Of a DNA stretch of 64,000 nt, positions 1 through 64,000 are shown piece by piece. Location of the stretch: NCBI GenBank assembly GCA_017546145.1, contig JAFYXN010000014.1:1-64000 (forward strand), given 5' to 3'. The DNA comes from Clostridia bacterium (lineage in GTDB: Bacteria; Bacillota; Clostridia; Monoglobales; Monoglobaceae). The stretch's first letter is position 1; each line of letters begins with the position of its first letter. Under the pieces are notes generated by a model that was not told where the DNA came from, did not search any database, and saw only the letters and a list, made by a program, of their open reading frames with translations. The position numbers and the translations under genes are program-made.

Positions 1-300
1 GAGTGGCGATTGGTGGGTGTTTCGAGAATTGTTGAGGACATCGAAAATCGGTGGTGCAATCAGTTTCCGCTGCAGGCACCACCGATTTAATGAGGCACTT
101 AATAAGTTTAAGTATCCGAATGTTCGATACCGCAAACAATTTGAGTATTACAACCACCTGAGCCACGAATCGGCGCGGCAAGGGGCACAGGGTCACGTCG
201 TAAAAAATAATCCGGTGGATTGTTTTTAGACGGGATTGAGCATTTGCGAGAGCAAATGCCCTTAAAAGAAAATCCGTCAGGATTTTTTCAATAGATAATT
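1..300. repeat. Hairpin-rich intergenic stretch
   Basis: No convincing gene is visible. A perfect 13-bp inverted repeat (arms at about 46-58 and 78-90, AAATCGGTGGTGC and its complement) encloses an 18-nt loop. Smaller palindromes follow at about 209-228, 243-260 and 271-288. The style matches the hairpin clusters after tRNA-Pro and tRNA-Trp further on. A 70-codon open frame at 17-229 crosses these hairpins and has no family resemblance, so I do not call it a gene. Confidence 0.45.
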
Positions 301-428
301 GCTGCAGAGACCCATTGTGAATAAAAATATATTTTAAAACTGTTTAGCTGATAAAGTAATTGCAGAACCCGCCTATAATATAAAATGGTGATACTTCTGC
401 TGATTAAGATTTCTTATTTTAACGCAAA

Positions 429-457
429 AAAATCGTGCGGAAAACCGCACGATTTTA
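429..457 (-). terminator. Rho-independent terminator of the secreted protein gene
   Basis: A ten-base-pair stem (ATCGTGCGG with its complement, four-base loop) is followed on the minus strand by a run of T. It lies just downstream of the stop at 471. Confidence 0.85.
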
Positions 458-470
458 TATTCTTTAAAGA

Positions 471-2171
471 TTAAAGCTCTGCTGTAAGGTCAATTGGTGT
501 TGCAAGAAGCGGAGCACCGTTTGCAAAAGAATCCCAAACGAAAATCTTTGCAGAACCGCCTGCCGGTACATCCTGATTTACCAAAAGGTCAACCCCAAGA
601 ACCTCACCCGCATTCATTGTAGGTGTTTCAAAATCAACATCAACAAGCATGCCTGTTGAATCATATACACCAAGAACAGTTGTCATTGTACCTGCTGTAG
701 TTGCTTTTCTAACAGCATCAACGTTGATTGTTGCACCAACCTTGCCGCTTTCTGATACAACCGCCGGAATACTATAGCTTGTTTCCTTTGCAATTGTAAT
801 ATTGTCAACAAGGTACTCTGTGTTAGCCAGTGTTGCACCTGTATCATATATAGTGTTTCTCATACCGATACGTATAGCATTGTCCAAGCCACTGTTACCC
901 ACACTTACTCTATGTTTGGGGGTAGCAGTAGTTACACTTGCAGTTGCTGAATCGTTACCATTTGCAGCCGGAATAGTTATCCACTCAGCATCCGGGTCAG
1001 ATAAATCTTTTCTTGCCACTACATTACCTGCAGCAAATTTGTATCTGTACCACTTGCCGGTTTCCATACCTGCCGACCATACAAAGCAAGCATAAGATTC
1101 TGCAACTTTATTTCTGTAAGCCTCAACCACAAATGCACTACCGGGTGTTACGCACTTTACATCAACAGTAACGGCAAAATCCTGATGAGTAATATTGGCA
1201 TTGTTACTTATAACCAGCAAAGCATTTCCATCTGCATTTGCCTTTAAGGACATACAATTATTACCATTTTCTGTTGTCTTGGTTGCAGTACCTTGTCCAT
1301 TATGAGTACTACTCAATATTGTATTGGTATCATCCTCATAATCCTGAGTTGCAATTACTCCACCGTTAGGATATGCAACAGCGTCAGACATATAGCTGAT
1401 TTCTATATTATCAATTAAGTGGTTTACACTTGACCAGTTTGTACCACCGCCACGGTTTACAACACCTATCGCAAAAGCAGCGCTACCATTATCCGCACCA
1501 ATAGGTCTATATGGGAACGTATAATCATCGTTTACTCTTACTCTAACGTTATTCGTCCAGTTTCCATATTCTAATGTAGTATAAACACTTGCACTCTCGG
1601 CTTTTACGCGTGCCTTTATACCAGAGTTTGCTTCAGCACCACACGTAGCAGTACCGGCTCTGAACTTACTAAAATCTACATCAAGTATTATATGATTCCA
1701 CTCGTTTACTTTAAGTACGTTATAACCAATATGCGCTGAAATACCATTTTGAAGATTAGTCAGATTCTTATGGTAAGGAGCACGAATACCAACTTCAATA
1801 CCAGCCGCATTTGCAACCAAAGGTTTAACATCAAGTTCAACAGTAAATACATCTTTTTGAATGTCGGTAATAGTAGAACTCGGTACAGAAATAAAGTTGT
1901 ATGTTGTCTGGTCAGGGTTTAATGTAAGACTTGCAACAGTATTACTAGAGCCTTCTGTTTCTGCCTGAACCGATACAAGACCTCTACCGTTTGCGTTATT
2001 TCCACCATAAGGAGCCTTTAAGTCAGCGTTATTTGTTGCAGCCTCATAGTCCTGCTTAAACAAAGTAACCTTTTGGCTTGGCACGCCTGTAGGAACAGCT
2101 GCACTTACGTTAACTGCAACCAATGATACAAGCATTGCAACAGCCAAAATAAGGCTTATTAACTTTTTCAT
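471..2171 (-). CDS. Secreted protein with two beta-sandwich (carbohydrate-binding-like) modules
   Basis: A 566-residue exported protein of unproven function. Residues 1-24 form a classical signal peptide (MKKLISLILAVAM, cleavage near VSAA). Two modules of similar plan follow, at about 36-265 and 275-465. Each opens with a QDYE motif and closes with a short L(I/V)DNI strand motif, as in jelly-roll carbohydrate-binding domains. The last 90 residues form a further beta domain containing KIFVWDSF; a related strand (AELYFWNKF) ends the large glycosidase at 37596. No catalytic residues or cell-wall anchor are recognisable. The start is supported by AAAGGAGG upstream. It stands alone with its own terminator. 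I infer binding of polysaccharide or a surface-scaffold role. Confidence 0.7.
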   Translation of the reverse strand: MKKLISLILAVAMLVSLVAVNVSAAVPTGVPSQKVTLFKQDYEAATNNADLKAPYGGNNANGRGLVSVQAETEGSSNTVASLTLNPDQTTYNFISVPSSTITDIQKDVFTVELDVKPLVANAAGIEVGIRAPYHKNLTNLQNGISAHIGYNVLKVNEWNHIILDVDFSKFRAGTATCGAEANSGIKARVKAESASVYTTLEYGNWTNNVRVRVNDDYTFPYRPIGADNGSAAFAIGVVNRGGGTNWSSVNHLIDNIEISYMSDAVAYPNGGVIATQDYEDDTNTILSSTHNGQGTATKTTENGNNCMSLKANADGNALLVISNNANITHQDFAVTVDVKCVTPGSAFVVEAYRNKVAESYACFVWSAGMETGKWYRYKFAAGNVVARKDLSDPDAEWITIPAANGNDSATASVTTATPKHRVSVGNSGLDNAIRIGMRNTIYDTGATLANTEYLVDNITIAKETSYSIPAVVSESGKVGATINVDAVRKATTAGTMTTVLGVYDSTGMLVDVDFETPTMNAGEVLGVDLLVNQDVPAGGSAKIFVWDSFANGAPLLATPIDLTAEL

Positions 2172-2524
2172 AATTTTTTACCTCCTTTATAAATTTAACC
2201 AAATCCTCTGCTTACCAAAGTAAGCTATAGAGAAAATTAAAGATTTGACCGCTTTTTACTTTAGGGATGAAGCACACTTTGTGTGCAAATTAAAAAGGAA
2301 GTCAAACCAATTATATATATTTGGTCATTATAAATGTACTCTTATAATACCAAATCATTTTTTAAAAGTCACGTACTATTTTGCTATATTTAGGGTCATT
2401 TTTTCACTGTATTGCTATTTTTCCTGTAAATGTATTTTCAGGAATTATTGTCCTGCTAAACACACCGCCATGCAACCCCTTTGGGCGAATGTGGGCACTC
2501 CTCTTGTCACGCAATATTTGGCAC
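2172..2524. other. Intergenic stretch, no gene seen
   Basis: AT-rich leader and promoter region of the secreted protein gene. An open frame on the plus strand (2245-2586) has a mixed, repeat-derived translation with no family resemblance. I see no RNA gene here. Confidence 0.4.
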
Positions 2525-2600
2525 AAAAAAAAAGAGCATCTTCCAACGCTCTAAAAATCATTATTTTAAGACCACAACTGTATTAATATCATATCAAATA
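2525..2600 (-). repeat. Copy 1 of a ~73-bp direct repeat flanking the toxin-antitoxin locus
   Basis: This aligns closely with 2928-3000 in the same orientation. Read on the minus strand, both copies end in a short stem-loop (AGAGCGT with its complement, one G-T pair in this copy) and then a T run, which is the form of an intrinsic terminator. Each unit could therefore be the 3' part of a small RNA. Confidence 0.65.
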
Positions 2601-2616
2601 TTTTTCCGCTTGGCTC

Positions 2617-2648
2617 TTGACATTTTGCTTTTTGCGTGTTAGTATAAT
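2617..2648 (+). promoter_or_regulatory. Promoter of the antitoxin RNA
   Basis: TTGACA lies at 2617-2622. A -10 is available as TAGTAT (2640-2645, 17-bp spacer) or TATAAT (2643-2648, 20-bp spacer). The inferred transcript starts near 2651 with CAGTTAGGGTGGT. Confidence 0.55.
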
Positions 2649-2650
2649 AT

Positions 2651-2744
2651 CAGTTAGGGTGGTCACCTTGGTCGGACGCTACCCTCACGATAACATTTTG
2701 AGTGTTTGAGAGTAGCCACCTATTTTAGGTGGTTATTTCTTTAT
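2651..2744 (+). ncRNA. Antisense RNA antitoxin of a type I toxin-antitoxin locus
   Basis: The inferred RNA is about 90 nt. It runs opposite to the toxin gene and ends at a hairpin (2714-2734) followed by TTATTTCTTTATT. It contains CGCTACCC at 2677-2684. The same 8-mer occurs on the plus strand at 2796-2803, where it is the complement of the toxin mRNA between its ribosome binding site and ATG. The RNA can therefore pair at two places: over the shared 3' overlap and over the toxin translation start. This mirrors the direct-repeat logic of the enterococcal Fst/par loci. Expression and activity are inferred. Confidence 0.7.
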
Positions 2745-2795
2745 TAAAATAACTATCAGAAATATCATAATTAAATTCATAAGTATGTATTCCAT
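2733..2795 (-). CDS. Type I toxin, 20-residue hydrophobic peptide
   Basis: The peptide is MEYILMNLIMIFLIVILIKK. One uninterrupted hydrophobic helix ends in two lysines, the usual form of membrane-acting type I toxins such as the Fst/TxpA/BsrG groups. A very strong ribosome binding site (GGAAAGGGGG) lies 5 nt before the ATG. The minus-strand promoter is near consensus (TTGACA, 17 bp, CATAAT). The stop codon is inside the stem that terminates the opposing antitoxin RNA. A longer frame at 2725-2928 overlaps it but has no ribosome binding site. I infer killing or growth arrest by membrane insertion when the antisense RNA is lost. Assignment rests on architecture, not on a close named homologue. 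Confidence 0.75.
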   Translation of the reverse strand: MEYILMNLIMIFLIVILIKK

Positions 2796-2842
2796 CGCTA
2801 CCCCCTTTCCTGAGAGCAGCACCACCCTTAACTGATACATTT

Positions 2843-2871
2843 ATTATGTCACAGAGAAAATCCATTGTCAA
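2843..2871 (-). promoter_or_regulatory. Promoter of the toxin mRNA
   Basis: On the minus strand TTGACA (2871-2866) is followed after 17 bp by CATAAT (2848-2843). The transcript would begin near 2836 with CAGTTAAGGGTGGT, very like the 5' end of the opposing antitoxin RNA. Confidence 0.75.
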
Positions 2872-2927
2872 GCAATTCAAGAAAGGGAACGTTTCTTCCA
2901 ATATAAATAAGGCTAAAATTTTGAACA

Positions 2928-3000
2928 AAAAAGAGCGTCTTTCAACGCTCTGAAAATCATTATTTTTAAGACCACAACAGTATCAGTATATCATATAACA
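2928..3000 (-). repeat. Copy 2 of the ~73-bp direct repeat, possible small RNA
   Basis: Same sequence as 2525-2600 with scattered differences. Read on the minus strand it has a possible promoter upstream (TTTACA, 18 bp, TATACT), then about 50 nt, then a perfect AGAGCGT stem-loop and six Ts. This is a complete short transcription unit on paper. Function is unknown. Confidence 0.55.
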
Positions 3001-3467
3001 ATACCTTTTGTAAACAAAAACTTTAAGGCTTCTTACATTTTCTGCCAATTGCATAAAAAAGTCTATTATACTTTTTATATTTTGTCAATTGAAAATGGCG
3101 TTTTTATCTGCTATACTTTAGATAAAGAAAGAGAGGTACAGTCCAATGAAAAGTTAAAAACTTAGCATGAAGGCAAATCCGAATTTGAACAAAAAAATAC
3201 ACGACGGTGTTACGTTTAATATAGATTAAGGATATGCGAGGGATAAAAAAACAGAAGCTTGAGTTCAAATCAGGAAAATATGTCTTCACAAAAGAGTTTA
3301 AAATTCGCCTTTGGCAGCAAAATTGCATCTGAAACACAAGTTGTTCTCATTAGAGAAATTAAATCAGTAAATGAATTTTAAAGGTTTTGAAGGTTGTAGG
3401 ATTGCAGCGAAAGGCAGACTAAGAAAGAGAGGATAACCAAATGATGTTAGATACAAAGAGTGAACAG
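3001..3467. other. Intergenic stretch with only decayed reading frames
   Basis: Short open frames here (for example a 32-codon plus-strand frame near 3279-3380) lack good ribosome binding sites and are interrupted by stops. The sequence reads like a decayed gene followed by an intact terminator, but no family can be named. Confidence 0.4.
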
Positions 3468-3521
3468 AGGTGACCCTTGATTGCAGGTTTGAAAAGCAGT
3501 CAAGGGTCACTTCTTTTTTTT
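3468..3521 (+). terminator. Strong intrinsic terminator
   Basis: GTGACCCTTGA pairs with TCAAGGGTCAC around an 18-20 nt loop, followed by CTTC and a run of eight Ts. No intact gene precedes it on this strand. Confidence 0.75.
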
Positions 3522-3607
3522 GCTTAATTTAACTATAAACTGCGAAAAAGATGTTGACAAATCCTTCTTTAGTGTGTATAATAGCATAGTTGACAAATTT
3601 AATACTT

Positions 3608-3684
3608 CGAGGCGTGGCGCAGTTTGGTAGCGCACCTGGTTTGGGACCAGGGGGCCGCAGGTTCGAATCCTGTCGCCTCGACCA
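3608..3684 (+). tRNA. tRNA-Pro (anticodon TGG)
   Basis: A 77-nt cloverleaf. The acceptor CGAGGCG pairs with CGCCTCG, the D arm contains AGTTTGGTAG, the anticodon loop is TTTGGGA (anticodon TGG), the T arm contains GGTTCGAATCC, and the 3' end is an encoded ACCA. Confidence 0.97.
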
Positions 3685-3685
3685 G

Positions 3686-3723
3686 AAAAAACGACAGTAA
3701 TCGACAGATTGCTGTCGTTTTTT
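3686..3723 (+). terminator. Terminator of tRNA-Pro
   Basis: AACGACAG pairs with CTGTCGTT and is followed by a T run directly after the tRNA. Confidence 0.8.
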
Positions 3724-3725
3724 CA

Positions 3726-3902
3726 ACGAAATAAATCCTTGCGGATTTATGAAATGTGCTTCGCACGTGAAATACACCTTCGGTGCATGAAATATTCGCT
3801 ATGCAAATGTGGATTTATTTCATTTCACAGAAAACGAAGTTTTCTATTTCACAATTTACATAGTAAATTATTTCACATCGAGCAATGCGAGATATTTCAT
3901 CA
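3726..3902. repeat. Chain of small hairpins joined by GAAAT/ATTTCA spacers
   Basis: At least five short perfect hairpins sit in a row (ATAAATCC-ttgc, GTGC-ttc, ACACC-ttc, AGAAAAC-gaa, AATTTAC-ata). The left hairpins are separated by (T)GAAAT and the right ones by ATTTCA. The outer arm GAAATAAATCC (3728-3738) is complementary to GGATTTATTTC (3811-3821), and left spacers can pair with right spacers. The whole could fold into a branched tree. It follows tRNA-Pro directly. No reading frame makes sense across it. Confidence 0.75.
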
Positions 3903-3974
3903 AAACAAATTATTAAAACCCTTGATTTTACGGCATTTGTGAGTAAATCCTATATATTGTTCTTCTTTGCCAGA

Positions 3975-4005
3975 GCATTCAGTTTTATTGCTGAATGCTT
4001 TTTTG
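3975..4005 (+). terminator. Intrinsic terminator after the hairpin chain
   Basis: AGCATTCAG pairs with CTGAATGCT, followed by TTTTT on the plus strand. Confidence 0.75.
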
Positions 4006-4079
4006 TTTGTTGGTTTTCAGTATGCGGTACTATTATTCAAAAAGCCGGCAAAGTTTTTTAATTTTTGTCAGCTTTAGTT

Positions 4080-4832
4080 TTATATCAAATCCGCAAGGTG
4101 GGGTCTGAGTCTTTTAAACAGCACATTTCCCAAAACAATCAGGACGGCAACCACTATCCAAAAATACAGAGTGAGCCACGGTTTTTCCCAAAATCCTGTT
4201 CCGTACACAAAGGTATCGCGGTAGCCTTCGGTCACATAATATATAGGATTGAGCTTAAATATAATATGAAGGTTTTCAGGGATTGCGTGTATATCCCAAA
4301 AAATCGGGGTCAGCCAAAATCCAAATTGGACCAAAACCCCCACCACATTGCCTATATCCCTCGCAAACACTGTAAGGGTTGCGGTAATTCTGCCAAGGGC
4401 AAGCGACAGGATATATGCTGCTGCCATGTAATAAACAATTTGCAGATGCAAAAAGTTTGGAAAATATCCGTAAGCCGACGTAATAATAAACGCAAGCACT
4501 GCAAAGAAGATATGTACAAAAAACGCCGATGTAACCCTGACCGTCGGCAGCAATTCAATTCTGAATACCACCTTTTTCACAAGGTAGGAATAGTCTATAA
4601 ACACTCCTGTTGCACCACCCCATGCTTCTGAAATAAAGAACCACGGAATGACCCCCGAAACAAGCCATATTACGTAGGGCATATCGTTTACCGGACCATT
4701 CTGAAAAGCCACCTGAAATACAAACCAATAGATAAGGATTGTGATTACCGGACTGATGAACGCCCAAACTGCGCCAAGTGCCGAGCCTGCGTACTTGGCT
4801 TTAAAATCGTTTACTGCAAGTGAAAATAGCAT
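4080..4832 (-). CDS. ABC-2 type polysaccharide export permease (TagG/Wzm-like)
   Basis: A 250-residue membrane subunit that would pair with an ATPase to export undecaprenyl-linked glycans such as teichoic acid or O-antigen-like polymers. It has about six membrane helices. The early motif ND(F)KAKYAGSALGAVW and the later FWLTPIFWD are typical of this permease family. I chose the ATG at 4832, two bases after the ttcA stop, because GGAGGAGTAAGT precedes it; an upstream ATG would overlap ttcA. The TagH/Wzt-type ATPase normally encoded next door is absent, since the next sequence is tRNA-Pro. It must borrow an ATPase from elsewhere or be the remnant of a larger cluster. Confidence 0.85.
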   Translation of the reverse strand: MLFSLAVNDFKAKYAGSALGAVWAFISPVITILIYWFVFQVAFQNGPVNDMPYVIWLVSGVIPWFFISEAWGGATGVFIDYSYLVKKVVFRIELLPTVRVTSAFFVHIFFAVLAFIITSAYGYFPNFLHLQIVYYMAAAYILSLALGRITATLTVFARDIGNVVGVLVQFGFWLTPIFWDIHAIPENLHIIFKLNPIYYVTEGYRDTFVYGTGFWEKPWLTLYFWIVVAVLIVLGNVLFKRLRPHLADLI

Positions 4833-4834
4833 AC

Positions 4835-5557
4835 TTACTCCTCCTGTTTGCCGACCTTCCAATCCTCAAGCCCCGTCTGTATTGCGTGCATCATTCGGGT
4901 TTTGAAGTGGTGGTCGGTTGCGTTTCTTTGGTTTATAAAGTCCTTCATTTCCTGACGCTTGGATACTCCGTCCATAGGACAGGGGTTGTGGACTATCGGC
5001 AAATTTTGACGCTTGACATAGCCCTTGATGTCACCCTCGGGAACATAAATCAGCGGTCTTATAACCTTCATATCCACTCTTGACAGATAGGTTACCGGTG
5101 AAAAGCAATTTAGTCTGCCCTCATAAAAAAGCGAAAGGAAAAATGTTTCGATTACGTCTTCGTTATGATGTCCAAGTGCAACCTTGTTGCAGCCGTTCTC
5201 CCTTGCCATATCATTTACTGCACCGCGCCGCATTTTTGCGCACAGCGAACAAGGATTCTTCTCTTTTCGGACATCAAACAAAATCTCTGCAATATCGGTG
5301 TTCTTAACAATGTATTCAACACCGATTTCGTCGCAAAGGCTCTTTACCGGTGAGTAATCCACGCCCTCAAAGCCCATATTCAGCGTGACACCCATAACCT
5401 GATACGGAACTTCGGAGAACCGCCTGTATGCGGCAAGTGCGCACAGAAGTGCAAGGCTGTCCTTGCCGCCGGACACACCGACTGCTATTTTGTCGCCGGC
5501 TTCAATCATGTTATAGTCCTGAATTGCGCGGCGCATCTGGCTTAAAATTCTTCTCAT
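4835..5557 (-). CDS. ttcA: TtcA-family tRNA 2-thiocytidine synthetase
   Basis: A 240-residue PP-loop ATPase of the TtcA/TilS superfamily that thiolates cytidine 32 in tRNA. The PP-loop is SGGKDS near residue 30. The CSLC motif near residue 102 and a later Cys (NPCP, near residue 194) supply the cysteines that in TtcA hold a [4Fe-4S] cluster. GHHNED after the CxxC is the usual second motif. The gene starts one base after rdgB ends (TAAATG), so the two are translationally coupled. Assignment among PP-loop paralogues is by motif only. Confidence 0.82.
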   Translation of the reverse strand: MRRILSQMRRAIQDYNMIEAGDKIAVGVSGGKDSLALLCALAAYRRFSEVPYQVMGVTLNMGFEGVDYSPVKSLCDEIGVEYIVKNTDIAEILFDVRKEKNPCSLCAKMRRGAVNDMARENGCNKVALGHHNEDVIETFFLSLFYEGRLNCFSPVTYLSRVDMKVIRPLIYVPEGDIKGYVKRQNLPIVHNPCPMDGVSKRQEMKDFINQRNATDHHFKTRMMHAIQTGLEDWKVGKQEE

Positions 5558-6139
5558 TTAATCAAGATACTCCTTTAAAAGCTTAAGTGCATTAAACCTA
5601 TGGCTGACAGAATTTTTTTCGTCAGCCGAAACCTGCGCCATTGACGCATCAAACTGCGGAAGATAGAAAACAGGGTCATAGCCAAAGCCATTTTCGCCGT
5701 GCTTTTCGGTCAGAATCCGACCCTCGCACTCGCCGCGGAAGGTCTTTGGCTCTTCGCCCGGAATTGCAAGGGCGATTACGCAAACAAAGCGTGCACTGCG
5801 TTTGTCGGCTTCAACATTTTGCAGCTCGGTCAGGAGCTTTTGTATATTCCGGTCGTCGGTTGCGTCTTCACCGGCAAAGCGCGCGGTGAATATCCCGGGT
5901 CTGCCGTCCAGTGCATCAACACACAGACCGCTGTCATCAGCAATTGTCGGAAGACCTGTTGCCTGCATAATTGTTACTGCCTTTTTTATTGAATTTTCTT
6001 CAAAGGTGCTGCCATCTTCCACCACGTCCAGCCCGCCGCAGCCTGCCGCGTCCTGAGTGATAAGCTCGACGCCTTCGCCAAGTATTGCCTGCATCTCTTT
6101 TGCCTTGTGAGCGTTCTTGCTTGCTAAGATAAGTTTCAT
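5558..6139 (-). CDS. rdgB: XTP/dITP pyrophosphatase (Ham1/RdgB)
   Basis: A 193-residue house-cleaning enzyme that hydrolyses XTP, dITP and related non-canonical purine nucleotides so they are not built into DNA or RNA. The N-terminal ILASKNAHKAKEM and the central DDSGLCVDALDGRPG are family signatures, as is the late GFGYDPVF. I set the start at the internal ATG at 6139 (MKLILASKN) because that is where family members begin and an AAGGA lies about 10 nt upstream; a longer frame to 6220 has an atypical hydrophobic extension. First gene of the rdgB-ttcA-permease unit. Confidence 0.93.
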   Translation of the reverse strand: MKLILASKNAHKAKEMQAILGEGVELITQDAAGCGGLDVVEDGSTFEENSIKKAVTIMQATGLPTIADDSGLCVDALDGRPGIFTARFAGEDATDDRNIQKLLTELQNVEADKRSARFVCVIALAIPGEEPKTFRGECEGRILTEKHGENGFGYDPVFYLPQFDASMAQVSADEKNSVSHRFNALKLLKEYLD

Positions 6140-6306
6140 GATATATCCAATCCTTATTGTAATTTTACATATAATATATATAACATATTTTTTTGTTGTT
6201 GTAAATATTGATAGTTGCAAAATAAAAAATTTTATGCTATACTATTACCTGTTGCAGTAAATTTTTACCGAAAGTTAAATTTTTAACAAAAGTTTTCACA
6301 AAACAC

Positions 6307-6335
6307 TTGTATATTTCGGAAAATTAAGGTAAAAT
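6307..6335 (+). promoter_or_regulatory. Promoter of gap
   Basis: TTGTAT at 6307-6312, a 17-bp spacer and TAAAAT at 6330-6335. GGAGGT follows directly before the gap ATG. Confidence 0.65.
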
Positions 6336-6378
6336 ATTATTAATAACATATATTACAATTTTTTGGAGGTATTTTATT

Positions 6379-7413
6379 ATGTCAGTAAAAGTTGCTATTA
6401 ATGGTTTCGGACGTATTGGACGTCTTGCATTCCGTCAGATGTTCGGCGCAGAGGGTTATGATATTGTTGCTATCAACGACCTTACAAAGCCCTCAATGCT
6501 TGCAGGTCTTCTTAAGTATGACACCGCTCAGGGCGGATACTGCGGCAGAATCGGCGAGAACCTTCACACTGTTGAAGCTGACGACGAAGCTAACACAATC
6601 ACAGTAGACGGCAAGACACTTAAGATTTATGCTGAGAAGGACGCAAAAGACCTTCCCTGGGGCGAAATCGGTGTTGACGTTGTTCTTGAGTGCACAGGTT
6701 TCTACTGCTCAAAAGAAAAGTCACAGGCTCACATTGATGCAGGTGCTAAGAAGGTTGTTATTTCTGCTCCCGCAGGCAACGACCTTAAGACAATCGTTTT
6801 CTCAGTAAACGAAGATACACTTACAGCAGATGACAAGATTATTTCTGCTGCTTCATGTACAACAAACTGTCTTGCTCCTATGGCTGACGTTCTTAACAAG
6901 TACGCTGCTATTCAGTCAGGTATCATGTCAACAATCCACGCATACACAGGCGACCAAATGATTCTTGACGGTCCTCACAGAAAAGGCGATATGAGACGTG
7001 CAAGAGCAGGTGCTGCTAATATTGTTCCCAACTCAACAGGTGCAGCTAAGGCTATCGGTCTTGTTATCCCCGAGCTTAACGGCAAGCTTATCGGTTCTGC
7101 TCAGAGAGTTCCGGTTCCCACAGGTTCAACTACAATCCTTACAGCTGTTGTTAAGGGCAACGACGTTACTGTTGACGGCATCAACGCTGCTATGAAGGCT
7201 GCCGCTTCTGATTCATTCGGTTACAACACAGATCCTATCGTATCTTCAGACGTTATCGGTATGACATACGGTTCACTCTTCGACGCAACTCAGACAATGG
7301 TTGCAAAGATTGCTGATGACCTTTACGAAGTTCAGGTTGTTTCTTGGTATGACAACGAAAACTCATACACAAGCCAGATGGTTAGAACAATTAAATACTT
7401 TGCAGAAATCTAA
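6379..7413 (+). CDS. gap: Glyceraldehyde-3-phosphate dehydrogenase, type I
   Basis: A 344-residue glycolytic enzyme that oxidises glyceraldehyde-3-phosphate to 1,3-bisphosphoglycerate. The Rossmann start is NGFGRIGR. An Asp in AINDL at the end of the second strand favours NAD over NADP. The catalytic Cys is in [12 protein letters not shown], and HAYTGDQ and SWYDNENSY are also family marks. Codon use is unusually uniform (heavy use of CTT, GTT, GCT, AAG, ACA), as expected for a very highly expressed gene. Monocistronic between its own promoter and terminator; no pgk or tpi next to it. Confidence 0.98.
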
Positions 7414-7430
7414 AATTTTAAAGCAATTCA

Positions 7431-7466
7431 AAAATCCACTTGCAAAACATTGCAAGTGGATTTTTT
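7431..7466 (+). terminator. Terminator of gap
   Basis: AAAATCCACTTGC pairs with GCAAGTGGATTTT and is followed by more Ts. Confidence 0.92.
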
Positions 7467-7482
7467 GTAGTTAAAAACTTTA

Positions 7483-8682
7483 TCAGATATTTATTTCAGG
7501 GTGCTTCTTTACACGACGCAATAAAAGGATTGTGCTGACTACCAACAAAACAGGGAAAATACACGAAATCAAAAGACCTGTTTTAAGCTCACCGCCAAAC
7601 GCCGATGCCATAAACCCCACAACCGTCGGGCCCGTAGTACAGCCTATATCCCCTGCAAGTGCCAAGACGCCAAACATTGCCGCACCGCCCATAGGATAAG
7701 CGTTTGATGTAAGCGACACGGCACCGGGCCACATAATCCCTACTGCAAAGCCACAAAAGCCGCAGGCAAGAAGCGAAGCAAGCTTAAACGGCGACAGTGC
7801 CGCCACAAGGAAGCAGCCGACCGTCAAAATCCCGCATGCCATAAGGTATTTTGCAAGATTAATTCGGTCTGCAAGCTTTGAGTACATAACTCTTGAAAGT
7901 GCCATCATTGATGCAAACAGGCAAGGTCCAAGCATATCTCCGACAGTTTTTGAAACGCCAAGCGAGCTTTCGGCAAAGGCAGATGCCCACTGGCTCATTC
8001 CAATCTCTGTTGCTCCTGCGCAAAACATTATAAGTACAAATATTAAAAAGCTCTTTCGCTTAATCAGTTGTTTAAGCGGCATTCTTTCACTGTTTTCAAC
8101 AATCCTGTTTATGGGAACAAACATAAAGTATATCGCATTAAAAAACGGAACAAACGCCCAGACTATTGCAATGTAATGCCACCTTTCTTCTCCCAAAACA
8201 AACAGTAAAATGTTGGTTAAAAGAATTACCCCTATCGAGCCAAAGCCGTACATTGAATGCAGCATACTCATTGTTGCAGCTTTGTTATCAGACGGGCAGC
8301 CTTCGATAATAGGGCTGAGCAGAACTTCAAAAAGCCCGCCGCCTGCCGAGAATAACACCACCGAAAAAAGAATTGCAGGGTATATATTGTCAACTTTTGG
8401 CGCTACAGTACCCAGAAACAGAAATCCGCAGGCTGTAAGCAGGTGTGCAATAACAATTGTTTTGCGGTAGCTGACGCGGTCAATATAAAACAGCGCTGTA
8501 AAATCCATAGTAAGCTGAATTATGAAATTTACCGATGCAAAAAGTGTTACCAAAGCCAAGGGTATACCGTAATCCTGATTGAATGTAACAAACAGTAACG
8601 GCAAAAAGACGCATACTATAGACTGACAAACCGAGCCGATATAACACGCCGTTTTGGTATGGTTAAAGCTGAGTTTTTTCAT
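7483..8682 (-). CDS. MFS transporter
   Basis: A 399-residue membrane protein with about twelve helices in the six-plus-six pattern of the major facilitator superfamily. Acidic and basic residues occur in the loop after helix 2 (YIDRVSYRK). The middle of the first half (MLHSMYGFGSIGV) resembles the FHS/sugar-proton branch, but the substrate cannot be told. I prefer the ATG at 8682, preceded by AGGTG, over an in-frame GTG three codons earlier. It stands alone, convergent with gap. A 21-bp perfect palindrome (GGGCGGATAT and its complement, 8701-8721) lies just upstream of its ribosome binding site and could act on its expression. Confidence 0.8.
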   Translation of the reverse strand: MKKLSFNHTKTACYIGSVCQSIVCVFLPLLFVTFNQDYGIPLALVTLFASVNFIIQLTMDFTALFYIDRVSYRKTIVIAHLLTACGFLFLGTVAPKVDNIYPAILFSVVLFSAGGGLFEVLLSPIIEGCPSDNKAATMSMLHSMYGFGSIGVILLTNILLFVLGEERWHYIAIVWAFVPFFNAIYFMFVPINRIVENSERMPLKQLIKRKSFLIFVLIMFCAGATEIGMSQWASAFAESSLGVSKTVGDMLGPCLFASMMALSRVMYSKLADRINLAKYLMACGILTVGCFLVAALSPFKLASLLACGFCGFAVGIMWPGAVSLTSNAYPMGGAAMFGVLALAGDIGCTTGPTVVGFMASAFGGELKTGLLISCIFPVLLVVSTILLLRRVKKHPEINI

Positions 8683-8737
8683 AATATTCACCTAAAATCA
8701 GGGCGGATATAATATCCGCCCTTAGATTATTTTATCT

Positions 8738-8850
8738 TATAGGGAATTACTACTTTTTTGTTGTAATTTCCTATATTACACAAAAGTGTACCTTAATCCC
8801 CTCAAGATTGAGTGGCAGGGAAGTTGAAGTGTTTTATCAACACTTTTTTA
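8738..8850 (+). repeat. Structured intergenic repeat, copy A (small-RNA-like)
   Basis: Near-identical over about 110 bp to the inverted copy at 41085-41208, and over its left part to 29846-29886. It begins with a 13-bp stem (8738-8750 with 8763-8775), has ACACAAAAGTGT in the middle and ends with AAGTGTT/AACACTT plus six Ts, an intrinsic terminator. Differences between copies keep the first stem paired through G-T pairs. The end overlaps the last codons of the DUF1015 gene on the other strand. Confidence 0.72.
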
Positions 8851-10045
8851 TTTTTTTTGCTTCCAGATAGAAACGCTTTTCGTTTGCTTCGCCCATAGAG
8901 AAGGTCTTTCTTGGCAGCGCTCCATCCGAGATTACTGTTTCAAAAAGCGAATTTTTTTCAGGGCAAGGAAGAATAAAGCCCACTGTGTTATCGCGTTTTG
9001 AAAGATTGCGCACAACGTCCTCTCCGTGTATGTAGTCAAGCTCATAGCCCATGGCGTCAAGAAAATTCTGTAGCGTTCCAACAGTCAGGCCCGATGATGG
9101 ATTTTTAATATAAAAGCTCTCTGTCTTATCGCCGCACACCATAACAATTTCCTGACCAGAGTCGGTCGGTGTTTTGGAAACATCGTAATATTTTTTCAGC
9201 TCCTGAGCAACGCTGTCAAAGCTTTGGTCAAACACAACCCTGTGGATAGGCTCAAACTCAAGTGCCTCGTCATGGATGTTTTCAATCTCAACAAGGCAAT
9301 ATCTTGCAGGGTGATTTGGCACTTCGTCTGCTGAAATAGTCTTTTTTATGTTTTCCCAACAGGTTTTTGCAGTTGCCAGTGAATGGTTTCCGTCACCAAC
9401 CGCAAACACCAGATTATCTTTGGCATTGGTTGCAAAAGCGTCTATTCTGTCAATAAGTGCATCTGCCATCATGCCCGAAATAAGCCAACCCGAGATATGT
9501 CCGCCGCCTTCCATCAGGTCAAAATCGTAAAGCAGCTTTTCTTTGGCAATGCTGCTCATAATTTTATCGTCCTCATCATTCATAAGAAGAATCGCATGAG
9601 GAAGCTCGAGCGGAGCGTTCTCACGGATTTTTACCCTGGGAGGGATACGCTGTAGAATTGTCCCCTCGGTTGCACGAATTTCACTTTTTGAGCCTTTGTT
9701 GAAATCGTATTTTTCAAGGTCAACCTGTCCGACAAGGCCGCGGCGGATTTTTCCGCTGTTGAGGGTTCTTTCTATATAAATCAGGCTTCCGTCAAGTTCT
9801 GCAAAAATTTTCTTGTCAATGTAGCTTTGCATTTCGGCATTAATTGCCGAAATTCTTGAGTCACCTTCTGAAAGAAAAGCCTCGGGGTAAACAATTTTTA
9901 ATGTTGAGGGGGCGTCGCCTACAAATTCTGACACTCTTTTCCAATACTCAGGCTGAGCAGTGTATTGGTCGCAGGCAACCACGCTCCATTTTTCCATATT
10001 AACACAATCCGGCAAAAGTATCTCTGCCTTGCTGAAAATACTCAT
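8837..10045 (-). CDS. DUF1015 family protein
   Basis: A 402-residue cytoplasmic protein of the DUF1015 family, whose biochemical role is not established. The N-terminus carries the family pattern VACDQYTAQPEYW, and the centre has the invariant GDGNHSLATAK near residue 216. Length is normal. Last gene of the ruvA-ruvB-metG-DUF1015 run, starting 37 bp after metG. Its final residues (KKIKKC) are encoded by the reverse of the T-rich terminator of repeat copy A, so this C-terminal tail was probably supplied by that element. Confidence 0.88.
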   Translation of the reverse strand: MSIFSKAEILLPDCVNMEKWSVVACDQYTAQPEYWKRVSEFVGDAPSTLKIVYPEAFLSEGDSRISAINAEMQSYIDKKIFAELDGSLIYIERTLNSGKIRRGLVGQVDLEKYDFNKGSKSEIRATEGTILQRIPPRVKIRENAPLELPHAILLMNDEDDKIMSSIAKEKLLYDFDLMEGGGHISGWLISGMMADALIDRIDAFATNAKDNLVFAVGDGNHSLATAKTCWENIKKTISADEVPNHPARYCLVEIENIHDEALEFEPIHRVVFDQSFDSVAQELKKYYDVSKTPTDSGQEIVMVCGDKTESFYIKNPSSGLTVGTLQNFLDAMGYELDYIHGEDVVRNLSKRDNTVGFILPCPEKNSLFETVISDGALPRKTFSMGEANEKRFYLEAKKIKKC

Positions 10046-10082
10046 AAGTCCTCCTAATTGATAAACTGTCTTTTTAATTATA

Positions 10083-12011
10083 TTATACTATGCTTGCACC
10101 GCTCTGAATATCATCAAGGGTAGTTGTCACTACCAATTTATCCTTGTATTCTGCGCTCAGAATCATACCCTGTGATTCATAGCCCATCATTTTTCTGGGT
10201 GCAAAGTTTGCAATAAACAAAACGTTTTTGCCGATTAAGTCTTCAGGCTTGTAGTATTTTGCAATACCTGAGAGAATCTGTCTTTTCTCGCTGCCTGTTT
10301 CAATTATAAATTTAAGCAGCTTTGATGATTTTGGCACAGCCTCACACTCCAAAACCTTACCCACTCTTATGTCAAGTTCAAGGAACTTTTCAAAGTCGAT
10401 ATTTTCTTTGAACGGCTCGATTTCGATCTTGGGTGCCGCATTTTTTTTGTTTTCTTCCTCAATCTCTGCAAGCTTCTTTTCTGCATCAATTCTTGCAAAC
10501 AGCATTGCAGCCTCTCCCACCTTCTGTCCGGCAGCGGATGTTCCAAAGTCCACAAGCTCTTCCAGTGTAGGAACACATATTCCAAGCGCTGCGGCAAGCT
10601 TTTCTGAAGTTTCGGGCATAAACGGTGAAAGCAGTGATGAAATCCACTTCAATGACTCAACAAGGCTGAACATAACTGTCTGCAGCTCGCCTTTTTTCGC
10701 CTCGTCCTTGGCAAGTGCCCACGGCATTGTTTCGTCAATATACTTATTGGCACGGTTTGCAAGTGTCCACAAAGCCTCCAAAGCATCCGCAGTGCGGTAT
10801 TCTTCCATTAATCTTATTGTATCGTTCTTTGCCTTTTCAGCCGTCTGTGCCAAATCGTCCTCAAATCCTGTTGCAGCATCCTTGGCCGGCACAATACCGT
10901 CAAAATACTTGTTAACCATTGCAACAGTTCTGTTTGCAAGGTTGCCAAGAGTATTAGCAAGGTCTGTGTTGTAAGAGTTTATTATTTTTTCGTATGTGAT
11001 GGTTCCGTCCTGAGCATAGGGCATCTCGCGAAGAAGGTAATATCTTACCCCGTCTGTGCCAAAATGACGTACCAAATCGTCTGCATAGATAACATTGCCT
11101 AACGATTTGCTCATTTTATCCTCGCCGCTTAAGAGCCAGGGATGTCCGAATACAGATTTAGGCAGAGGCTCACCCAACGCCATCAAGAAGATAGGCCAGT
11201 AAATTGTGTGAAATCTTAAAATATCCTTACCGATAATATGAACATCAGCAGGCCAGTACTTGTTATAAAGCTCACCCTTTTCGTCAGGGGTATAGCCAAG
11301 CGCATTGATGTAGTTTGTCAGCGCGTCAAGCCATACATATACTGTGTGCTTCTCGTCAAAGCTAACCGGAATCCCCCAGCTTATGCTTGTTCTGGACACA
11401 CACAAGTCCTGAATACCGGGTTTTATAAAGTTGTTCAGCATCTCCTTTTTACGGGATTCAGGCTGAATAAAATCGGGGTTTTCCTCGATATGCTTTTCAA
11501 GTGCCTTCTGGTACTTGCTCATTTTAAAAAAGTAGGCTTCCTCATTGCCTTTGTGGACTTCACGTCCGCAATCGGGGCATTTACCGTCTACCAGCTGCGT
11601 TTCTGTCCAGAAGGACTCGCAAGGTGTGCAATACCAGCCTGTGTACGAGCTTTTGTAAATATCGCCCTGATCATAAAGCTTTTTAAAAATCTTCTGTACA
11701 CTTGCAACGTGATAGTCATCGGTTGTTCTGATAAATTTGTCATAAGAAGAATTCATCAAGTCCCATATATCACGTATTTCGCCTGCAACGCCATCAACAT
11801 ATTGCTGAGGTGAAATTCCGCTCTCCTCTGCAAGCTGCTGAATTTTTTGTCCATGCTCGTCAGTTCCTGTCAGGAAGAAAACATCATAACCCTGATACCT
11901 TTTAAAACGTGCAATAGCATCAGACAAAACAACCTCATACGTATTGCCTATATGCGGTTTTCTTGATGTATATGCAATAGCTGTTGTCAAATAAAACTTT
12001 TTCTTTTCCAT
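10083..12011 (-). CDS. metG: Methionyl-tRNA synthetase with C-terminal tRNA-binding domain
   Basis: A 642-residue class I aminoacyl-tRNA synthetase that charges tRNA-Met. The HIGH-type motif is PHIGNTYE near residue 20 and the KMSKS loop is in GEDKMSKSLGN near 300. A zinc-binding insert has Cys pairs CTPC and CPDC at about 128-147. Residues 540-642 form the OB-fold EMAP/Trbp111 domain (FLELDIRVGKV) that dimerises and binds tRNA. Placed in the order ruvA, ruvB, metG, DUF1015 on the minus strand; no T-box leader is seen in the short upstream gap. Confidence 0.97.
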   Translation of the reverse strand: MEKKKFYLTTAIAYTSRKPHIGNTYEVVLSDAIARFKRYQGYDVFFLTGTDEHGQKIQQLAEESGISPQQYVDGVAGEIRDIWDLMNSSYDKFIRTTDDYHVASVQKIFKKLYDQGDIYKSSYTGWYCTPCESFWTETQLVDGKCPDCGREVHKGNEEAYFFKMSKYQKALEKHIEENPDFIQPESRKKEMLNNFIKPGIQDLCVSRTSISWGIPVSFDEKHTVYVWLDALTNYINALGYTPDEKGELYNKYWPADVHIIGKDILRFHTIYWPIFLMALGEPLPKSVFGHPWLLSGEDKMSKSLGNVIYADDLVRHFGTDGVRYYLLREMPYAQDGTITYEKIINSYNTDLANTLGNLANRTVAMVNKYFDGIVPAKDAATGFEDDLAQTAEKAKNDTIRLMEEYRTADALEALWTLANRANKYIDETMPWALAKDEAKKGELQTVMFSLVESLKWISSLLSPFMPETSEKLAAALGICVPTLEELVDFGTSAAGQKVGEAAMLFARIDAEKKLAEIEEENKKNAAPKIEIEPFKENIDFEKFLELDIRVGKVLECEAVPKSSKLLKFIIETGSEKRQILSGIAKYYKPEDLIGKNVLFIANFAPRKMMGYESQGMILSAEYKDKLVVTTTLDDIQSGASIV

Positions 12012-12060
12012 TTATATCAATCCTTTTTATAATAATCTATGCACTTATTTATGTTTTTTG

Positions 12061-13095
12061 CTAAATATCAAGCATTCCTTGCCGGGCATCGCCATAAGGC
12101 ACACCAAAATGCTCATAAGCAAGCCTTGTTACCATTCTGCCCCGAGGAGTACGGTTGATGAAGCCAATCTGCATCAAAAACGGCTCGTAAACATCCTCTA
12201 CCGTATCGGATTCCTCGCCAATACTTGCGGCAATGGTATCAAGCCCGACAGGGCCGCCGTCATAATTGTTTATAATTGCAAGAATCATACGTTTGTCGGT
12301 GGAGTCAAGACCAAGCTTGTCCACCTCCAGCATTCGCAAAGCATAGTCTGCAACCTGATCTGTTATAACCCCATTTGCCTTAACCTCAGCAAAATCACGA
12401 ACACGTTTCAAAAGCCTGTTTGCAATTCTGGGCGTTCCTCTTGACCTTGATGCAATCTCTGCCGCACCGCCTGCTGTTATCTCAATTCCCAATATCCCAG
12501 CAGACCTCATTACGATTTGTTCCAAATCTTCTTTTTTGTAAATTTCAAGGCGGCTTATAACGCCAAATCTGTCACGAAGCGGAGCGGTCAACGCGCCCGC
12601 TTTGGTTGTTGCACCTATAAGTGTAAACTTGGGAAGGTCAAGCCTTATCGACCTTGCCGACGGGCCTTTGCCTATTATTATATCCAATGCCCCATCTTCC
12701 ATTGCAGGGTACAGAATTTCCTCGACGCTGCGGTTAAGACGGTGAATTTCATCAATAAAAAGAATATCGTTTTCCGAAAGGTTGGTAAGAAGCGCAGCAA
12801 GGTCGCCCTGCTTTTCAATTGCCGGGCCGGAGGTAATGCGGATGTTCACACCCATCTCGTTTGCAATTATCCCGGCAAGTGTTGTTTTGCCCAGTCCCGG
12901 CGGGCCATAAAGCAAAACGTGGTCAAGAGACTCACCACGGTTTTTTGCCGCTTCCATAAAGACCTTTAAATTTTCTTTTGCTTTTGTCTGACCGATATAA
13001 TCCTCCAAAAGCTTGGGCCTTAGGCTGTATTCAATTTCATTGTCGCCGCTCATTTGTCCGGCAGTGACAATTCTGTTTTCGTTCTCAAATTCCAT
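12061..13095 (-). CDS. ruvB: Holliday junction branch migration helicase RuvB
   Basis: A 344-residue AAA+ motor that with RuvA drives branch migration of Holliday junctions in recombinational repair. The Walker A motif is GPPGLGKTT near residue 65, Walker B is LFIDEIHRL near 115, and the arginine-finger region is APLRDRFG. The C-terminal winged helix includes GLDTIA and TPRGR. It starts 9 bp after ruvA ends, the classic ruvAB pair; ruvC is not in this window. Confidence 0.98.
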
Positions 13096-13104
13096 ATCGA
13101 AGGA

Positions 13105-13710
13105 TTAACCTTTCATTAAATTTTTTAAACCAATCTTTACAAGCTCTTCAACCGAACCCTTTTCATTACCCAAAGCTCGCTTTGCCTCTGCGGGTGAGTA
13201 CCCCAGCACAACAAGGGCATTAACTGCCTCTTCAAGCTCTGATGTGCCTCCGTGATAGACCTCAATTGCATCGTCAGCTGTAACATCCCCAAGGTCGGCA
13301 TCACGAAACTTGTCCTTAAGTTCAAGAACAATCCGCTCCGCGCCCTTTGCGCCAAGACCGGGAGTCTTGCTTGCAATATACTTGTAGTCATTTGTAACAA
13401 CGCACAGAGCAAATTTTGAGGGTGAAATGTTTGAAAGAAGCGCAATTGCCGTCTTTGCACCAACCCGGGATACGCCAATTATCATTTCAAAAAGGTTAAG
13501 CTCTTCCATGGTGGCAAAGCCATACATGTCAAAAGTATCCGAAGACGCCTTGAAGTTTGAATAGGTGTAAAGCTTTGCAAATCCACCTGCATCGCCCAAT
13601 GCCTCAAGAGTTTTTGTGCTTGCAAAAAGGCGATAGCCTACGCCTCCTGCATCAATCACTGCAAAGCTGTCGGTTTTAAGTACTAATTCACCTGATATAT
13701 AGTAAAACAT
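13105..13710 (-). CDS. ruvA: Holliday junction branch migration protein RuvA
   Basis: A 201-residue DNA-binding partner of RuvB that recognises the four-way junction as a tetramer. The N-terminal OB-fold begins MFYYISGEL. Helix-hairpin-helix motifs are visible as ISRVGAKTAIALL and TPGLGAKGAERIVLEL. The C-terminal domain that contacts RuvB ends in NALVVLGYSPAEAKRAL. I take the ATG at 13710 (AAAGGT upstream) rather than the GTG just before it. Confidence 0.96.
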   Translation of the reverse strand: MFYYISGELVLKTDSFAVIDAGGVGYRLFASTKTLEALGDAGGFAKLYTYSNFKASSDTFDMYGFATMEELNLFEMIIGVSRVGAKTAIALLSNISPSKFALCVVTNDYKYIASKTPGLGAKGAERIVLELKDKFRDADLGDVTADDAIEVYHGGTSELEEAVNALVVLGYSPAEAKRALGNEKGSVEELVKIGLKNLMKG

Positions 13711-13817
13711 CACACTTCTACCTTTCCGAAAATTACCTATTATATAGTATACTACTTTTTATATTAAAAAACAAGTCCTAAATTGACCACTTATATTTAG
13801 TGTATTTTCTGCATTTC

Positions 13818-13846
13818 TTGACAAATTATTTCTTTGTTGATATACT
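13818..13846 (+). promoter_or_regulatory. Promoter of mscL
   Basis: TTGACA at 13818-13823, a 17-bp spacer and TATACT at 13841-13846, about 40 bp before the ATG. Confidence 0.8.
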
Positions 13847-13884
13847 TGATTTATCAAATAAAATATTGAAAGGTTGTTTTAATT

Positions 13885-14328
13885 ATGTGGGAAGAATTTA
13901 AAAAATTTGCCTTTAAGGGCAATGTAATCGACATGGCAGTCGGCGTTGTTGTCGGTGGTGCTTTCAGCACTATCGTCAATTCTTTGGTAAAAGACATTAT
14001 AATGCCTGTTTTTGGATTTATTACTGCAGGCATGGATTTTTCAGCTTTGAAGGTTGTCCTTTCCGAAGCTACCGAAACCAAGCCTGAAGCCGCAATCTTG
14101 TATGGCACATTTATTCAGAATATAATCAGCTTTTTGATTATTGCTTTTTCAATCTTTATGGTTGTTAAAGGAATCAGCAAGGCAGCAAGCCTTAAAAAAG
14201 CTCCTGAGCCTGAGGTTATTGAGGAAGCCCCCAAAGCTCCCACTCAGGAAGAGCTTCTTGCAGAAATCCGTGACCTTTTGAAGACTGCAACTCCCGTTCC
14301 TGCCCTTAGCGAGGCAAAAGAAGACTAG
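13885..14328 (+). CDS. mscL: Large-conductance mechanosensitive channel MscL
   Basis: A 147-residue membrane channel that opens under high membrane tension to release solutes on osmotic downshock. The N-terminal helix FKKFAFKGNVIDMAVGVVVG is the pore-lining TM1 with its glycine pattern. TM2 lies at about 75-100 (FIQNIISFLIIAFSIFMVV). The cytoplasmic helical bundle LAEIRDLLK lies near the C-terminus, after a longer Pro/Glu/Ala linker than usual. It has its own promoter and a terminator shared with glnN. Confidence 0.96.
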   Translation: MWEEFKKFAFKGNVIDMAVGVVVGGAFSTIVNSLVKDIIMPVFGFITAGMDFSALKVVLSEATETKPEAAILYGTFIQNIISFLIIAFSIFMVVKGISKAASLKKAPEPEVIEEAPKAPTQEELLAEIRDLLKTATPVPALSEAKED

Positions 14329-14338
14329 TTTATTAAAT

Positions 14339-14367
14339 AACTCCGGTTGGGAAATCCAACCGGAGTT
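14339..14367. terminator. Bidirectional terminator between mscL and glnN
   Basis: AACTCCGGTTGG pairs with CCAACCGGAGTT around a five-base loop, with T-rich sequence on both sides. It serves the convergent mscL and glnN genes. Confidence 0.9.
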
Positions 14368-14371
14368 ATTA

Positions 14372-16462
14372 TTATTTTATACTGAAAATTATATCACCAT
14401 AAGACGGCACAGGCCAGAAATTGCGGTCTGAGTGTGCTTCTATCTCGTCCACCAAAGCGCGAAGAGTTTTCATTCTTGAAACAACCTCACGACGATAATA
14501 TACAGCAACCTCAAGTGCAGTTCCAGTCGGAACATTTTTAAGTGCATCATCAAGCTCGCCGTTTGCCGCAAAAATTCTGTCTGCAAGCTGTGAAATTCTC
14601 TGCAGCGAAAGCTTTTCCGCCTCAAACGGAATATCAGGGCAAACATTGCGTTTTGCTAAGATTGTTTCACACAGGTTTCTTTGAATATTGCTGATTGCAG
14701 GCGTATAATCTTTCTTCACCATATCAACCATTGTAAGAGCCTCGATATTTACCACCTTTGAATATTCAGCAAGAAGAATTTCATAGCGTGCACGCATTTC
14801 TGTTTCGTTGTATACCCCATGACGTTTAAACATGTCTATGTTTTCAGGGCGGATGTAATAAGGCAACGCATCAACAGTGGATTCAAGATTTAAAAGTCCG
14901 CGTCTTTCAGCCTCCTTAACCCAATCCCCCGAATATCCGTTTCCGTCAAAAATAATTGCGTCGTGTTCTTTTATGTTGCGTCTTACCAGCTCGTGAACTG
15001 CCGAAAGGAAGTCATCTGCGCCTTCAAGCTCGTCCGCAAACAATCTCAGCTCGTCCGCAACCATTGTGTTAAGCATAATATTTGAGCAGGCAATAGAATC
15101 GTTTGACCCAAGCATGCGGAACTCAAACTTATTGCCTGTGAAAGCAAAGGGTGACGTGCGGTTTCTGTCGGTAGAATCCTTAGGAAATTCAGGAAGAACA
15201 CTTACTCCTACCTTCATTGTCTGCTTGCCTGTTCCCTCGTAATCGCTGTCCGCCTTGATTGCCTCAAGAACACCTGCAAGCTCTGAGCCGAGGAAAAGTG
15301 AAATAATGGCGGGCGGAGCTTCGTGTCCGCCAAGACGGTGGTCATTCCCTGCACTTGCCGCAGAAATTCTGAGCAAATCCTGATGCTTATGTACGGCACT
15401 CATAACCGCACAAAGGAACACAAGGAACTGTGCATTATCATGCGGAGATTTTCCAGGCTCAAACAAATTTTCACCCTTATTGGTTGTGAGCGACCAGTTG
15501 TTATGCTTGCCGCTGCCGTTTACCCCTTCAAACGGTTTTTCATGCAAAAGACAAGTCATACCGTGGCGGTCAGCTACGACCTTCATCATCTCCATTGTAA
15601 GCTGATTATGGTCAGTTGCAATATTTACTGTTGTAAATATTGGAGCCAGCTCGTGCTGAGCAGGTGCCGCCTCGTTGTGTTTGGTCTTTGCCAGAATACC
15701 AAGCTTCCAGAGCTCTTCATCAAGCTCCTTCATATAAGCCGAAACTCTTGGTTTTAGCTTTCCGAAGTAGTGATCTTCAAGTTCCTGACCTTTTGGCGCA
15801 GGCGCACCAAAAAGCGTCCTTCCGCAGTATATAAGGTCCTTTCTTTTTTCAAACACTTCCTTGTCTATAAGGAAGTATTCCTGTTCGGGACCAACAGTAG
15901 GAACAACACGCGTGACCTCCGTTTTCCCAAAAAGCTTCAGAATGCGAACTGCCTGACGGCTTACCGCCTCCATTGAACGAAGAAGCGGAGTCTTTTTGTC
16001 AAGCGACTCGCCGCCATACGAACAAAAAGCTGTAGGAATGCACAGGGTGCCATCCTTAATAAATGCATACGAAGTGGGGTCCCACGCCGTATAGCCTCTT
16101 GCCTCAAATGTTGCACGCAGCCCCCCTGATGGGAAACTGGACGCATCAGGTTCACCCTTAATAAGCTCCTTGCCGGAAAACTCCATTATAACATTTCCGC
16201 CGGGAGCCGGGGTAATAAAGCTGTCATGCTTTTCCGCAGTGATTCCCGTCATTGGCTGAAACCAATGGGTAAAGTGAGTCGCCCCCATTTCAATTGCCCA
16301 TTCCTTCATTGCACTGGCAATACAATCCGCAACAGCGCGGTCAAGACCTATTCCATCATTTATTGTCTTTTTGAGAGCCTTGTAAATATCGTGGGGAAGT
16401 CTTTCCTTCATAACGGTTTCGTTAAAGACAAACTTTCCAAAAATTTCAGGTATCTTTGTCAC
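14372..16462 (-). CDS. glnN: Type III glutamine synthetase (GlnN)
   Basis: A 696-residue glutamine synthetase of the type III class, much longer than GSI, making glutamine from glutamate, ammonia and ATP. Family marks include [14 protein letters not shown] near residue 60, [27 protein letters not shown], a [16 protein letters not shown] loop and [16 protein letters not shown] place the start at the GTG at 16462 because AGGAGG lies 6 nt before it and the protein then begins MTKIPEIFG as in the family; the longer frame to 16519 has no such site. Good sigma-A promoter upstream. Confidence 0.96.
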
Positions 16463-16542
16463 TGCAGTTCCTCCTGTTCTGAAACTGAAATCTAATCTTT
16501 TGCATAGAAAATGGCTCAAACTAACCCATTATCCACCTTAAA

Positions 16543-16571
16543 ATTATACACAAACACAAGCTTATTGTCAA
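16543..16571 (-). promoter_or_regulatory. Promoter of glnN
   Basis: On the minus strand TTGACA (16571-16566) precedes TATAAT (16548-16543) with a 17-bp spacer. No riboswitch is recognised in the 80-nt leader. Confidence 0.85.
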
Positions 16572-16684
16572 TGCAATAAAAAAATTTTAAATAATTTTAA
16601 AAAAAAGCTTGCATTTTAGTTAAAGTTATGTTAGTATATTATGTGCGACTTGTGGTCGTATAGATTAAAAGTGGAGGTGAAATC

Positions 16685-16945
16685 ATGCCTAACATTAAAT
16701 CAGCCAAAAAAAGAGTTAAGGTTATTGCTACAAAAACTCTTCAGAATCAGATGGTTAAATCACAGCTTAAGACTGCTATCAAGAAGTTTGAAGCTTCTCT
16801 TGAGGGGGGCAAGGATGATGCCTCTGTTGCATTTGCAAACGTAATCAAGAAGACAGACCAGGCTGTTGCAAAAGGTATTCTTCATAAGAATACAGCTGCT
16901 CGCAGAAAAGGTCAGTACGCAGCTAAAATGAATAAGCTTGCGTAA
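16685..16945 (+). CDS. rpsT: 30S ribosomal protein S20
   Basis: An 86-residue, very basic, all-helical protein that binds the 5' domain of 16S rRNA. It begins MPNIKSAKKRVKV and ends KNTAARRKGQYAAKMNKLA, both diagnostic of S20. GGAGGTG precedes the ATG. A -35/-10 pair is present near 16610-16640 (TTGCAT and TAGTAT or TATATT). tRNA-Trp follows 60 bp later on the same strand without a convincing terminator between, so the two may be co-transcribed. Confidence 0.96.
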   Translation: MPNIKSAKKRVKVIATKTLQNQMVKSQLKTAIKKFEASLEGGKDDASVAFANVIKKTDQAVAKGILHKNTAARRKGQYAAKMNKLA

Positions 16946-17005
16946 GCAAACATTGATTCTCAAGAAGAGTGCTTTTTCTATAACCTGAAAACGCACTCTA
17001 TATAC

Positions 17006-17081
17006 AGGGGTATAGCTCAGTTGGTAGAGCAGCGGTCTCCAAAACCGCGTGCCGTGAGTTCAAGTCTTACTACCCCTGCCA
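17006..17081 (+). tRNA. tRNA-Trp (anticodon CCA)
   Basis: A 76-nt cloverleaf. The acceptor AGGGGTA pairs with TACCCCT, the D arm is AGTTGGTAGAGC, the anticodon loop CTCCAAA reads CCA, the T loop is TTCAAGT, and GCCA is encoded at the 3' end. Its last 20 bases are repeated at 17306. Confidence 0.96.
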
Positions 17082-17082
17082 A

Positions 17083-17119
17083 AAATACCGATACCGCTTT
17101 GCGGTGTCGGTATTTTTTT
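17083..17119 (+). terminator. Terminator of tRNA-Trp
   Basis: ATACCGATACCG pairs with CGGTGTCGGTAT (one G-T pair) and is followed by TTTTTTT. Confidence 0.85.
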
Positions 17120-17305
17120 GTATGCCTGAAATGAGACTTGAACTCATCGGCGCGCGGAACGTGTCCGTGCCGGAGCGTTAAGCCGATATGCCGGTGGCAT
17201 ATCGGTGGCGTAGGATTGCAAAATGCGGAAGCATTTTGTAAACGGCAGAAACGCATAGCGTTTCAACATCGATGCGAGTCGTCGCACGAAAGTGCAAGAC
17301 TGCTG
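17120..17305. repeat. Hairpin mosaic between the two tRNA-Trp 3' ends
   Basis: The stretch is built of short palindromes (for example GATATGCC-ggt-GGCATATC, AAAATGC-gga-GCATTTT, AAACGC-ata-GCGTTT). Near 17131-17144 it also holds GAGACTTGAACTCA, an inverted copy of the tRNA-Trp T-arm region. It is the same kind of sequence as the hairpin chain after tRNA-Pro. No gene is visible. Confidence 0.55.
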
Positions 17306-17325
17306 AAGTCTTACTACCCCTGCCA
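17306..17325 (+). repeat. 20-bp direct repeat of the tRNA-Trp 3' end (att-like)
   Basis: Bases 17306-17325 are identical to 17062-17081, the T arm, acceptor strand and CCA of tRNA-Trp. Integrases of the tyrosine type commonly use the 3' end of a tRNA gene as attachment core and leave such a copy. The integrase fragment lies 380 bp further on. I infer an old attachment site. Confidence 0.65.
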
Positions 17326-17329
17326 TACA

Positions 17330-17370
17330 AAGTGGCTCAAACACTGCGTTTGAGCCACTTCTTATTTTTT
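17330..17370 (+). terminator. Intrinsic terminator
   Basis: AAGTGGCTCAAAC pairs with GTTTGAGCCACTT, then CTTATTTTTTT. Confidence 0.8.
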
Positions 17371-17609
17371 TAGCATTGAAAATTTTTGTGTTTCAAAATC
17401 AAATTTTTGAGCATCAATTTCGCATACGGTTGCATCTGTTTCGGAGCGTTCCGTCTGCTACATCATCATTTTAGCATCACTTGATTTCGTCAATTCTATC
17501 AATTTCGCTTTTAGAGAACAATTCTGCGAGAATTTTTTAATTCTCACAGAATTTTTTTGTCCAAAATAAAATTCCGTTTTTCTTTGCTTACTGTATATCA
17601 AAATTTGAG

Positions 17610-17699
17610 ACACCCTGAGTTTCAATTCTCAGGGTGTATTTTCGGCTCCCCTGTGTAAGGGGAGCTGGCAAACCGAAGGTTTGACTGAGGGGTTGTTTC
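17610..17699. repeat. Terminator plus palindromic repeat downstream of the integrase fragment
   Basis: ACACCCTGAG/CTCAGGGTGT (17610-17637) is a terminator-like hairpin with a TATTTT tail. It runs into GGCTCCCC-tgtgta-AGGGGAGCTGG and CAAACC-gaa-GGTTTG, ending ACTGAGGGGTTGT. From memory, repeats of this form are scattered through gut Clostridia genomes; I cannot check that here. The rest of 17371-17609 is AT-rich with no gene. Confidence 0.55.
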
Positions 17700-17700
17700 G

Positions 17701-18744
17701 TCATATCTCGAATCCGTCTGTGATTCCGGTCAGCCTTGAGCTATCCTTCTTTACATAGTACCTTTCGGTTATCTCGGTAGTGGTGTGTCCGAGGATGTCG
17801 GCTACCGCTTTTATGTTTAGTGTTTTTATGCTTCCGTCAGCACACTTTGTTCCGTTGATTAGCTTGGTGGCGAAGGTGTGTCTGAATGCATGGAGTCCTT
17901 TTGTTTCTATTCCTGCAGCATCTTCTATCCTATATAGCCGCTTTCTCAGGTTAGTTGGATTCGCATAGTCACCGTTGGCATCGCACACCAGCGGTGTGTC
18001 TTCACCGAAGTAGAATTCTTTCCGCAGGTCGTGTATCATTTCTATAGCCGTGCTGTTTAGTGGCACGACGCGTTTGCTTGTGGAGGTTTTTGTTTTGCCT
18101 ACTTTTTTCACCTTACCTCCTATGAGCTTTGTTCCATCTCTTTGGTCGACTAATTTTACCGCCTGCCTTATTGTCATTGTTTTGTTCTCTAAGTCTATAT
18201 CGCTGTTTAGTAATCCCAGGAGTTCGCCTGTTCGTAGACCTGTGTTGAGCATCAGGATGTAGGCTCCTGCCTGCTGATATACTCTGTCAGAATACTGTTC
18301 AACAACAAACTTTGCATAATCGGCAAACCAATTTACGCTTTCGTCATTTAACCAAGCACCCTTTCTGTATAGTTCATACGGATAATCCCAATGAAACAAC
18401 GTTATGAAAGGTTCAATACCATTTTTTAACAATTCATCAATTAAATCAGAATAGAACTTTACTCCCGCTTCATTTACTTTTCCGGTGCCATTTGGGAAGA
18501 TTCTGGACCAACTAATCGAAAACCGATAGGCATTAATGCCGAGTTGTTTCATAAGTGCAACATCTTCTTTAAATCTATGATAATGATCGCACGCAATATC
18601 ACCGGTATGATTTTCTAAAATTTCACCGGGAGTGTGTGTGAAAACATCCCATATACTAAAACCTTTTCCATCTGCATTCCAACCGCCTTCAATCTGATAC
18701 GAAGCAGTAGCTGCACCCCACATAAAATCCTTTTTGAATGGCAT
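17701..18744 (-). pseudogene. In-frame chimera: GH1 beta-glucosidase N-terminus fused to tyrosine integrase catalytic domain
   Basis: One uninterrupted 347-codon frame holds two unrelated halves. Residues 1-155 are the start of a GH1 glycosidase (FMWGAATASYQIEGG, GINAYRFSISWSRI, FHWDYP), stopping just before the WITFNEP acid/base segment expected next. Residues 158-347 are an intact tyrosine recombinase catalytic domain: Arg in NTGLRTGEL, HAFRHTFAT, LGHTTTEITERYY with the nucleophile Tyr. The integrase lacks its arm- and core-binding domains. The junction lies near 18277. GAGGCGG precedes the ATG, so it could be translated. Neither activity should survive. A deletion between an integrated element and a nearby glucosidase gene, or an assembly join, would explain it. 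Confidence 0.85.
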
Positions 18745-18924
18745 AATTAATCCGCCTCGTATTGTTTCTGATGCACAAGCATTATTCTACTCATCACAAT
18801 TAAATTTATCTGCTATTATATTCTGTATAAAAAGCAAATAAACTTAATTATAGATTAAATTTTCAACAGTATCAAAAAAATCAGGTATAAATAAGCGAGT
18901 ATCACAATTGAGATAAGTCAAGAC

Positions 18925-18956
18925 AAAGAAGGACATCCCATCGGGTGTCCTTCTTT
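18925..18956 (-). terminator. Terminator of the B12-capture/ECF operon
   Basis: AAAGAAGGACA pairs with TGTCCTTCTTT around a ten-base loop. It lies 45 bp after the last stop of the operon on the minus strand. The flanking 18745-18924 stretch is AT-rich with no gene. Confidence 0.75.
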
Positions 18957-19000
18957 GGTTGGATATTTGACACTTTGCATTAAACAAGACAGATGTTTAT

Positions 19001-21673
19001 TTATCGAAGCAATCCGTATTTAACTTTAATTCTTTCAAGCTTGTCTGTCATAGGTTCAGAAATAAACCAAAGGAAAAAGGAAGTTGAAAATGCATGTATT
19101 AAATCCAATGGTATTCCCGTAATATAAGTCACGGCAATCATTTCCCAAGTAATTTTATTCTGCCACATAATAACCGATGCAGGATTCATAATGCCGCCAT
19201 AAATTATAAGCGTTGCTAAAAAGCCAAAAACGCAAAGCGACACCTTTGTTTTTCTAAGGAATCCTTTTCTGAAAAGAATGCCGGCAATAAACCCTATAAT
19301 ACCAAAGGCAAACATCTGCCACGGCGTCCACGGCCCTTGTCCGAAAAAAAAGTTTGACACAAATCCGGTAACTGCACCTACCAAAAATCCCGTTTCTCCG
19401 CCAAAGCACACCCCTGCAATAATCACAAGAGCAACAACGGGTTTGAACTCGGGAAGCATAAAAAATGCCGCCCTTCCAGCAACTGCAATAGCACATAATA
19501 CACTTATAACTATAAGTTCTCTTGCTTTGGGTTTTCTTGACTCAAACACCATACAAAACGGTAGCATTGTTTCAAGTATTATAAGAAAACTTATAAAATA
19601 ATACTTTCTGTCGCCTAAAAAGAAAACACCAATATAGATAGTAAGCGGTATTAAAAGCAGTATTAGGAATGTTGCCAAAAGAGTTCTTTTTGTCAGCTTT
19701 CTGTCCGATTTTGGAGCTTGTATTACTTCAATTCCTATATCCCTTTGCGGAAAGAAGCAAAGAAAGCTAACCGCAATCTCAATTACCGCAACAAGTCTGA
19801 AAGCAGTTAACCCTAAAGCGCCTATTTTTGCAAAATTAAGCATCCCGGCATCCGTTAGAAAAGTCAGAGAAGTTAAAGCAAAAAGCAATGTGAAAATACT
19901 GCCTATGACAACTCTCGCAGCATTTATTTTTTTAATCTTTTCTTTTGGTCTTTTTATTTCTTTTTCAGGTTTATATAATTCAATAATGCGCGGCTGTTTC
20001 GCTTTCTTTTTTACTGTACCGCCGCAGGCAAGTATTATATCCTCTGTCAAAACCGCATCCGGAAGGCTTGTCCTTGCCATGCGGTTTGCAGAAGTAGTAT
20101 AAAAGTTATTGCCCTTAAAAAAGTCTCTTGGAGCGCCTGCCGACGTAATACTTCCATCAAAAACAAGTGCACATCTATCAGCAAACTCTGCACAAAACTC
20201 AATGTCGTGCGACACCATAACAACCGTAACGCCGTTTACTTTCAAACCCATTAAAATATCCGCAAATTCCTCTTTAAAATGAGCATCCATCCCCTTGGTC
20301 GGCTCATCCAAAAGCAATATTTCAGGTTCTATAAGAAGAATTTTAGCAAGTGCAGCCCTTTGTTGTTCGCCCCCTGACAAATCATACGGATGGCTGTCTA
20401 AAAGCTTCTCAATTCTGCAGAGGACGGCAATATTCTGTAGTTTCTGCTCCTTTTCTTCTTTTGAGAGCTTTCTTTCGGATAAAATCTCCATCAAATCAAG
20501 ATAAACCGTCTTTTTAACAAACACGCTTTGAGGGTTTTGCGGCAGAACACCAAGCAATCCGTCATACAGATTTTTAATTTTTAAAATGCTTTGCCCATTT
20601 ATCAGCACATCACCTCTGTAAGGTGTATTAAGTCCCGATATAAGCGAAAGCGCTGTTGTCTTTCCGGTGCCGTTGCCGCCAACAATGCAAAATAACTCAG
20701 CCTTTCGGACGCTCATACTAAGGCCCTTTACAACATCCGGCAAGTCTTTTTCGTATCTGAACCATGCATCTTTGATTTCGATTACAATATCGTCATTGTC
20801 TTTTAAAGTATCTTTTGGAATCACGTCGGGGTTTAATACATTCTCCCTTGAATATTCTTCAAGCCATGTTCTGCCTTCTCTTACCGTTAACGGACATGAA
20901 AGAAAATTCTCAACTTCGCCATGAACCCTCATTGGTGTCGGAAGTGCTTTATACATATCGTGATTGATACTTCTAAGAATTTTACCAACTTCATTGGGTG
21001 TTTCATCCGCAATGATTTTGCCCTCATCCATAACGATTACTCTGTCGGCTATGGGGAAGGCATCCTCCAAACGGTGTTCGGTGAGAATTATGGTTGTGCC
21101 AAGCTCACGGTTTATTTTTTCAAGAGTTCTCAAAAATTCCTGTGCGGCAATCGGGTCAAGCTGACTTGTAGGCTCGTCAAGAATCAAAGCAGAGGGCTGC
21201 ATCACCATTACAGACGCAAGATTTAAAAGCTGTTTTTGACCGCCCGAAAGTTCTGTCACTTTTTTATAAAACCAAGTCTGTATGCCGAAGAATGACGCCA
21301 TTTCCGAAACCTTTGTCCTGATTTCAGGTGTTTTATAGCCAAGACTTTCAAGACCAAATGCAAGCTCGTGCCAAACCTTGTCGGTCACTATTTGATTATC
21401 GGGGTTTTGCATTACAAAACCGATTTCTGATGCTTCTTCTTTTATATTGCAGTCCTCAAGCAATCTGCCGTTAAAATATATATTCCCTTCTAACTCTCCA
21501 AAAGGTGCTAAGGATGATTTTAAAAGTCTTAACAGCGTGGTCTTTCCGCAGCCGGATTTTCCGCATACCAGTACAAATTCGCCCTGATTAACCGTAAAAT
21601 TTATATTATTAAGCACTCTAGCGCATCCGGCAGGATAAGCAAAGCTTAAATTTTCGACCTTAAAGCTTTCCAT
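19001..21673 (-). CDS. ECF transporter fusion: two EcfA ATPase domains and an S component in one chain
   Basis: An 890-residue protein that would power and provide substrate specificity of an ECF vitamin importer, inferred to carry cobalamin. ATPase 1 (about 1-265): CGKSGCGKTT, LSGGQKQ, LILDEP. ATPase 2 (about 300-530): [32 protein letters not shown]. Residues 585-890 are membrane-embedded, with the S-component block FGQGPWTPWQM near 783. Usually these are three proteins. The ATG at 21673 follows GGGAGGTGA; the gene overlaps ecfT by 28 bp. It is last in a unit that begins with a cobalamin riboswitch. The substrate is inferred from that regulation, not from the S domain itself. Confidence 0.88.
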   Translation of the reverse strand: MESFKVENLSFAYPAGCARVLNNINFTVNQGEFVLVCGKSGCGKTTLLRLLKSSLAPFGELEGNIYFNGRLLEDCNIKEEASEIGFVMQNPDNQIVTDKVWHELAFGLESLGYKTPEIRTKVSEMASFFGIQTWFYKKVTELSGGQKQLLNLASVMVMQPSALILDEPTSQLDPIAAQEFLRTLEKINRELGTTIILTEHRLEDAFPIADRVIVMDEGKIIADETPNEVGKILRSINHDMYKALPTPMRVHGEVENFLSCPLTVREGRTWLEEYSRENVLNPDVIPKDTLKDNDDIVIEIKDAWFRYEKDLPDVVKGLSMSVRKAELFCIVGGNGTGKTTALSLISGLNTPYRGDVLINGQSILKIKNLYDGLLGVLPQNPQSVFVKKTVYLDLMEILSERKLSKEEKEQKLQNIAVLCRIEKLLDSHPYDLSGGEQQRAALAKILLIEPEILLLDEPTKGMDAHFKEEFADILMGLKVNGVTVVMVSHDIEFCAEFADRCALVFDGSITSAGAPRDFFKGNNFYTTSANRMARTSLPDAVLTEDIILACGGTVKKKAKQPRIIELYKPEKEIKRPKEKIKKINAARVVIGSIFTLLFALTSLTFLTDAGMLNFAKIGALGLTAFRLVAVIEIAVSFLCFFPQRDIGIEVIQAPKSDRKLTKRTLLATFLILLLIPLTIYIGVFFLGDRKYYFISFLIILETMLPFCMVFESRKPKARELIVISVLCAIAVAGRAAFFMLPEFKPVVALVIIAGVCFGGETGFLVGAVTGFVSNFFFGQGPWTPWQMFAFGIIGFIAGILFRKGFLRKTKVSLCVFGFLATLIIYGGIMNPASVIMWQNKITWEMIAVTYITGIPLDLIHAFSTSFFLWFISEPMTDKLERIKVKYGLLR

Positions 21674-22533
21674 CTTCTCACCTCCCAAACTTCAATTATT
21701 ACAGGATATATACAAAGAAGTAAATATGCTAAAAATACGCTTATGCCAAACGGTGAAACATCCGCCGCTTTTATAGAGGGGAAGAAACTAAAATACATTC
21801 CGCCCATTAAATTCCCGAGAAAAGTATACATTCCTAAAAACAATATACAAACAAGCGCATTCTTATCCCGCTTATCAAATGTAAATATTGAAAACGCAGT
21901 TCTTCCGGCAATACCATACCCACGGGATTTCATACTGTCTGCCGTTTCAATGGCATTTTCAAGTGACCAGGTTGTCATAACCGACAAGATATTAAGTCCG
22001 TGTTTTGCACGCCTTACTATACTTCCGGTCGATACATCACGTCCCATACATCTTTGAGCATTTGTGACAACTTTAAGCTGTGCGGAAAACTTGGGTACAA
22101 AGCGAAGCGTCATAGAGATAATAAGCGACATTGCCGGAATGATTTTTCCAAACAGATAAATAAACTTATCACTTGTCATAACCTCATTATAGCACGAAAA
22201 ATGACAGATGACGCTTAAAATCATTGTTGCAGCACAAAGTCCATAAACAATTGACTCTAACGTTAGGGGATTTCCGCTTGGCAAATATTTGAGTATCGTA
22301 ACCCCCTCATGGTTGAACGCAGGATTTATAATTGCCATCGCAAGAAGCATTGGGAGCATATATATTAAATTTGTTTTAATCGTTTTTTTACCTTTCAGCA
22401 TTACGGAATATGTAAATCCACTCACAATCGAAATACAAAGACACGCAGGATGCATAAAAAAGCAAGAAAAACCAATTACAAATGCAAAATACACAAAATT
22501 CACAATCGGATGATATGTTTTAAATTCTCTCAT
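21646..22533 (-). CDS. ecfT: ECF transporter transmembrane coupling component (EcfT)
   Basis: A 295-residue membrane protein that couples the paired ATPases to the S component. It begins MREFKTYHPIVNFVYF and has about five to six helices. The cytoplasmic region carries the Ala-Arg-Gly-type coupling segments: AQRCMGRDVSTG near 180 and ADSMKSRGYGIAGR near 220. The start at 22533 is chosen because AAGGAA lies upstream and it falls one base after the previous stop. A longer frame upstream overlaps the DUF4430 gene and is unlikely. Confidence 0.9.
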   Translation of the reverse strand: MREFKTYHPIVNFVYFAFVIGFSCFFMHPACLCISIVSGFTYSVMLKGKKTIKTNLIYMLPMLLAMAIINPAFNHEGVTILKYLPSGNPLTLESIVYGLCAATMILSVICHFSCYNEVMTSDKFIYLFGKIIPAMSLIISMTLRFVPKFSAQLKVVTNAQRCMGRDVSTGSIVRRAKHGLNILSVMTTWSLENAIETADSMKSRGYGIAGRTAFSIFTFDKRDKNALVCILFLGMYTFLGNLMGGMYFSFFPSIKAADVSPFGISVFLAYLLLCIYPVIIEVWEVRRWKALRSKI

Positions 22534-22534
22534 T

Positions 22535-23314
22535 TTAGTTACCGTTCCTTGCAGAATAATATCCGCCCACATCTTTTCCCAAATCACAGGTATAGACCCA
22601 CTCTATCTTGTCACCGTCTTTAAGCTGATACCGAGAGCTTCCGTAATTGGGGAACCAGTCATTGACCTTATACATCCAACCTGAACGCTCTCCGCAATCA
22701 AACTCATAGAGATTTCCTATACCCTCGATGTAAGCACTATTATACATTGGTATGTATTCAAACTCCAAATGTATCTTATTTCGTTTCATCTCGCGAACCA
22801 GCACATTGAATACACTTTCGCCTTCATAAAATACAATTGTTCTTTCTGCAAATATTATACCATCTTTTGGAACAAAATCAACCTTTTCTTTATCAAGCCA
22901 CCCGATGTTTTGTAAAATCGTATTGCAACTGACAGACAAGGTGCAAGTAAGCTCTTTGTCTGTAATCGCTGCATTTTCAGGCTCGATTGGTATAGGTTTT
23001 TCTTCGGGAGCAGGATTCGTGGGGTATGTATCTTTGCCAGCATCTTCGTTTATCTCCATTCCATTTTTTTTGGAATATTCTTCATTTCCCTCCTCTGCTT
23101 GGGAAGTCTTTTTATCCGTCTTTGAAAAATGGTCTGTTTCAACAGACTTTTCGTCTATGCTTAAAGTTTCGCTGATTTTTACTTCATTTTCACTGTTTTC
23201 AGAACCGGAAGTACACCCGCGAAGTTCCGGTGCATCACCGCCATACCAAAAGATAAGTGTAAAAAGAATCGCAATCATAACACCTGCTATTATTTTGTTT
23301 TTATGTTTTCTCAT
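22535..23314 (-). CDS. Membrane-anchored DUF4430 (transcobalamin beta-domain-like) protein
   Basis: A 259-residue extracytoplasmic protein. Residues 1-25 hold one hydrophobic helix after MRKHKNK, giving an N-terminal membrane anchor; a Cys follows at LRGC but the lipobox is poor. Residues 35-105 are an acidic Ser/Glu/Lys/Pro linker. Residues 115-250 form a DUF4430 domain, with the diagnostic SGWMYKVN and LKDGDKIEWVY. DUF4430 is known to resemble the C-terminal cobalamin-gripping domain of transcobalamin and intrinsic factor. It lacks the toroid half, which the gene just upstream supplies alone. Spacing is 11 bp to that gene and 1 bp to ecfT. I infer that it hands B12 to the ECF importer at the membrane. 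Confidence 0.82.
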   Translation of the reverse strand: MRKHKNKIIAGVMIAILFTLIFWYGGDAPELRGCTSGSENSENEVKISETLSIDEKSVETDHFSKTDKKTSQAEEGNEEYSKKNGMEINEDAGKDTYPTNPAPEEKPIPIEPENAAITDKELTCTLSVSCNTILQNIGWLDKEKVDFVPKDGIIFAERTIVFYEGESVFNVLVREMKRNKIHLEFEYIPMYNSAYIEGIGNLYEFDCGERSGWMYKVNDWFPNYGSSRYQLKDGDKIEWVYTCDLGKDVGGYYSARNGN

Positions 23315-23325
23315 CTGATTCCTCC

Positions 23326-24933
23326 TTACAAAAGCTTTGCTAAAGAAAGCATATTAAAAAGCATAGATGCTATTTCTGCTCTTGTAACTGCATCGAAAGG
23401 TTTTATATCCATAACGCTGTCATCAAGAATTTTTTCATTATAACAAAAAGCAAGGGAGTTTTGCGACCAATCAGAGCTTAAAACATAGTCAAAAAACTGT
23501 GCCAAAACATCACGGGTTGCAAGTGCATCCATTTCAGTATCTATTCCGCAGAGCTTTGCGGCCCTTGTAACCATTACTGCCGCTTCTTCACGAGTGATTG
23601 CTCCGTTTGGATTAAATTCATTTTCTGATATGCCTTTTATTATTCCATAAGAATATACCGTCCCCACATAGTCATAAAACCAGTCGCTTGTTGTTACATC
23701 TTTGAAAATTGTATTACTTTTTTGAGGAAGCCCAAGACCTCTTGCGATAATTGTCGCAAATTCTGCTCTTGTCATGGTACTGTTTGGTTCAAAACTATTT
23801 TCCGTCTTACCATTTATAATTCCTCTTGAAGCAAGTGCTTCAATAGCTATTGCATCTTTATGACCAACAATATCTGCAAAGGTTTTTCCGGGATTTAAAA
23901 TGTTCATTTTCTGAACGTCTGCATTTTTCCCTTCAAGGCCTGCTGTGCCTGAACTAACACTAAGCTCTTTGGCGTCACTCATATCAAAAAGAGAGTTCTT
24001 TCCTTCGTTTACACGCTTTAACGCAGCAAGGGCATAAAAACATTGTTCTGTGGCCATTAAGTTTGCAGGACCGCCATGTATATGTTTAAACCCTTTTCCG
24101 TTATCATAGTACGAAAAAAGATTATCAATCACAGACTTTCCGTTTTTTACAAAGCGTTCATCACCGGCGGAAATATCGAGCTCGCAAAGGGCAACTATAA
24201 CCTGAACACTGCTCTCGGAATTTTCTGTTTCAAAGCCTTCAAATCCGCCGTTTTCTTTCTGCATCCGCGATAAGCAGTCAAGGGCTTTTTCTGTCGCAGA
24301 CTTAACCTTGGCATTATCCTGATATTTTGAAAGTGCCTGAAGTGCCATTCCGGTAACATCAGGATTGGCTATATCACCTGATAATGCCCATCCACCGTCA
24401 GATGTTTGTTTTTCCAGAATATGATTTATATACATTTCTCTTGTTGCCTGAACCTCTGCATCGGGATTGCTTGGCATATCATAGTTTCCGCTGTCAAGTG
24501 CAATGAGTGCCCATATAGCTCCGTTTATTCCTTGCCATATTGTTTTCTCATAATCTCCAAGCGGTATTAAAAGATTGTAGCCTGCAACATCAGCAGGGTT
24601 TTTACCGATAGATGTGAGAGCAACTATCACTCTTGAATATTCTGTGTATTTCTTACTATGCAGTACACCCCCGCAATCTTTAACATATTTTGTAACCGTC
24701 TGATAGTAATTCTCAAAATATTCATCGGAAATATCCATATCACTTCGTGCAAGACCTAAAACTGTCCATTCACCGCCGATGGAACCCACAATAGGCTTTT
24801 TTACTGTTTCGTATAAATAATTTCCAACGCTTTCTAAAGTAACATCTACTTTATCCTTATCAAAAGCAAATGCTTGCGATGAAAGGCTGAAAATAATCAT
24901 CAAAGTTAAAAGTATTGATATAAATCTCTTCAT
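23326..24933 (-). CDS. SLH-anchored alpha/alpha toroid protein (transcobalamin alpha-domain-like)
   Basis: A 535-residue secreted protein. Signal peptide at 1-23. Residues 25-320 contain helical repeats of the prenyltransferase/terpenoid-cyclase toroid type, recognisable by GGW/GGF turns (SDGGWALSG, ENGGFEGF, GKGFKHIHGG) followed by helices such as TGMALQALSKY. Human intrinsic factor and transcobalamin have this toroid as their alpha domain. Residues 350-535 hold three SLH repeats (FADIVGHKDAIAIEAL, FKDVTTSDWFYDYV, WSQNSLAFC) for binding secondary cell-wall polymer. There is no DUF4430 domain. I infer the surface half of a split B12-binding pair; a true terpene cyclase is unlikely because of export and context. 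Confidence 0.82.
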   Translation of the reverse strand: MKRFISILLTLMIIFSLSSQAFAFDKDKVDVTLESVGNYLYETVKKPIVGSIGGEWTVLGLARSDMDISDEYFENYYQTVTKYVKDCGGVLHSKKYTEYSRVIVALTSIGKNPADVAGYNLLIPLGDYEKTIWQGINGAIWALIALDSGNYDMPSNPDAEVQATREMYINHILEKQTSDGGWALSGDIANPDVTGMALQALSKYQDNAKVKSATEKALDCLSRMQKENGGFEGFETENSESSVQVIVALCELDISAGDERFVKNGKSVIDNLFSYYDNGKGFKHIHGGPANLMATEQCFYALAALKRVNEGKNSLFDMSDAKELSVSSGTAGLEGKNADVQKMNILNPGKTFADIVGHKDAIAIEALASRGIINGKTENSFEPNSTMTRAEFATIIARGLGLPQKSNTIFKDVTTSDWFYDYVGTVYSYGIIKGISENEFNPNGAITREEAAVMVTRAAKLCGIDTEMDALATRDVLAQFFDYVLSSDWSQNSLAFCYNEKILDDSVMDIKPFDAVTRAEIASMLFNMLSLAKLL

Positions 24934-25012
24934 TTTTACTGCTCCTTATTAAAACGGCAAAAGCGAGCAGTCAGTTTCTGAGAACTGACTGTCCGCAATT
25001 AATATTATTTTG

Positions 25013-28000
25013 TTATTTTGCTACGCCCTTGCAAAAGCGCATAAGAATTGCCGCAACCTGTGCACGGGTTGCCGTAGCTTTCGGCGAAAGAGTGTTTTGG
25101 CTTGTGCCGTTTACAAGTTCTGTTTTATTTGCCCATTTAATCGCATCAATCGCCCAATCACTTACATCATTCGTATCTTCAAAATCTGAAATGTCGGCTT
25201 TTTCGCTCACATCATACCCCTGCATTTTTGCAAAGCGATAGATAATAAGCGCCATCTGCTCACGTGATATATCATTGTCAGGAGCAAACTCCGTCTTGCT
25301 GATACCGCTTACAATTCCACTTGAAGCAGCCCAAGCAACCGCATCCGAGTACCACTGTCCTTGCGGTACATCTGCAAAGCTATGTGTGTTTTCAGACATT
25401 TCAGGGTTTGCCATTCTGTAAAGAACCGTTACAAGCATAGCTCTTGACATTTTGCTTTCAGGCTCAAAGCCGCTACCTGTACCCTGCATAAGATTGTTTT
25501 CATACACATATTTTACAGATTCATAATGCCAATCATCTTTTTTAACATCTGCAAATGTAGTTTCGATAAAAGCGGATTTTTCTACAACTTCGTTCTCTTC
25601 CTTTTTAGTTTCTTCCTCAGTTGTTTCTTTTTTAGGAGAAGTATCTTTTCCTCCAAAGGAACCCGTTGTACCGGGAACAGTTGTCCAGTCATCTGTGTAG
25701 AACCAAACAATTTTATCCCCGTCATCAATGCCGCATTCAGTCAACCCAACCTTGGGCAGGGTGCCATTTACTTTATACATCCATCCTGCATTTTTACCAT
25801 TGGTAAATTCATCCAATGTTCGCCCACCCTTTGTCATTGACTTGACATATCCGTTTGCAGCACCTACCTGAGTGATGTCACTGTTTTCAAGTGCTTCTAT
25901 CAAAGCATGATATACGGTCGCACCGGTGCCTGATATAGTAACAGACTTGTTATTCAACCAATAACCGGTATCGGACTTGATGGTTAAGGTAACAGTGATA
26001 CTATCTCCGCTTGGAGCAGACGGAGTTGTAACTGTACCTGTTCCTGTGGCACGACCCAGGGATAGAGTGTTATTACTAAAGTCATAGACATTATAGGCTG
26101 TACTGTTTTTAATTACCTGATATGCTGAAATAAGGGCAGGAAAACCTTGCTGCGTAGCGTACGCATTTATCGTGGTATCGCCGGCATTAAGCCCAAATCC
26201 GCTATTGTTCTCTAATGCAAAATCCAAAAGACGATCGAGTACACTGTTTCCATTCTTTATGAAACGGATATCAGTGTCAGGATTTATTCCCATTGCGCTG
26301 AGACCCATAATAACACAAGCAGAATTGTTGGCATTCTCACCCCATGTTCCGCCAAAGCCACCGTTATCTAACTGAACTTCACTAAGGTATGAAACTGCCT
26401 TATCGACAGCGTTCTTAACATCAACATTTCCATTATAATATTTAGCAAGTGCCAAGATAGCCATACCTGTAGCATCTGCCTCTGCTGTTTCCCAAGAGGC
26501 CCAACCGCCATTCTCAAGCTGTGTACCTAAAAGTGCGGTAACAACATCTGCTTCTTTTGTTTCAGTACTGTAGTCACCCTGCTGATAAGCAAGAAGGGTG
26601 TAGGCTGTAGTCCAGATTGCAGCTGAGTGAGAAACACTGTTTAGTTTTGCAACTGCATCAACGGGTGTGTTGCTGTTTACCGGATACATCTCTTTGGGAT
26701 TTATTCCAATACTGTGCATATCCAAAATTGCTTTAGAATATGCGGACTCATCCGGATTTTCAGCAGAAATGTTACCAAGCGAAGTGTTAATCATATTTTG
26801 TTTTGCGGTATCAGTAAGTTTTGAACCCAAAGGACGCACTTTCTCATAGGCACCCATAGCCATAAATGACTCCCAGTTGGTTGCAGAAGTTGTCTGTGCC
26901 GCAATGCCGTCCAGCAAAGTTTCCAAAGATTCAGCGGTATTCGCTATGCGAGAACCCAAAACGGTAATTTTAATCGTTTTCTTTACACCTTCCACACCTG
27001 TAATGGAAGTCTTCAAAGAAACTTCCGCATTCAGGCTAATTTCCGTATCAAGCAGAGGTGTTGTTACTTTCCCGGTACCATTATTAAATGTGATTACACC
27101 CGCCGGTGTTATGGTCCACATAATTTGATAAGGATATGAACCGGAATTGTAAGTATTGAAGGTGACTTTATCTCCATCAATCTTTGCATTTTGCCTCAAA
27201 TAAATATTTGAAGTAACTGCCAAAGCATTTGTGTTCTTATTTTTTATTTCATCAAATGTCAGGGCATCTGCTACCTTTTGCAGCTTGGCACGTTCTTCGT
27301 CCAGTTCGGATTCTGTCCATGCCAACACTGTGGCATCAAAACTCTTAGATATACCTGTTTCTCCCTTGCTGAGCGTGAGAGTTATTGTTCCTGTCGCATT
27401 TTTTTCGTTAACAGGGCGGGTTACTGTTGACTTGTCATAGCCCTTATTGGGAATCGTAATCGGCAGATTTGTACTCCATGTGGTAGTGTAGCCCTCATAA
27501 GACGGAAAATACAGATTGTCCTTGATGTTTGACAGGTCTGCGACCGCACCATTTTTATCTGTAATCTTAATATTGGATGCAGCTCCGTCCAAAATTACCT
27601 GCATTTCTTCATTAGTTACAGCAGGAACTACTATATCAAAAGCAATCTGTCTGTCTGTTTCTTCAGGCATAGGGCCTGCGCCACACATAATGGAGGTTGT
27701 TTTATAAACGAGTGTTGCTGTCAGAGTAACAGTCACGTCCGATTCTCCAACATTTGGTCGATTAATCTTTACCTCATATTTACTGCCGGATGGATGAGAG
27801 GAAGAACTGCTGGGATTTCCGGTGACTTTAATTATACTTTCATTGTCAGAAGCCCATGTGATATACAAACCGGAACTCTTGCCGCCGGGCAGTAAAAGAG
27901 TGGTCTTCACTTCATTTAAGGAAGTGTTGCCATTAAGCACTTTAGCATCCTTCATATATCCCGGCATAGCTGTTTTCATAGAGTCTATGGCTTCTGCTTT

Positions 28001-29284
28001 GGTCTGCGCGTGCTTTGGTATTACAGCACTTATATTTATCTCTTCACTTTGTCCATTATATGTTAATGTAAGAGGCAAGGTGGTTTCTTTTGCTTCATCC
28101 GTATGATAAGTAATAATGCCGTCAGCCGCAATAATATCTGTAGCAATAAAATTCTCAGCAAACGCTACAGTAATACAATCATCATTTATTACTTCACATA
28201 CCAAATCTAATATATTGGTGTCATCCTTCACAGAGTCGTATTTGAATCCCGAATCTGTGGCATTGGTATATTCCATCGGTTGAAGAATCTTGTTTTTCAA
28301 AGTTTCCTTTGCCATACTCAAGCGACCAGGGATTTTGATTGTAATTTCTTTGTTATCCGTTGCATCATTGCACCGGATTGTAGCTATCAAGGTGACTGTT
28401 GTATCTTCATCGGGAATAGTTACCACACCTGTATCAGTATCTACGCAGCCACTATCAGAAGCCCATTCAATTTCGGTTTTTCCGCTCTTGCCGGTTTTTG
28501 GAAGATTGAGATTCTGTCCGTTAATGTATGTGACATTTAATGCTTCTTTGTCTTCTGCCACATACTCTGCATCAGCTTTTCCTTCTTCTGTTACAGTAAC
28601 AATACAAACAGGAGGCACGATATAGGAATTAGCGTACTTAGCAGAAACAATATACGTACCGCCCTTTTCAAATGACAGAGAAACCTCACCCTCAGCATTG
28701 GTTATTTTATCCGAAACTTCTTTACCATCTACAGTAATCACTGCACCGGTTAAAGGAGAATTTCCTGAATAACCTGCCTGTGTAAGTGTCAAATCCAAGG
28801 TGTTGCCATCGGCAATCGCAGCGGTGGTTTTATCAAAAAACGTGTATGTGTCAGACCATCCTGCGGTATCCTGATAAAACCAGAAAACGAGATGTGCTCC
28901 ATCTTCAACAATATCTGTCAAGCCCATCGCATAGTTGTTGTTATTATAATAGCTGACATATTCAGATTCAACACCCCAAAACTTCGTGACGGAGGTGTAT
29001 ACACCCATATCAGTTGTTCTATAACCACTTACCCCGTCTATGTAATAGTTCTCATGCAAAGAGGTAAATGCTTCGTCAATCGTTGACGACTCACTATCTA
29101 ATGCAACCGGAACATATGCAATTGTCTCGTTGTTTTTTCCGGTTGCAAACTCTCCGTTTCTTACCACGCTGGCATAAAATGTAATGCTGTCTGCTGCCAT
29201 AACCCCCACGGGCAGAATTGACATAACCATCGTGAGTGCTAATAGAACAGCACCAAAACTTTTAAATATTTTTTTAAATTTCAA
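25013..29284 (-). CDS. Giant SLH surface protein with toroid and DUF4430 domains (transcobalamin-like)
   Basis: A 1423-residue exported protein. Signal peptide 1-30. A DUF4430-like domain at about 33-150 (KFWGVESEYVSYY, IVEDGAHLVFWFYQD). A carboxypeptidase-regulatory-like sandwich at 165-232. Several bacterial Ig-like repeats at about 245-777 (WASDSGCVDTDTG, ITWASDNESIIKV, YTTTWSTNLPI). A toroid with GGW/GGF turns at 785-1072. A canonical DUF4430 at 1095-1200 (AGWMYKVNGTLP, IDDGDKIVWFYTDDW). An acidic linker, then three SLH repeats at 1244-1423. Toroid plus DUF4430 is the two-domain plan of transcobalamin and intrinsic factor. The start is a TTG preceded by AAAGGA; no in-frame ATG fits better. 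It is the first gene behind a cobalamin riboswitch. The B12 ligand is inferred. Confidence 0.85.
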   Translation of the reverse strand: MKFKKIFKSFGAVLLALTMVMSILPVGVMAADSITFYASVVRNGEFATGKNNETIAYVPVALDSESSTIDEAFTSLHENYYIDGVSGYRTTDMGVYTSVTKFWGVESEYVSYYNNNNYAMGLTDIVEDGAHLVFWFYQDTAGWSDTYTFFDKTTAAIADGNTLDLTLTQAGYSGNSPLTGAVITVDGKEVSDKITNAEGEVSLSFEKGGTYIVSAKYANSYIVPPVCIVTVTEEGKADAEYVAEDKEALNVTYINGQNLNLPKTGKSGKTEIEWASDSGCVDTDTGVVTIPDEDTTVTLIATIRCNDATDNKEITIKIPGRLSMAKETLKNKILQPMEYTNATDSGFKYDSVKDDTNILDLVCEVINDDCITVAFAENFIATDIIAADGIITYHTDEAKETTLPLTLTYNGQSEEINISAVIPKHAQTKAEAIDSMKTAMPGYMKDAKVLNGNTSLNEVKTTLLLPGGKSSGLYITWASDNESIIKVTGNPSSSSSHPSGSKYEVKINRPNVGESDVTVTLTATLVYKTTSIMCGAGPMPEETDRQIAFDIVVPAVTNEEMQVILDGAASNIKITDKNGAVADLSNIKDNLYFPSYEGYTTTWSTNLPITIPNKGYDKSTVTRPVNEKNATGTITLTLSKGETGISKSFDATVLAWTESELDEERAKLQKVADALTFDEIKNKNTNALAVTSNIYLRQNAKIDGDKVTFNTYNSGSYPYQIMWTITPAGVITFNNGTGKVTTPLLDTEISLNAEVSLKTSITGVEGVKKTIKITVLGSRIANTAESLETLLDGIAAQTTSATNWESFMAMGAYEKVRPLGSKLTDTAKQNMINTSLGNISAENPDESAYSKAILDMHSIGINPKEMYPVNSNTPVDAVAKLNSVSHSAAIWTTAYTLLAYQQGDYSTETKEADVVTALLGTQLENGGWASWETAEADATGMAILALAKYYNGNVDVKNAVDKAVSYLSEVQLDNGGFGGTWGENANNSACVIMGLSAMGINPDTDIRFIKNGNSVLDRLLDFALENNSGFGLNAGDTTINAYATQQGFPALISAYQVIKNSTAYNVYDFSNNTLSLGRATGTGTVTTPSAPSGDSITVTLTIKSDTGYWLNNKSVTISGTGATVYHALIEALENSDITQVGAANGYVKSMTKGGRTLDEFTNGKNAGWMYKVNGTLPKVGLTECGIDDGDKIVWFYTDDWTTVPGTTGSFGGKDTSPKKETTEEETKKEENEVVEKSAFIETTFADVKKDDWHYESVKYVYENNLMQGTGSGFEPESKMSRAMLVTVLYRMANPEMSENTHSFADVPQGQWYSDAVAWAASSGIVSGISKTEFAPDNDISREQMALIIYRFAKMQGYDVSEKADISDFEDTNDVSDWAIDAIKWANKTELVNGTSQNTLSPKATATRAQVAAILMRFCKGVAK

Positions 29285-29372
29285 TTTAATTCATCCTTTC
29301 ATCTAAAAACTCAATTTCATACAAATTGTTATTATTGTCCTTTTCACCTCCGGTTTTCTTACCGCAGGCAAT

Positions 29373-29413
29373 AAAAAAACTGCGGCAATTTTTCTTTCAA
29401 AAAATTACCACAG
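29373..29413 (-). terminator. Riboswitch expression-platform terminator
   Basis: CTGTGGTAATTTTT (29413-29400) pairs over 14 bp with AAAAATTGCCGCAG (29393-29380), followed by seven Ts on the minus strand. It sits between the cobalamin aptamer and the first gene, the place for ligand-dependent termination. Downstream, CCTGCGGT and ACCGGAGG (about 29346-29369) can form another hairpin that covers a GGAGG. Confidence 0.85.
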
Positions 29414-29534
29414 CTGAGTTTTTCTGTGATGAATCACAATTCAGATAAGAATATGGGACAAAGCCATGAAACATACATTTCAGCACCTCAATCTGAAAAC
29501 ATCATCTCTATGCAAATGATCACTTACGAGATAA

Positions 29535-29750
29535 CATCAAAGCAGGTCTTGTGACTCGCATCATATAGACTAATAAGTCTGCATTTTTGCATCCTGCCTT
29601 CTCAGTTTCCCAATGACCGGCTTTCGCCGACGGATACAAAAACTTCGATGCACACACCGACAGTTTAACCGCAGGGGATTCTCACCCCATTCCCTTTCCA
29701 TCAATTATGCCTTGCAGGCACGCTTTTACAGCATAACCGACACTCTGTGT
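29535..29750 (-). promoter_or_regulatory. Cobalamin riboswitch aptamer
   Basis: On the minus strand the conserved core AAAGGGAATGGGGTGAGAAT is followed by CCCC and GCGGTTAAACTGT. Further on come AAGCCGGTCA, a GGGAAACTGAGAAGGCAGG arm and, near 29543-29560, the B12 box GCGAGTCACAAGACCTGC. These match the cobalamin riboswitch consensus in order and spacing. In this class ligand binding normally switches off downstream genes, here the 1423-residue protein through the ECF fusion. Confidence 0.92.
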
Positions 29751-29775
29751 GAATGTATTAAATTTTTACTTAGCT

Positions 29776-29804
29776 ATTTTAACATATAATCAACATTAAA
29801 TCAA
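29776..29804 (-). promoter_or_regulatory. Promoter of the riboswitch-controlled operon
   Basis: On the minus strand TTGATT (29804-29799), 17 bp, TAAAAT (29781-29776). The transcript would start about 20 nt before the aptamer. Confidence 0.75.
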
Positions 29805-29845
29805 TACACAAAACAAACATTTTTATAATATAAATATAGTACAAA

Positions 29846-29886
29846 TATAGAAATTACAACAAAAAAGCAGTAATTTCCTATAAGAT
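29846..29886 (-). repeat. Structured intergenic repeat, copy B (partial)
   Basis: The minus strand reads TTATAGGAAATTACTGC followed by TTTTTTGTTGTAATTTC, matching the first stem-loop of copies A and C. The right half, including the terminator, is missing. It directly follows the terminator of the F420-ligase-like gene. Confidence 0.65.
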
Positions 29887-29930
29887 AAAAAAGTTGTCTG
29901 TGGCAGAATTTTTGTCACAGACAACTTTTA
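29887..29930 (-). terminator. Terminator of the F420-ligase-like gene
   Basis: AAAAGTTGTCTGTG pairs with CACAGACAACTTTT, with TTTTTTAT following on the minus strand. Confidence 0.88.
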
Positions 29931-29944
29931 TCACTAATTTAAAA

Positions 29945-31135
29945 TCAGTCAGTAAGATTATCAAAATATCCCTGAACCAAAACAATAGGTGTTCCCTTGT
30001 CCCCTGAACCGCTTGTCAGGTCGCAAAGCGAACCAATAAGGTCAGTCAGGCGGCGCGGTGTTGTTCCCTGTGATGCCATGCTTCCGACAAGGTCACCGTC
30101 CTTTTCGCGAATTGCCGCTTCAATAGCCTTTTTCAGTTCCTCGCCCTTAAGGTCAGCAAAATCATTATCTGCAAGGTACTTGAGCTTAAGTTCGTTTGGA
30201 GTTCCTTCCAGACCGTCAGTATACGCCGGTGATACAACCGGGTCAGCAAGCTCCCATATCTTTCCTACAGGGTCTCTGAAAGCTCCGTCGCCGTATACCA
30301 TTACCTCAAGCTTTTTGCCTGTGCGTTCCTTAAACTGTGCCTGAATAGCATCAACCATTTCAAAGCATTCCTGAGGGAACAGCTTAACCATATCCTCTGT
30401 TGATTTATTAGAGCCAAGCAAGCCGTAGTTCTTATTAAAACCGCTTCCGTCCACTGACTCTGTCATTAAATCATCCAAGCCAACAACACGCTTTGCGCCT
30501 GCTGCCTTCAGGATACGTTTGGTGCGTGCACGGCTGTGAATATCACAGTTTAACACACTGTCTGTATAGTTAAGAATAACACGCGGGTCATTTGCCAAAA
30601 TAATTTCAGCCTCTGCGCCGCACGAACGAATAAGATCTCCGTAATAGCTTATATAATCAACACCTGTGAAGGGATGAGGATTCTCTCCAAACAACTCACG
30701 ATATTTCGCCTCGGTCAGAACGTCAGAATAAGGGTTAATTCCCGCTTCGTCAAGCTGGTCAAGCGAAACAAGAGCATTTCCCACCTCGTCACTGGGATAG
30801 TTGAGCATAAGAACAATCTTTTTTGCACCCTTTGCTATACCGCGCAGACAAATCGCAAAACGGTTGCGGCTGAGAATGGGGAATATAACACCAATTGTTT
30901 CTCCGCCAAGCTTTGCCTTTACGTCTTTTGCAATTGCATCAACAGATACATAATTTCCCTGTGCGCGGGCAACAACTGATTCTGTTACTGCAACAACATC
31001 GCGGTCACGCAGTTCAAAGCCATCTGCCGCCGACGCCTCCATCACGCTGTTTACAACAATATCTACCATATTATCGCCCTCACGAATAATCGGACAGCGA
31101 ATACCTCTTGAAATAGTTCCGGTTTTTCTTTCCAT
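29945..31135 (-). CDS. Coenzyme F420-0:L-glutamate ligase family protein (CofE-like)
   Basis: A 396-residue protein whose N-terminal 250 residues match the F420 ligase fold: ELRDRDVVAVTESVVARAQG, then FPILSRNRFAICLRGIA and NPYSDVLTEAKYRELFG. In F420 producers the family adds glutamates to F420-0. Clostridia of this type are not known to make F420, and no other F420 genes are visible, so the real substrate is probably different. It is single, with a good ribosome binding site and promoter, and is divergent from a LysR regulator with about 100 bp between. Confidence 0.72.
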   Translation of the reverse strand: MERKTGTISRGIRCPIIREGDNMVDIVVNSVMEASAADGFELRDRDVVAVTESVVARAQGNYVSVDAIAKDVKAKLGGETIGVIFPILSRNRFAICLRGIAKGAKKIVLMLNYPSDEVGNALVSLDQLDEAGINPYSDVLTEAKYRELFGENPHPFTGVDYISYYGDLIRSCGAEAEIILANDPRVILNYTDSVLNCDIHSRARTKRILKAAGAKRVVGLDDLMTESVDGSGFNKNYGLLGSNKSTEDMVKLFPQECFEMVDAIQAQFKERTGKKLEVMVYGDGAFRDPVGKIWELADPVVSPAYTDGLEGTPNELKLKYLADNDFADLKGEELKKAIEAAIREKDGDLVGSMASQGTTPRRLTDLIGSLCDLTSGSGDKGTPIVLVQGYFDNLTD

Positions 31136-31175
31136 AAAAAGTTCCTCCAGATTATTGACTTTTTGTTACTCTCTT

Positions 31176-31204
31176 ATTATAATACATTTATAGCCATTAG
31201 TAAA
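31176..31204 (-). promoter_or_regulatory. Promoter of the F420-ligase-like gene
   Basis: On the minus strand TTTACT (31204-31199), 17 bp, TATAAT (31181-31176). It lies inside the short divergent gap with lysR, a typical place for a LysR-family operator. Confidence 0.75.
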
Positions 31205-31241
31205 GTATATAAAATTTACAACAGTAATAAGGAGAGCTTAT

Positions 31242-32126
31242 ATGAAAACAAAGCTTGATTATTATAGGATTTTTTATGAAACCGCACGTTATTCATCGTT
31301 TTCAACTGCTGCACAGCACCTGTACATCTCGCAGTCAGCTATTTCACAATGTATTCACCAATTAGAACAGGATTTAAGCACTCAATTGTTTATACGCTCG
31401 CGTCGAGGTGTGACTTTGACAAAAGAGGGCGCACTTTTATTTCAGAAAATAGAAAGCGCCATGCAAGCGATAGAGCAGGGTGAAACGCTTCTTGCACGGC
31501 TTCACCACCTTGAAAGCGGCTCACTTGTGATTGCAGCCGGCGATACCATTACAAGCCATTATCTTCTCCCTTATCTTGAGCATTTTCACGAAATTTATCC
31601 AAAAATAAGAATCGAAATGGCAAACTCTTATTCGTATCAGATGCTTCAGCTTGTAAAAGATGGCAAGGCAGAGCTTGCCTTTGTCAACCTTCCTGTAACA
31701 GACAATGAATTATGTATCGAGCCCTGTCTGGAAATTCACGATATTTTTGTATGCGGAGCAGAGCATCCCCTAAAGCAGAGTTATTCATGGAACGAAATTG
31801 CCGAAGAGCCTCTTATCCTTCTTGAAAAAAACTCATCATCACGCAGATACATTGAAAAAAAATTTGCAGAAAAACACATTGACCTTAAACCTCAAATTGA
31901 AATTGCGGCACATGATTTGCTCATACGTTTTGCATCCATCCATCTTGGCGTTTCATGTGTTGTAAAAGAATTTTCAAAAGAAGCCTTGCAAAAGGGCACA
32001 ATCCGGCAGATGAACCTTACTCCGGCTTTGCCGCCGCGCAGCATTGGCTATGCATATTTACAGCATAACCCGCTCTCCTTGGCTGCACAGGCATTTTTAA
32101 AGCTGATAAGGGATAAAAATATTTAG
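31242..32126 (+). CDS. LysR family transcriptional regulator
   Basis: A 294-residue DNA-binding regulator. The winged helix-turn-helix lies at about 1-60 (SFSTAAQHLYISQSAISQCIHQLEQDL). A periplasmic-binding-protein-like effector domain begins near 90 (GSLVIAAGDTITSHYLLPYL). Ribosome binding site AAGGAGAGC. Its divergent position next to the F420-ligase-like gene suggests that gene as its target, since LysR proteins often regulate the adjacent divergent transcript. The co-inducer is not predictable. Confidence 0.92.
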   Translation: MKTKLDYYRIFYETARYSSFSTAAQHLYISQSAISQCIHQLEQDLSTQLFIRSRRGVTLTKEGALLFQKIESAMQAIEQGETLLARLHHLESGSLVIAAGDTITSHYLLPYLEHFHEIYPKIRIEMANSYSYQMLQLVKDGKAELAFVNLPVTDNELCIEPCLEIHDIFVCGAEHPLKQSYSWNEIAEEPLILLEKNSSSRRYIEKKFAEKHIDLKPQIEIAAHDLLIRFASIHLGVSCVVKEFSKEALQKGTIRQMNLTPALPPRSIGYAYLQHNPLSLAAQAFLKLIRDKNI

Positions 32127-32135
32127 CGCAAGGTC

Positions 32136-32163
32136 AAAGGCATCCAAAAGGATGCCTTTTTGT
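32136..32163 (+). terminator. Terminator of the lysR gene
   Basis: AAAGGCATCC pairs with GGATGCCTTT around AAAA, followed by TTG; the tail is short. Confidence 0.8.
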
Positions 32164-32166
32164 TAT

Positions 32167-32295
32167 TTAATTTCCGCCCGGTCCGTCCTTGCGCTCGCGA
32201 GTATCATGAACATCAATTTTGCCCTTTATCTTGCCGGCATCAGTCAGCTTTTTTGAGCATTTGTCATTGTCTTTTTTTATTTCTTTTTCTTCCAT
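32167..32295 (-). CDS. Small hydrophilic protein of 42 residues
   Basis: The frame opens MEEKEIKKDNDKCSKKL and ends DTRERKDGPGGN. AGGGGAGATATAA precedes the ATG. Composition is very charged, with a single Cys and no hydrophobic segment. It follows the CotJC-like gene on the same strand, 84 bp downstream. I do not recognise a family. Its position suggests a spore-related role, but that is only guilt by association. The plus-strand frame that overlaps it is T-rich and meaningless. Confidence 0.6.
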   Translation of the reverse strand: MEEKEIKKDNDKCSKKLTDAGKIKGKIDVHDTRERKDGPGGN

Positions 32296-32379
32296 TTATA
32301 TCTCCCCTTTCATTCTTTATTATGCACAGCCTCAGAGGATTATATAATGACATTTTAAATATTTGGAAGCAACTAACAA

Positions 32380-33048
32380 CTATTCAAAAGAAGGGTTTTT
32401 GCCCTCTACACTTGAAAACGGCGAATTGGAGGGCGACGGCTCTGACATACTAAAATACATTTTTGCCGCCTTAGTTGTTCCAAAATCCTGATTTGAGCCT
32501 GTATTCTGCACTTTATTAAACGCCTCTCTGAACATTGCATTATGCGCTTCTTCGCGGTTTAAAAGAAAATCAATGGTCTCTCTTACCTTTTTATCATCAA
32601 TCTGTCTGTAAAGATATTCATATACAACCTTTGCCCTCTGCTCTGATGCAATATTAGAGAGCAAATCGGCACATAAATCTCCGGTAACGGTTACATAATC
32701 CGCCGTCCACGAATATCCTGACGCATTTATAAGTCCGGGGTTAAGACCGAGTAAAACATGGGTTTGTATTTCACCGCACGGTACCTTTGTGGCATCAACA
32801 TCGTGTCCGTTAAGCAAATTTATTGTCTGTGAAATCATCTCCAAATGACTCAATTCCTCTGCGGCAATATCCAGAAACAAATCTTTTATTTCAGGGTCTT
32901 TTATTCTGAAGCTCTGCGACATATACTGCATTGCGGCTTTAAGCTCTCCGTTTCCTCCGCCAAGCTGTTCCTGCAGCAGCGCAGCATACTGGGGATTTGG
33001 CTTTTCAATTTCCACAGGTTGCATAAACATTTTTTCGTGCTTAAACAT
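32380..33048 (-). CDS. cotJC: Manganese catalase / spore coat protein CotJC family
   Basis: A 222-residue ferritin-like four-helix protein. Metal-ligand Glu/His motifs of the manganese catalase family are visible: GELKAAMQYM, AAEELSHLEMI near 65 and NREEAHNAMFREA near 170. The length and C-terminus fit the CotJC spore coat branch. It would break down hydrogen peroxide or serve structurally in the coat. CotJA and CotJB are not next to it. RBS AGAGAGG. Confidence 0.9.
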   Translation of the reverse strand: MFKHEKMFMQPVEIEKPNPQYAALLQEQLGGGNGELKAAMQYMSQSFRIKDPEIKDLFLDIAAEELSHLEMISQTINLLNGHDVDATKVPCGEIQTHVLLGLNPGLINASGYSWTADYVTVTGDLCADLLSNIASEQRAKVVYEYLYRQIDDKKVRETIDFLLNREEAHNAMFREAFNKVQNTGSNQDFGTTKAAKMYFSMSEPSPSNSPFSSVEGKNPSFE

Positions 33049-33233
33049 AAAAATACCTCTCTTTTTTAGAATATATAGCTATTCTTTCCAAAGCAAGATA
33101 AAATTATCCTGATTTACACTTTCAAAAACAAAAGAACATTTTCAAATAATCACAACATTTTTTAGCTAAGCTTTTCCAACATCGAAATACGCTTTGCTCA
33201 GGCAGGATTTTTTATGTCTTTTGGGCATTAATC

Positions 33234-33262
33234 TTGACAGGATTAAATCGCTATGATACAAT
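33234..33262 (+). promoter_or_regulatory. Promoter of the RpiR regulator gene
   Basis: TTGACA at 33234-33239, 17 bp, TACAAT at 33257-33262. An inverted repeat AATTCT/AGAATT spans about 33273-33299 just downstream and could be an autoregulatory operator. Confidence 0.8.
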
Positions 33263-33322
33263 AGAAAATAATTCTAATAAAACAGTCTAACTCAGAATTA
33301 ATTTTCATAAGAGGTATTAAAA

Positions 33323-34162
33323 ATGATAATAGCTAAAATACATAATTTATTTAATAATCTTACGGAAACAGAACAAAAAATTGCTTCTTATATCTTGAAA
33401 TTTCCCCAGAAAAGTGTGAATATGACAGCGAAAGAGCTTGCAAGTGCTTGTGATACGGTTCCGTCAGCGGTTAATCGTATGTGTAAATCGATAGGGGTTG
33501 AAGGTTATGCCAAGTTAAAAATTTGTTTGGCATCTGAAGTGGCTCAGGAGGATTGCAGTAAAAATAGCATTCCTTTTGATAAAAAAGATACTCCAGAAAC
33601 AATTTTTAATAAGGTTTTTAATTCCGGTATAAATACGCTTAAAAACACATATCAAATGCTTGATTTTTCAACTGTAAAGACAATTGCAGAAAAACTTGCA
33701 CTAGCAAAACGTATATTTGTTTTTGGTGTAGGTACATCTTCCGTAATTGCCGTTGATGCAGCATACCGCCTTTCTCAACTCAATGTTCAGGCATATGCTT
33801 ATACAGACATTCTTCAAATGGGAGTTATGGCAAAAAACATGAAAGAGGGCGATGTTGCTTTTGGCATTTCGCATAGTGGAATGACAAAAGCAGTTGTTGA
33901 TACAATGCGCTGTGCAAAACAAGCAGGCGCTACAACTATAGCCCTATCCAGCTTTACAAAAAGTTTTTTATATAACGAAAGCGATTATTCGATTTCCGTA
34001 TACGCAGATGAAAAAAATTATCCTGTGGAAGCTGTATCTGCCAGAGTTGCACATCTTTGCGTAATTGATGCACTTATGCTGACAATTGCTTCATTTAATT
34101 ATGATGATTACTCAAAGCATATTTCTTTAAGAAATGCAGCGTTGGACAATATAAGATATTAA
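33323..34162 (+). CDS. MurR/RpiR family transcriptional regulator
   Basis: A 279-residue regulator with an N-terminal helix-turn-helix of the RpiR type (residues 1-75, TAKELASACDTVPSAVNRMCKS) and a C-terminal SIS sugar-phosphate-binding domain (about 125-260, RIFVFGVGTSSVIAVDAAYRL and GISHSGMTKAVVDTM). Such proteins sense phosphosugars. The AEC transporter gene follows 76 bp later on the same strand and is its likely target. Confidence 0.92.
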   Translation: MIIAKIHNLFNNLTETEQKIASYILKFPQKSVNMTAKELASACDTVPSAVNRMCKSIGVEGYAKLKICLASEVAQEDCSKNSIPFDKKDTPETIFNKVFNSGINTLKNTYQMLDFSTVKTIAEKLALAKRIFVFGVGTSSVIAVDAAYRLSQLNVQAYAYTDILQMGVMAKNMKEGDVAFGISHSGMTKAVVDTMRCAKQAGATTIALSSFTKSFLYNESDYSISVYADEKNYPVEAVSARVAHLCVIDALMLTIASFNYDDYSKHISLRNAALDNIRY

Positions 34163-34238
34163 TATAAAAAATAAAGTTATTTTGATTTCAGAAAACGACA
34201 GAATAGGAGGGAAAATCGCTTATAGGCGGTAATTGCGA

Positions 34239-35171
34239 ATGAATATTTTTTTAGCTACATTAAATCAGACATCTTTTCTTTTTGGACTTATAATTATAGG
34301 GTACCTACTTGTTAAGTGCAAAGTGTTACCTGAAAATTCAGCAACTGTTTTATCAAAACTTGAAAACACAGTTTTTATACCTGCATTAGTTATGGGAACA
34401 TTTATTGAAAACTTTACTATAGAAAGAATCAGTGAAACATGGAAACTTTTGGCTATAAGCTTTATAATAGCTTTTCTTGCAATTCCTGTTGCAATTTTGG
34501 TTTCCAAAACAGTTACCAAGGATAAATACATACAAAAAATTTATACCTATGGTTTATCTTTTTCAAATTTTGGGTTTATGGGAAATGCAGTAGTAAGCAG
34601 TCTTTTCCCTGATGTTTTCTTTGAATATTTAATTTTTACCTTGCCCTTGTGGATGCTGATATATCTTTGGGGAGTTCCAAAACTTCTTATTGCGGATTGC
34701 GAGAAAAAACAATCAATTAAAGAAAACATGAAATCGTTTGTTAATCCTATGTTTATTGCGATGCTCATAGGAATCATAATAGGATTGTTGCGCATTCCTC
34801 TTCCTCAATGGGTTGTTTCAGTTATAGATGTTTCAGGTGACTGCATGTCACCGATAGCAATGATTTTGACCGGAATAGTAGTATCGTTTATTCCGCTGAA
34901 GAAAACTTTTACAGATATAAAAATATATACGGTTTCAATAGTAAGGCTTCTTCTTATGCCTTTGATTTTTATATTTGCTGTATCATTTTTTGACATATCG
35001 CAAACAATTTATATTTGCGGATTGTGTTCTTTAGCAATGCCGCTTGGATTAAATACAATTGTCATTCCAAGTGCCTACGGCAAGGATACTTCTGTTGCTG
35101 CAGGTATGGCAGTCATTTCTCATTTGCTTGCTGTTATAACTATTCCTCTTATTTTTTCAATTACAAAGTAA
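34239..35171 (+). CDS. AEC family transporter (auxin efflux carrier/malate permease type)
   Basis: A 310-residue membrane protein with about ten helices in two five-helix halves. Typical of the AEC family are the early FGLIIIGYLLVKCKVLP, the mid-helix GLSFSNFGFMGNAV and the late AMPLGLNTIVIPSAYG. Members move small carboxylates, for example malate. I chose the ATG at 34239, with GGCGGT about ten bases upstream, over a TTG two codons earlier. Pairs with the RpiR regulator. Confidence 0.88.
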   Translation: MNIFLATLNQTSFLFGLIIIGYLLVKCKVLPENSATVLSKLENTVFIPALVMGTFIENFTIERISETWKLLAISFIIAFLAIPVAILVSKTVTKDKYIQKIYTYGLSFSNFGFMGNAVVSSLFPDVFFEYLIFTLPLWMLIYLWGVPKLLIADCEKKQSIKENMKSFVNPMFIAMLIGIIIGLLRIPLPQWVVSVIDVSGDCMSPIAMILTGIVVSFIPLKKTFTDIKIYTVSIVRLLLMPLIFIFAVSFFDISQTIYICGLCSLAMPLGLNTIVIPSAYGKDTSVAAGMAVISHLLAVITIPLIFSITK

Positions 35172-35305
35172 AAACATCATCTGAATTGAATATTGTTAAA
35201 AGTAGATGTATCTGTTGTAAATCTGATAGTCAAAAATAAAAGCCTGACTATTCATCCAAATATCACGTTATTAAGAACAATCAAAATTTCATTGATTGCT
35301 TCTGT

Positions 35306-35348
35306 GCAAAGCGGCTGTGACAAACTTGCCACAGCCGCTTTGCTTTAT
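35306..35348 (+). terminator. Terminator after the AEC transporter gene
   Basis: GCAAAGCGGCTGTG pairs with CACAGCCGCTTTGC around a ten-base loop, then TTTATTT. Confidence 0.88.
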
Positions 35349-35396
35349 TTCTCTTAAAATCAGTACAAGGCCACATCAGCCGTGTACGGCTCAGGA

Positions 35397-35690
35397 TTAT
35401 TCACAGCTTATGCTTTCTTCACCCACACAAGTTTCAATCTGATATTTAATGGGTATTTTAATACATACTTTTTGGGTGATAACTATATCAAGGCTGTTTC
35501 CGCATTCCCCTGCACAGCATTCAATGCAAGGCTCGTCACAACATTCTATTGTTATCTCCCCTGCTCTGGTTTTGGGCTTTACTTCTATCGGAACACTGAT
35601 GTTTGCATACTGATAATTTACAGTAGAACATCCGTCTTTACGGTCGTCACATCCTCCAAATTCCATTTCATTGTATTCTTCCTGATTCAT
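35397..35690 (-). CDS. Cysteine-rich small protein
   Basis: A 97-residue protein with about 13 Cys, many in pairs (IECCDEPCIECCAGECG at about 50-66). The flanking segments alternate as in small beta domains (ISVPIEVKP, VCIKIPIKYQI). No signal peptide or membrane helix is seen. AAGGAG precedes the ATG. Cys-rich proteins of this pattern occur among clostridial spore coat or exosporium proteins, which would fit a spore former, but I cannot assign a family. It stands alone on the minus strand. Confidence 0.6.
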   Translation of the reverse strand: MNQEEYNEMEFGGCDDRKDGCSTVNYQYANISVPIEVKPKTRAGEITIECCDEPCIECCAGECGNSLDIVITQKVCIKIPIKYQIETCVGEESISCE

Positions 35691-36110
35691 TCTGTCATTC
35701 TCCTTCTTATTGCATTTTGTACCCTGCTAAAAGCAGGATACTACATTTTATGCAAAAAACGAAGGAGTGTTCTGTACGAAGTTGTATTTATAACGTAAAT
35801 TAACAGTTTACCTGCAGCGCCTTTGTATCACAGTTAAATCAAAAGATATAAACTGCGCTAAACAGGGGAGTATATAGCAAAAGGGACTGTAGTAAAATGC
35901 ACCGACCACGCAAAGCATAAAAAAGGCTTAATATAGCCATTTTTAAAGAATACAAAGGCCAAAATGAACCAAAAATCAAGGGGGAAATTTGTTATACAAC
36001 GAATTTCAATTACAAACACTTTGCGTTTTGAACAAACTTCGCCTCTCGCAGTATCCGCATACAGCTTCGGGACTCAGTTTGTCCAATCTGCACTATTTTG
36101 CGTCCACCCA
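35691..36110. other. Intergenic stretch, no gene seen
   Basis: Holds the upstream region of the Cys-rich protein gene and a run of short frames with no family resemblance, including a 71-codon plus-strand frame at 35964-36179 that ends inside the aroG terminator. Confidence 0.4.
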
Positions 36111-36143
36111 AAAGGAGCTGCCGCATTTTGCGACAGCTCCTTT
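36111..36143 (-). terminator. Terminator of the DAHP synthase gene
   Basis: AAAGGAGCTG pairs with CAGCTCCTTT, with a partial inner stem, immediately after the stop at 36151. Confidence 0.82.
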
Positions 36144-36150
36144 ATAAACA

Positions 36151-37179
36151 TTAAAGTAAATCCGCCATATCATATATAAGCTTTTCGGTCTTTTCCCAAC
36201 CCAAACAGGGGTCAGTGATTGATTTACCATAGATGCACTCGCCTATTTTTTGCGCACCGTCTTCAATATAGCTTTCAATCATAAATCCCTTAACCAGCTT
36301 TTTAACATCAGCATCATGACGGCAGCTGTGAAGAACCTCTTTTGCAATTCTTGTTTGCTCAAGATATTTTTTGCCGGAGTTGGCATGGTTTGTATCAATA
36401 ATAACAGCAGGGTTTACAAGGTCTGTCTGACTATAAGTTTCTGCAAGATGCACAAGGTCTTCATAGTGATAATTGGGAAGCGACTGACCGTGTTTGTTAA
36501 CGTATCCGCGAAGGATTGCATGGGCACAAGGATTACCCTCAGAATGAACCTCCCATCCTCTGTATATAAAGGTATGCTTGTGCTGTGCGGCAGTAATTGA
36601 GTTCATCATAACCGAAATATCGCCGCTTGTTGGATTTTTCATACCCACAGGAATATCAAGGCCGCTTGAGGTAAGTCTGTGCTGCTGATTTTCAACCGAG
36701 CGTGCCCCGATTGCAACATACGCCAAAAGGTCACTGAGGTATCTGTAATTTTCAGGATACAGCATCTCATCCGCACACGAAAAGCCTGTTTCAGAAAGAG
36801 CACGCAAATGTAATTTTCGAATTGCAACAATACCCTTATACATATCCGGTTTTTCGTTTGGATTCGGCTGGTGAAGCATACCCTTGTAACCGTCGCCGGT
36901 TGTTCTTGGCTTATTTGTATAAATACGCGGAATAATCAGAATTTTGTCTTCAACCTTTTCCTGCACCTTTCTGAGCCTTAAAATATAGTCAATTACACTG
37001 TCCTCATTATCTGCCGAACACGGGCCTATGATAAGTGCAAGCCTGTCTGACTTGCCTGTAAAAATATCTTTTATTTCACTTGCTCTTTTTTCAATTACCT
37101 TTTCAAGCTCTGCGGTAACAGGATACTGTTCCTTTACCTCCATCGGTATCGGGAGCTTTCTTTCAAAAATCATACTCAT
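36151..37179 (-). CDS. aroG: 3-deoxy-7-phosphoheptulonate (DAHP) synthase, AroF/G/H type
   Basis: A 342-residue enzyme that joins phosphoenolpyruvate and erythrose-4-phosphate as the first step of the shikimate pathway. Family motifs include LALIIGPCSADNEDSVIDYI, PRIYTNKPRTT, GARSVENQQHR, VGMKNPTSGD and IDTNHANSGKK. This is the class I AroG-like form, feedback-controlled by an aromatic amino acid in other species; which one cannot be told. Monocistronic, with a 230-nt leader from a strong promoter; no T-box signature is present in that leader. Confidence 0.95.
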   Translation of the reverse strand: MSMIFERKLPIPMEVKEQYPVTAELEKVIEKRASEIKDIFTGKSDRLALIIGPCSADNEDSVIDYILRLRKVQEKVEDKILIIPRIYTNKPRTTGDGYKGMLHQPNPNEKPDMYKGIVAIRKLHLRALSETGFSCADEMLYPENYRYLSDLLAYVAIGARSVENQQHRLTSSGLDIPVGMKNPTSGDISVMMNSITAAQHKHTFIYRGWEVHSEGNPCAHAILRGYVNKHGQSLPNYHYEDLVHLAETYSQTDLVNPAVIIDTNHANSGKKYLEQTRIAKEVLHSCRHDADVKKLVKGFMIESYIEDGAQKIGECIYGKSITDPCLGWEKTEKLIYDMADLL

Positions 37180-37423
37180 TTAATGTCCTTCTTTCTCATG
37201 GGTTGATATACCCAAAGGTACGCCTTTCTTTTAAGCTTGACCTGCCTTTTCTGATGTTTTATTTTTAACCGGCTTGATTGTTTGGAAGCTTTCTTTACCA
37301 GTTTCAACGCAAGATAATAAAGCTCATTTGTTGCCAGACGCCATTTTGAAACAGCTCAAATATATAAATATCATATTTTAACTACTTTGGGACGTGAAAA
37401 CAACATACGCTTTTGCTACCGAA
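37180..37423 (-). promoter_or_regulatory. Long untranslated leader of the DAHP synthase gene
   Basis: About 230 nt of transcribed leader with no AGGGTGG T-box motif and no convincing leader peptide. A basic frame without an ATG runs through it in register with nothing recognisable. Its length hints at regulation, unproven. The stretch 37453-37595 holds nothing further. Confidence 0.35.
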
Positions 37424-37452
37424 ATTATAACATATCTTTCTATGCTTTTCAA
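37424..37452 (-). promoter_or_regulatory. Promoter of the DAHP synthase gene
   Basis: On the minus strand TTGAAA (37452-37447), 17 bp, TATAAT (37429-37424). Confidence 0.85.
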
Positions 37453-37595
37453 GCCCTTATTCATTGTTTTTAGTAGTAATTCTATTAACATCAAATGAGC
37501 ACCAATTTTCTTCAAAACTTTCAAAAAATTCCGTATATACCTTATTAAACTCACATAGTTTCTGTTTGGTTATTCTGCGTGATTGCCGGTCTTTT

Positions 37596-40500
37596 TCAGA
37601 AATCTGTGCAGCTTTTTTCAGAAACAGGAACAAATTTATTCCAAAAATAAAGCTCAGCCTTAGTTGCTTTATTTACAACTTCCACAGGAACATCTATTGA
37701 AAAGGATGCGGCGGAATTTGCTTCAACCTCGCAAGGGACCACGCTCATATACTGAAGCGCGTTTTCGTTCTTTAGTATTATAATCATTTCACCGCTTACT
37801 TTTCCTCTTCTATAGTTTTGAACTCTTGTTATAAAAGGTTGTATTCCATCCACAGCATCTCCCAATCCGACACCTTGAATAAAGGTATCTCCTGAGTTTG
37901 CGGCTTTTATCGAAATATCCTTTAAATAAAAATCAATTTCTTTTGAGGCTCCCTCCGGAATATTAAAACCAATTTCAATATGGGCGATTTTATCCACATT
38001 CAAAACTCCATCAACATAATAATTAGTTTCACTAACCTTAAAATCATCATATAAAAATTCGCCATACTGCCAATCTGTGCTTGCTGTTGGTGTAATAAAG
38101 CAGCTATGTCTTTCGCCGGATTCCTCAACTATGAAAAGCCCAACCGCCGACAATGTCTGACTTCCCTTAAACTTAAAAGCTATTCTGTCTCCACTTGAAA
38201 AAGGTAGTCCTTCAGGGATAGTAAGCTTCGGATAAGCCCAATCGTAATTAAGATCATAATCAAATTTTATTGAGCCGTCGGGTTCATTTGAAAAGCTAAA
38301 GGTATTGTGTTTATCTGCCCAGTTTTCAGCTTTGCGGCATTCGCTGACCTCGCCCACCTTTGAAGGAATATCAAAATGGGCTCCGCCTTCTCCGTTCATA
38401 AGCATAACATTTTTTAAACAAAATTCAATATTACTTGATGCATCCGATGGAAGATTAAATCCAATCTGAATTTTTTCAATATTGTCAAGGTCTAATTTCA
38501 AATTGTCTTCGAAATGATAAAACGACAGATTATCAAACAATATCTCTGCATATTGCCAATCCTCATATCCCGTTGGTACAATGCCCGCTGTATACATTTC
38601 TCCCTTTTGTGCAGATTCAGTTTTATACTCATCAAAATAAACTCTGACCGATGAAACGGGCTGATTTGCCTTAAACATAAAGCATATTCTATCAGCTTTT
38701 GTAAAATCTAAATCTTCGGGGACAGTTAAATACGGATATGCCCATTTACTGCTGTCCGGAATTTCGTAATTGAATTTTATCACTCCGTCTCCGATACCTT
38801 CCATCGAAAAAGCAGTGTTATTTTGGCCATATCCCTGAAAATTAGCTGTCCAGTTTTCAGCTTTGTCATACCCTGAAACAAGCTGAGTATCATTGCAAAT
38901 TATATGAGAAATTGCGTCGGAGCAGATATTCCCGTCAAAAACTCCGCTGAATCTTATTCTTGCACTTGTATTATTAACAACATTTTTAGGTGTAACCTTA
39001 ACAGTAACATCCGTAAAGTCCATCGGCTCAACGGTTACTTCCTGCATATCAACGGATGAAACCCATCCGTTGCTTACATCAATATTAACCTTTCCGTTTA
39101 CAGGTGTGTCATTGAAATTATATACACGAAGAATAAACTCTGTTCCGTTTGCGTCAATTGCATATCCATTGTTTTTTGCATTCTCGAAAGAGAGGTCATT
39201 GAATCTTGGCTGAAGCACAATGCGTTCTGCCTTTGTTAAGTCATCGGATACTGTTATGCTCTTTTTTGAAGCAATGTTTATATTGTTGTCATCAAATTTA
39301 GTGTTAATTCTTAAATACTGAATATCCCTCGTTGCTGTCAAGGAAACAATGTTTGTTAAGTTGTCCGGATACACTATAGTTTCATTTCCCATAATATCAG
39401 TCAGCGTAGCTGATGTGCATCCGGAGGGAACGGGAACTGAAACTTCAGTATCAACTGTATTTGACCAGAAACAACCTATAGAGTCTGAACCCTCCACAAA
39501 GACATGAGCATCAATGTTGCTTGGCATATTATTAAAACTACCGTAATATTTTCCGTTTCCGAGGGCATTGGTCATTGCAGAAATGGAACTGTACACACGG
39601 CAAGGCTCACCGCTGTTTGTCATGTTCCCTAAAAGATATATTCCCTCCTCAAAGGCTCCGTTAATCCACCATATTGCCTCATCAGCACCCATTGCAAGAG
39701 TTTCAATCAAGGATGTCGGTCCATATTGCGCAAGCAGTTTTTCTTGTTCAGAAGTCATTTCCGAGAGGTAGTTTCCGTCCAAATCGACACCTCTTGGAAT
39801 ATGCATCCCCTGCTCGGTTACAACAACAGCCCGGTTCTCAAATCCATACCCGTTAAGCAAATTCATAAGCCTTTCATCATATTTGCTTATGCCGATTCTT
39901 TGATTATTGTTCTGATCTGTATAGCCTATATGGTAGTAATGCTTATTAAAAATATCCGAATATTCTGATATGTCATTTTCTAATAATTTTTTGGTATAAT
40001 CATAATCGGCTGAAGAATTTGATATGGCGGACGGCGAAATTCTTGCAGTTTGACCTGTTTCGTTTAGTCCATCCTTTATTCCAATTGCAGAGGCTTTAAA
40101 GAATGCAGCATATTTATCTGCGGTATCTTTAGGAAAAGTACTTCCTGATACCTCGTTAAAAACCTCTATTATATCTGCCTTACCACCGTATCTTTTTGCA
40201 AATTCATAGGCAAGCTTATATGATTTTAGCAAATCATCAGGTATATTATAGCCTTCCGTTGTAAAGCCCATCTCTACATCTTCCTGCTGTCTTTGCTGAT
40301 ACATAAGTGTTAATCTTATTCCCTTTTCGTTTGCCCGGTTTACCAGATAATCAAACCTTTCAAGCTGCCACAATTCAAAAGGTCTATTTTCTTCTGACTC
40401 AAGCCCCCGATATAAAGGAAAAAAAGAATTCATATTTGCATATTCTCTTGTGAAATAAATTCCCGCTTTCTTTATCGTGTCCAAATACTCATCAAAATTA

Positions 40501-40949
40501 TCTTTCTTATATGGAATGCTTGATGTAATTGACATACTTGCGATTCCTATTCCAAGCTCGCTGCTATCCCGACGGCTTGACGGAACAATTGCAAACATCG
40601 TTTCGTCTTGTTTATCATCAACTGAAACGATCAGCGTATAGTGTCCGGGGCTTAAAGTATTTTCGATAGTAAACTCATACGACGAAGCATCTGAAGAGAC
40701 AGAGTAAGTGTTTTCAAAAACCTTTTCTTCGTTATAATTGTAAATTGCAGCATTAATGCTTTTTTCTGCATTCCCGATATTTTCCCAGTTAACTGTATAT
40801 ATAAAATTTTCTTCTGTTTCATAAATAGGGAAAACAAGCGACGGATTCCAGCTTACAGCAACCTCAGAGACTGTCGTTTCGGCAAAAACACAATCTAACG
40901 CAAAATGCAGAGATAATATTATTAAAACAGATAAAAGCACTTTTTTCAT
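37596..40949 (-). CDS. Secreted clan GH-A-like glycosidase with tandem beta-sandwich modules
   Basis: A 1117-residue exported protein. Signal peptide 1-24. An Ig-like domain at about 30-125. A TIM-barrel region at about 130-480 with the clan GH-A pair: acid/base Glu in IIEVFNE near 266 and nucleophile Glu in VVVTEQG near 379. Then beta domains, and two similar sandwich modules in tandem (about 705-855 and 865-1005), each opening KAENW and carrying an AYP-LT(V/I)P motif and a late IGFN(L/I)P motif. The last 100 residues form another beta domain. The barrel resembles GH5/GH39-type enzymes but the exact family and substrate are open. The ATG at 40949 has AGGAAGAGAG upstream. Likely a plant- or host-glycan hydrolase. 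Confidence 0.75.
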   Translation of the reverse strand: MKKVLLSVLIILSLHFALDCVFAETTVSEVAVSWNPSLVFPIYETEENFIYTVNWENIGNAEKSINAAIYNYNEEKVFENTYSVSSDASSYEFTIENTLSPGHYTLIVSVDDKQDETMFAIVPSSRRDSSELGIGIASMSITSSIPYKKDNFDEYLDTIKKAGIYFTREYANMNSFFPLYRGLESEENRPFELWQLERFDYLVNRANEKGIRLTLMYQQRQQEDVEMGFTTEGYNIPDDLLKSYKLAYEFAKRYGGKADIIEVFNEVSGSTFPKDTADKYAAFFKASAIGIKDGLNETGQTARISPSAISNSSADYDYTKKLLENDISEYSDIFNKHYYHIGYTDQNNNQRIGISKYDERLMNLLNGYGFENRAVVVTEQGMHIPRGVDLDGNYLSEMTSEQEKLLAQYGPTSLIETLAMGADEAIWWINGAFEEGIYLLGNMTNSGEPCRVYSSISAMTNALGNGKYYGSFNNMPSNIDAHVFVEGSDSIGCFWSNTVDTEVSVPVPSGCTSATLTDIMGNETIVYPDNLTNIVSLTATRDIQYLRINTKFDDNNINIASKKSITVSDDLTKAERIVLQPRFNDLSFENAKNNGYAIDANGTEFILRVYNFNDTPVNGKVNIDVSNGWVSSVDMQEVTVEPMDFTDVTVKVTPKNVVNNTSARIRFSGVFDGNICSDAISHIICNDTQLVSGYDKAENWTANFQGYGQNNTAFSMEGIGDGVIKFNYEIPDSSKWAYPYLTVPEDLDFTKADRICFMFKANQPVSSVRVYFDEYKTESAQKGEMYTAGIVPTGYEDWQYAEILFDNLSFYHFEDNLKLDLDNIEKIQIGFNLPSDASSNIEFCLKNVMLMNGEGGAHFDIPSKVGEVSECRKAENWADKHNTFSFSNEPDGSIKFDYDLNYDWAYPKLTIPEGLPFSSGDRIAFKFKGSQTLSAVGLFIVEESGERHSCFITPTASTDWQYGEFLYDDFKVSETNYYVDGVLNVDKIAHIEIGFNIPEGASKEIDFYLKDISIKAANSGDTFIQGVGLGDAVDGIQPFITRVQNYRRGKVSGEMIIILKNENALQYMSVVPCEVEANSAASFSIDVPVEVVNKATKAELYFWNKFVPVSEKSCTDF

Positions 40950-41084
40950 GAACAAAACTCTCTTCCTAATATTATTAAGAAAAGTATAACATACTGTATT
41001 TTTTTATCAATATACAAAATCGTTAAGTTATTGCCATTTATTTATCTTTTTTGGTATAGCCATCAATCCGCTTCGTTATATTGT

Positions 41085-41208
41085 TTTTATAAAAAAGTGT
41101 TTGATTAAACACTTCAACTCCCCTGCTCCTCAATTTCGAGGGAATTAAGGTACACTTTTGTGTAATATAGAAAATCACAACAAAAAAAAGCAGTAATTTC
41201 CTATAATA
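41085..41208 (-). repeat. Structured intergenic repeat, copy C (small-RNA-like)
   Basis: Inverted relative to copy A at 8738-8850 and matching it along the whole length with scattered substitutions. The first stem keeps 13 pairs by exchanging G-C and G-T. The 3' end is GAAGTGTTTGATTAAACACT plus six Ts. It lies in the 309-bp gap between lysS and the glycosidase gene, directly after the lysS terminator. Confidence 0.75.
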
Positions 41209-41211
41209 TAA

Positions 41212-41240
41212 AAAAGCCATACCAATAAATGATATGACTT
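41212..41240 (-). terminator. Terminator of the greA-lysS unit
   Basis: On the minus strand GTCATATC pairs with GGTATGGC (two G-T pairs) and is followed by TTTTTT. Confidence 0.75.
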
Positions 41241-41258
41241 TTATTCGTTTAAACTCTT

Positions 41259-42761
41259 TTATTTTTCCAACGGCTTCATTGTGGGGAAGAGCAATACATC
41301 GCGAATTGATGCACTGTCGGTAAGAAGCATTACAAGTCTGTCAATACCTATACCAAGACCGCCGGTGGGAGGCATTCCGTACTCCAGAGCAGTAACAAAA
41401 TCCTCGTCCATCATATTTGCCTCTTCGTCGCCCTTTTCTCTCTTTTCAACCTGCTTCATAAAACGTTCTTTCTGGTCAATCGGGTCGTTCAGCTCGCTGA
41501 ATGCGTTTCCGTATTCACAGCCTAAGATGAACACCTCAAATCTCTCTGTAAATGCAGGGTTATTCTTGTATCTTTTTGCAAGAGGAGAAACCTCCACAGG
41601 GTATTCATAAATAAATGTAGGCTGAACAAGATTGTCTTCAACCTTTTCTTCAAAGGCAAGGTTGATGATTTCGCCACGAGTCATTCCCTTTTCAACCTCA
41701 ATGCCAACAGATTTTGCAAGTGCCTCTGCCTCGGCGTCGGTTGTTGTTTCATCAAAATCAATATCTGCAAACTTTTTAATTGATTCAATCATTGTCATGC
41801 GTGCCCAACCGGGAGCCAAATCAAGCTCTGTTCCCTGGTATGTAATCTTTGTTGTACCAAGAACTTCCTGCGCAACTGTTGAAATAAGGCTTTCGGTAAG
41901 GTTCATCATGCCCTCATAGTCTGTATATGCCTCATATACCTCCATGGTTGTAAACTCTGGATTGTGCTTAACATCCATGCCTTCATTTCGGAACTGTCTG
42001 CCCATCTCGTACACTCTTTCAAATCCGCCGACAATCAGTCTCTTCAAATAAAGCTCGGGCGCAATTCTCATATACATATCAATGTCAAGTGTATTGTGAT
42101 GAGTAATGAACGGACGCGCTGCAGCACCACCGGGAATGGTGTTGAGAATAGGAGTATCAACCTCCATATAACCGCGGCTGTCCAGATAATTGCGGATTGC
42201 TGTTATAATTTTGCTTCTTATTTCAAAAGCACGCTTAACTTCAGGATTAACAATCAAATCAACATAACGCTGTCTGTATCTTAAATCAGTATCGCGAAGT
42301 CCATGGAACTTTTCAGGAAGCGGCAAAAGCGACTTACTGAGAAGTGTGTAAGCGTTTGTCCGCACAGAAATCTCGCCCTTTTGAGTTCTGAACACTTCTC
42401 CTGTAACGCCCACCAAGTCACCTATATCAAGCTTTTTGAACTTCTTGTAAACTTCCTCGCCCATATCGTCACGCGTAACATAAAGCTGAACCTTGCCACA
42501 TCTATCACGAAGGTCAAAAAACGAAGCCTTACCCATAACACGCTTTGACATAAGACGTCCCGCGATGCTAACCTTTTTACCTTCCATCTCATCAAAGTTT
42601 TCAATTATATCTGATGTATGATATTCCTGATTATAGGTTGTTACATCAAAGGGGTTTTCTCCCTCCTCTTGCAGCTGAGCCAGCTTGTCGCGTCTGACCT
42701 TCATGAGCTCGCCGATGTCCTGTTGCTGCATTTGTTCATTTTGTCTGTTGTTTTCGCTCAT
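41259..42761 (-). CDS. lysS: Lysyl-tRNA synthetase, class II
   Basis: A 500-residue class II aminoacyl-tRNA synthetase that charges tRNA-Lys. The N-terminal anticodon-binding OB-fold lies at about 45-150 ([21 protein letters not shown]). Motif 2 is [25 protein letters not shown] (FRNEG near 262) and motif 3 is [14 protein letters not shown] near 475. It starts 22 bp after greA, and the pair greA-lysS is common in Firmicutes. Confidence 0.97.
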
Positions 42762-42783
42762 TTGTATTCTCCTATCTGTTTAT

Positions 42784-43260
42784 CTATTTGCTAATGCTCA
42801 ATATCTTAAGCTTAATAACTCCGCCGGGAGTTTCGACATCAACTGTTTCTCCGATATTCTTTCCTATAAGTGCTCTGCCCACAGGTGATTCGTCTGATAT
42901 TTTAAACATATCCGGATCGGCTTCGGTTGAACCGACGATACTGTACTCCAGCTCCTCGTCAAACTCTTCATCATAAACCTTTACCCGTGTGCCAATGCTA
43001 ACCTTGTTAAGGTCAATCTCGTCCTGATCTATAACCTTAGCATTTTTCAGCATGTTTTCCAACTGAACAATTCTTGCCTCAACCTGAGCCTGCTCTTCTT
43101 TTGCAGCATCATACTCAGAGTTTTCTGATAAGTCGCCAAAGCCTCTGGCAATCTTAATCTTTTCAGCAACCTCCTGCCGTTTCTGAGTCTTCAGCATTTC
43201 CAACTCCTGCTCAAGCTTAAGAAGACCTTCGTCTGTCAGCATAATCTGTTTATTTTCCAT
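42784..43260 (-). CDS. greA: Transcription elongation factor GreA
   Basis: A 158-residue factor that rescues backtracked RNA polymerase by stimulating transcript cleavage. The N-terminal coiled coil lies at about 8-75 ([30 protein letters not shown]), with the acidic tip residues in the [13 protein letters not shown] loop. The C-terminal FKBP-like domain ends in [23 protein letters not shown]. Strong promoter upstream. Confidence 0.97.
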
Positions 43261-43362
43261 GTAATTTAAACCTCCTGCTCACAAATATACCATTTTCGTC
43301 CCTGGCTTTACCGTGAGCTGATAAAGCAAACATTCAGTCAATTTTATACATACAATTTATAT

Positions 43363-43391
43363 ATTATATAACAAGCGCTCCACAAAGTCAA
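43363..43391 (-). promoter_or_regulatory. Promoter of greA-lysS
   Basis: On the minus strand TTGACT (43391-43386), 17 bp, TATAAT (43368-43363). The -35 box overlaps the stop codon of the upstream gene. Confidence 0.85.
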
Positions 43392-44143
43392 CCTTTTTTG
43401 CTGTATTCATATATACATTTCAGCTGTGACACATCAACCGTCTTAATACACGCCGCGGCATCTGCATGGCTTATCCGGTATCCGTTAAAATCATAGCCCA
43501 AATCAAAGTCTGCAAAAAAGAGGTCTTTGCCTACACAGACATTATAATCATCCACATCAATAAGAATATCCGGACTTCTTACAGGCGTGGCGCACACCGA
43601 AACCGAAAATCCGGTTTCTTCAAAAAAGTCTTCACAAAACGCTCTTGCCGCCGCTGTATTATTAGTACAAAGCGTCAGCTTTTTTATATCATAACACAGC
43701 TCCCGTATCAGATACTCACTTATTCTATCCATTTTGGTATCACTTATACAGATTGCTGCATCAAGCAAATTTATGTTGCACATCCGGGCAGTCCTTCGGA
43801 TGCCTTCAGGAACAAGCTTGAAGAATGTTCGTCTAACTTGCTCATCATCTATATTTTTAAAATTTATTTGTTTATTTAAAAATATAGCCTTTAGTGGTTT
43901 TGACGCTACTATTCTATTTGCATTATGCCTTTCCAGTTTTAAGCAGACCTTTTTCACAAGTCTTAAAAGTCGCCTTGTGTCCATTTGTTCAAGCTGCTTT
44001 TCTGAATATGGCAAAACATGCACAAGTGCGTCAAACGGATTTGAACTAACCCTCAGTTCTTCTGTTGTAATTCTTTTAAAAAGCCTGCTAAAAAGCGGAG
44101 CTTTATTTTTTTCTTTTGCTTCGGTAACAATGTGTATGAGCAC
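43388..44143 (-). CDS. Hypothetical protein, last gene of the ftsE-ftsX unit
   Basis: A 251-residue cytoplasmic protein that I do not recognise. I start it at the GTG at 44143, seven codons inside the longest frame, because CGGAGG lies 6 nt before it. The first 100 residues are basic and helical (TRRLLRLVKKVCLKLERHN). The second half alternates strands and helices like a Rossmann domain (IKKLTLCTNN, VRSPDILIDVDDYNV). It follows the S41 protease gene by about 35 bp on the same strand. No signal peptide or membrane segment. Confidence 0.65.
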   Translation of the reverse strand: MLIHIVTEAKEKNKAPLFSRLFKRITTEELRVSSNPFDALVHVLPYSEKQLEQMDTRRLLRLVKKVCLKLERHNANRIVASKPLKAIFLNKQINFKNIDDEQVRRTFFKLVPEGIRRTARMCNINLLDAAICISDTKMDRISEYLIRELCYDIKKLTLCTNNTAAARAFCEDFFEETGFSVSVCATPVRSPDILIDVDDYNVCVGKDLFFADFDLGYDFNGYRISHADAAACIKTVDVSQLKCIYEYSKKG

Positions 44144-44177
44144 CGTTTTCCTCCGCTTCGGCAAGTATGCCGGTATT

Positions 44178-45353
44178 TTATTTGCTTTGCAAAATTTCTA
44201 TGGCTTTTTTCAGTTGTTCATCTTCCATTGGCGTCAGTTCTGAAAGCCTTGAATACTTTTCATCGCTCATTTTAACTGTTACATCAGGCTCTATCCCCTG
44301 TTTGTCTATGCACGCACCGCTCGGTGTATAGTATCTTGAATCTGTAATTTTCATTATACTTCCGTCAAAAAATTCATAGGGGATTTGCGTTACCCCCTTA
44401 CCAAAGGTTTTTTCACCCACAACCGTTGCAAGGTCATAGTCCTTTAGTGCTCCGACAAGAATCTCACTTGCGCTTGCGCTTCCGCCGTTTGTAAGAAGAA
44501 CTATCGGAAGCTTGCTTATTCCCTCGGTTGCGGTATAGTCACGTTTTTTGCCGTATTTGTCAAGAGTATATACAATCTCCTTGTCACCGTCCAAAAAGCT
44601 GTCTGCAATTCTTACCGCAACATCCACATATCCGCCGGGGTTATTTCTGAGGTCTATTACAACTTTTCGCATATTCTTTTCAAGCAAGCCGTTAAACGCC
44701 TCGGCAAACTCGGTGAATGTGTTTACCCCAAACTGTGTAACCTGTATATATCCGATTTTATCGTCTATCATTTTTGAAGTAACCGTCTCGCGCTTTATGG
44801 TAGCACGTGTAATGGTAATTTCAACCGTTTCGCCCGAGCTTTTTTTCAGCACCTTGAGTTTTACATCGGTGCCCTCTTTGCCCTTCATTTTTGCCGCAAC
44901 CTCATCAATGTTTTCACCCAGCACAGAAGTGCCGTCAACCTCAAGTATTTTGTCACCCGAAACCAAGCCTGCTTTTTCAGCCGGCGAGCCCGACAGCGGC
45001 GAAACAACCGTCACGCGGTTATCCTCACTGTCATTTGAAATATAAAGACCAACACCGGTATAGTCATCAGACTCCACACTTTCCATGAAGCTTTCCGCCG
45101 TTTCCTTGTCCATATAAACTGTATACGGGTCCTCAACGCTGTAGGAAACCCCGGCTAAAGCTCCGTCAAGCAAAAGGTCGCTGTCCACATCTTCATAATA
45201 ATAACGGTTAAGAACTGCAACCCCTGTATTAAACTTTATAAGGTCATCAAACTGCAAAGCACCAAAGGGATTAACAATCATTATTGTCCCTATCGATACC
45301 GCCATTATAAGCACTGCCGCACAAATGATTAATACAGATTTTTTTATATACAT
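44178..45353 (-). CDS. S41 family C-terminal processing protease (CtpA/CtpB-like)
   Basis: A 391-residue serine protease anchored by an N-terminal membrane helix (residues 3-28), active outside the membrane. The PDZ domain lies at about 95-180 (GVGLYISNDSEDNRVTVVSPLSGSPAEKAGL). The S41 catalytic region contains the Ser in GGSASASEIL and the Lys in GEKTFGKGVTQ. In Bacilli CtpB clips sporulation signalling proteins; next to ftsEX and an M23 peptidase a cell-wall or sporulation role is likely. The ATG at 45353 begins MYIKKS, with AAGG about 10 nt upstream. Confidence 0.93.
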   Translation of the reverse strand: MYIKKSVLIICAAVLIMAVSIGTIMIVNPFGALQFDDLIKFNTGVAVLNRYYYEDVDSDLLLDGALAGVSYSVEDPYTVYMDKETAESFMESVESDDYTGVGLYISNDSEDNRVTVVSPLSGSPAEKAGLVSGDKILEVDGTSVLGENIDEVAAKMKGKEGTDVKLKVLKKSSGETVEITITRATIKRETVTSKMIDDKIGYIQVTQFGVNTFTEFAEAFNGLLEKNMRKVVIDLRNNPGGYVDVAVRIADSFLDGDKEIVYTLDKYGKKRDYTATEGISKLPIVLLTNGGSASASEILVGALKDYDLATVVGEKTFGKGVTQIPYEFFDGSIMKITDSRYYTPSGACIDKQGIEPDVTVKMSDEKYSRLSELTPMEDEQLKKAIEILQSK

Positions 45354-45440
45354 ATACGCTAACCTTCCCAAACAAAACATACAGTCACCTGCATAATATC
45401 TTATGCAGGTGACTACAATTTAATCACCGAAAATTATATT

Positions 45441-46601
45441 TTAAAAGAACTGCATCGGATCAACTGCCGAACCGTTAATCAATACTTCAAAATGCAGATG
45501 CGGTCCTGTTGAGTTTCCTGTTGAACCAACCGAGCCGATTCTTTGTCCCTTTGAAACCGACTGACCCGCAGACACACTGTAAGCACTCATGTGTGCATAA
45601 AGAGTAGCTTTGCCGCCGCCATGGTCAATAATAACACAGTTGCCGTAGCCGGAGTTCCAGCCCGCAAGCGTTACCGTGCCGGCGTTTGCCGCAACAATAG
45701 CCGCACCGTATGCCGCCCCTATATCGGTTCCGGTATGGCGTTTATACACACCTGTTACCGGATTCTTTCTTCTGGGTGAAAAATGCGATGTTATGTAATA
45801 GCAGCTTGGCGTAGGCCATGCGAACTCGCCGCCTACATACTGTTTGCCGCCCGAAGACTTACTGAGTGACCCTGAAACCTGTGCTCTGAGGCTTGCCATA
45901 GCGGCATCTGCCTCGTCTATAATTCTTTGATATGCCGCGGTGTCTTTTTCAAGCTCTTTTATGTAATTTGACTGTTCCTGCTGCTTGTTTACCAATGCCT
46001 GTTTCTGACTTGCCAAATCCTTTGCTGAATTTTCCTGAGTTTCTTTAAGCGCCGCAATCTCGTCGCGGGACTTTTCAATCTGCTGACGTGCTTCTTCCAT
46101 TTCGTCAAAAACAGCCTTATCATACTCTGAAATTTCTTTCATTATTTCCGTCTTGTCAACGAAATCACTAAAGCTTTTTGCCGACAAAAGCATCTCAAGA
46201 TAGCTTACATCGCCTTGCTCACACATCACTCTGAACCGCTGCTGGAAAACATCGTACTTTGCATTTGCTTTTTCGGTTGCTTCGCTGAGCTTTACTTCTT
46301 CCTCAGCAAGGCTTGCCTTGGTATCAGCAATTTTTTTGTCCAAAGCTTCAATCTGTGTCTGAAGCTCACCCGCTTCTTTTTCAAGGCGTTCCTTTTCAGC
46401 AAGAGTCTTTGCCTTTTTTGAGTTAGCCTCGGTAATCTTTTTCTGCGCATCGTTCTTTTTTTGCTGCTGCTGGTTTATTTTTTGCTGTGTGGACGAAGCA
46501 TACGCCATTTCAAATATAATTGACGAAACCGTTCCCAAAATAAATATAACAGCTATAACAATCGAAATCCATCTGACAGTTTTTCTGCTCAAGAATCCCA
46601 C
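45441..46601 (-). CDS. Peptidoglycan DD-metallopeptidase M23 / EnvC-like murein hydrolase
   Basis: A 386-residue exported protein. An N-terminal membrane or signal helix lies at about 10-32. A long coiled coil rich in Gln/Lys/Glu covers 35-255 (QQKINQQQQKKNDAQKKIT). The LytM/M23 domain at 270-386 keeps the zinc ligands: His and Asp in RHTGTDIG, and HLHFE near the end. It may therefore be an active hydrolase, unlike degenerate EnvC. It starts 6 bp after ftsX. FtsEX-controlled coiled-coil hydrolases such as PcsB, CwlO and EnvC are the known model, and this gene fits that slot. The start is a GTG with only a weak ribosome binding site. Confidence 0.93.
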   Translation of the reverse strand: MGFLSRKTVRWISIVIAVIFILGTVSSIIFEMAYASSTQQKINQQQQKKNDAQKKITEANSKKAKTLAEKERLEKEAGELQTQIEALDKKIADTKASLAEEEVKLSEATEKANAKYDVFQQRFRVMCEQGDVSYLEMLLSAKSFSDFVDKTEIMKEISEYDKAVFDEMEEARQQIEKSRDEIAALKETQENSAKDLASQKQALVNKQQEQSNYIKELEKDTAAYQRIIDEADAAMASLRAQVSGSLSKSSGGKQYVGGEFAWPTPSCYYITSHFSPRRKNPVTGVYKRHTGTDIGAAYGAAIVAANAGTVTLAGWNSGYGNCVIIDHGGGKATLYAHMSAYSVSAGQSVSKGQRIGSVGSTGNSTGPHLHFEVLINGSAVDPMQFF

Positions 46602-46607
46602 CCCAAT

Positions 46608-47498
46608 CTATACATGAAGATGCTTTCTTATAGACATAGCACTTCCTGCCATGCCAATTCCTATTCCCATTATAAGGAAGCCTATAATAACAACATTTAT
46701 AACCTCTGACGCACCAAGAAGAGTTATATTGCCCATAAATTCCTGCACATTGCCAAAAACAGAGCCATAGCCAAACATAACGATAAATGCCGCAATCACA
46801 GCACCAACTGCACCAAGCAGCATACCCTCAATTATAAACGGCCATCTGATAAACCAGTCAGTTGCGCCCACAAACTTCATTATATTTATTTCTTTACGTC
46901 TTGAAAACATTCCAAGCTTAATTGTATTTGAAATAATAAAGACCGAAATCGCCGCCAGCACCAAAAGCAGCCAAACACTTACGTGCTTTACCGTATTGGT
47001 TATAGAAAGGATTGAGCGGATAAGGTCCTGTCGGTTTGTAACTTCTTCAACCCCTTCGATTTTTGCTGCCTGTGCTGCCACTTCATTTGCCATACGCACA
47101 TCGGTCAGCGATAGGATATATGCATCTCTCAACGGGTTGTCCTCTTCAAGGGTGCTGATAACCTCTGCCTGATCATGGTGTATACCCTCTTTATAGTTCT
47201 GAAGGCGTTCCTCTTTTGTATAAAGCTTCGCTTCTTTTACATACTCAAGCTCGCCCAGTGCGCTGCCTATCGCACGAACATCATCACGGTTCATGTCATT
47301 TGGCATGTACACATTAATTTCGCACTGCTCTTTGATTTGCTCGCCAATGCTGTTGATATTCATTCCAAACAGAACAAACACCCCAAATATAACCAGAGAG
47401 GCAATAACAATTCCGACAGATGCAAGTGTCATAAGGCTGTTTGCAAGAAGTCCTTTTATGCCTTGTGCAAAAAAATACTTTACATTTCTAAATATCAT
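46608..47498 (-). CDS. ftsX: Cell division ABC transporter permease FtsX
   Basis: A 296-residue membrane protein with four helices and a large extracellular loop between the first two (about 50-165), through which it controls murein hydrolases. The C-terminal segments FSRRKEINIMKFVGATDWFIRWPF and GMLLGAVGA are FtsX signatures. I use the ATG at 47498, which overlaps the end of ftsE by 11 bp and has AAGGGG upstream; a longer frame would overlap ftsE over most of 105 bp. Confidence 0.95.
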   Translation of the reverse strand: MIFRNVKYFFAQGIKGLLANSLMTLASVGIVIASLVIFGVFVLFGMNINSIGEQIKEQCEINVYMPNDMNRDDVRAIGSALGELEYVKEAKLYTKEERLQNYKEGIHHDQAEVISTLEEDNPLRDAYILSLTDVRMANEVAAQAAKIEGVEEVTNRQDLIRSILSITNTVKHVSVWLLLVLAAISVFIISNTIKLGMFSRRKEINIMKFVGATDWFIRWPFIIEGMLLGAVGAVIAAFIVMFGYGSVFGNVQEFMGNITLLGASEVINVVIIGFLIMGIGIGMAGSAMSIRKHLHV

Positions 47499-48177
47499 AA
47501 CCGTAAGCCCCTTCTTCTTCGTCTCTGACCAAAATACCGTTTTCAATCGCAAGAACTCTTTTTTGCATCTCGTCAACAAAGTTTTTTGCATGAGTTGCAA
47601 CAATCATGGTTGTTCCTCTTTTGTTAATTTCGGTAAGAAGGTGCATAATCTCGTTTGCAGTATCAGGGTCAAGATTGCCTGTAGGCTCGTCCGCAATAAT
47701 TACCGGTGGTTTATTTACCAACGCTCTTGCAAGCGAAACCCTCTGTTGTTCACCGCCAGAGAGCTGACCCGGCTTCATTCTTGCTTTGTGTGCAAGCCCC
47801 ACCAATGACAACACGTTTGGAACATTTCGCCTTATCTCACTTCTTGATGCGCCGATAACCTGCATTGCAAACGCAACATTCTCGTACACGGTTTTGTTTG
47901 GAAGAAGACGAAAGTCCTGAAACACCATACCTATACTTCTGCGAAGGTACGGCACCTTGTTTTTGGGCAAAGAATTAAGGTCAAACCCATTTACTGTAAT
48001 CTCTCCCGAATTTGGAGTTTCCTCCTTGATAAGGAGCTTGGTCAATGTGGATTTTCCGGCACCCGAAGGCCCCACCAAAAACACAAACTCTCCTTTATCT
48101 ATAAAAAACGAAACATCGTCCAAAGCCTTAACGCCTGTGTCTTCGTAGGTTTTGGACACATTCTTAAATTCAATCAT
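47488..48177 (-). CDS. ftsE: Cell division ATP-binding protein FtsE
   Basis: A 229-residue ABC ATPase that energises FtsX signalling. Walker [11 protein letters not shown] near 37, signature [15 protein letters not shown] near 138, Walker [13 protein letters not shown] near 160. Head of the unit ftsE, ftsX, M23 hydrolase, S41 protease, hypothetical protein. Confidence 0.97.
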
Positions 48178-48227
48178 AATAATTCCTATAGCCTTTCTGC
48201 CTACAAACAGAATGCGATTTGTCTTTG

Positions 48228-49313
48228 TTAAAGTCTTGTAGGCTCGGATGTAAGATATTTATTAACCATCATTGCAACCTTAAAGATAATAGCATCATCA
48301 AATTCACGCAGGTCAAGACCTGTAAGCTTCTTTATCTTGTCAAGACGGTAAACCAAAGTGTTTCTGTGTACAAAAAGCTTTCTGGAGGTTTCTGAAACAT
48401 TCAGGTTATTTTCAAAGAACTTCTGGATTGTGTAGATAGTTTCGCTGTCCAACACAGTGATAGATTCCTTTTTGAAAACCTCATTAAGGAACAGCTCGCA
48501 AAGAGTTGTGGGAAGCTGGTATATAAGCCTTCCAATACCTAAATTGTCATAGCTTATAATATTTTTCTCTGTGTCAAACACCTTGCCCACTTCAAGTGCA
48601 ATTCTTGCCTCGCGGTATGCTCTTGCAAGTTCCTGAATAGTTTCAACAATGGTGGATATACCAACGGAGACTTTAACCATTGCTTCAGATGCCACTGTGT
48701 CATGAAGTTCCTGTGCAAGCTTGTATACATCGTCCATGTCTGAGCCGGACTTCACTTCACGCACAACCGCAACATCACGGTCATCTATGCGAATAATAAA
48801 ATCCTTTGCAGCATCAGGGAATATGTTCTGGAGCACATCAACAAGCGATACCTCAACTGTCTTGTGCGAGCGGACAAGGAAAACCACTCTCTCAGACTCA
48901 ACCGAAAGCTTCAGTTCGCGGGTCTTGTACAAAACATCACTGGGCAGAATATTGTCCAGAATGATATTTTTTATAAAGCTGTTGCGGTCATATTTTTCAT
49001 CATAATACTGCTTTATTGTTGAAAAATGTGCTGCAAGAAACACAGCAAAGCCGCGTGCTATCTCATCCTCACCCTCACAGAATACCACATAGATATTTTT
49101 GTTGTATGTTTCAATCTTACGAAAAATATATCCGCCGCCTGCATAATCCTCATTGCTCATTTCAAAATGAGTAATGACAGCCTCCTTCTGATAGCCAACC
49201 TTTGACTCATCGCTGCAGGCAATTATGTAACCGTTTTCGTCCATAATTCCTATCTTTCTGTGAATGTCCTTTTTCAGCTGATTGCAAGCATTCTGAAAAA
49301 TTCTGTTTTGCAT
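48228..49313 (-). CDS. CdaR/PucR-type transcriptional regulator
   Basis: A 361-residue regulator. The N-terminal putative diacid or sugar recognition domain lies at about 5-120 (NGYIIACSDESKVG). A GGDEF-like middle (VSVGISTIVETIQELARAYREARIAL) and a C-terminal PucR helix-turn-helix (NLNVSETSRKLFVHRNTLVYRLDKIKKLTGLDLR) follow. CdaR proteins activate sugar-acid uptake and catabolism, but the target here is unknown. Start at the ATG at 49313 with CGGAGG upstream. Confidence 0.9.
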   Translation of the reverse strand: MQNRIFQNACNQLKKDIHRKIGIMDENGYIIACSDESKVGYQKEAVITHFEMSNEDYAGGGYIFRKIETYNKNIYVVFCEGEDEIARGFAVFLAAHFSTIKQYYDEKYDRNSFIKNIILDNILPSDVLYKTRELKLSVESERVVFLVRSHKTVEVSLVDVLQNIFPDAAKDFIIRIDDRDVAVVREVKSGSDMDDVYKLAQELHDTVASEAMVKVSVGISTIVETIQELARAYREARIALEVGKVFDTEKNIISYDNLGIGRLIYQLPTTLCELFLNEVFKKESITVLDSETIYTIQKFFENNLNVSETSRKLFVHRNTLVYRLDKIKKLTGLDLREFDDAIIFKVAMMVNKYLTSEPTRL

Positions 49314-49664
49314 ATAAAGTACCTCCGTATATACCTTATTTAAACGCTTTTTGTAAAAAGTCATAATTATACATAATAATATTCTCGTTTATTATAACGC
49401 AAATTTGTCAATAATGCAAGTTTATTTGTAGATTTTTTACAATTCTTTCACATTTAATCTTTAGAAATTCTCCCATTTTCTGCTGTTTTACTCTTTTTAT
49501 TACATATTTTTACAATTTATAGAGTAAAGTGGCTTCGCCGCTTGCCACAGAGGACGATAGTAGCATTACACAAAATTTATGGTTTTAAACCTTATGGCAT
49601 TTGACATTTCTCGACTTCTACCGAGAGGCGAGGGACGTATGCAGCAAAAAGATTATTAAAACAG
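49314..49664. other. Intergenic stretch, no gene seen
   Basis: AT-rich promoter region of the CdaR gene, then short palindromes (GTGGCttcgcCGCTTGCCAC, CGAGAGGCGAGGG). No reading frame or RNA family is recognised. Confidence 0.4.
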
Positions 49665-49690
49665 AAAAATCGCATTGATATGCGATTTTT
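49665..49690 (-). terminator. Terminator of the topA unit
   Basis: AAAAATCGCAT pairs with ATGCGATTTTT around a four-base loop, downstream of topA. Confidence 0.85.
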
Positions 49691-49768
49691 CTTATAATAG
49701 CTTTTTATTAATATTCTTTGATTTTCCTGTCTTTTTGCTGTCCGGACTATTTTAATATCCCCTCAGGT

Positions 49769-51907
49769 TTATTTTTTCAGTTTTGATTTTGACATAAGCT
49801 CTTCAAACTTACAATTTTCATTGAAGCACACATATTTAATTGCTCCCTTGCCGCGGAATGGGCGTTTTTTCATAATAGTTCCTCCGCATTCGGGGCATTT
49901 GATGGATGTCGGCTCATCCCACGAAAGCAAGCAGTCTGTTCCATTTTCGCAGGTGTAATACTTAACACCTTTTTTGGACTTTCTTACCTGAACCTTGCCG
50001 CCGCAATTGGGGCATGGTGCGTCTATTTCCTCTGCAATTGTCTTTGTGTTTTTGCACTCGGGGTATCCGGGACAAGCAAGAAATTTGCCAAACCTGCCCT
50101 GCTTGTATACCATCATTCTTCCGCACTTTTCGCACTGAACATCTGAAACCTCGTCCTTAACCTCGATTTTGCCTATTGCGTCCTCAGCGTCCTTAAGCGT
50201 CTTGGCAAACGGGTCATAAAAGTCGCGGATTATTTCCTTCCACTGCTTGTCACCGTCTTCTATGCAGTCAAGCTTTTCCTCCATGTTGGCAGTAAACTCA
50301 ACGTCGACAATACTGGCAAAATAATCTTCCATAAGCTTTGTAACGATTGTTCCCAGCTCTGTAGGATAAAGAGATTTCCCCTCACGGGCAACATATCCGC
50401 GCCCCGTTATGGTTGTAATCGTCGGAGCATAGGTGCTTGGTCTGCCGATACCGTCTTCCTCCATTGTTTTAATCAAAGACGCTTCGGTATATCTTGCCGG
50501 AGGCTGAGTAAAGTGCTGAAGTGGCTCAATATCCTTAAACAAAAGGGTCTGACCTTCCTCTATCTGAGGAATTTTGCCTTCCTTTTCTTCAACAATGTCC
50601 TTGCCTTCAACATACACAGCCATAAAACCGTCAAACTTAACATTTGAACCTGTTGTCTTGAGGATATATTTATCGCTTTTTATATCCGCCTGAACTGTAT
50701 CAAACACCGCATCTGGCATCTGGCTTGCCAAAAATCTGTTCCATATAAGCTTATATAATTTATACTGGTCGGTTTTGAGCGAATCCTTAATCTTTTCAGG
50801 GTCAAACGCCATTGATGTAGGACGGATTGCCTCGTGAGCATCCTGAGCGTTTCGCTTTGACTTGTAGAATTTAGGTTTTGCCGGCACATAGCTTTTGCCA
50901 AACGCATCACCTATATAACTTCTGCATTCAGAAATTGCTTCTGCCGAAATTCTGAGCGAGTCCGTTCTCATATATGTGATAAGTCCAACGCTGCCGCTGC
51001 CTTTAATATCAATACCTTCATACAGCTGCTGCGCTGTTGCCATTGTTCGTTTTGCAGTAAATCCCAGCTTGCGCGCTGCCTCCTGCTGAAGGGTACTTGT
51101 CGTAAACGGAGGTGCAGGATACCTCTTTTTCTCTCCACGGGTAACACCGTCAACCATATACGTGGACTTTTTCAGGTCTTCAACAATGCTCTGTACTGTT
51201 TTTTCGTCAGGGAGCTTCATTTTGCTCTTTGCGGACTTTCCGTAAAACTTGGCAACAAGCGGAAGCTTTCCCTTTTCGTTGGTAAGCTTTACATCAATTG
51301 TCCAGTATTCTTCTTCACAAAACGCCTCAATTTCGCGTTCTCTGTCTACAATTAATTTTGTTGCAACCGACTGAACTCTGCCGGCGCTGAGACCTTTTTT
51401 CACTTTTTTCCAAAGCAACGGGCTTAACTGGTAACCCACAATTCTGTCCAGAACTCTGCGCGCCTGTTGAGCGTCAACCAAATCGCCGTCAATTGCACGC
51501 GGCTTTGAGATTGCGTCCTTTACTGCCGTTTTCGTAATTTCATTAAACGTAATACGGCACTTACTGCTTGGGTCAACGTCCAACAACGCCGCCAAATGCC
51601 ACGAAATAGCCTCGCCTTCGCGGTCAGGGTCAGTTGCAAGATAAACCTTGTCGGAATTTTTTGCATCCTTCTTCAGCTTTGAAATCAAATCGCCTTTACC
51701 GCGTATTGTTATATATTTAGGTTCAAAATCATTTTCCAAATCAACACCCAGCTGGCTTTTGGGAAGGTCACGCAAATGTCCCATAGACGCAGTAACCTCA
51801 TATTTTGAACCAAGATACTTCTTGATTGTTTTTGCCTTAGCAGGCGACTCAACGATAACAAGATTCTTTTTCTTGCTTTTCGTTTCTTTTGCTGTCGTTG
51901 TTGCCAT
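49769..51907 (-). CDS. topA: DNA topoisomerase I
   Basis: A 712-residue type IA topoisomerase that relaxes negative supercoils. The TOPRIM domain begins LVIVESPAKAKTIKKYLG and contains ATDPDREGEAISWHL. The active-site Tyr is in VGLITYMRTDS near 310. Three C4 zinc fingers lie at the C-terminus (CEKCG, CPNCGG, CPECGG). It follows dprA by 16 bp; dprA-topA is a conserved pair in Firmicutes. Confidence 0.97.
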   Translation of the reverse strand: MATTTAKETKSKKKNLVIVESPAKAKTIKKYLGSKYEVTASMGHLRDLPKSQLGVDLENDFEPKYITIRGKGDLISKLKKDAKNSDKVYLATDPDREGEAISWHLAALLDVDPSSKCRITFNEITKTAVKDAISKPRAIDGDLVDAQQARRVLDRIVGYQLSPLLWKKVKKGLSAGRVQSVATKLIVDREREIEAFCEEEYWTIDVKLTNEKGKLPLVAKFYGKSAKSKMKLPDEKTVQSIVEDLKKSTYMVDGVTRGEKKRYPAPPFTTSTLQQEAARKLGFTAKRTMATAQQLYEGIDIKGSGSVGLITYMRTDSLRISAEAISECRSYIGDAFGKSYVPAKPKFYKSKRNAQDAHEAIRPTSMAFDPEKIKDSLKTDQYKLYKLIWNRFLASQMPDAVFDTVQADIKSDKYILKTTGSNVKFDGFMAVYVEGKDIVEEKEGKIPQIEEGQTLLFKDIEPLQHFTQPPARYTEASLIKTMEEDGIGRPSTYAPTITTITGRGYVAREGKSLYPTELGTIVTKLMEDYFASIVDVEFTANMEEKLDCIEDGDKQWKEIIRDFYDPFAKTLKDAEDAIGKIEVKDEVSDVQCEKCGRMMVYKQGRFGKFLACPGYPECKNTKTIAEEIDAPCPNCGGKVQVRKSKKGVKYYTCENGTDCLLSWDEPTSIKCPECGGTIMKKRPFRGKGAIKYVCFNENCKFEELMSKSKLKK

Positions 51908-51923
51908 CTGTCAGCCTCCGCTT

Positions 51924-53048
51924 CTATTTTTTTACTATAATATATCTGTTTCCGCTTTCCTGTCTTATATACCCTTTTATACAAAGTATTGTCAGTCTTC
52001 CGCTCAAAACATTTATTTGCACGCCAAGTTCTTCGGCAATTTCATCAATTCCAACCGAAACACCCTTTTCTGTCAGATAATTCAGAATATGCTCATCACC
52101 GTTCATAAAATGTTCTTTCGCTCCGACGTCAGGTATCCTCCTTGTTCCAATACTTTTAAAAAGCTCAGGATATTGTTTTTTGTAGTATTCGGCAGGAGTA
52201 TCAAGGTTATTCACCACAACCGCGCCCTCTGATATAAGGCGGTTGGCAATCTCTGACTGCCAGTTTAACGGATTCCCCGGAACAGCAAACACATCTCTGT
52301 TATTCTCGGTTGCAAGTCTTGCCGTAATTGACGTACCGCTGCACTCTTTACCCTCAACAAAAACCGTGCCTCGGGTTATTCCTATTATTATTCTGTTCCG
52401 CTGATGATAAAAATACTTCTTGGTAACAGTCCCCGGCGGTCTTTCCGAAATAACCGTACCGTTTTTCAGAATTTCATAGTACAGCTTTTCATTGGATTTG
52501 GGATAAATTTTATCTACACTCCCTGCAAGAACAGCAATGGTTTTGCCACCGCTTTCGATTGTTCCCCAATGCATCTCCGCGTCTATTCCCTCTGCCATTC
52601 CGCTAACAGAAACTATTCCGTTCTCTGCCAAGTTTCTACCAAGTCCCCGTGCAATCACTTTGCCCTGATCGGTTGGCTTTCTGCACCCAACAACCGAAAC
52701 CGATATTTTGTCATTAACATCCAAATATTCGCCTTTGGCAAAAAGAAGTCTGGGTGCACATTCTGTATTCAGAAGGTACTTAGGATACTCCTCAGACTCA
52801 CGGGTTATTATACGAATTTCACTATTTTGACAATATTCAACTATGTCCGTTGCCCTCTTAAAAAACTCCGGCTCGGTAAACCGCCTTGCGAACTCGCCTG
52901 AAATCCCTATATCCCTCAGCATAAACAAATCCGTCTCAGGAGATGAAAATGTTTCGCTTTTCTTTTCAAACATTGGTGCAATCTTTGCTACAAGCTCGGG
53001 CTTAAAATCACAGATGGCATGAAGCCACATCTCATATAAAACATCCAT
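51924..53048 (-). CDS. dprA: DNA-processing protein DprA
   Basis: A 374-residue protein that loads RecA on incoming single-stranded DNA during transformation. The Rossmann-like core contains SVVGCRKPTDQGK, SGMAEGIDAEMHWG, AVLAGSVDKIYPKSN and FVEGKECSGTSITARLATE. A C-terminal winged helix covers about 300-374 (GVSVGIDEIAEELGVQINVL). Close spacing to topA downstream and to the SpoU gene upstream. Confidence 0.93.
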   Translation of the reverse strand: MDVLYEMWLHAICDFKPELVAKIAPMFEKKSETFSSPETDLFMLRDIGISGEFARRFTEPEFFKRATDIVEYCQNSEIRIITRESEEYPKYLLNTECAPRLLFAKGEYLDVNDKISVSVVGCRKPTDQGKVIARGLGRNLAENGIVSVSGMAEGIDAEMHWGTIESGGKTIAVLAGSVDKIYPKSNEKLYYEILKNGTVISERPPGTVTKKYFYHQRNRIIIGITRGTVFVEGKECSGTSITARLATENNRDVFAVPGNPLNWQSEIANRLISEGAVVVNNLDTPAEYYKKQYPELFKSIGTRRIPDVGAKEHFMNGDEHILNYLTEKGVSVGIDEIAEELGVQINVLSGRLTILCIKGYIRQESGNRYIIVKK

Positions 53049-53066
53049 ATCTTTATCTTTCAGTTT

Positions 53067-53849
53067 CTACTTTAAATTTATCCAGTGCATTACAATCCCT
53101 GCTGCAACCGCGGCATTGAGAGACTCCGCCATTCCGTCCATGGTAATTTTCACACCTGCATCCGATTTTTCCATAACCTCGTGTGACACGCCATGCGCCT
53201 CATTGCCAATTATTATCGCACACTTTTCAGGGGATTTGTATTCCTCCAGAGCAATATCCCCGCTTGGGGTAGTTGCAATCACGGTGAAACCAAGTTCTTT
53301 TAGTTCATCAATGTCCGAGGCTGTACATCCGCCTTTAAAATTCATACGAAAAATTGAACCCATGGTCGACCTAACGGTTTTGGGAGCATAAATATCCGTG
53401 CAGCCCTTCATAAGATAAATACCGTCATAGCCAATTGCCTCAGCTGTCCGTATTATGGTTCCCATATTCCCCGGCTCGGAAATGCCGTCTAAAATTACAA
53501 TCCGGCGTTCACCTTCGCCGGCATTAAACTGTTTGTCCTTCCAATTTATAACAGCCAGAACACCCTGTGGTGTATCGGTATCTGACAACTCATCAAACAC
53601 AAATTCAGGCACCAGATATACGCGTCCGCACGCCGCATCACAGCTTTTAATAAGCCCCGGCTCTTTTGCGAAAAGTTCGTTACTTGCTACCACGCAACAG
53701 AGGTCTTGGGGAACATACACAAGTGCTTCCCTGACCATTTTTATTCCCTCAGCAATAAATTTTCTGTTATCTGTCCTGCCGTTTTTCTTTTTAAGCTGTC
53801 TTATCAGCTTTAGTGTTTTATTATCCTTTGAGGATATATTTTCTATCAT
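53067..53849 (-). CDS. TrmH/SpoU family rRNA or tRNA methyltransferase
   Basis: A 260-residue knotted SPOUT methyltransferase that would 2'-O-methylate RNA using S-adenosylmethionine. The N-terminal substrate-binding domain includes KFIAEGIKMVREAL. The SPOUT knot motifs are GISEPGNMGTIIRTAEA, CAIIIGNEAHGVSHE and ITMDGMAESLNAAVAAGIV. The start at 53849 (MIENISSKDN) has AGGAG upstream. It cannot be separated from RlmB-like and TrmH-like paralogues by eye. Confidence 0.9.
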   Translation of the reverse strand: MIENISSKDNKTLKLIRQLKKKNGRTDNRKFIAEGIKMVREALVYVPQDLCCVVASNELFAKEPGLIKSCDAACGRVYLVPEFVFDELSDTDTPQGVLAVINWKDKQFNAGEGERRIVILDGISEPGNMGTIIRTAEAIGYDGIYLMKGCTDIYAPKTVRSTMGSIFRMNFKGGCTASDIDELKELGFTVIATTPSGDIALEEYKSPEKCAIIIGNEAHGVSHEVMEKSDAGVKITMDGMAESLNAAVAAGIVMHWINLK

Positions 53850-53865
53850 TTGTTTATCTCCTGCT

Positions 53866-54576
53866 CTAATCCTCTGAAAGAGCAATTTCAACCTTCTTGT
53901 ACGCACTTAAAGCTGCATAAATCAACAGCGCCTGAAGCGGAACAAGAACAATATTTGAAACAATATTCTTTGTAATTGCATTTGCCAGTTCCATAGTAAG
54001 GCTGTCGCCCATAATCATTGGAACAAACAAAACATTGCATACCATATTTACAATAAATTTTGTATACAAACACCTTATATACGTTGTCTTTCTTGCATAC
54101 AAAAATCTTCCGTACAGCATACCGCTCATTGCGGCAAGCAATAAGGTAGTTAAGCTGAAAGCTTCGCCCGAATGCATCACAAACGATGTACCATACTGCA
54201 GCACGCCAAATATACACGCCATAAGCGGTCCCATCTTCTTTGCAAAAATAGGCATTGCAATAAGTGCAAAATTAAGATTTATGTACGGGCCGAGTTTTAT
54301 GGGAGTTTCTGTTAAAAACGCATATATTCCAATCATAACACCGGCAAATATATATGTACGGTGATCTCTCAGCTTCAATCTTATGCTGTGCTTTCTTATA
54401 AAAATCAGATAGCACAAAAGCGCAGAAAACGCAGCAATAACCAAATATATATTTATCATGCCCATAAGCCTGATTACCGGTTGCAATCTAAAAATCATCG
54501 GGTTTACAAAGCTCTCAATATCTGTAATCATCTGATTTATCCCGGCGACGGGATTGTATATCTGTTCTTCTTTCAT
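53866..54576 (-). CDS. ECF transporter S component, folate-type-like
   Basis: A 236-residue integral membrane protein with about six helices. The layout fits the substrate-binding S component of ECF importers: a helix starting LKLRDHRTYIFAGVMIGIYAFL, then GPYINLNFALIAMPIFAKKMGP, and a last part KFIVNMVCNVLFVPMIM. The pattern resembles folate-family S components, but the ligand is inferred weakly. It begins after the rplT terminator and runs straight into the SpoU methyltransferase gene (16 bp). The ATG at 54576 has GGAGG upstream. Confidence 0.65.
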   Translation of the reverse strand: MKEEQIYNPVAGINQMITDIESFVNPMIFRLQPVIRLMGMINIYLVIAAFSALLCYLIFIRKHSIRLKLRDHRTYIFAGVMIGIYAFLTETPIKLGPYINLNFALIAMPIFAKKMGPLMACIFGVLQYGTSFVMHSGEAFSLTTLLLAAMSGMLYGRFLYARKTTYIRCLYTKFIVNMVCNVLFVPMIMGDSLTMELANAITKNIVSNIVLVPLQALLIYAALSAYKKVEIALSED

Positions 54577-54651
54577 AATTATGCAGCCTCCAAGCAGCAA
54601 ATTTTGTCAATTACAGTCTTTTGTTCTCTAAGCAAATATTCTAAGTGTGCG

Positions 54652-54685
54652 AAAAAGTTATACCGCGTACGTGGTATAACTTTTT
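54652..54685 (-). terminator. Terminator of infC-rpmI-rplT
   Basis: AAAAAGTTATACC pairs with GGTATAACTTTTT around an eight-base loop, 13 bp after the rplT stop. Confidence 0.88.
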
Positions 54686-54698
54686 CTGATGCATTTCC

Positions 54699-55043
54699 TT
54701 ATTTTACCTTTTCAACCAGCTTTGCAAAAGCTGCGGGGTCAGATACTGCAATCTCTGCAAGCATCTTTCTGTTAATCTCAATGCCATTCTTCTTGAGACC
54801 GTTCATAAATACGCTGTAGCTCATACCGTTTGCTCTTGTTGCTGCGTTTATACGAGCAATCCAAAGCTGTCTGAAGTTTCTCTTCTTTTGCTTTCTGTCG
54901 CGGTATGCATAAGTGAGCGACTTCATAACTGCCTGATTAGCAGTTCTGAAAAGCTTACTCTTTGCGCCTCTGTATCCTTTAGCTAATTTCAATATTTTCT
55001 TATGTCTTTTTCTGGTGTTCACAGCACCTTTAACTCTTGCCAT
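54699..55043 (-). CDS. rplT: 50S ribosomal protein L20
   Basis: A 114-residue basic protein that binds 23S rRNA early in assembly. It begins [19 protein letters not shown] and carries [11 protein letters not shown]. Third gene of infC-rpmI-rplT. In Bacillus L20 represses this operon through its leader, so the leader hairpin upstream of infC may be its target. Confidence 0.97.
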
Positions 55044-55167
55044 GTCTAAAGACTCCTTTCATCTAAACAAATCTGCGGAAAATCACTCCGCCTGTAAAAT
55101 CTCAGCACTTTGTGTGCATTGTCATTCAGCTTTTCGCTGTGCCTCAACAATTGCGAAGCGTTATCCC

Positions 55168-55365
55168 TTATTTGTAAGGAATCATGCTCTTGATTGTAGC
55201 AGCATTTGCTGTTGCAAGATAGCCGCCCTTTCTGAGCTTTCTTTTTCTCTTTGTTGATTTCTTATTGAGAATGTGGCTTCTGTAAGCCTTACCTCTTTTG
55301 ATTTTTCCGTTCTTTGTAACGCCGAAACGTTTTGCAGAGCCTTTGTGTGTCTTAATTTTAGGCAT
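55168..55365 (-). CDS. rpmI: 50S ribosomal protein L35
   Basis: A 65-residue basic protein, MPKIKTHKGSAKRF start and KRKLRKGGYL near the C-terminus, diagnostic of L35. AAGGAG precedes the ATG. Lies between infC and rplT as in most Firmicutes. Confidence 0.97.
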   Translation of the reverse strand: MPKIKTHKGSAKRFGVTKNGKIKRGKAYRSHILNKKSTKRKRKLRKGGYLATANAATIKSMIPYK

Positions 55366-55424
55366 CTTTTATTCTCCTTCCATAAATAAACTTTTGAAAG
55401 CTTTTGTCCATATTGCGAACCGCT

Positions 55425-55922
55425 TTATGCTTTCTTTGGTGATACAAACATAGCCATGCTGCGGCCTTCCATCTTGATGTCCTTTTCAACGACACCGTAT
55501 TCAGCCATTGCATCCTTAACCTTGAGCAAGAGTTCCTTGCCGTTTGCACTGTGCGTAATCTCGCGACCTCTGAAACGAACCGAAACCTTAACCTTGTCCC
55601 CGGCTTTTAAAAACTTAATGCCTTGATTAACTTTGGTATTGAAATCATGGTCATCAATATTCGGGCTGAGCCGAACCTCTTTTATTGCGATAACCTTTTG
55701 ATTTTTCTTTGCCTCTTTCTCACGCTTTGCCAGCTCAAACTTGTGCTTGCCGTAATCCATGATTCTGCAAACAGGCGGTTTTGCCTGGGGCGCAATTTTT
55801 ACAAGGTCCAGATTATGCTCATCAGCCATTGCAAGTGCTTCCTTTGCAGAAACAACACCCAGCTGTGCGCCGTCAGGGCCTATAAGGCGAACCTCTTTGT
55901 CCTTGATTTCCTCGTTAATCAT
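55425..55922 (-). CDS. infC: Translation initiation factor IF-3
   Basis: A 165-residue factor that binds 30S subunits and checks start-codon selection. It opens MINEEIKDKEVRLIGPDG. The linker helix carries KFELAKREKEAKKNQKV and the C-terminal domain KEVRLSPNIDDHDFNTK. The start is an ordinary ATG with AGGAG, not the AUU/AUA used in some bacteria. Confidence 0.97.
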   Translation of the reverse strand: MINEEIKDKEVRLIGPDGAQLGVVSAKEALAMADEHNLDLVKIAPQAKPPVCRIMDYGKHKFELAKREKEAKKNQKVIAIKEVRLSPNIDDHDFNTKVNQGIKFLKAGDKVKVSVRFRGREITHSANGKELLLKVKDAMAEYGVVEKDIKMEGRSMAMFVSPKKA

Positions 55923-55976
55923 TAACTCCTGCTTAGCTATACCTAAACACCTCCGAAACAGTCTGCACCGCTATCC

Positions 55977-56016
55977 AAAAAAAGATAAAAGGTGCGCAAG
56001 CATAAAGCTCCGCACC
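55977..56016 (-). terminator. Attenuator-type terminator in the infC leader
   Basis: GGTGCG pairs with CGCACC (with GC-rich inner pairs) and is followed on the minus strand by TTTTATCTTTTTTT. It lies between the promoter at 56118 and the infC ATG, so it must be conditional. This fits the L20-leader type of autoregulation known in Firmicutes. Confidence 0.75.
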
Positions 56017-56089
56017 CAAAAAATCAAAATCTTTTGACCCTTTTGCCATAAGCTGAGGGGAGAAGCGGACCTTCTGCTTTACTTTGTGT

Positions 56090-56118
56090 ATTTTATCACA
56101 CTATTTATTTCCTGTCAA
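56090..56118 (-). promoter_or_regulatory. Promoter of infC-rpmI-rplT
   Basis: On the minus strand TTGACA (56118-56113), 17 bp, TAAAAT (56095-56090), about 165 nt before infC. Confidence 0.88.
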
Positions 56119-56258
56119 CAGTTTTTTAAAATTTTTTGTATTATCAGCCTTATCCTTTAAATTTTACTTGCATCTTTTTTATTCTTATGTTAAAATATGA
56201 GGGTATAAAACTATTTTAAAAGTTTTTACCTTAATTAAAAATAAGGAAGGTTTTTATA

Positions 56259-56687
56259 ATGTATATTATCCGCAAAGCATTTTTTGAAACACTTAAAACA
56301 TTTATGTTCGGAATAATATGTTCAGTAATCTTTTCGCTTATGATATACAGAGACTCCGCGTTGCCAAATGCATTTGTATGCTTTGTGCTTAATCTTGCAT
56401 CGTTGCTTTTGTTTTTATTTATGGTTTTCAAAAGCTGGTCAAAGCTGTATCTGGATTCCTTTACAGCCGCAGAATTTTTTGTTCCTACGCTGTCAAGCTA
56501 TGCAATATATACAGCAATCTCAGCGTTTTTGTACTCAAAAAGATTCTTTATGTATATGTGGCTGTTTCTTCCCACAAGATTTTTGGAGCCTATGCTGACA
56601 AGCGGCTATGACTTCGTGTCCTACATAGTTGCACAGGCGGCAATGCTTCTTCTTATCTTTCTGACCCCTCGTCTGACCGTTGGGTAA
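56259..56687 (+). CDS. Hypothetical four-helix membrane protein
   Basis: A 142-residue protein of unknown function. Four hydrophobic segments are visible (about 13-30, 38-58, 72-92 and 118-138). AAGGAAGG precedes the ATG. The single plus-strand gene here is divergent from infC and convergent with trmB, overlapping the trmB 3' end by 35 bp. No family motif is recognised. Codon use looks native. Confidence 0.7.
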   Translation: MYIIRKAFFETLKTFMFGIICSVIFSLMIYRDSALPNAFVCFVLNLASLLLFLFMVFKSWSKLYLDSFTAAEFFVPTLSSYAIYTAISAFLYSKRFFMYMWLFLPTRFLEPMLTSGYDFVSYIVAQAAMLLLIFLTPRLTVG

Positions 56688-57318
56688 AGAGTGCTTCGCA
56701 TCTGTATATGGGCTGACCTTTTTCAGAAAACAGCTTTTCATATTCGGTCATAACATTACCTTCAAATTTGCTGTTATGCAAATCGAGGGTAATGTTTTTT
56801 AATTTCATACCATAATCCGAAAACGAATTAAGTGAGAACTCAAAAAGCGGAGCATTGTCCGTTTTGAAGTGTATCTCGCCGCCCTTTGGCATAAGCCGTT
56901 CATAAATTGCCAGATACCTCTCATGGGTCAGGCGTCTTTTTCTGTGCCCCCATTTATGCCACGGGTCACAGAAGTTTATATAGATTCGTTCAGCACTGTA
57001 CTGTTCATCAAGTTGTCCCAAAGCCTCTGCATCACCCGCAACAAATCTTACATTGTCAAGACCCTTCTCACACACCTTTTCCATTGCCAGCACCAATACA
57101 TCCAAGTTCTTTTCAAAAGCAATATAATTTATATCCGGATTCAGCTCTGCAAGAGTACTTATAAACCCGCCCTTTCCGCAGCCTATTTCAAGATGCAGCG
57201 GTCTGTTTTGGTCAAATGCCCTGCGCATATCCTCCTTATATTCAAATATATCCTTTATCATAATATCTGCACAGCTTTCGAGGCGTTCCTCCCTGTGCTT
57301 TTTTCGTCTCATTCTCAT
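56653..57318 (-). CDS. trmB: tRNA (guanine-N7)-methyltransferase TrmB
   Basis: A 221-residue Rossmann-fold enzyme that makes m7G46 in tRNA. SAM motif LHLEIGCGKGGFISTLA near 42; YINFCDPWHKWGHRKRRLTH near 120 is the TrmB signature; GGEIHFKTDN follows. CGGAGG precedes the ATG. The 3' end overlaps the convergent membrane protein gene. Confidence 0.95.
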   Translation of the reverse strand: MRMRRKKHREERLESCADIMIKDIFEYKEDMRRAFDQNRPLHLEIGCGKGGFISTLAELNPDINYIAFEKNLDVLVLAMEKVCEKGLDNVRFVAGDAEALGQLDEQYSAERIYINFCDPWHKWGHRKRRLTHERYLAIYERLMPKGGEIHFKTDNAPLFEFSLNSFSDYGMKLKNITLDLHNSKFEGNVMTEYEKLFSEKGQPIYRCEALFTQRSDEGSER

Positions 57319-57368
57319 TTTGTTTTTCCTCCGATTCCCAGTTATTGTATCAAACCCTTAAAATTTTG

Positions 57369-57938
57369 TCAACCGTTGGCGGTAAATGCATTATATGTAT
57401 CCGTAAGAATATTCCAAAGTTCTCTGTCAACAGTGCCCGAGCTTTCTTTGCCGTAAAGTCTGCTGAAATCACGCACCGCCTCACGCGTCTTTTCATCATA
57501 CACGCCTGTAAGTTCAGGCATTGTTATATTTTTAAACAGCTTCGCAATACGGCGCAGCATAATCTGCAACATATAAATTTCCTCAAAATTGTCCCCCTCT
57601 TTAAGATGCGGCACTTCAAGCGGATACACCGAAACAAGGTTCGGAAGCCTGTGCTGTCTTACCAAATCATCATATACCTCAACTATTCTGGTCCAGGTTT
57701 CAAAGTCCGCCTCGCCCGTTGCAGGAAGTCCGGTTTTCTTTTGAAATGCCTTTACAGCATTTACGGTTTCCGTCCCGTAAATCCCATCAGGGTTGACCCT
57801 TGGAATGTCCTTCATATATCTTGATATATATCTTAGGTACTCCTGAAGCTCGTATACATTTGCGGCATTGTCACGCCGTGAAGTATATTCACGGTTTCTC
57901 ACATGAGTATTGTTTATATTGCTTACCTGACCGTTCAA
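57369..57938 (-). CDS. Protein with two peptidoglycan-binding (PG_binding_1-like) domains
   Basis: A 189-residue protein made of two helical repeat domains (about 25-95 and 110-185). Each carries the PG_binding_1 pattern (DGIYGTETVNAVKAFQKKTGLP; TGVYDEKTREAVRDFSRLYG). No signal peptide is seen and there is no catalytic domain. The start is TTG; its AAAGGAGAG lies in the last codons of the preceding gene, so translation is coupled. Last of a three-gene cassette. Confidence 0.8.
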   Translation of the reverse strand: MNGQVSNINNTHVRNREYTSRRDNAANVYELQEYLRYISRYMKDIPRVNPDGIYGTETVNAVKAFQKKTGLPATGEADFETWTRIVEVYDDLVRQHRLPNLVSVYPLEVPHLKEGDNFEEIYMLQIMLRRIAKLFKNITMPELTGVYDEKTREAVRDFSRLYGKESSGTVDRELWNILTDTYNAFTANG

Positions 57939-57941
57939 AAT

Positions 57942-59351
57942 TTACTCTCCTTTCACGGCAGAACCGGGGCTTTGCCCTTCGGTTTTGGCATCTCCGCCTC
58001 TTAGATTTAAATATTCCTCTTCTATAAGCTGCCACGCCCCCGGTCCGACAAACCCCTTTTGCGGCAATCCTTCAAATGCAAGAAACGAATTTACCGACGC
58101 AACAGTTTGCTCGCCGAAATATCCGGTTGGCTCGACAGGAAGAATACTGCTGTTTTGTTCAGAAATATACGAAAGCCGCTCCTGCAGGGTTCTGACCGCG
58201 TCACCGCTGCTGCCAAGAACAAGAGGCTGACCGGGATACGGAATACTTTCAGACACAAAAAACTGCGGTGGATTTTGCGCCAGAATCCCTAAATAGACTT
58301 CTGCAATTCGGTTCCATGTTGCCTCGTTAACAATTCCTGTCGGCTCCAACCCGTAAGCACTTTGAAACGCCCTTACAGCAGCTTCAGTTCCGCCTCCGTA
58401 TATGCCGTCAATAGCCGGTGCAGGTATCGCATTGTTATACACCGCAATGATAGAAAGATAATACTGTATTACTCGTACAGGATTTCCTGTATCACCCGGT
58501 CTTATCTCGGTCACAAACTGCTTTGGCACATCAGCAAGGCGTATCCCCTCAGAATTTAATTCTGCAAGGTTGGCAACCGCAACAAATATTGATTTTATTT
58601 TATACCATGTTGCCTTTCCCACACGTCCGTCCTGTGCAAGATTGAATATCTTCTGAAACTCTCTTACCGCGTTCTCTGTTTCAACCCCAAACACGCCGTC
58701 CGTCTGAGATATTTTGGGGATTAACGGATAATCCCTTGAAATTCTGTTAAGCTGCACCTGCAGCGTCCTTACCGCCTGCCCCGAGCTGCCTATTTCAAGC
58801 ACCTGTCCCGGATATGACTGCATAATATTCTGAATAGGCGCATCCTGAACAATATCAATATCGTTACCATAATAGTTAGTCAGTATCTCATAGGGGGTAT
58901 ACCCCTCATTTGCAAGCGTAACGCTTCCCCACTGCGAAAGCCCGTCACACGTGACCTCACGCCCGTCACAGAATGCAGCAAACAAAGGCTCAACAAACCC
59001 CTGCCGCCTTATATAATCATTAAATATCTCATCTACAATCCGGCTTACGTTTTCAAACACATCACGGTTTCTGACAAACGACTGGTCATACGCCGTGGAA
59101 TTGGTTATGTCAAAATCATAACCTCTTGCTCTGTAATACTCTGTATAAACCCGGTTTAAAGCATACGAAATCTGCGCATAGATGTTTGCACGTAATGCAT
59201 TTTCGGGCCAAGTCGGATATATCTCACTTGATGCCACGTTCTTTATGTAATCCGAAAAGCTTACCGTAACATTTTCTGCATCCGAATCAGGAGGTCCAAG
59301 ATGCACGGTTATGCTCTCAGGTATGTAAGGCGTTCCTACCAAATTTTCCAC
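57942..59351 (-). CDS. SpoIID-like domain protein with three peptidoglycan-binding domains
   Basis: A 469-residue protein. Residues 1-180 resemble the SpoIID/LytB lytic transglycosylase domain: NVASSEIYPTWPENALRANI aligns with the catalytic-Glu helix (Glu in SSEI), and CDGLSQWGSVTLANEGYTP is the conserved late loop. Three PG_binding_1 repeats follow, at about 190-265, 285-360 and 375-455. In Bacillus SpoIID degrades glycan strands at the engulfing septum. This protein has no signal peptide or membrane helix, so how it reaches peptidoglycan is unclear. The GTG start has AAAGGA very close upstream and a slightly later start is possible. Confidence 0.78.
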   Translation of the reverse strand: MENLVGTPYIPESITVHLGPPDSDAENVTVSFSDYIKNVASSEIYPTWPENALRANIYAQISYALNRVYTEYYRARGYDFDITNSTAYDQSFVRNRDVFENVSRIVDEIFNDYIRRQGFVEPLFAAFCDGREVTCDGLSQWGSVTLANEGYTPYEILTNYYGNDIDIVQDAPIQNIMQSYPGQVLEIGSSGQAVRTLQVQLNRISRDYPLIPKISQTDGVFGVETENAVREFQKIFNLAQDGRVGKATWYKIKSIFVAVANLAELNSEGIRLADVPKQFVTEIRPGDTGNPVRVIQYYLSIIAVYNNAIPAPAIDGIYGGGTEAAVRAFQSAYGLEPTGIVNEATWNRIAEVYLGILAQNPPQFFVSESIPYPGQPLVLGSSGDAVRTLQERLSYISEQNSSILPVEPTGYFGEQTVASVNSFLAFEGLPQKGFVGPGAWQLIEEEYLNLRGGDAKTEGQSPGSAVKGE

Positions 59352-59372
59352 CGTCCTTTCAAAATATCAGAT

Positions 59373-59780
59373 TTACGCATCAAGGTCACGGGGTTCATCC
59401 TCCACCACAGTGATTTTCTTTCCGCGTTCCTCATCTGCAGGCAACGGAATCATTGCAACCGGCTGAATTGAGGTCTGACCTTCAAAAATCGGCACGTTCA
59501 GGTTTTCCATTGTGTAATATCCCGGATAATCAACCCTTATATTATAATTAAAAAACCTTGCTCCGCCGTTTTCAGGGTCAAGCGAATTTGCCGCAGGCGG
59601 AGCCGCAAGGCTTATGGGCTGAGTCCTTCCGCTTCGGTCTGTTTTAAGAACTCTGACAAGTTCCTCACCCGACCCTGAGTTCTTTGTTATCAGTACGTTT
59701 GCATCCGCAAGCGGCAACGCCTGGTCTGCTGTGTATACCTGAACAATCAGCATACCTGTTCCCGAATTGTTTTCCGCCAT
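59373..59780 (-). CDS. Small carboxypeptidase-regulatory-like domain protein
   Basis: A 135-residue soluble protein with one beta-sandwich: GMLIVQVYTADQALPLADAN opens it, and TDRSGRTQPISLAAP and YNIRVDYPGYYTMENLNV follow. This is the carboxypeptidase-regulatory-like fold. No signal peptide. It heads the cassette with the SpoIID-like and PG-binding proteins, 21 bp apart, so the three probably act together. ATG at 59780 with GGGAG upstream. Confidence 0.65.
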   Translation of the reverse strand: MAENNSGTGMLIVQVYTADQALPLADANVLITKNSGSGEELVRVLKTDRSGRTQPISLAAPPAANSLDPENGGARFFNYNIRVDYPGYYTMENLNVPIFEGQTSIQPVAMIPLPADEERGKKITVVEDEPRDLDA

Positions 59781-59907
59781 ATACAACCACTCCCTGTTTT
59801 TTATTCTTTTTCAGTATATGCAGCAGCCTTCCTTTATGTGCCTGACCTACATATTTTTTCTTTTTTCGGAGATACTATTTTAAAACATAAAGCAAGGGGG
59901 TTTTTTT

Positions 59908-60597
59908 GTGTTTACGACTTTCATACGCACCGTAATAATGTATTTTTTTGTAGTTTTAACACTCAGGCTCTTGGGGAAGCGCCAGATAGGCGAGCTTGAG
60001 CCGTCCGAGCTGGTTGTAACCATTGTAATTTCCGAAGTCGCAGCACTCCCGATTCAGGACACCTCTCAATCGCTGGTCAACAGCCTTGTAGTAATATTCC
60101 TTCTGCTTATACTTGAAGTTCTTTTATCATTCAGTGCGTACAAAAGCTTTTCTGCAAGAAAGCTATTCTACGGCACACCCAGCGTTTTTTACGAAAAAGG
60201 GATTATCAACCAAAAAGAAATGAAGAAACAACGTTTTAATCTTAACGATCTGATGGAATGTGTACGCAACACAGGCGCAACCAGCCTTTCGGAGGTAGAC
60301 TTTGTGATAATGGAAACAAACGGAAATGTAAGCGTCATACCAAAAACCGAACACCGTACCGTCTCGCTTTCAGATGCAGGTCTTTCCGCGCCTGCTGCTC
60401 AGCTTAGCTACATTATAATAGACAACGGCAACATCAACGCCAACAATCTCAGCAGGCTTGGCTATGACCACAACTGGCTTCAAAAACAACTTAAAACAAA
60501 AAAAATCTCCCACGCCCGTGAGGTCTTTTGCATGACCGCAGACAAAGCCGGGGAGGTTGTAATTATTACAAACGAAAGGAAAATGAAAAACAGATGA
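59908..60597 (+). CDS. DUF421 family membrane protein (YetF-like)
   Basis: A 229-residue protein with three N-terminal helices (VIMYFFVVLTLRLLGKRQIGEL) and a soluble C-terminal domain carrying KRQIGELEPSELVVTIVIS, LNDLMECVRNTG and FVIMETNGNVSV, the DUF421 pattern. Some members (YetF, YdfS) are spore membrane proteins linked to germination. GTG start with AAGGGGG. Overlaps the next gene by four bases (ATGA). Confidence 0.9.
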   Translation: MFTTFIRTVIMYFFVVLTLRLLGKRQIGELEPSELVVTIVISEVAALPIQDTSQSLVNSLVVIFLLLILEVLLSFSAYKSFSARKLFYGTPSVFYEKGIINQKEMKKQRFNLNDLMECVRNTGATSLSEVDFVIMETNGNVSVIPKTEHRTVSLSDAGLSAPAAQLSYIIIDNGNINANNLSRLGYDHNWLQKQLKTKKISHAREVFCMTADKAGEVVIITNERKMKNR

Positions 60598-60974
60598 AAG
60601 TCGTTTGGATAGCCGTTGCAATATTAGTTATTCTGTGTATTCTTCTTGGTGTACATTCATATATTATGAGCAGCATGGCAAAAAAAATAATTGCAGAATG
60701 CGATGCCATAAAAGACCTAATGTCAGACGAAAATTGGACTGAAATACTTCTAAAGCTTAAAAACATAGAAAAAATTTGGGAAAAGCACCGCATCTGGGCA
60801 TCCGCAACCATTGAATCCAACGATATGGAGCAAATCGAAATCTCACTTGCACAAAGCTGCGCATTTGCAGAGTCCGGACAATTCAGCGGATTTGTTGGAG
60901 AGTTTACCATGTTTGCAAAGCTGATTGAACACATTCCTGTGCACGAAGGATTTTATCTGGAAGAAATACTGTAA
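60594..60974 (+). CDS. DUF4363 family protein
   Basis: A 126-residue protein with one N-terminal membrane helix (about 5-22) and an alpha-helical remainder (AKKIIAECDAIKDLM; LAQSCAFAESGQFSGFVGE). This is the usual partner of DUF421 genes in clostridia. ATG at 60594 overlaps the DUF421 stop, so translation is coupled. Confidence 0.85.
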   Translation: MKVVWIAVAILVILCILLGVHSYIMSSMAKKIIAECDAIKDLMSDENWTEILLKLKNIEKIWEKHRIWASATIESNDMEQIEISLAQSCAFAESGQFSGFVGEFTMFAKLIEHIPVHEGFYLEEIL

Positions 60975-61035
60975 TCAAAACCCCATGTTGTTATTTCAAA
61001 AACAACAAAAGCTTTCAGCAAAAAACAGAAACAAT

Positions 61036-61140
61036 AAACAGGGAACAGTTCTCATGCGTTTAGTTATCGCACAACAGAACCGTCCCCCTGTCTTTTCACG
61101 TCCCCCTTAACAAGACAGCAGAACCGTCCCTCTGTCTTTT
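61036..61140. repeat. REP-like repeats (AGAACCGTCCC type)
   Basis: ACAGAACCGTCCCCCTGTC occurs at about 61073-61091 and again with one change at 61117-61136, joined by GTCCCCCTTAACAAGACAG; a degenerate inverted unit (GGGAACAGTTCTC) precedes. The same block recurs at 62545-62618. Such GGGGACGGTTCT palindromes are often REP elements mobilised by IS200-like REP transposases; none is in this window. Confidence 0.8.
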
Positions 61141-61319
61141 AAATCGCCCCAAACTACTTTGTTAAACTCGTCCCCAACATTTAATGAACGTTCATAATCC
61201 AACCTTTTATCTATCCATATCAATATCTGATTATTTATTTTATATCTATTGGTAAACAGTATGCTTGTTATAATGCTAACGCAAACAAATATCCAAATTA
61301 GAAGTTTATGCCTCTTCAT
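61107..61319 (-). CDS. Putative Rhs immunity protein, tail replaced by a REP element
   Basis: A 70-residue protein with an N-terminal membrane helix (HKLLIWIFVCVSIITSILF) and a soluble tail. The last residues (DRGTVLLSC) are encoded by the REP repeat, so the original C-terminus is lost or changed. It starts just after the Rhs tip stop (the tip stop TGA lies in its ribosome binding site), the usual position of the cognate immunity gene. Function is inferred from position. Confidence 0.55.
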   Translation of the reverse strand: MKRHKLLIWIFVCVSIITSILFTNRYKINNQILIWIDKRLDYERSLNVGDEFNKVVWGDLKDRGTVLLSC

Positions 61320-61324
61320 ACATT

Positions 61325-62563
61325 TCACCTCGTTGTGTAAAATTCCACGGTAACTTTATATGGATTAATTGCTCCCAAAAACTGAGATACCACTGCTACA
61401 TCATTTGCTACAGTTCCTATCCCTGCTTGTGTTGACCAGCCACCATTATCATCCATAAATGATTGTATTTCGGTAAAATCATATGTATCCGTCATTTTAG
61501 CGTGAATAATCCATTTTCCGTTACTTTGCATATATCCATCAACATGTATTGTAGATTTATGAATTGAATAATACAAATCACCAGTATTGAACTGTATACC
61601 TTTTAAATCTTCGTCAATTTTTCCATTTTTTGACGATTTAATTGCCTCATCAAGTTTTGATAAATAAGCGCTATCATTATTGATTAAATATGCAATTCTA
61701 GAATCATTCCCCCGCCAAATATCGCTTGGTTTATCTGTTAATGAATGTTCTAACATCCACGCTGATGTAAAATAACCCTTTTGTTCTCGTAAATATTTTT
61801 GAGCACCTAACTCCCAAATGTCTCTTTGAATATTTTTTTGAGCTTCATCCGTTGCTTTATACTTTGCCATTTCCATTTCGTACTGTGCATTAAACAGTGC
61901 CCTAATCCCATCAGTGAACCAATTTGTACCGAAAGGATCAATTCGATTAACAGGATTACCACCACAATAAACATACCAATTAAGCCCATCTCTTACTGGG
62001 TCTTCGTTGATAAAGCGTCCTGTACTTGGGTCATACATTCTTGCACGGAGATAAATAAGTCCGCTCTCTGCGTCGGAATACTCTCCTCGGTAACCAAATG
62101 GATTGTAAACGTTATTCTCGCTGTCGGTGTTACCATAAGCGTCAAAGATGTAATTCGCAACAATATTACCTGCATTGTCTGTGAGTATTGCAACATCGCC
62201 CTGACCGCTATAGAGGTAATACAGATTATCGTCATTCTTGATGATTTCAATGCCACGGTAGTATTTGTTTGTGCCATTTGCCGTTATCTCTTCAACAATG
62301 TTTGCACCGTCATACACAAAGGTTGTGGTGTCTGTGCCTACCGTCTTGCTAAGTCTCATTCCGTCAGGCAGGTATGCATAGGTTGATACCACGCCGTTGG
62401 TATCAACACCTGTAAGTTGATTATAGCAGTTGTAGTCATAAATTGCAATATATTCGTTTGTGTCACCTGAAACTGTGTGTCCTGCACCTGCTCCGTCATA
62501 GACCGCACTCGACATAACAGCCTTTGTTGTCTGGTTGCCGTTTGGAGGACAAGGGGAGGACAA
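61325..62563 (-). pseudogene. Rhs tip fragment with C-terminal toxin domain (5' end cut by a REP repeat)
   Basis: A 412-codon frame. Residues 15-210 are Rhs/YD core, ending YDPSTGRFINEDPVRDGLNW and NPVNRIDPFG, the border after which toxins are swapped. Residues 212-412 are a polymorphic domain that I do not recognise (DGYMQSNGKWIIHAKMTDTY). The frame begins inside a REP block: upstream YTYD and downstream NGNQTTK would join as a YD repeat but are split by about 75 bp and out of frame. It lacks the N-terminal shell and secretion signals, so it is an orphan tip usable only by recombination with a full Rhs gene. Confidence 0.75.
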
Positions 62564-62618
62564 GGGGACGGTTCTCCCGTCCCCCTTAACAAGACAGCAG
62601 AACCGTCCCCCTGTCTTA
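62545..62618. repeat. REP-like repeat inserted in an Rhs YD repeat
   Basis: GGACAAGGGGACGGTTCTC and AGAACCGTCCCCCTGTCTT face each other around GTCCCCCTTAACAAGACAG. Near-identical to the block at 61036-61140. Confidence 0.8.
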
Positions 62619-62686
62619 TGTCATAGGTATAACCCGTGCCAAAAAATGTACGTCCCCAAATGGCTCCTGTGTTGTGTTTGTGTTGT

Positions 62687-63081
62687 CTACTTTTTCTTTT
62701 TTACTATTATTGAAATAATTTGTCCAATACTTATAACTAAAACAGAAAAAATACACGATAACTGGATAACAGCATTTCCTAAACCATCAAATTTAGTATT
62801 TGGTATTATATAAAGACCAACAACATGTATGACATGTGCAGACATATCAATTGCTATGATTATCAAATACCAAATAAATTCAACCATTGGCACGCTATTA
62901 CTAACATTTTTTTCCATTTCAGTAAAAAGACTGGTAATCCTATTGCTAAAAAAAACACATGAATAGCGACAAACTCCACGCTTTCTACTATTTCCATTTT
63001 TCTATATAGGCATAGTAGCACATAAAAAAACTCTACCCCAAAAACAACATACAACGATATATTCTTTTTAAAATTTTTCAT
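62687..63081 (-). pseudogene. Putative membrane immunity protein, frameshifted at an A7 tract
   Basis: Two overlapping frames (62863-63081 and 62687-62917) both encode hydrophobic segments. If the run of seven A (62907-62913) had one base fewer or more they would join after FLLKWKK into one protein of about 130 residues with four helices. It lies 33 bp after the Rhs toxin stop, the place for an immunity gene. Either a sequencing error, a real mutation or slippage at the homopolymer. Function is by position only. Confidence 0.55.
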
Positions 63082-63114
63082 AATACTATTTACCTTACCT
63101 TAGAATTTTAATAG

Positions 63115-64000
63115 TTATTGCCCTGTATGGAACCTTCTTGTAACTTCAAAAGATAAATTAGGAGCACCCAGCCTAAAATAACCTTTTCCTCCCGCTACAA
63201 CTATTTCTTGAGCTACAGCATCGCAATTTTTACCCAACAAATAATATGTTCCAGGATTAACAAATGTGTCAACGCCTTTTTCAAATGCATTCAATCCATA
63301 AGTATTATTAACAGTAAGGTATAAATTTCTATCAAATTTTTCCTGAGGTATATCCCCTTCCGATGAAAGCAAGTCCACGCTTTTATGCTTATATAATAAG
63401 GCGTTCCATTCATCCGCTGTTAACACATTAAATCTCATCTCACCTCTAACTCCTGCAATAGATGATATATCCGCAACGGTTGAATAATAACTGAAAATAA
63501 ATCCATTATCATTTTCGTTTAAGAGCAACACTGCTACATGCCCCATATTACTAGCTCCCGAACTGTCATTCAACAACATAATGCGATTGATATTATCAAC
63601 ATCTGCATTCCTCAAATCTTGTGCTATTTTAGCTACATCTTCTCTTGTTGCATCATCAACATTATTCCAAATATTTGTAAGAGAAACTAACATTTTATAT
63701 TTTGCAGAGTCTACACCAAAATCATCTGCATCAGGATTTTCGCTCCACTGTCCATATTTGTTATAATCTGGACCTCTCAATAGTCCCCACGGGTCCACAA
63801 ACATAACAGGATTATTCCCACAATACACATACCAATTAAGCCCGTCTCTTATGGGGTCTTCGTTGATAAATCTGCCTGTACTTGGGTCGTAATATCTGTT
63901 TCTCAGATATATAAACCCTGTTTCTTCATCAAAAATTTCTGATGTATACCTGAATGGGTTTTCTCCATTACTTTCAGCGGTTTGATTTCCAAACGCATCA
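63115..64000 (-). CDS. Rhs protein C-terminus with putative NlpC/P60-LRAT-like toxin domain (partial)
   Basis: The frame is open to the window end, so the gene continues beyond it. The visible part starts DAFGNQTAESNGENPF, then the Rhs core YYDPSTGRFINEDPIRDGL and CGNNPVMFVDPWG. The 230-residue tip follows. It holds GHVAVLLLNENDNGFIFSYY and later LLGKNCDAVAQEIVVAGG; a His before a Cys in this order recalls permuted NlpC/P60 and LRAT-type peptidases or acyltransferases. I infer a contact-delivered toxin. The core DNA is very similar to that of the tip at 61325, allowing tip exchange. Confidence 0.75.
   Translation of the reverse strand, partial: DAFGNQTAESNGENPFRYTSEIFDEETGFIYLRNRYYDPSTGRFINEDPIRDGLNWYVYCGNNPVMFVDPWGLLRGPDYNKYGQWSENPDADDFGVDSAKYKMLVSLTNIWNNVDDATREDVAKIAQDLRNADVDNINRIMLLNDSSGASNMGHVAVLLLNENDNGFIFSYYSTVADISSIAGVRGEMRFNVLTADEWNALLYKHKSVDLLSSEGDIPQEKFDRNLYLTVNNTYGLNAFEKGVDTFVNPGTYYLLGKNCDAVAQEIVVAGGKGYFRLGAPNLSFEVTRRFHTGQ

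Follow-up and report, generated by a model that had tools for sequence, protein, structure and literature searches.

A toroid gene and a membrane-anchored DUF4430 gene beside a CbrT-like ECF importer: candidates for a two-gene corrinoid receptor

Transcobalamin, intrinsic factor and haptocorrin are the B12 carriers of animals. In the 64,000-nucleotide stretch of clostridial DNA analyzed here (the window), an alpha/alpha toroid and a DUF4430 (SLBB) domain are encoded on two adjacent genes, P2 and P3, next to the genes of an ECF importer, which raises the question of whether the two products work together as one receptor. The operon runs on the minus strand in the order riboswitch, P1, P2, P3, EcfT and EcfA-EcfA'-S (Table 1). 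The gap between P2 and P3 is 11 bp and contains a Shine-Dalgarno-like GGAGG, and the genome contains a second set, P1'-P2'-P3', of which P2' and P3' are 67% and 60% identical to P2 and P3. Because the arrangement of P2 and P3 recurs in dozens of genomes as well as in this second copy, it is not due to chance. Elsewhere in the window, a 347-aa frame (17701-18744, minus strand) reads in translation as the start of a GH1-type beta-glucosidase running into the final part of a tyrosine recombinase/integrase, either an integration scar or an assembly chimera, and a Gut-1 RNA (RF01706, 3724-3798) lies beside a tRNA.

Table 1. Features of the operon, with positions in the window
Feature	Positions	Strand	Basis
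Cobalamin riboswitch, 5' of the operon	29524..29761	-	Rfam RF00174, 36.3 bits (gathering score 31.5), full-length match
P1, 1423 aa: aBig_2, toroid, DUF4430, SLH	25013..29284	-	Pfam and fold model
P2, 535 aa: signal peptide, alpha/alpha toroid, SLH; without DUF4430	23326..24933	-	Pfam
P3, 259 aa: N-terminal membrane anchor, linker, DUF4430 (SLBB); without toroid	22535..23314	-	Pfam
EcfT transmembrane subunit	21646..22533	-	phmmer against PDB EcfT 5d3m/6fnp, E 1.3e-13
EcfA-EcfA'-S fusion, S CbrT-like	19001..21688	-	ABC_tran 189 bits, TIGR04520; 6fnp

The original prediction had assigned a toroid and an SLH anchor to one protein, DUF4430 and a membrane anchor to the next, and both kinds of domain to the product of the first gene of the operon, and the domain searches bore this out. 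P2 matched Prenyltrans with 28.3 bits (cut-off 26.5) and SLH with 109 bits, without DUF4430. P3 matched DUF4430 with 63.5 bits (cut-off 23.8; E 2.6e-17, Pfam), without a toroid, and has an N-terminal hydrophobic stretch followed by a polar linker of about 95 residues between the anchor and DUF4430. A motif in this linker (GKD-Y-T-P-PE-KP-P-EP, residues about 80-120) is kept in many P3 orthologs and is unusual for a plain spacer. P1 has DUF4430 (44.4 bits) and a toroid, for which the Pfam match (Prenyltrans, residues 882-1023) is weak and under the cut-off. In a Foldseek search with the model of its toroid and DUF4430 (25646-26998), transcobalamin, intrinsic factor and haptocorrin took ranks 1-10 (E 5e-10 to 1e-7); as modeled, P1 is transcobalamin-like in one chain and anchored in the wall. 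By eye, P1 residues about 30-150 (near 29200-28830) also resemble a divergent SLBB/DUF4430 domain, for which Pfam made no call.

We estimate a probability of about 0.5 that P2 and P3 together form a transcobalamin-like corrinoid receptor, each as one subunit, which serves the ECF-CbrT importer. P1 and P2, held by SLH in the cell wall or S-layer, would capture the corrinoid; the DUF4430 of P3, on its flexible membrane tether, would close over the corrinoid in the P2 toroid; and P3 would then bring the corrinoid to the CbrT-like S component, where release would take place. We infer the corrinoid binding, the contact between P2 and P3 and the hand-off to the S component, and it is a pure guess that the ligand itself drives the assembly of P2 with P3. 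The ligand-gated pairing of the two proteins is plausible and unproven, and the complete picture, in which a two-subunit transcobalamin assembles around the vitamin and so ferries the corrinoid through the wall of the Gram-positive cell to its ECF importer, is a tentative one.

The recurrence of the pair was studied in loci collected by DUF4430 from 38 genomes of the window's family, and in a phylum sample, for which 299 genomes were searched with DUF4430, 96 had matches and 40 regions were fetched. A further 46 loci in named genomes, found with P2 as the query and hence P2-biased, were left out of the frequencies. Domains were called with home-made HMMs, and a DUF4430 with 100 bits or more was classified as P3-type. 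A lone toroid was encoded directly upstream of the P3-type gene in 22 of 30 cases in the family and in 11 of 20 in the phylum sample; the recurring order was lone toroid, membrane DUF4430, EcfT and A-S. DUF4430 genes other than the P3 type were mostly downstream of a gene with both toroid and DUF4430. A lipoprotein of 158 aa, encoded beside radical-SAM genes on contig C27 of the source genome (L007, 5894-6370), represents a third type of DUF4430 protein.

In FastTree phylogenies, the P2-type lone toroids, including that of the window, formed one clade of 66, and the P3 DUF4430 domains, also including that of the window, formed another of about 90 (support 97-99), while the toroid and DUF4430 of P1 fell outside both. 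Thus, P2 and P3 represent an old two-gene module rather than a recent break of P1, and a recent fission of a P1-like gene was rejected on this ground. The C-termini of P2 orthologs consist of SLH, of dockerin (44 bits in Pfam for L118; by inspection for L121), or of neither. Members of genus g4 encode a secreted toroid of about 315-340 aa that carries nothing else, next to a DUF4430 protein that reads as a lipoprotein. Since such a toroid is unanchored, it would need a surface partner, for which the P3-type DUF4430 is the obvious candidate; the unanchored toroid beside a lipoprotein DUF4430 is further support for a two-gene receptor. Dockerins on toroid or DUF4430 proteins of these B12 operons (L118, 8540-10999; L117, 220-2055, by Pfam; L121, 6034-7398) suggest possible attachment to a scaffoldin.

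In 51 operons, with the distances of EcfT, EcfA and S removed, the partial correlation between the distances of the P2 toroid and the P3 DUF4430 was 0.52 (p 0.001, where p-values are by label permutation and shared ancestry is not fully removed). In the same operons, P3 was correlated with S (0.28, p 0.006) and T with S (0.57), and the correlations of P2 with S and with T were near zero. The P2-P3 correlation persisted when ranks were used, when the set was restricted to an 80% core and when the lipoprotein clade was left out, and faded in the closest 30 pairs (0.13, p 0.14). The same signal would arise if P2 and P3 had been transferred jointly. As a reading of sequence distances, the whole pattern among P2, P3, S and T would fit a relay.

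A doubtful, although possible, alternative is that P3 is a free-standing corrinoid-binding relay that serves the S component and needs no toroid, with P2 as an independent binder or store in the wall that happens to lie in the same operon. The P3-S correlation agrees with this, as do three loci (L155, L164 and L168) in which a membrane or lipoprotein DUF4430 gene adjoins a CbrT-like S gene with no toroid. Furthermore, P3-type proteins were present in five genomes in which no toroid was found, four of them incomplete MAGs of the same genus (G023, G024, G026 and G029) and one complete (G083). In three of the toroid-free P3 genomes, a propeller-like protein stands for the toroid: at the same-genus loci L048, L056 and L059, the gene before P3 encodes an SLH protein of 936-968 aa that reads as a beta-propeller, and Pfam calls only SLH in that of L059. 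However, the specific correlation between P2 and P3, the strict order of P2 then P3 in most operons of the P3 clade and the unanchored toroids speak against this reading. The idea of a split transcobalamin is therefore upheld in part: the B12 context, the conserved adjacency and the co-evolution of P2 with P3 favor it, whereas the toroid-free P3 genes, the propeller-like substitutes and the lack of any detected fusion between the P2 and P3 clades count against an obligate split.

Gene fusions of the two halves had been suggested as a check of the split receptor, and those that were seen join other partners. In L117, L119 and L120, a P2-type toroid is fused to DUF4430 in one protein; this DUF4430 is a different, wall-side one, and P3 is still separate in L117. 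In L160, a P1-like protein ends in a fused P2-type toroid, and in the single-contig genome of L193 (2613-4826, minus strand), a CbrT-like S component, a toroid of another clade and SLH share one frame of 737 aa. Judged from these predicted proteins, the fusions show that toroids are tied to both DUF4430 and the importer, and P3 is not singled out. The wall-side fusions bear on another alternative, namely that the true partner of the P2 toroid is the wall-side DUF4430 encoded by the P1-type gene at the head of the operon, and that P3 only receives the corrinoid from these two. In L118, homologues of the fusion protein of L117, L119 and L120 are encoded as adjacent DUF4430-dockerin and toroid-dockerin genes; and in 20 operons (of which a few run off their contig), the gene upstream of the pair encodes DUF4430 and SLH with no toroid detected. 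However, when the P1 DUF4430 was added to the analysis (33 operons), the P1-P2 correlation (0.14, p 0.06) was weaker than the P2-P3 correlation (0.31, p 0.018), no P1-type gene was detected directly upstream of the P2-P3 pair in 26 operons, and P1 of the window already has its own toroid. We regard this partnership as unlikely.

The ligand of the operon is, by inference from its genes and regulation, likely a corrinoid. The best PDB match of the S part was 6fnp, the ECF-CbrT transporter for vitamin B12 (E 3.2e-7), and EcfA, EcfA' and S form one polypeptide of 895 aa, a fusion kept in most loci of the window's family. EcfT, which had no Pfam match of its own, starts at ATG 22533; an alternative in-frame GTG upstream at 22587 would overlap P3. 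The set thus contains a CbrT-like S component, EcfT and two ATPase domains, as does ECF-CbrT of Lactobacillus delbrueckii (PMC5997447, 6FNP), a biochemically proven transporter of cobalamin and cobinamide; unlike in ECF-CbrT, A, A' and S are one polypeptide in the window and are preceded by genes for extracellular receptors. The riboswitch is the single copy of RF00174 in the source genome (a MAG 89.5% complete), in which no match to CbiD and three proteins with a B12-binding domain were found. Among 23 relative loci scanned, 18 carried a cobalamin riboswitch that scored above the gathering threshold; it often precedes a P1-type gene, and in L175 it is immediately followed by the lone toroid. 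In genus g4, it lies 5' of the P1-type gene, with none detected immediately ahead of the operon of toroid, DUF4430 and ECF genes. The import of another vitamin or a tetrapyrrole-like substrate could be argued from the NCBIfam families for folate and riboflavin that the S part matches under the cut-off, and from the substrate being a prediction; against the riboswitches of the window and its relatives, and CbrT as the best solved match, it is highly improbable. The squalene-hopene cyclases and sugar epimerases among the profile and fold matches of the toroid might imply an enzyme, either terpene-cyclase-like or carbohydrate-active; this is scarcely credible for secreted proteins in a riboswitch-bearing B12 operon, with the motif D.DD[TS] missing from 150 of 154 toroids. 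A terpene cyclase was rejected for the window itself, where this DXDD motif is absent from the toroids of P1 and P2.

Fold comparisons match both domains to their counterparts in the transcobalamin family. Toroid folds were matched by P1 and by the model of a P2 ortholog (Z about 23 against toroid folds; Z 21.5 for SLH against 3pyw), and DUF4430 was over the cut-off in P3 and P1. As in transcobalamin, intrinsic factor and haptocorrin, the toroid is followed by the DUF4430-type beta domain across P2 and P3; unlike in these carriers, and unlike in P1, the two domains are on separate polypeptides with separate anchors. In sequence searches, the P2 toroid reached 12.4 bits with Pfam Cobalamin_bind (PF01122, a eukaryotic model; cut-off 25), a toroid profile searched against PDB sequences gave cyclases and macroglobulins with no transcobalamin among the matches listed, and P3 alone found no relative in a sequence search of solved structures. 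P2 and P3 of the window are out of frame with each other, and the pair was modeled with the in-frame orthologs of L090, reading through the stop to give a ligand-free pseudo-fusion of 737 residues with a 63-row alignment. The domains were good (pLDDT 87, pTM 0.57), and transcobalamins aligned over both in order (E 2e-6 to 3e-4), although cyclases, epimerases and SLH domains came first on structural re-alignment. The packing of transcobalamin was absent (rmsd about 27 A), likewise in the ligand-free positive control, the natural P1 fusion (20-22 A), whose model (pTM 0.72) matched transcobalamin, intrinsic factor and haptocorrin first.

Reassembly of the domains of intrinsic factor with cobalamin was reportedly the subject of a 2004 study by Fedosov, to go by its title. 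Burroughs et al. (2007; PMC1796856) described secreted bacterial proteins with toroid and SLBB in operons with CbiO/CbiQ-like genes, proposed B12 scavenging, and noted that complexes at the cell surface may involve another SLBB protein of the operon. The operon of the window likewise combines CbiO/CbiQ-like genes with a DUF4430 protein that is secreted or at the surface; in the proteins of that study, as far as its accessible text goes, toroid and SLBB are fused, whereas P2 and P3 are separate, and a lone-toroid gene kept in a pair with a gene for a membrane DUF4430 was not found described in that text. The surface B12 lipoproteins of Bacteroides (PMC6143338) similarly capture B12 for an importer, in a Gram-negative system. 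No paper on a split toroid/DUF4430 pair was found in the open-access literature searched. Thus, toroid and SLBB in ECF operons have been known since 2007, and the conserved two-gene unit with separate anchors is a variation on that theme.

ECF transporters are usually described without extracellular binding proteins, and to our knowledge, little is known about how B12 passes through the thick wall of Gram-positive bacteria to reach them. A conserved, co-evolving two-gene receptor would be a concrete and testable answer to how B12 crosses this wall. As predicted from its sequence, a gut bacterium may encode both parts of one human B12 carrier as two adjacent surface proteins beside a B12 importer.
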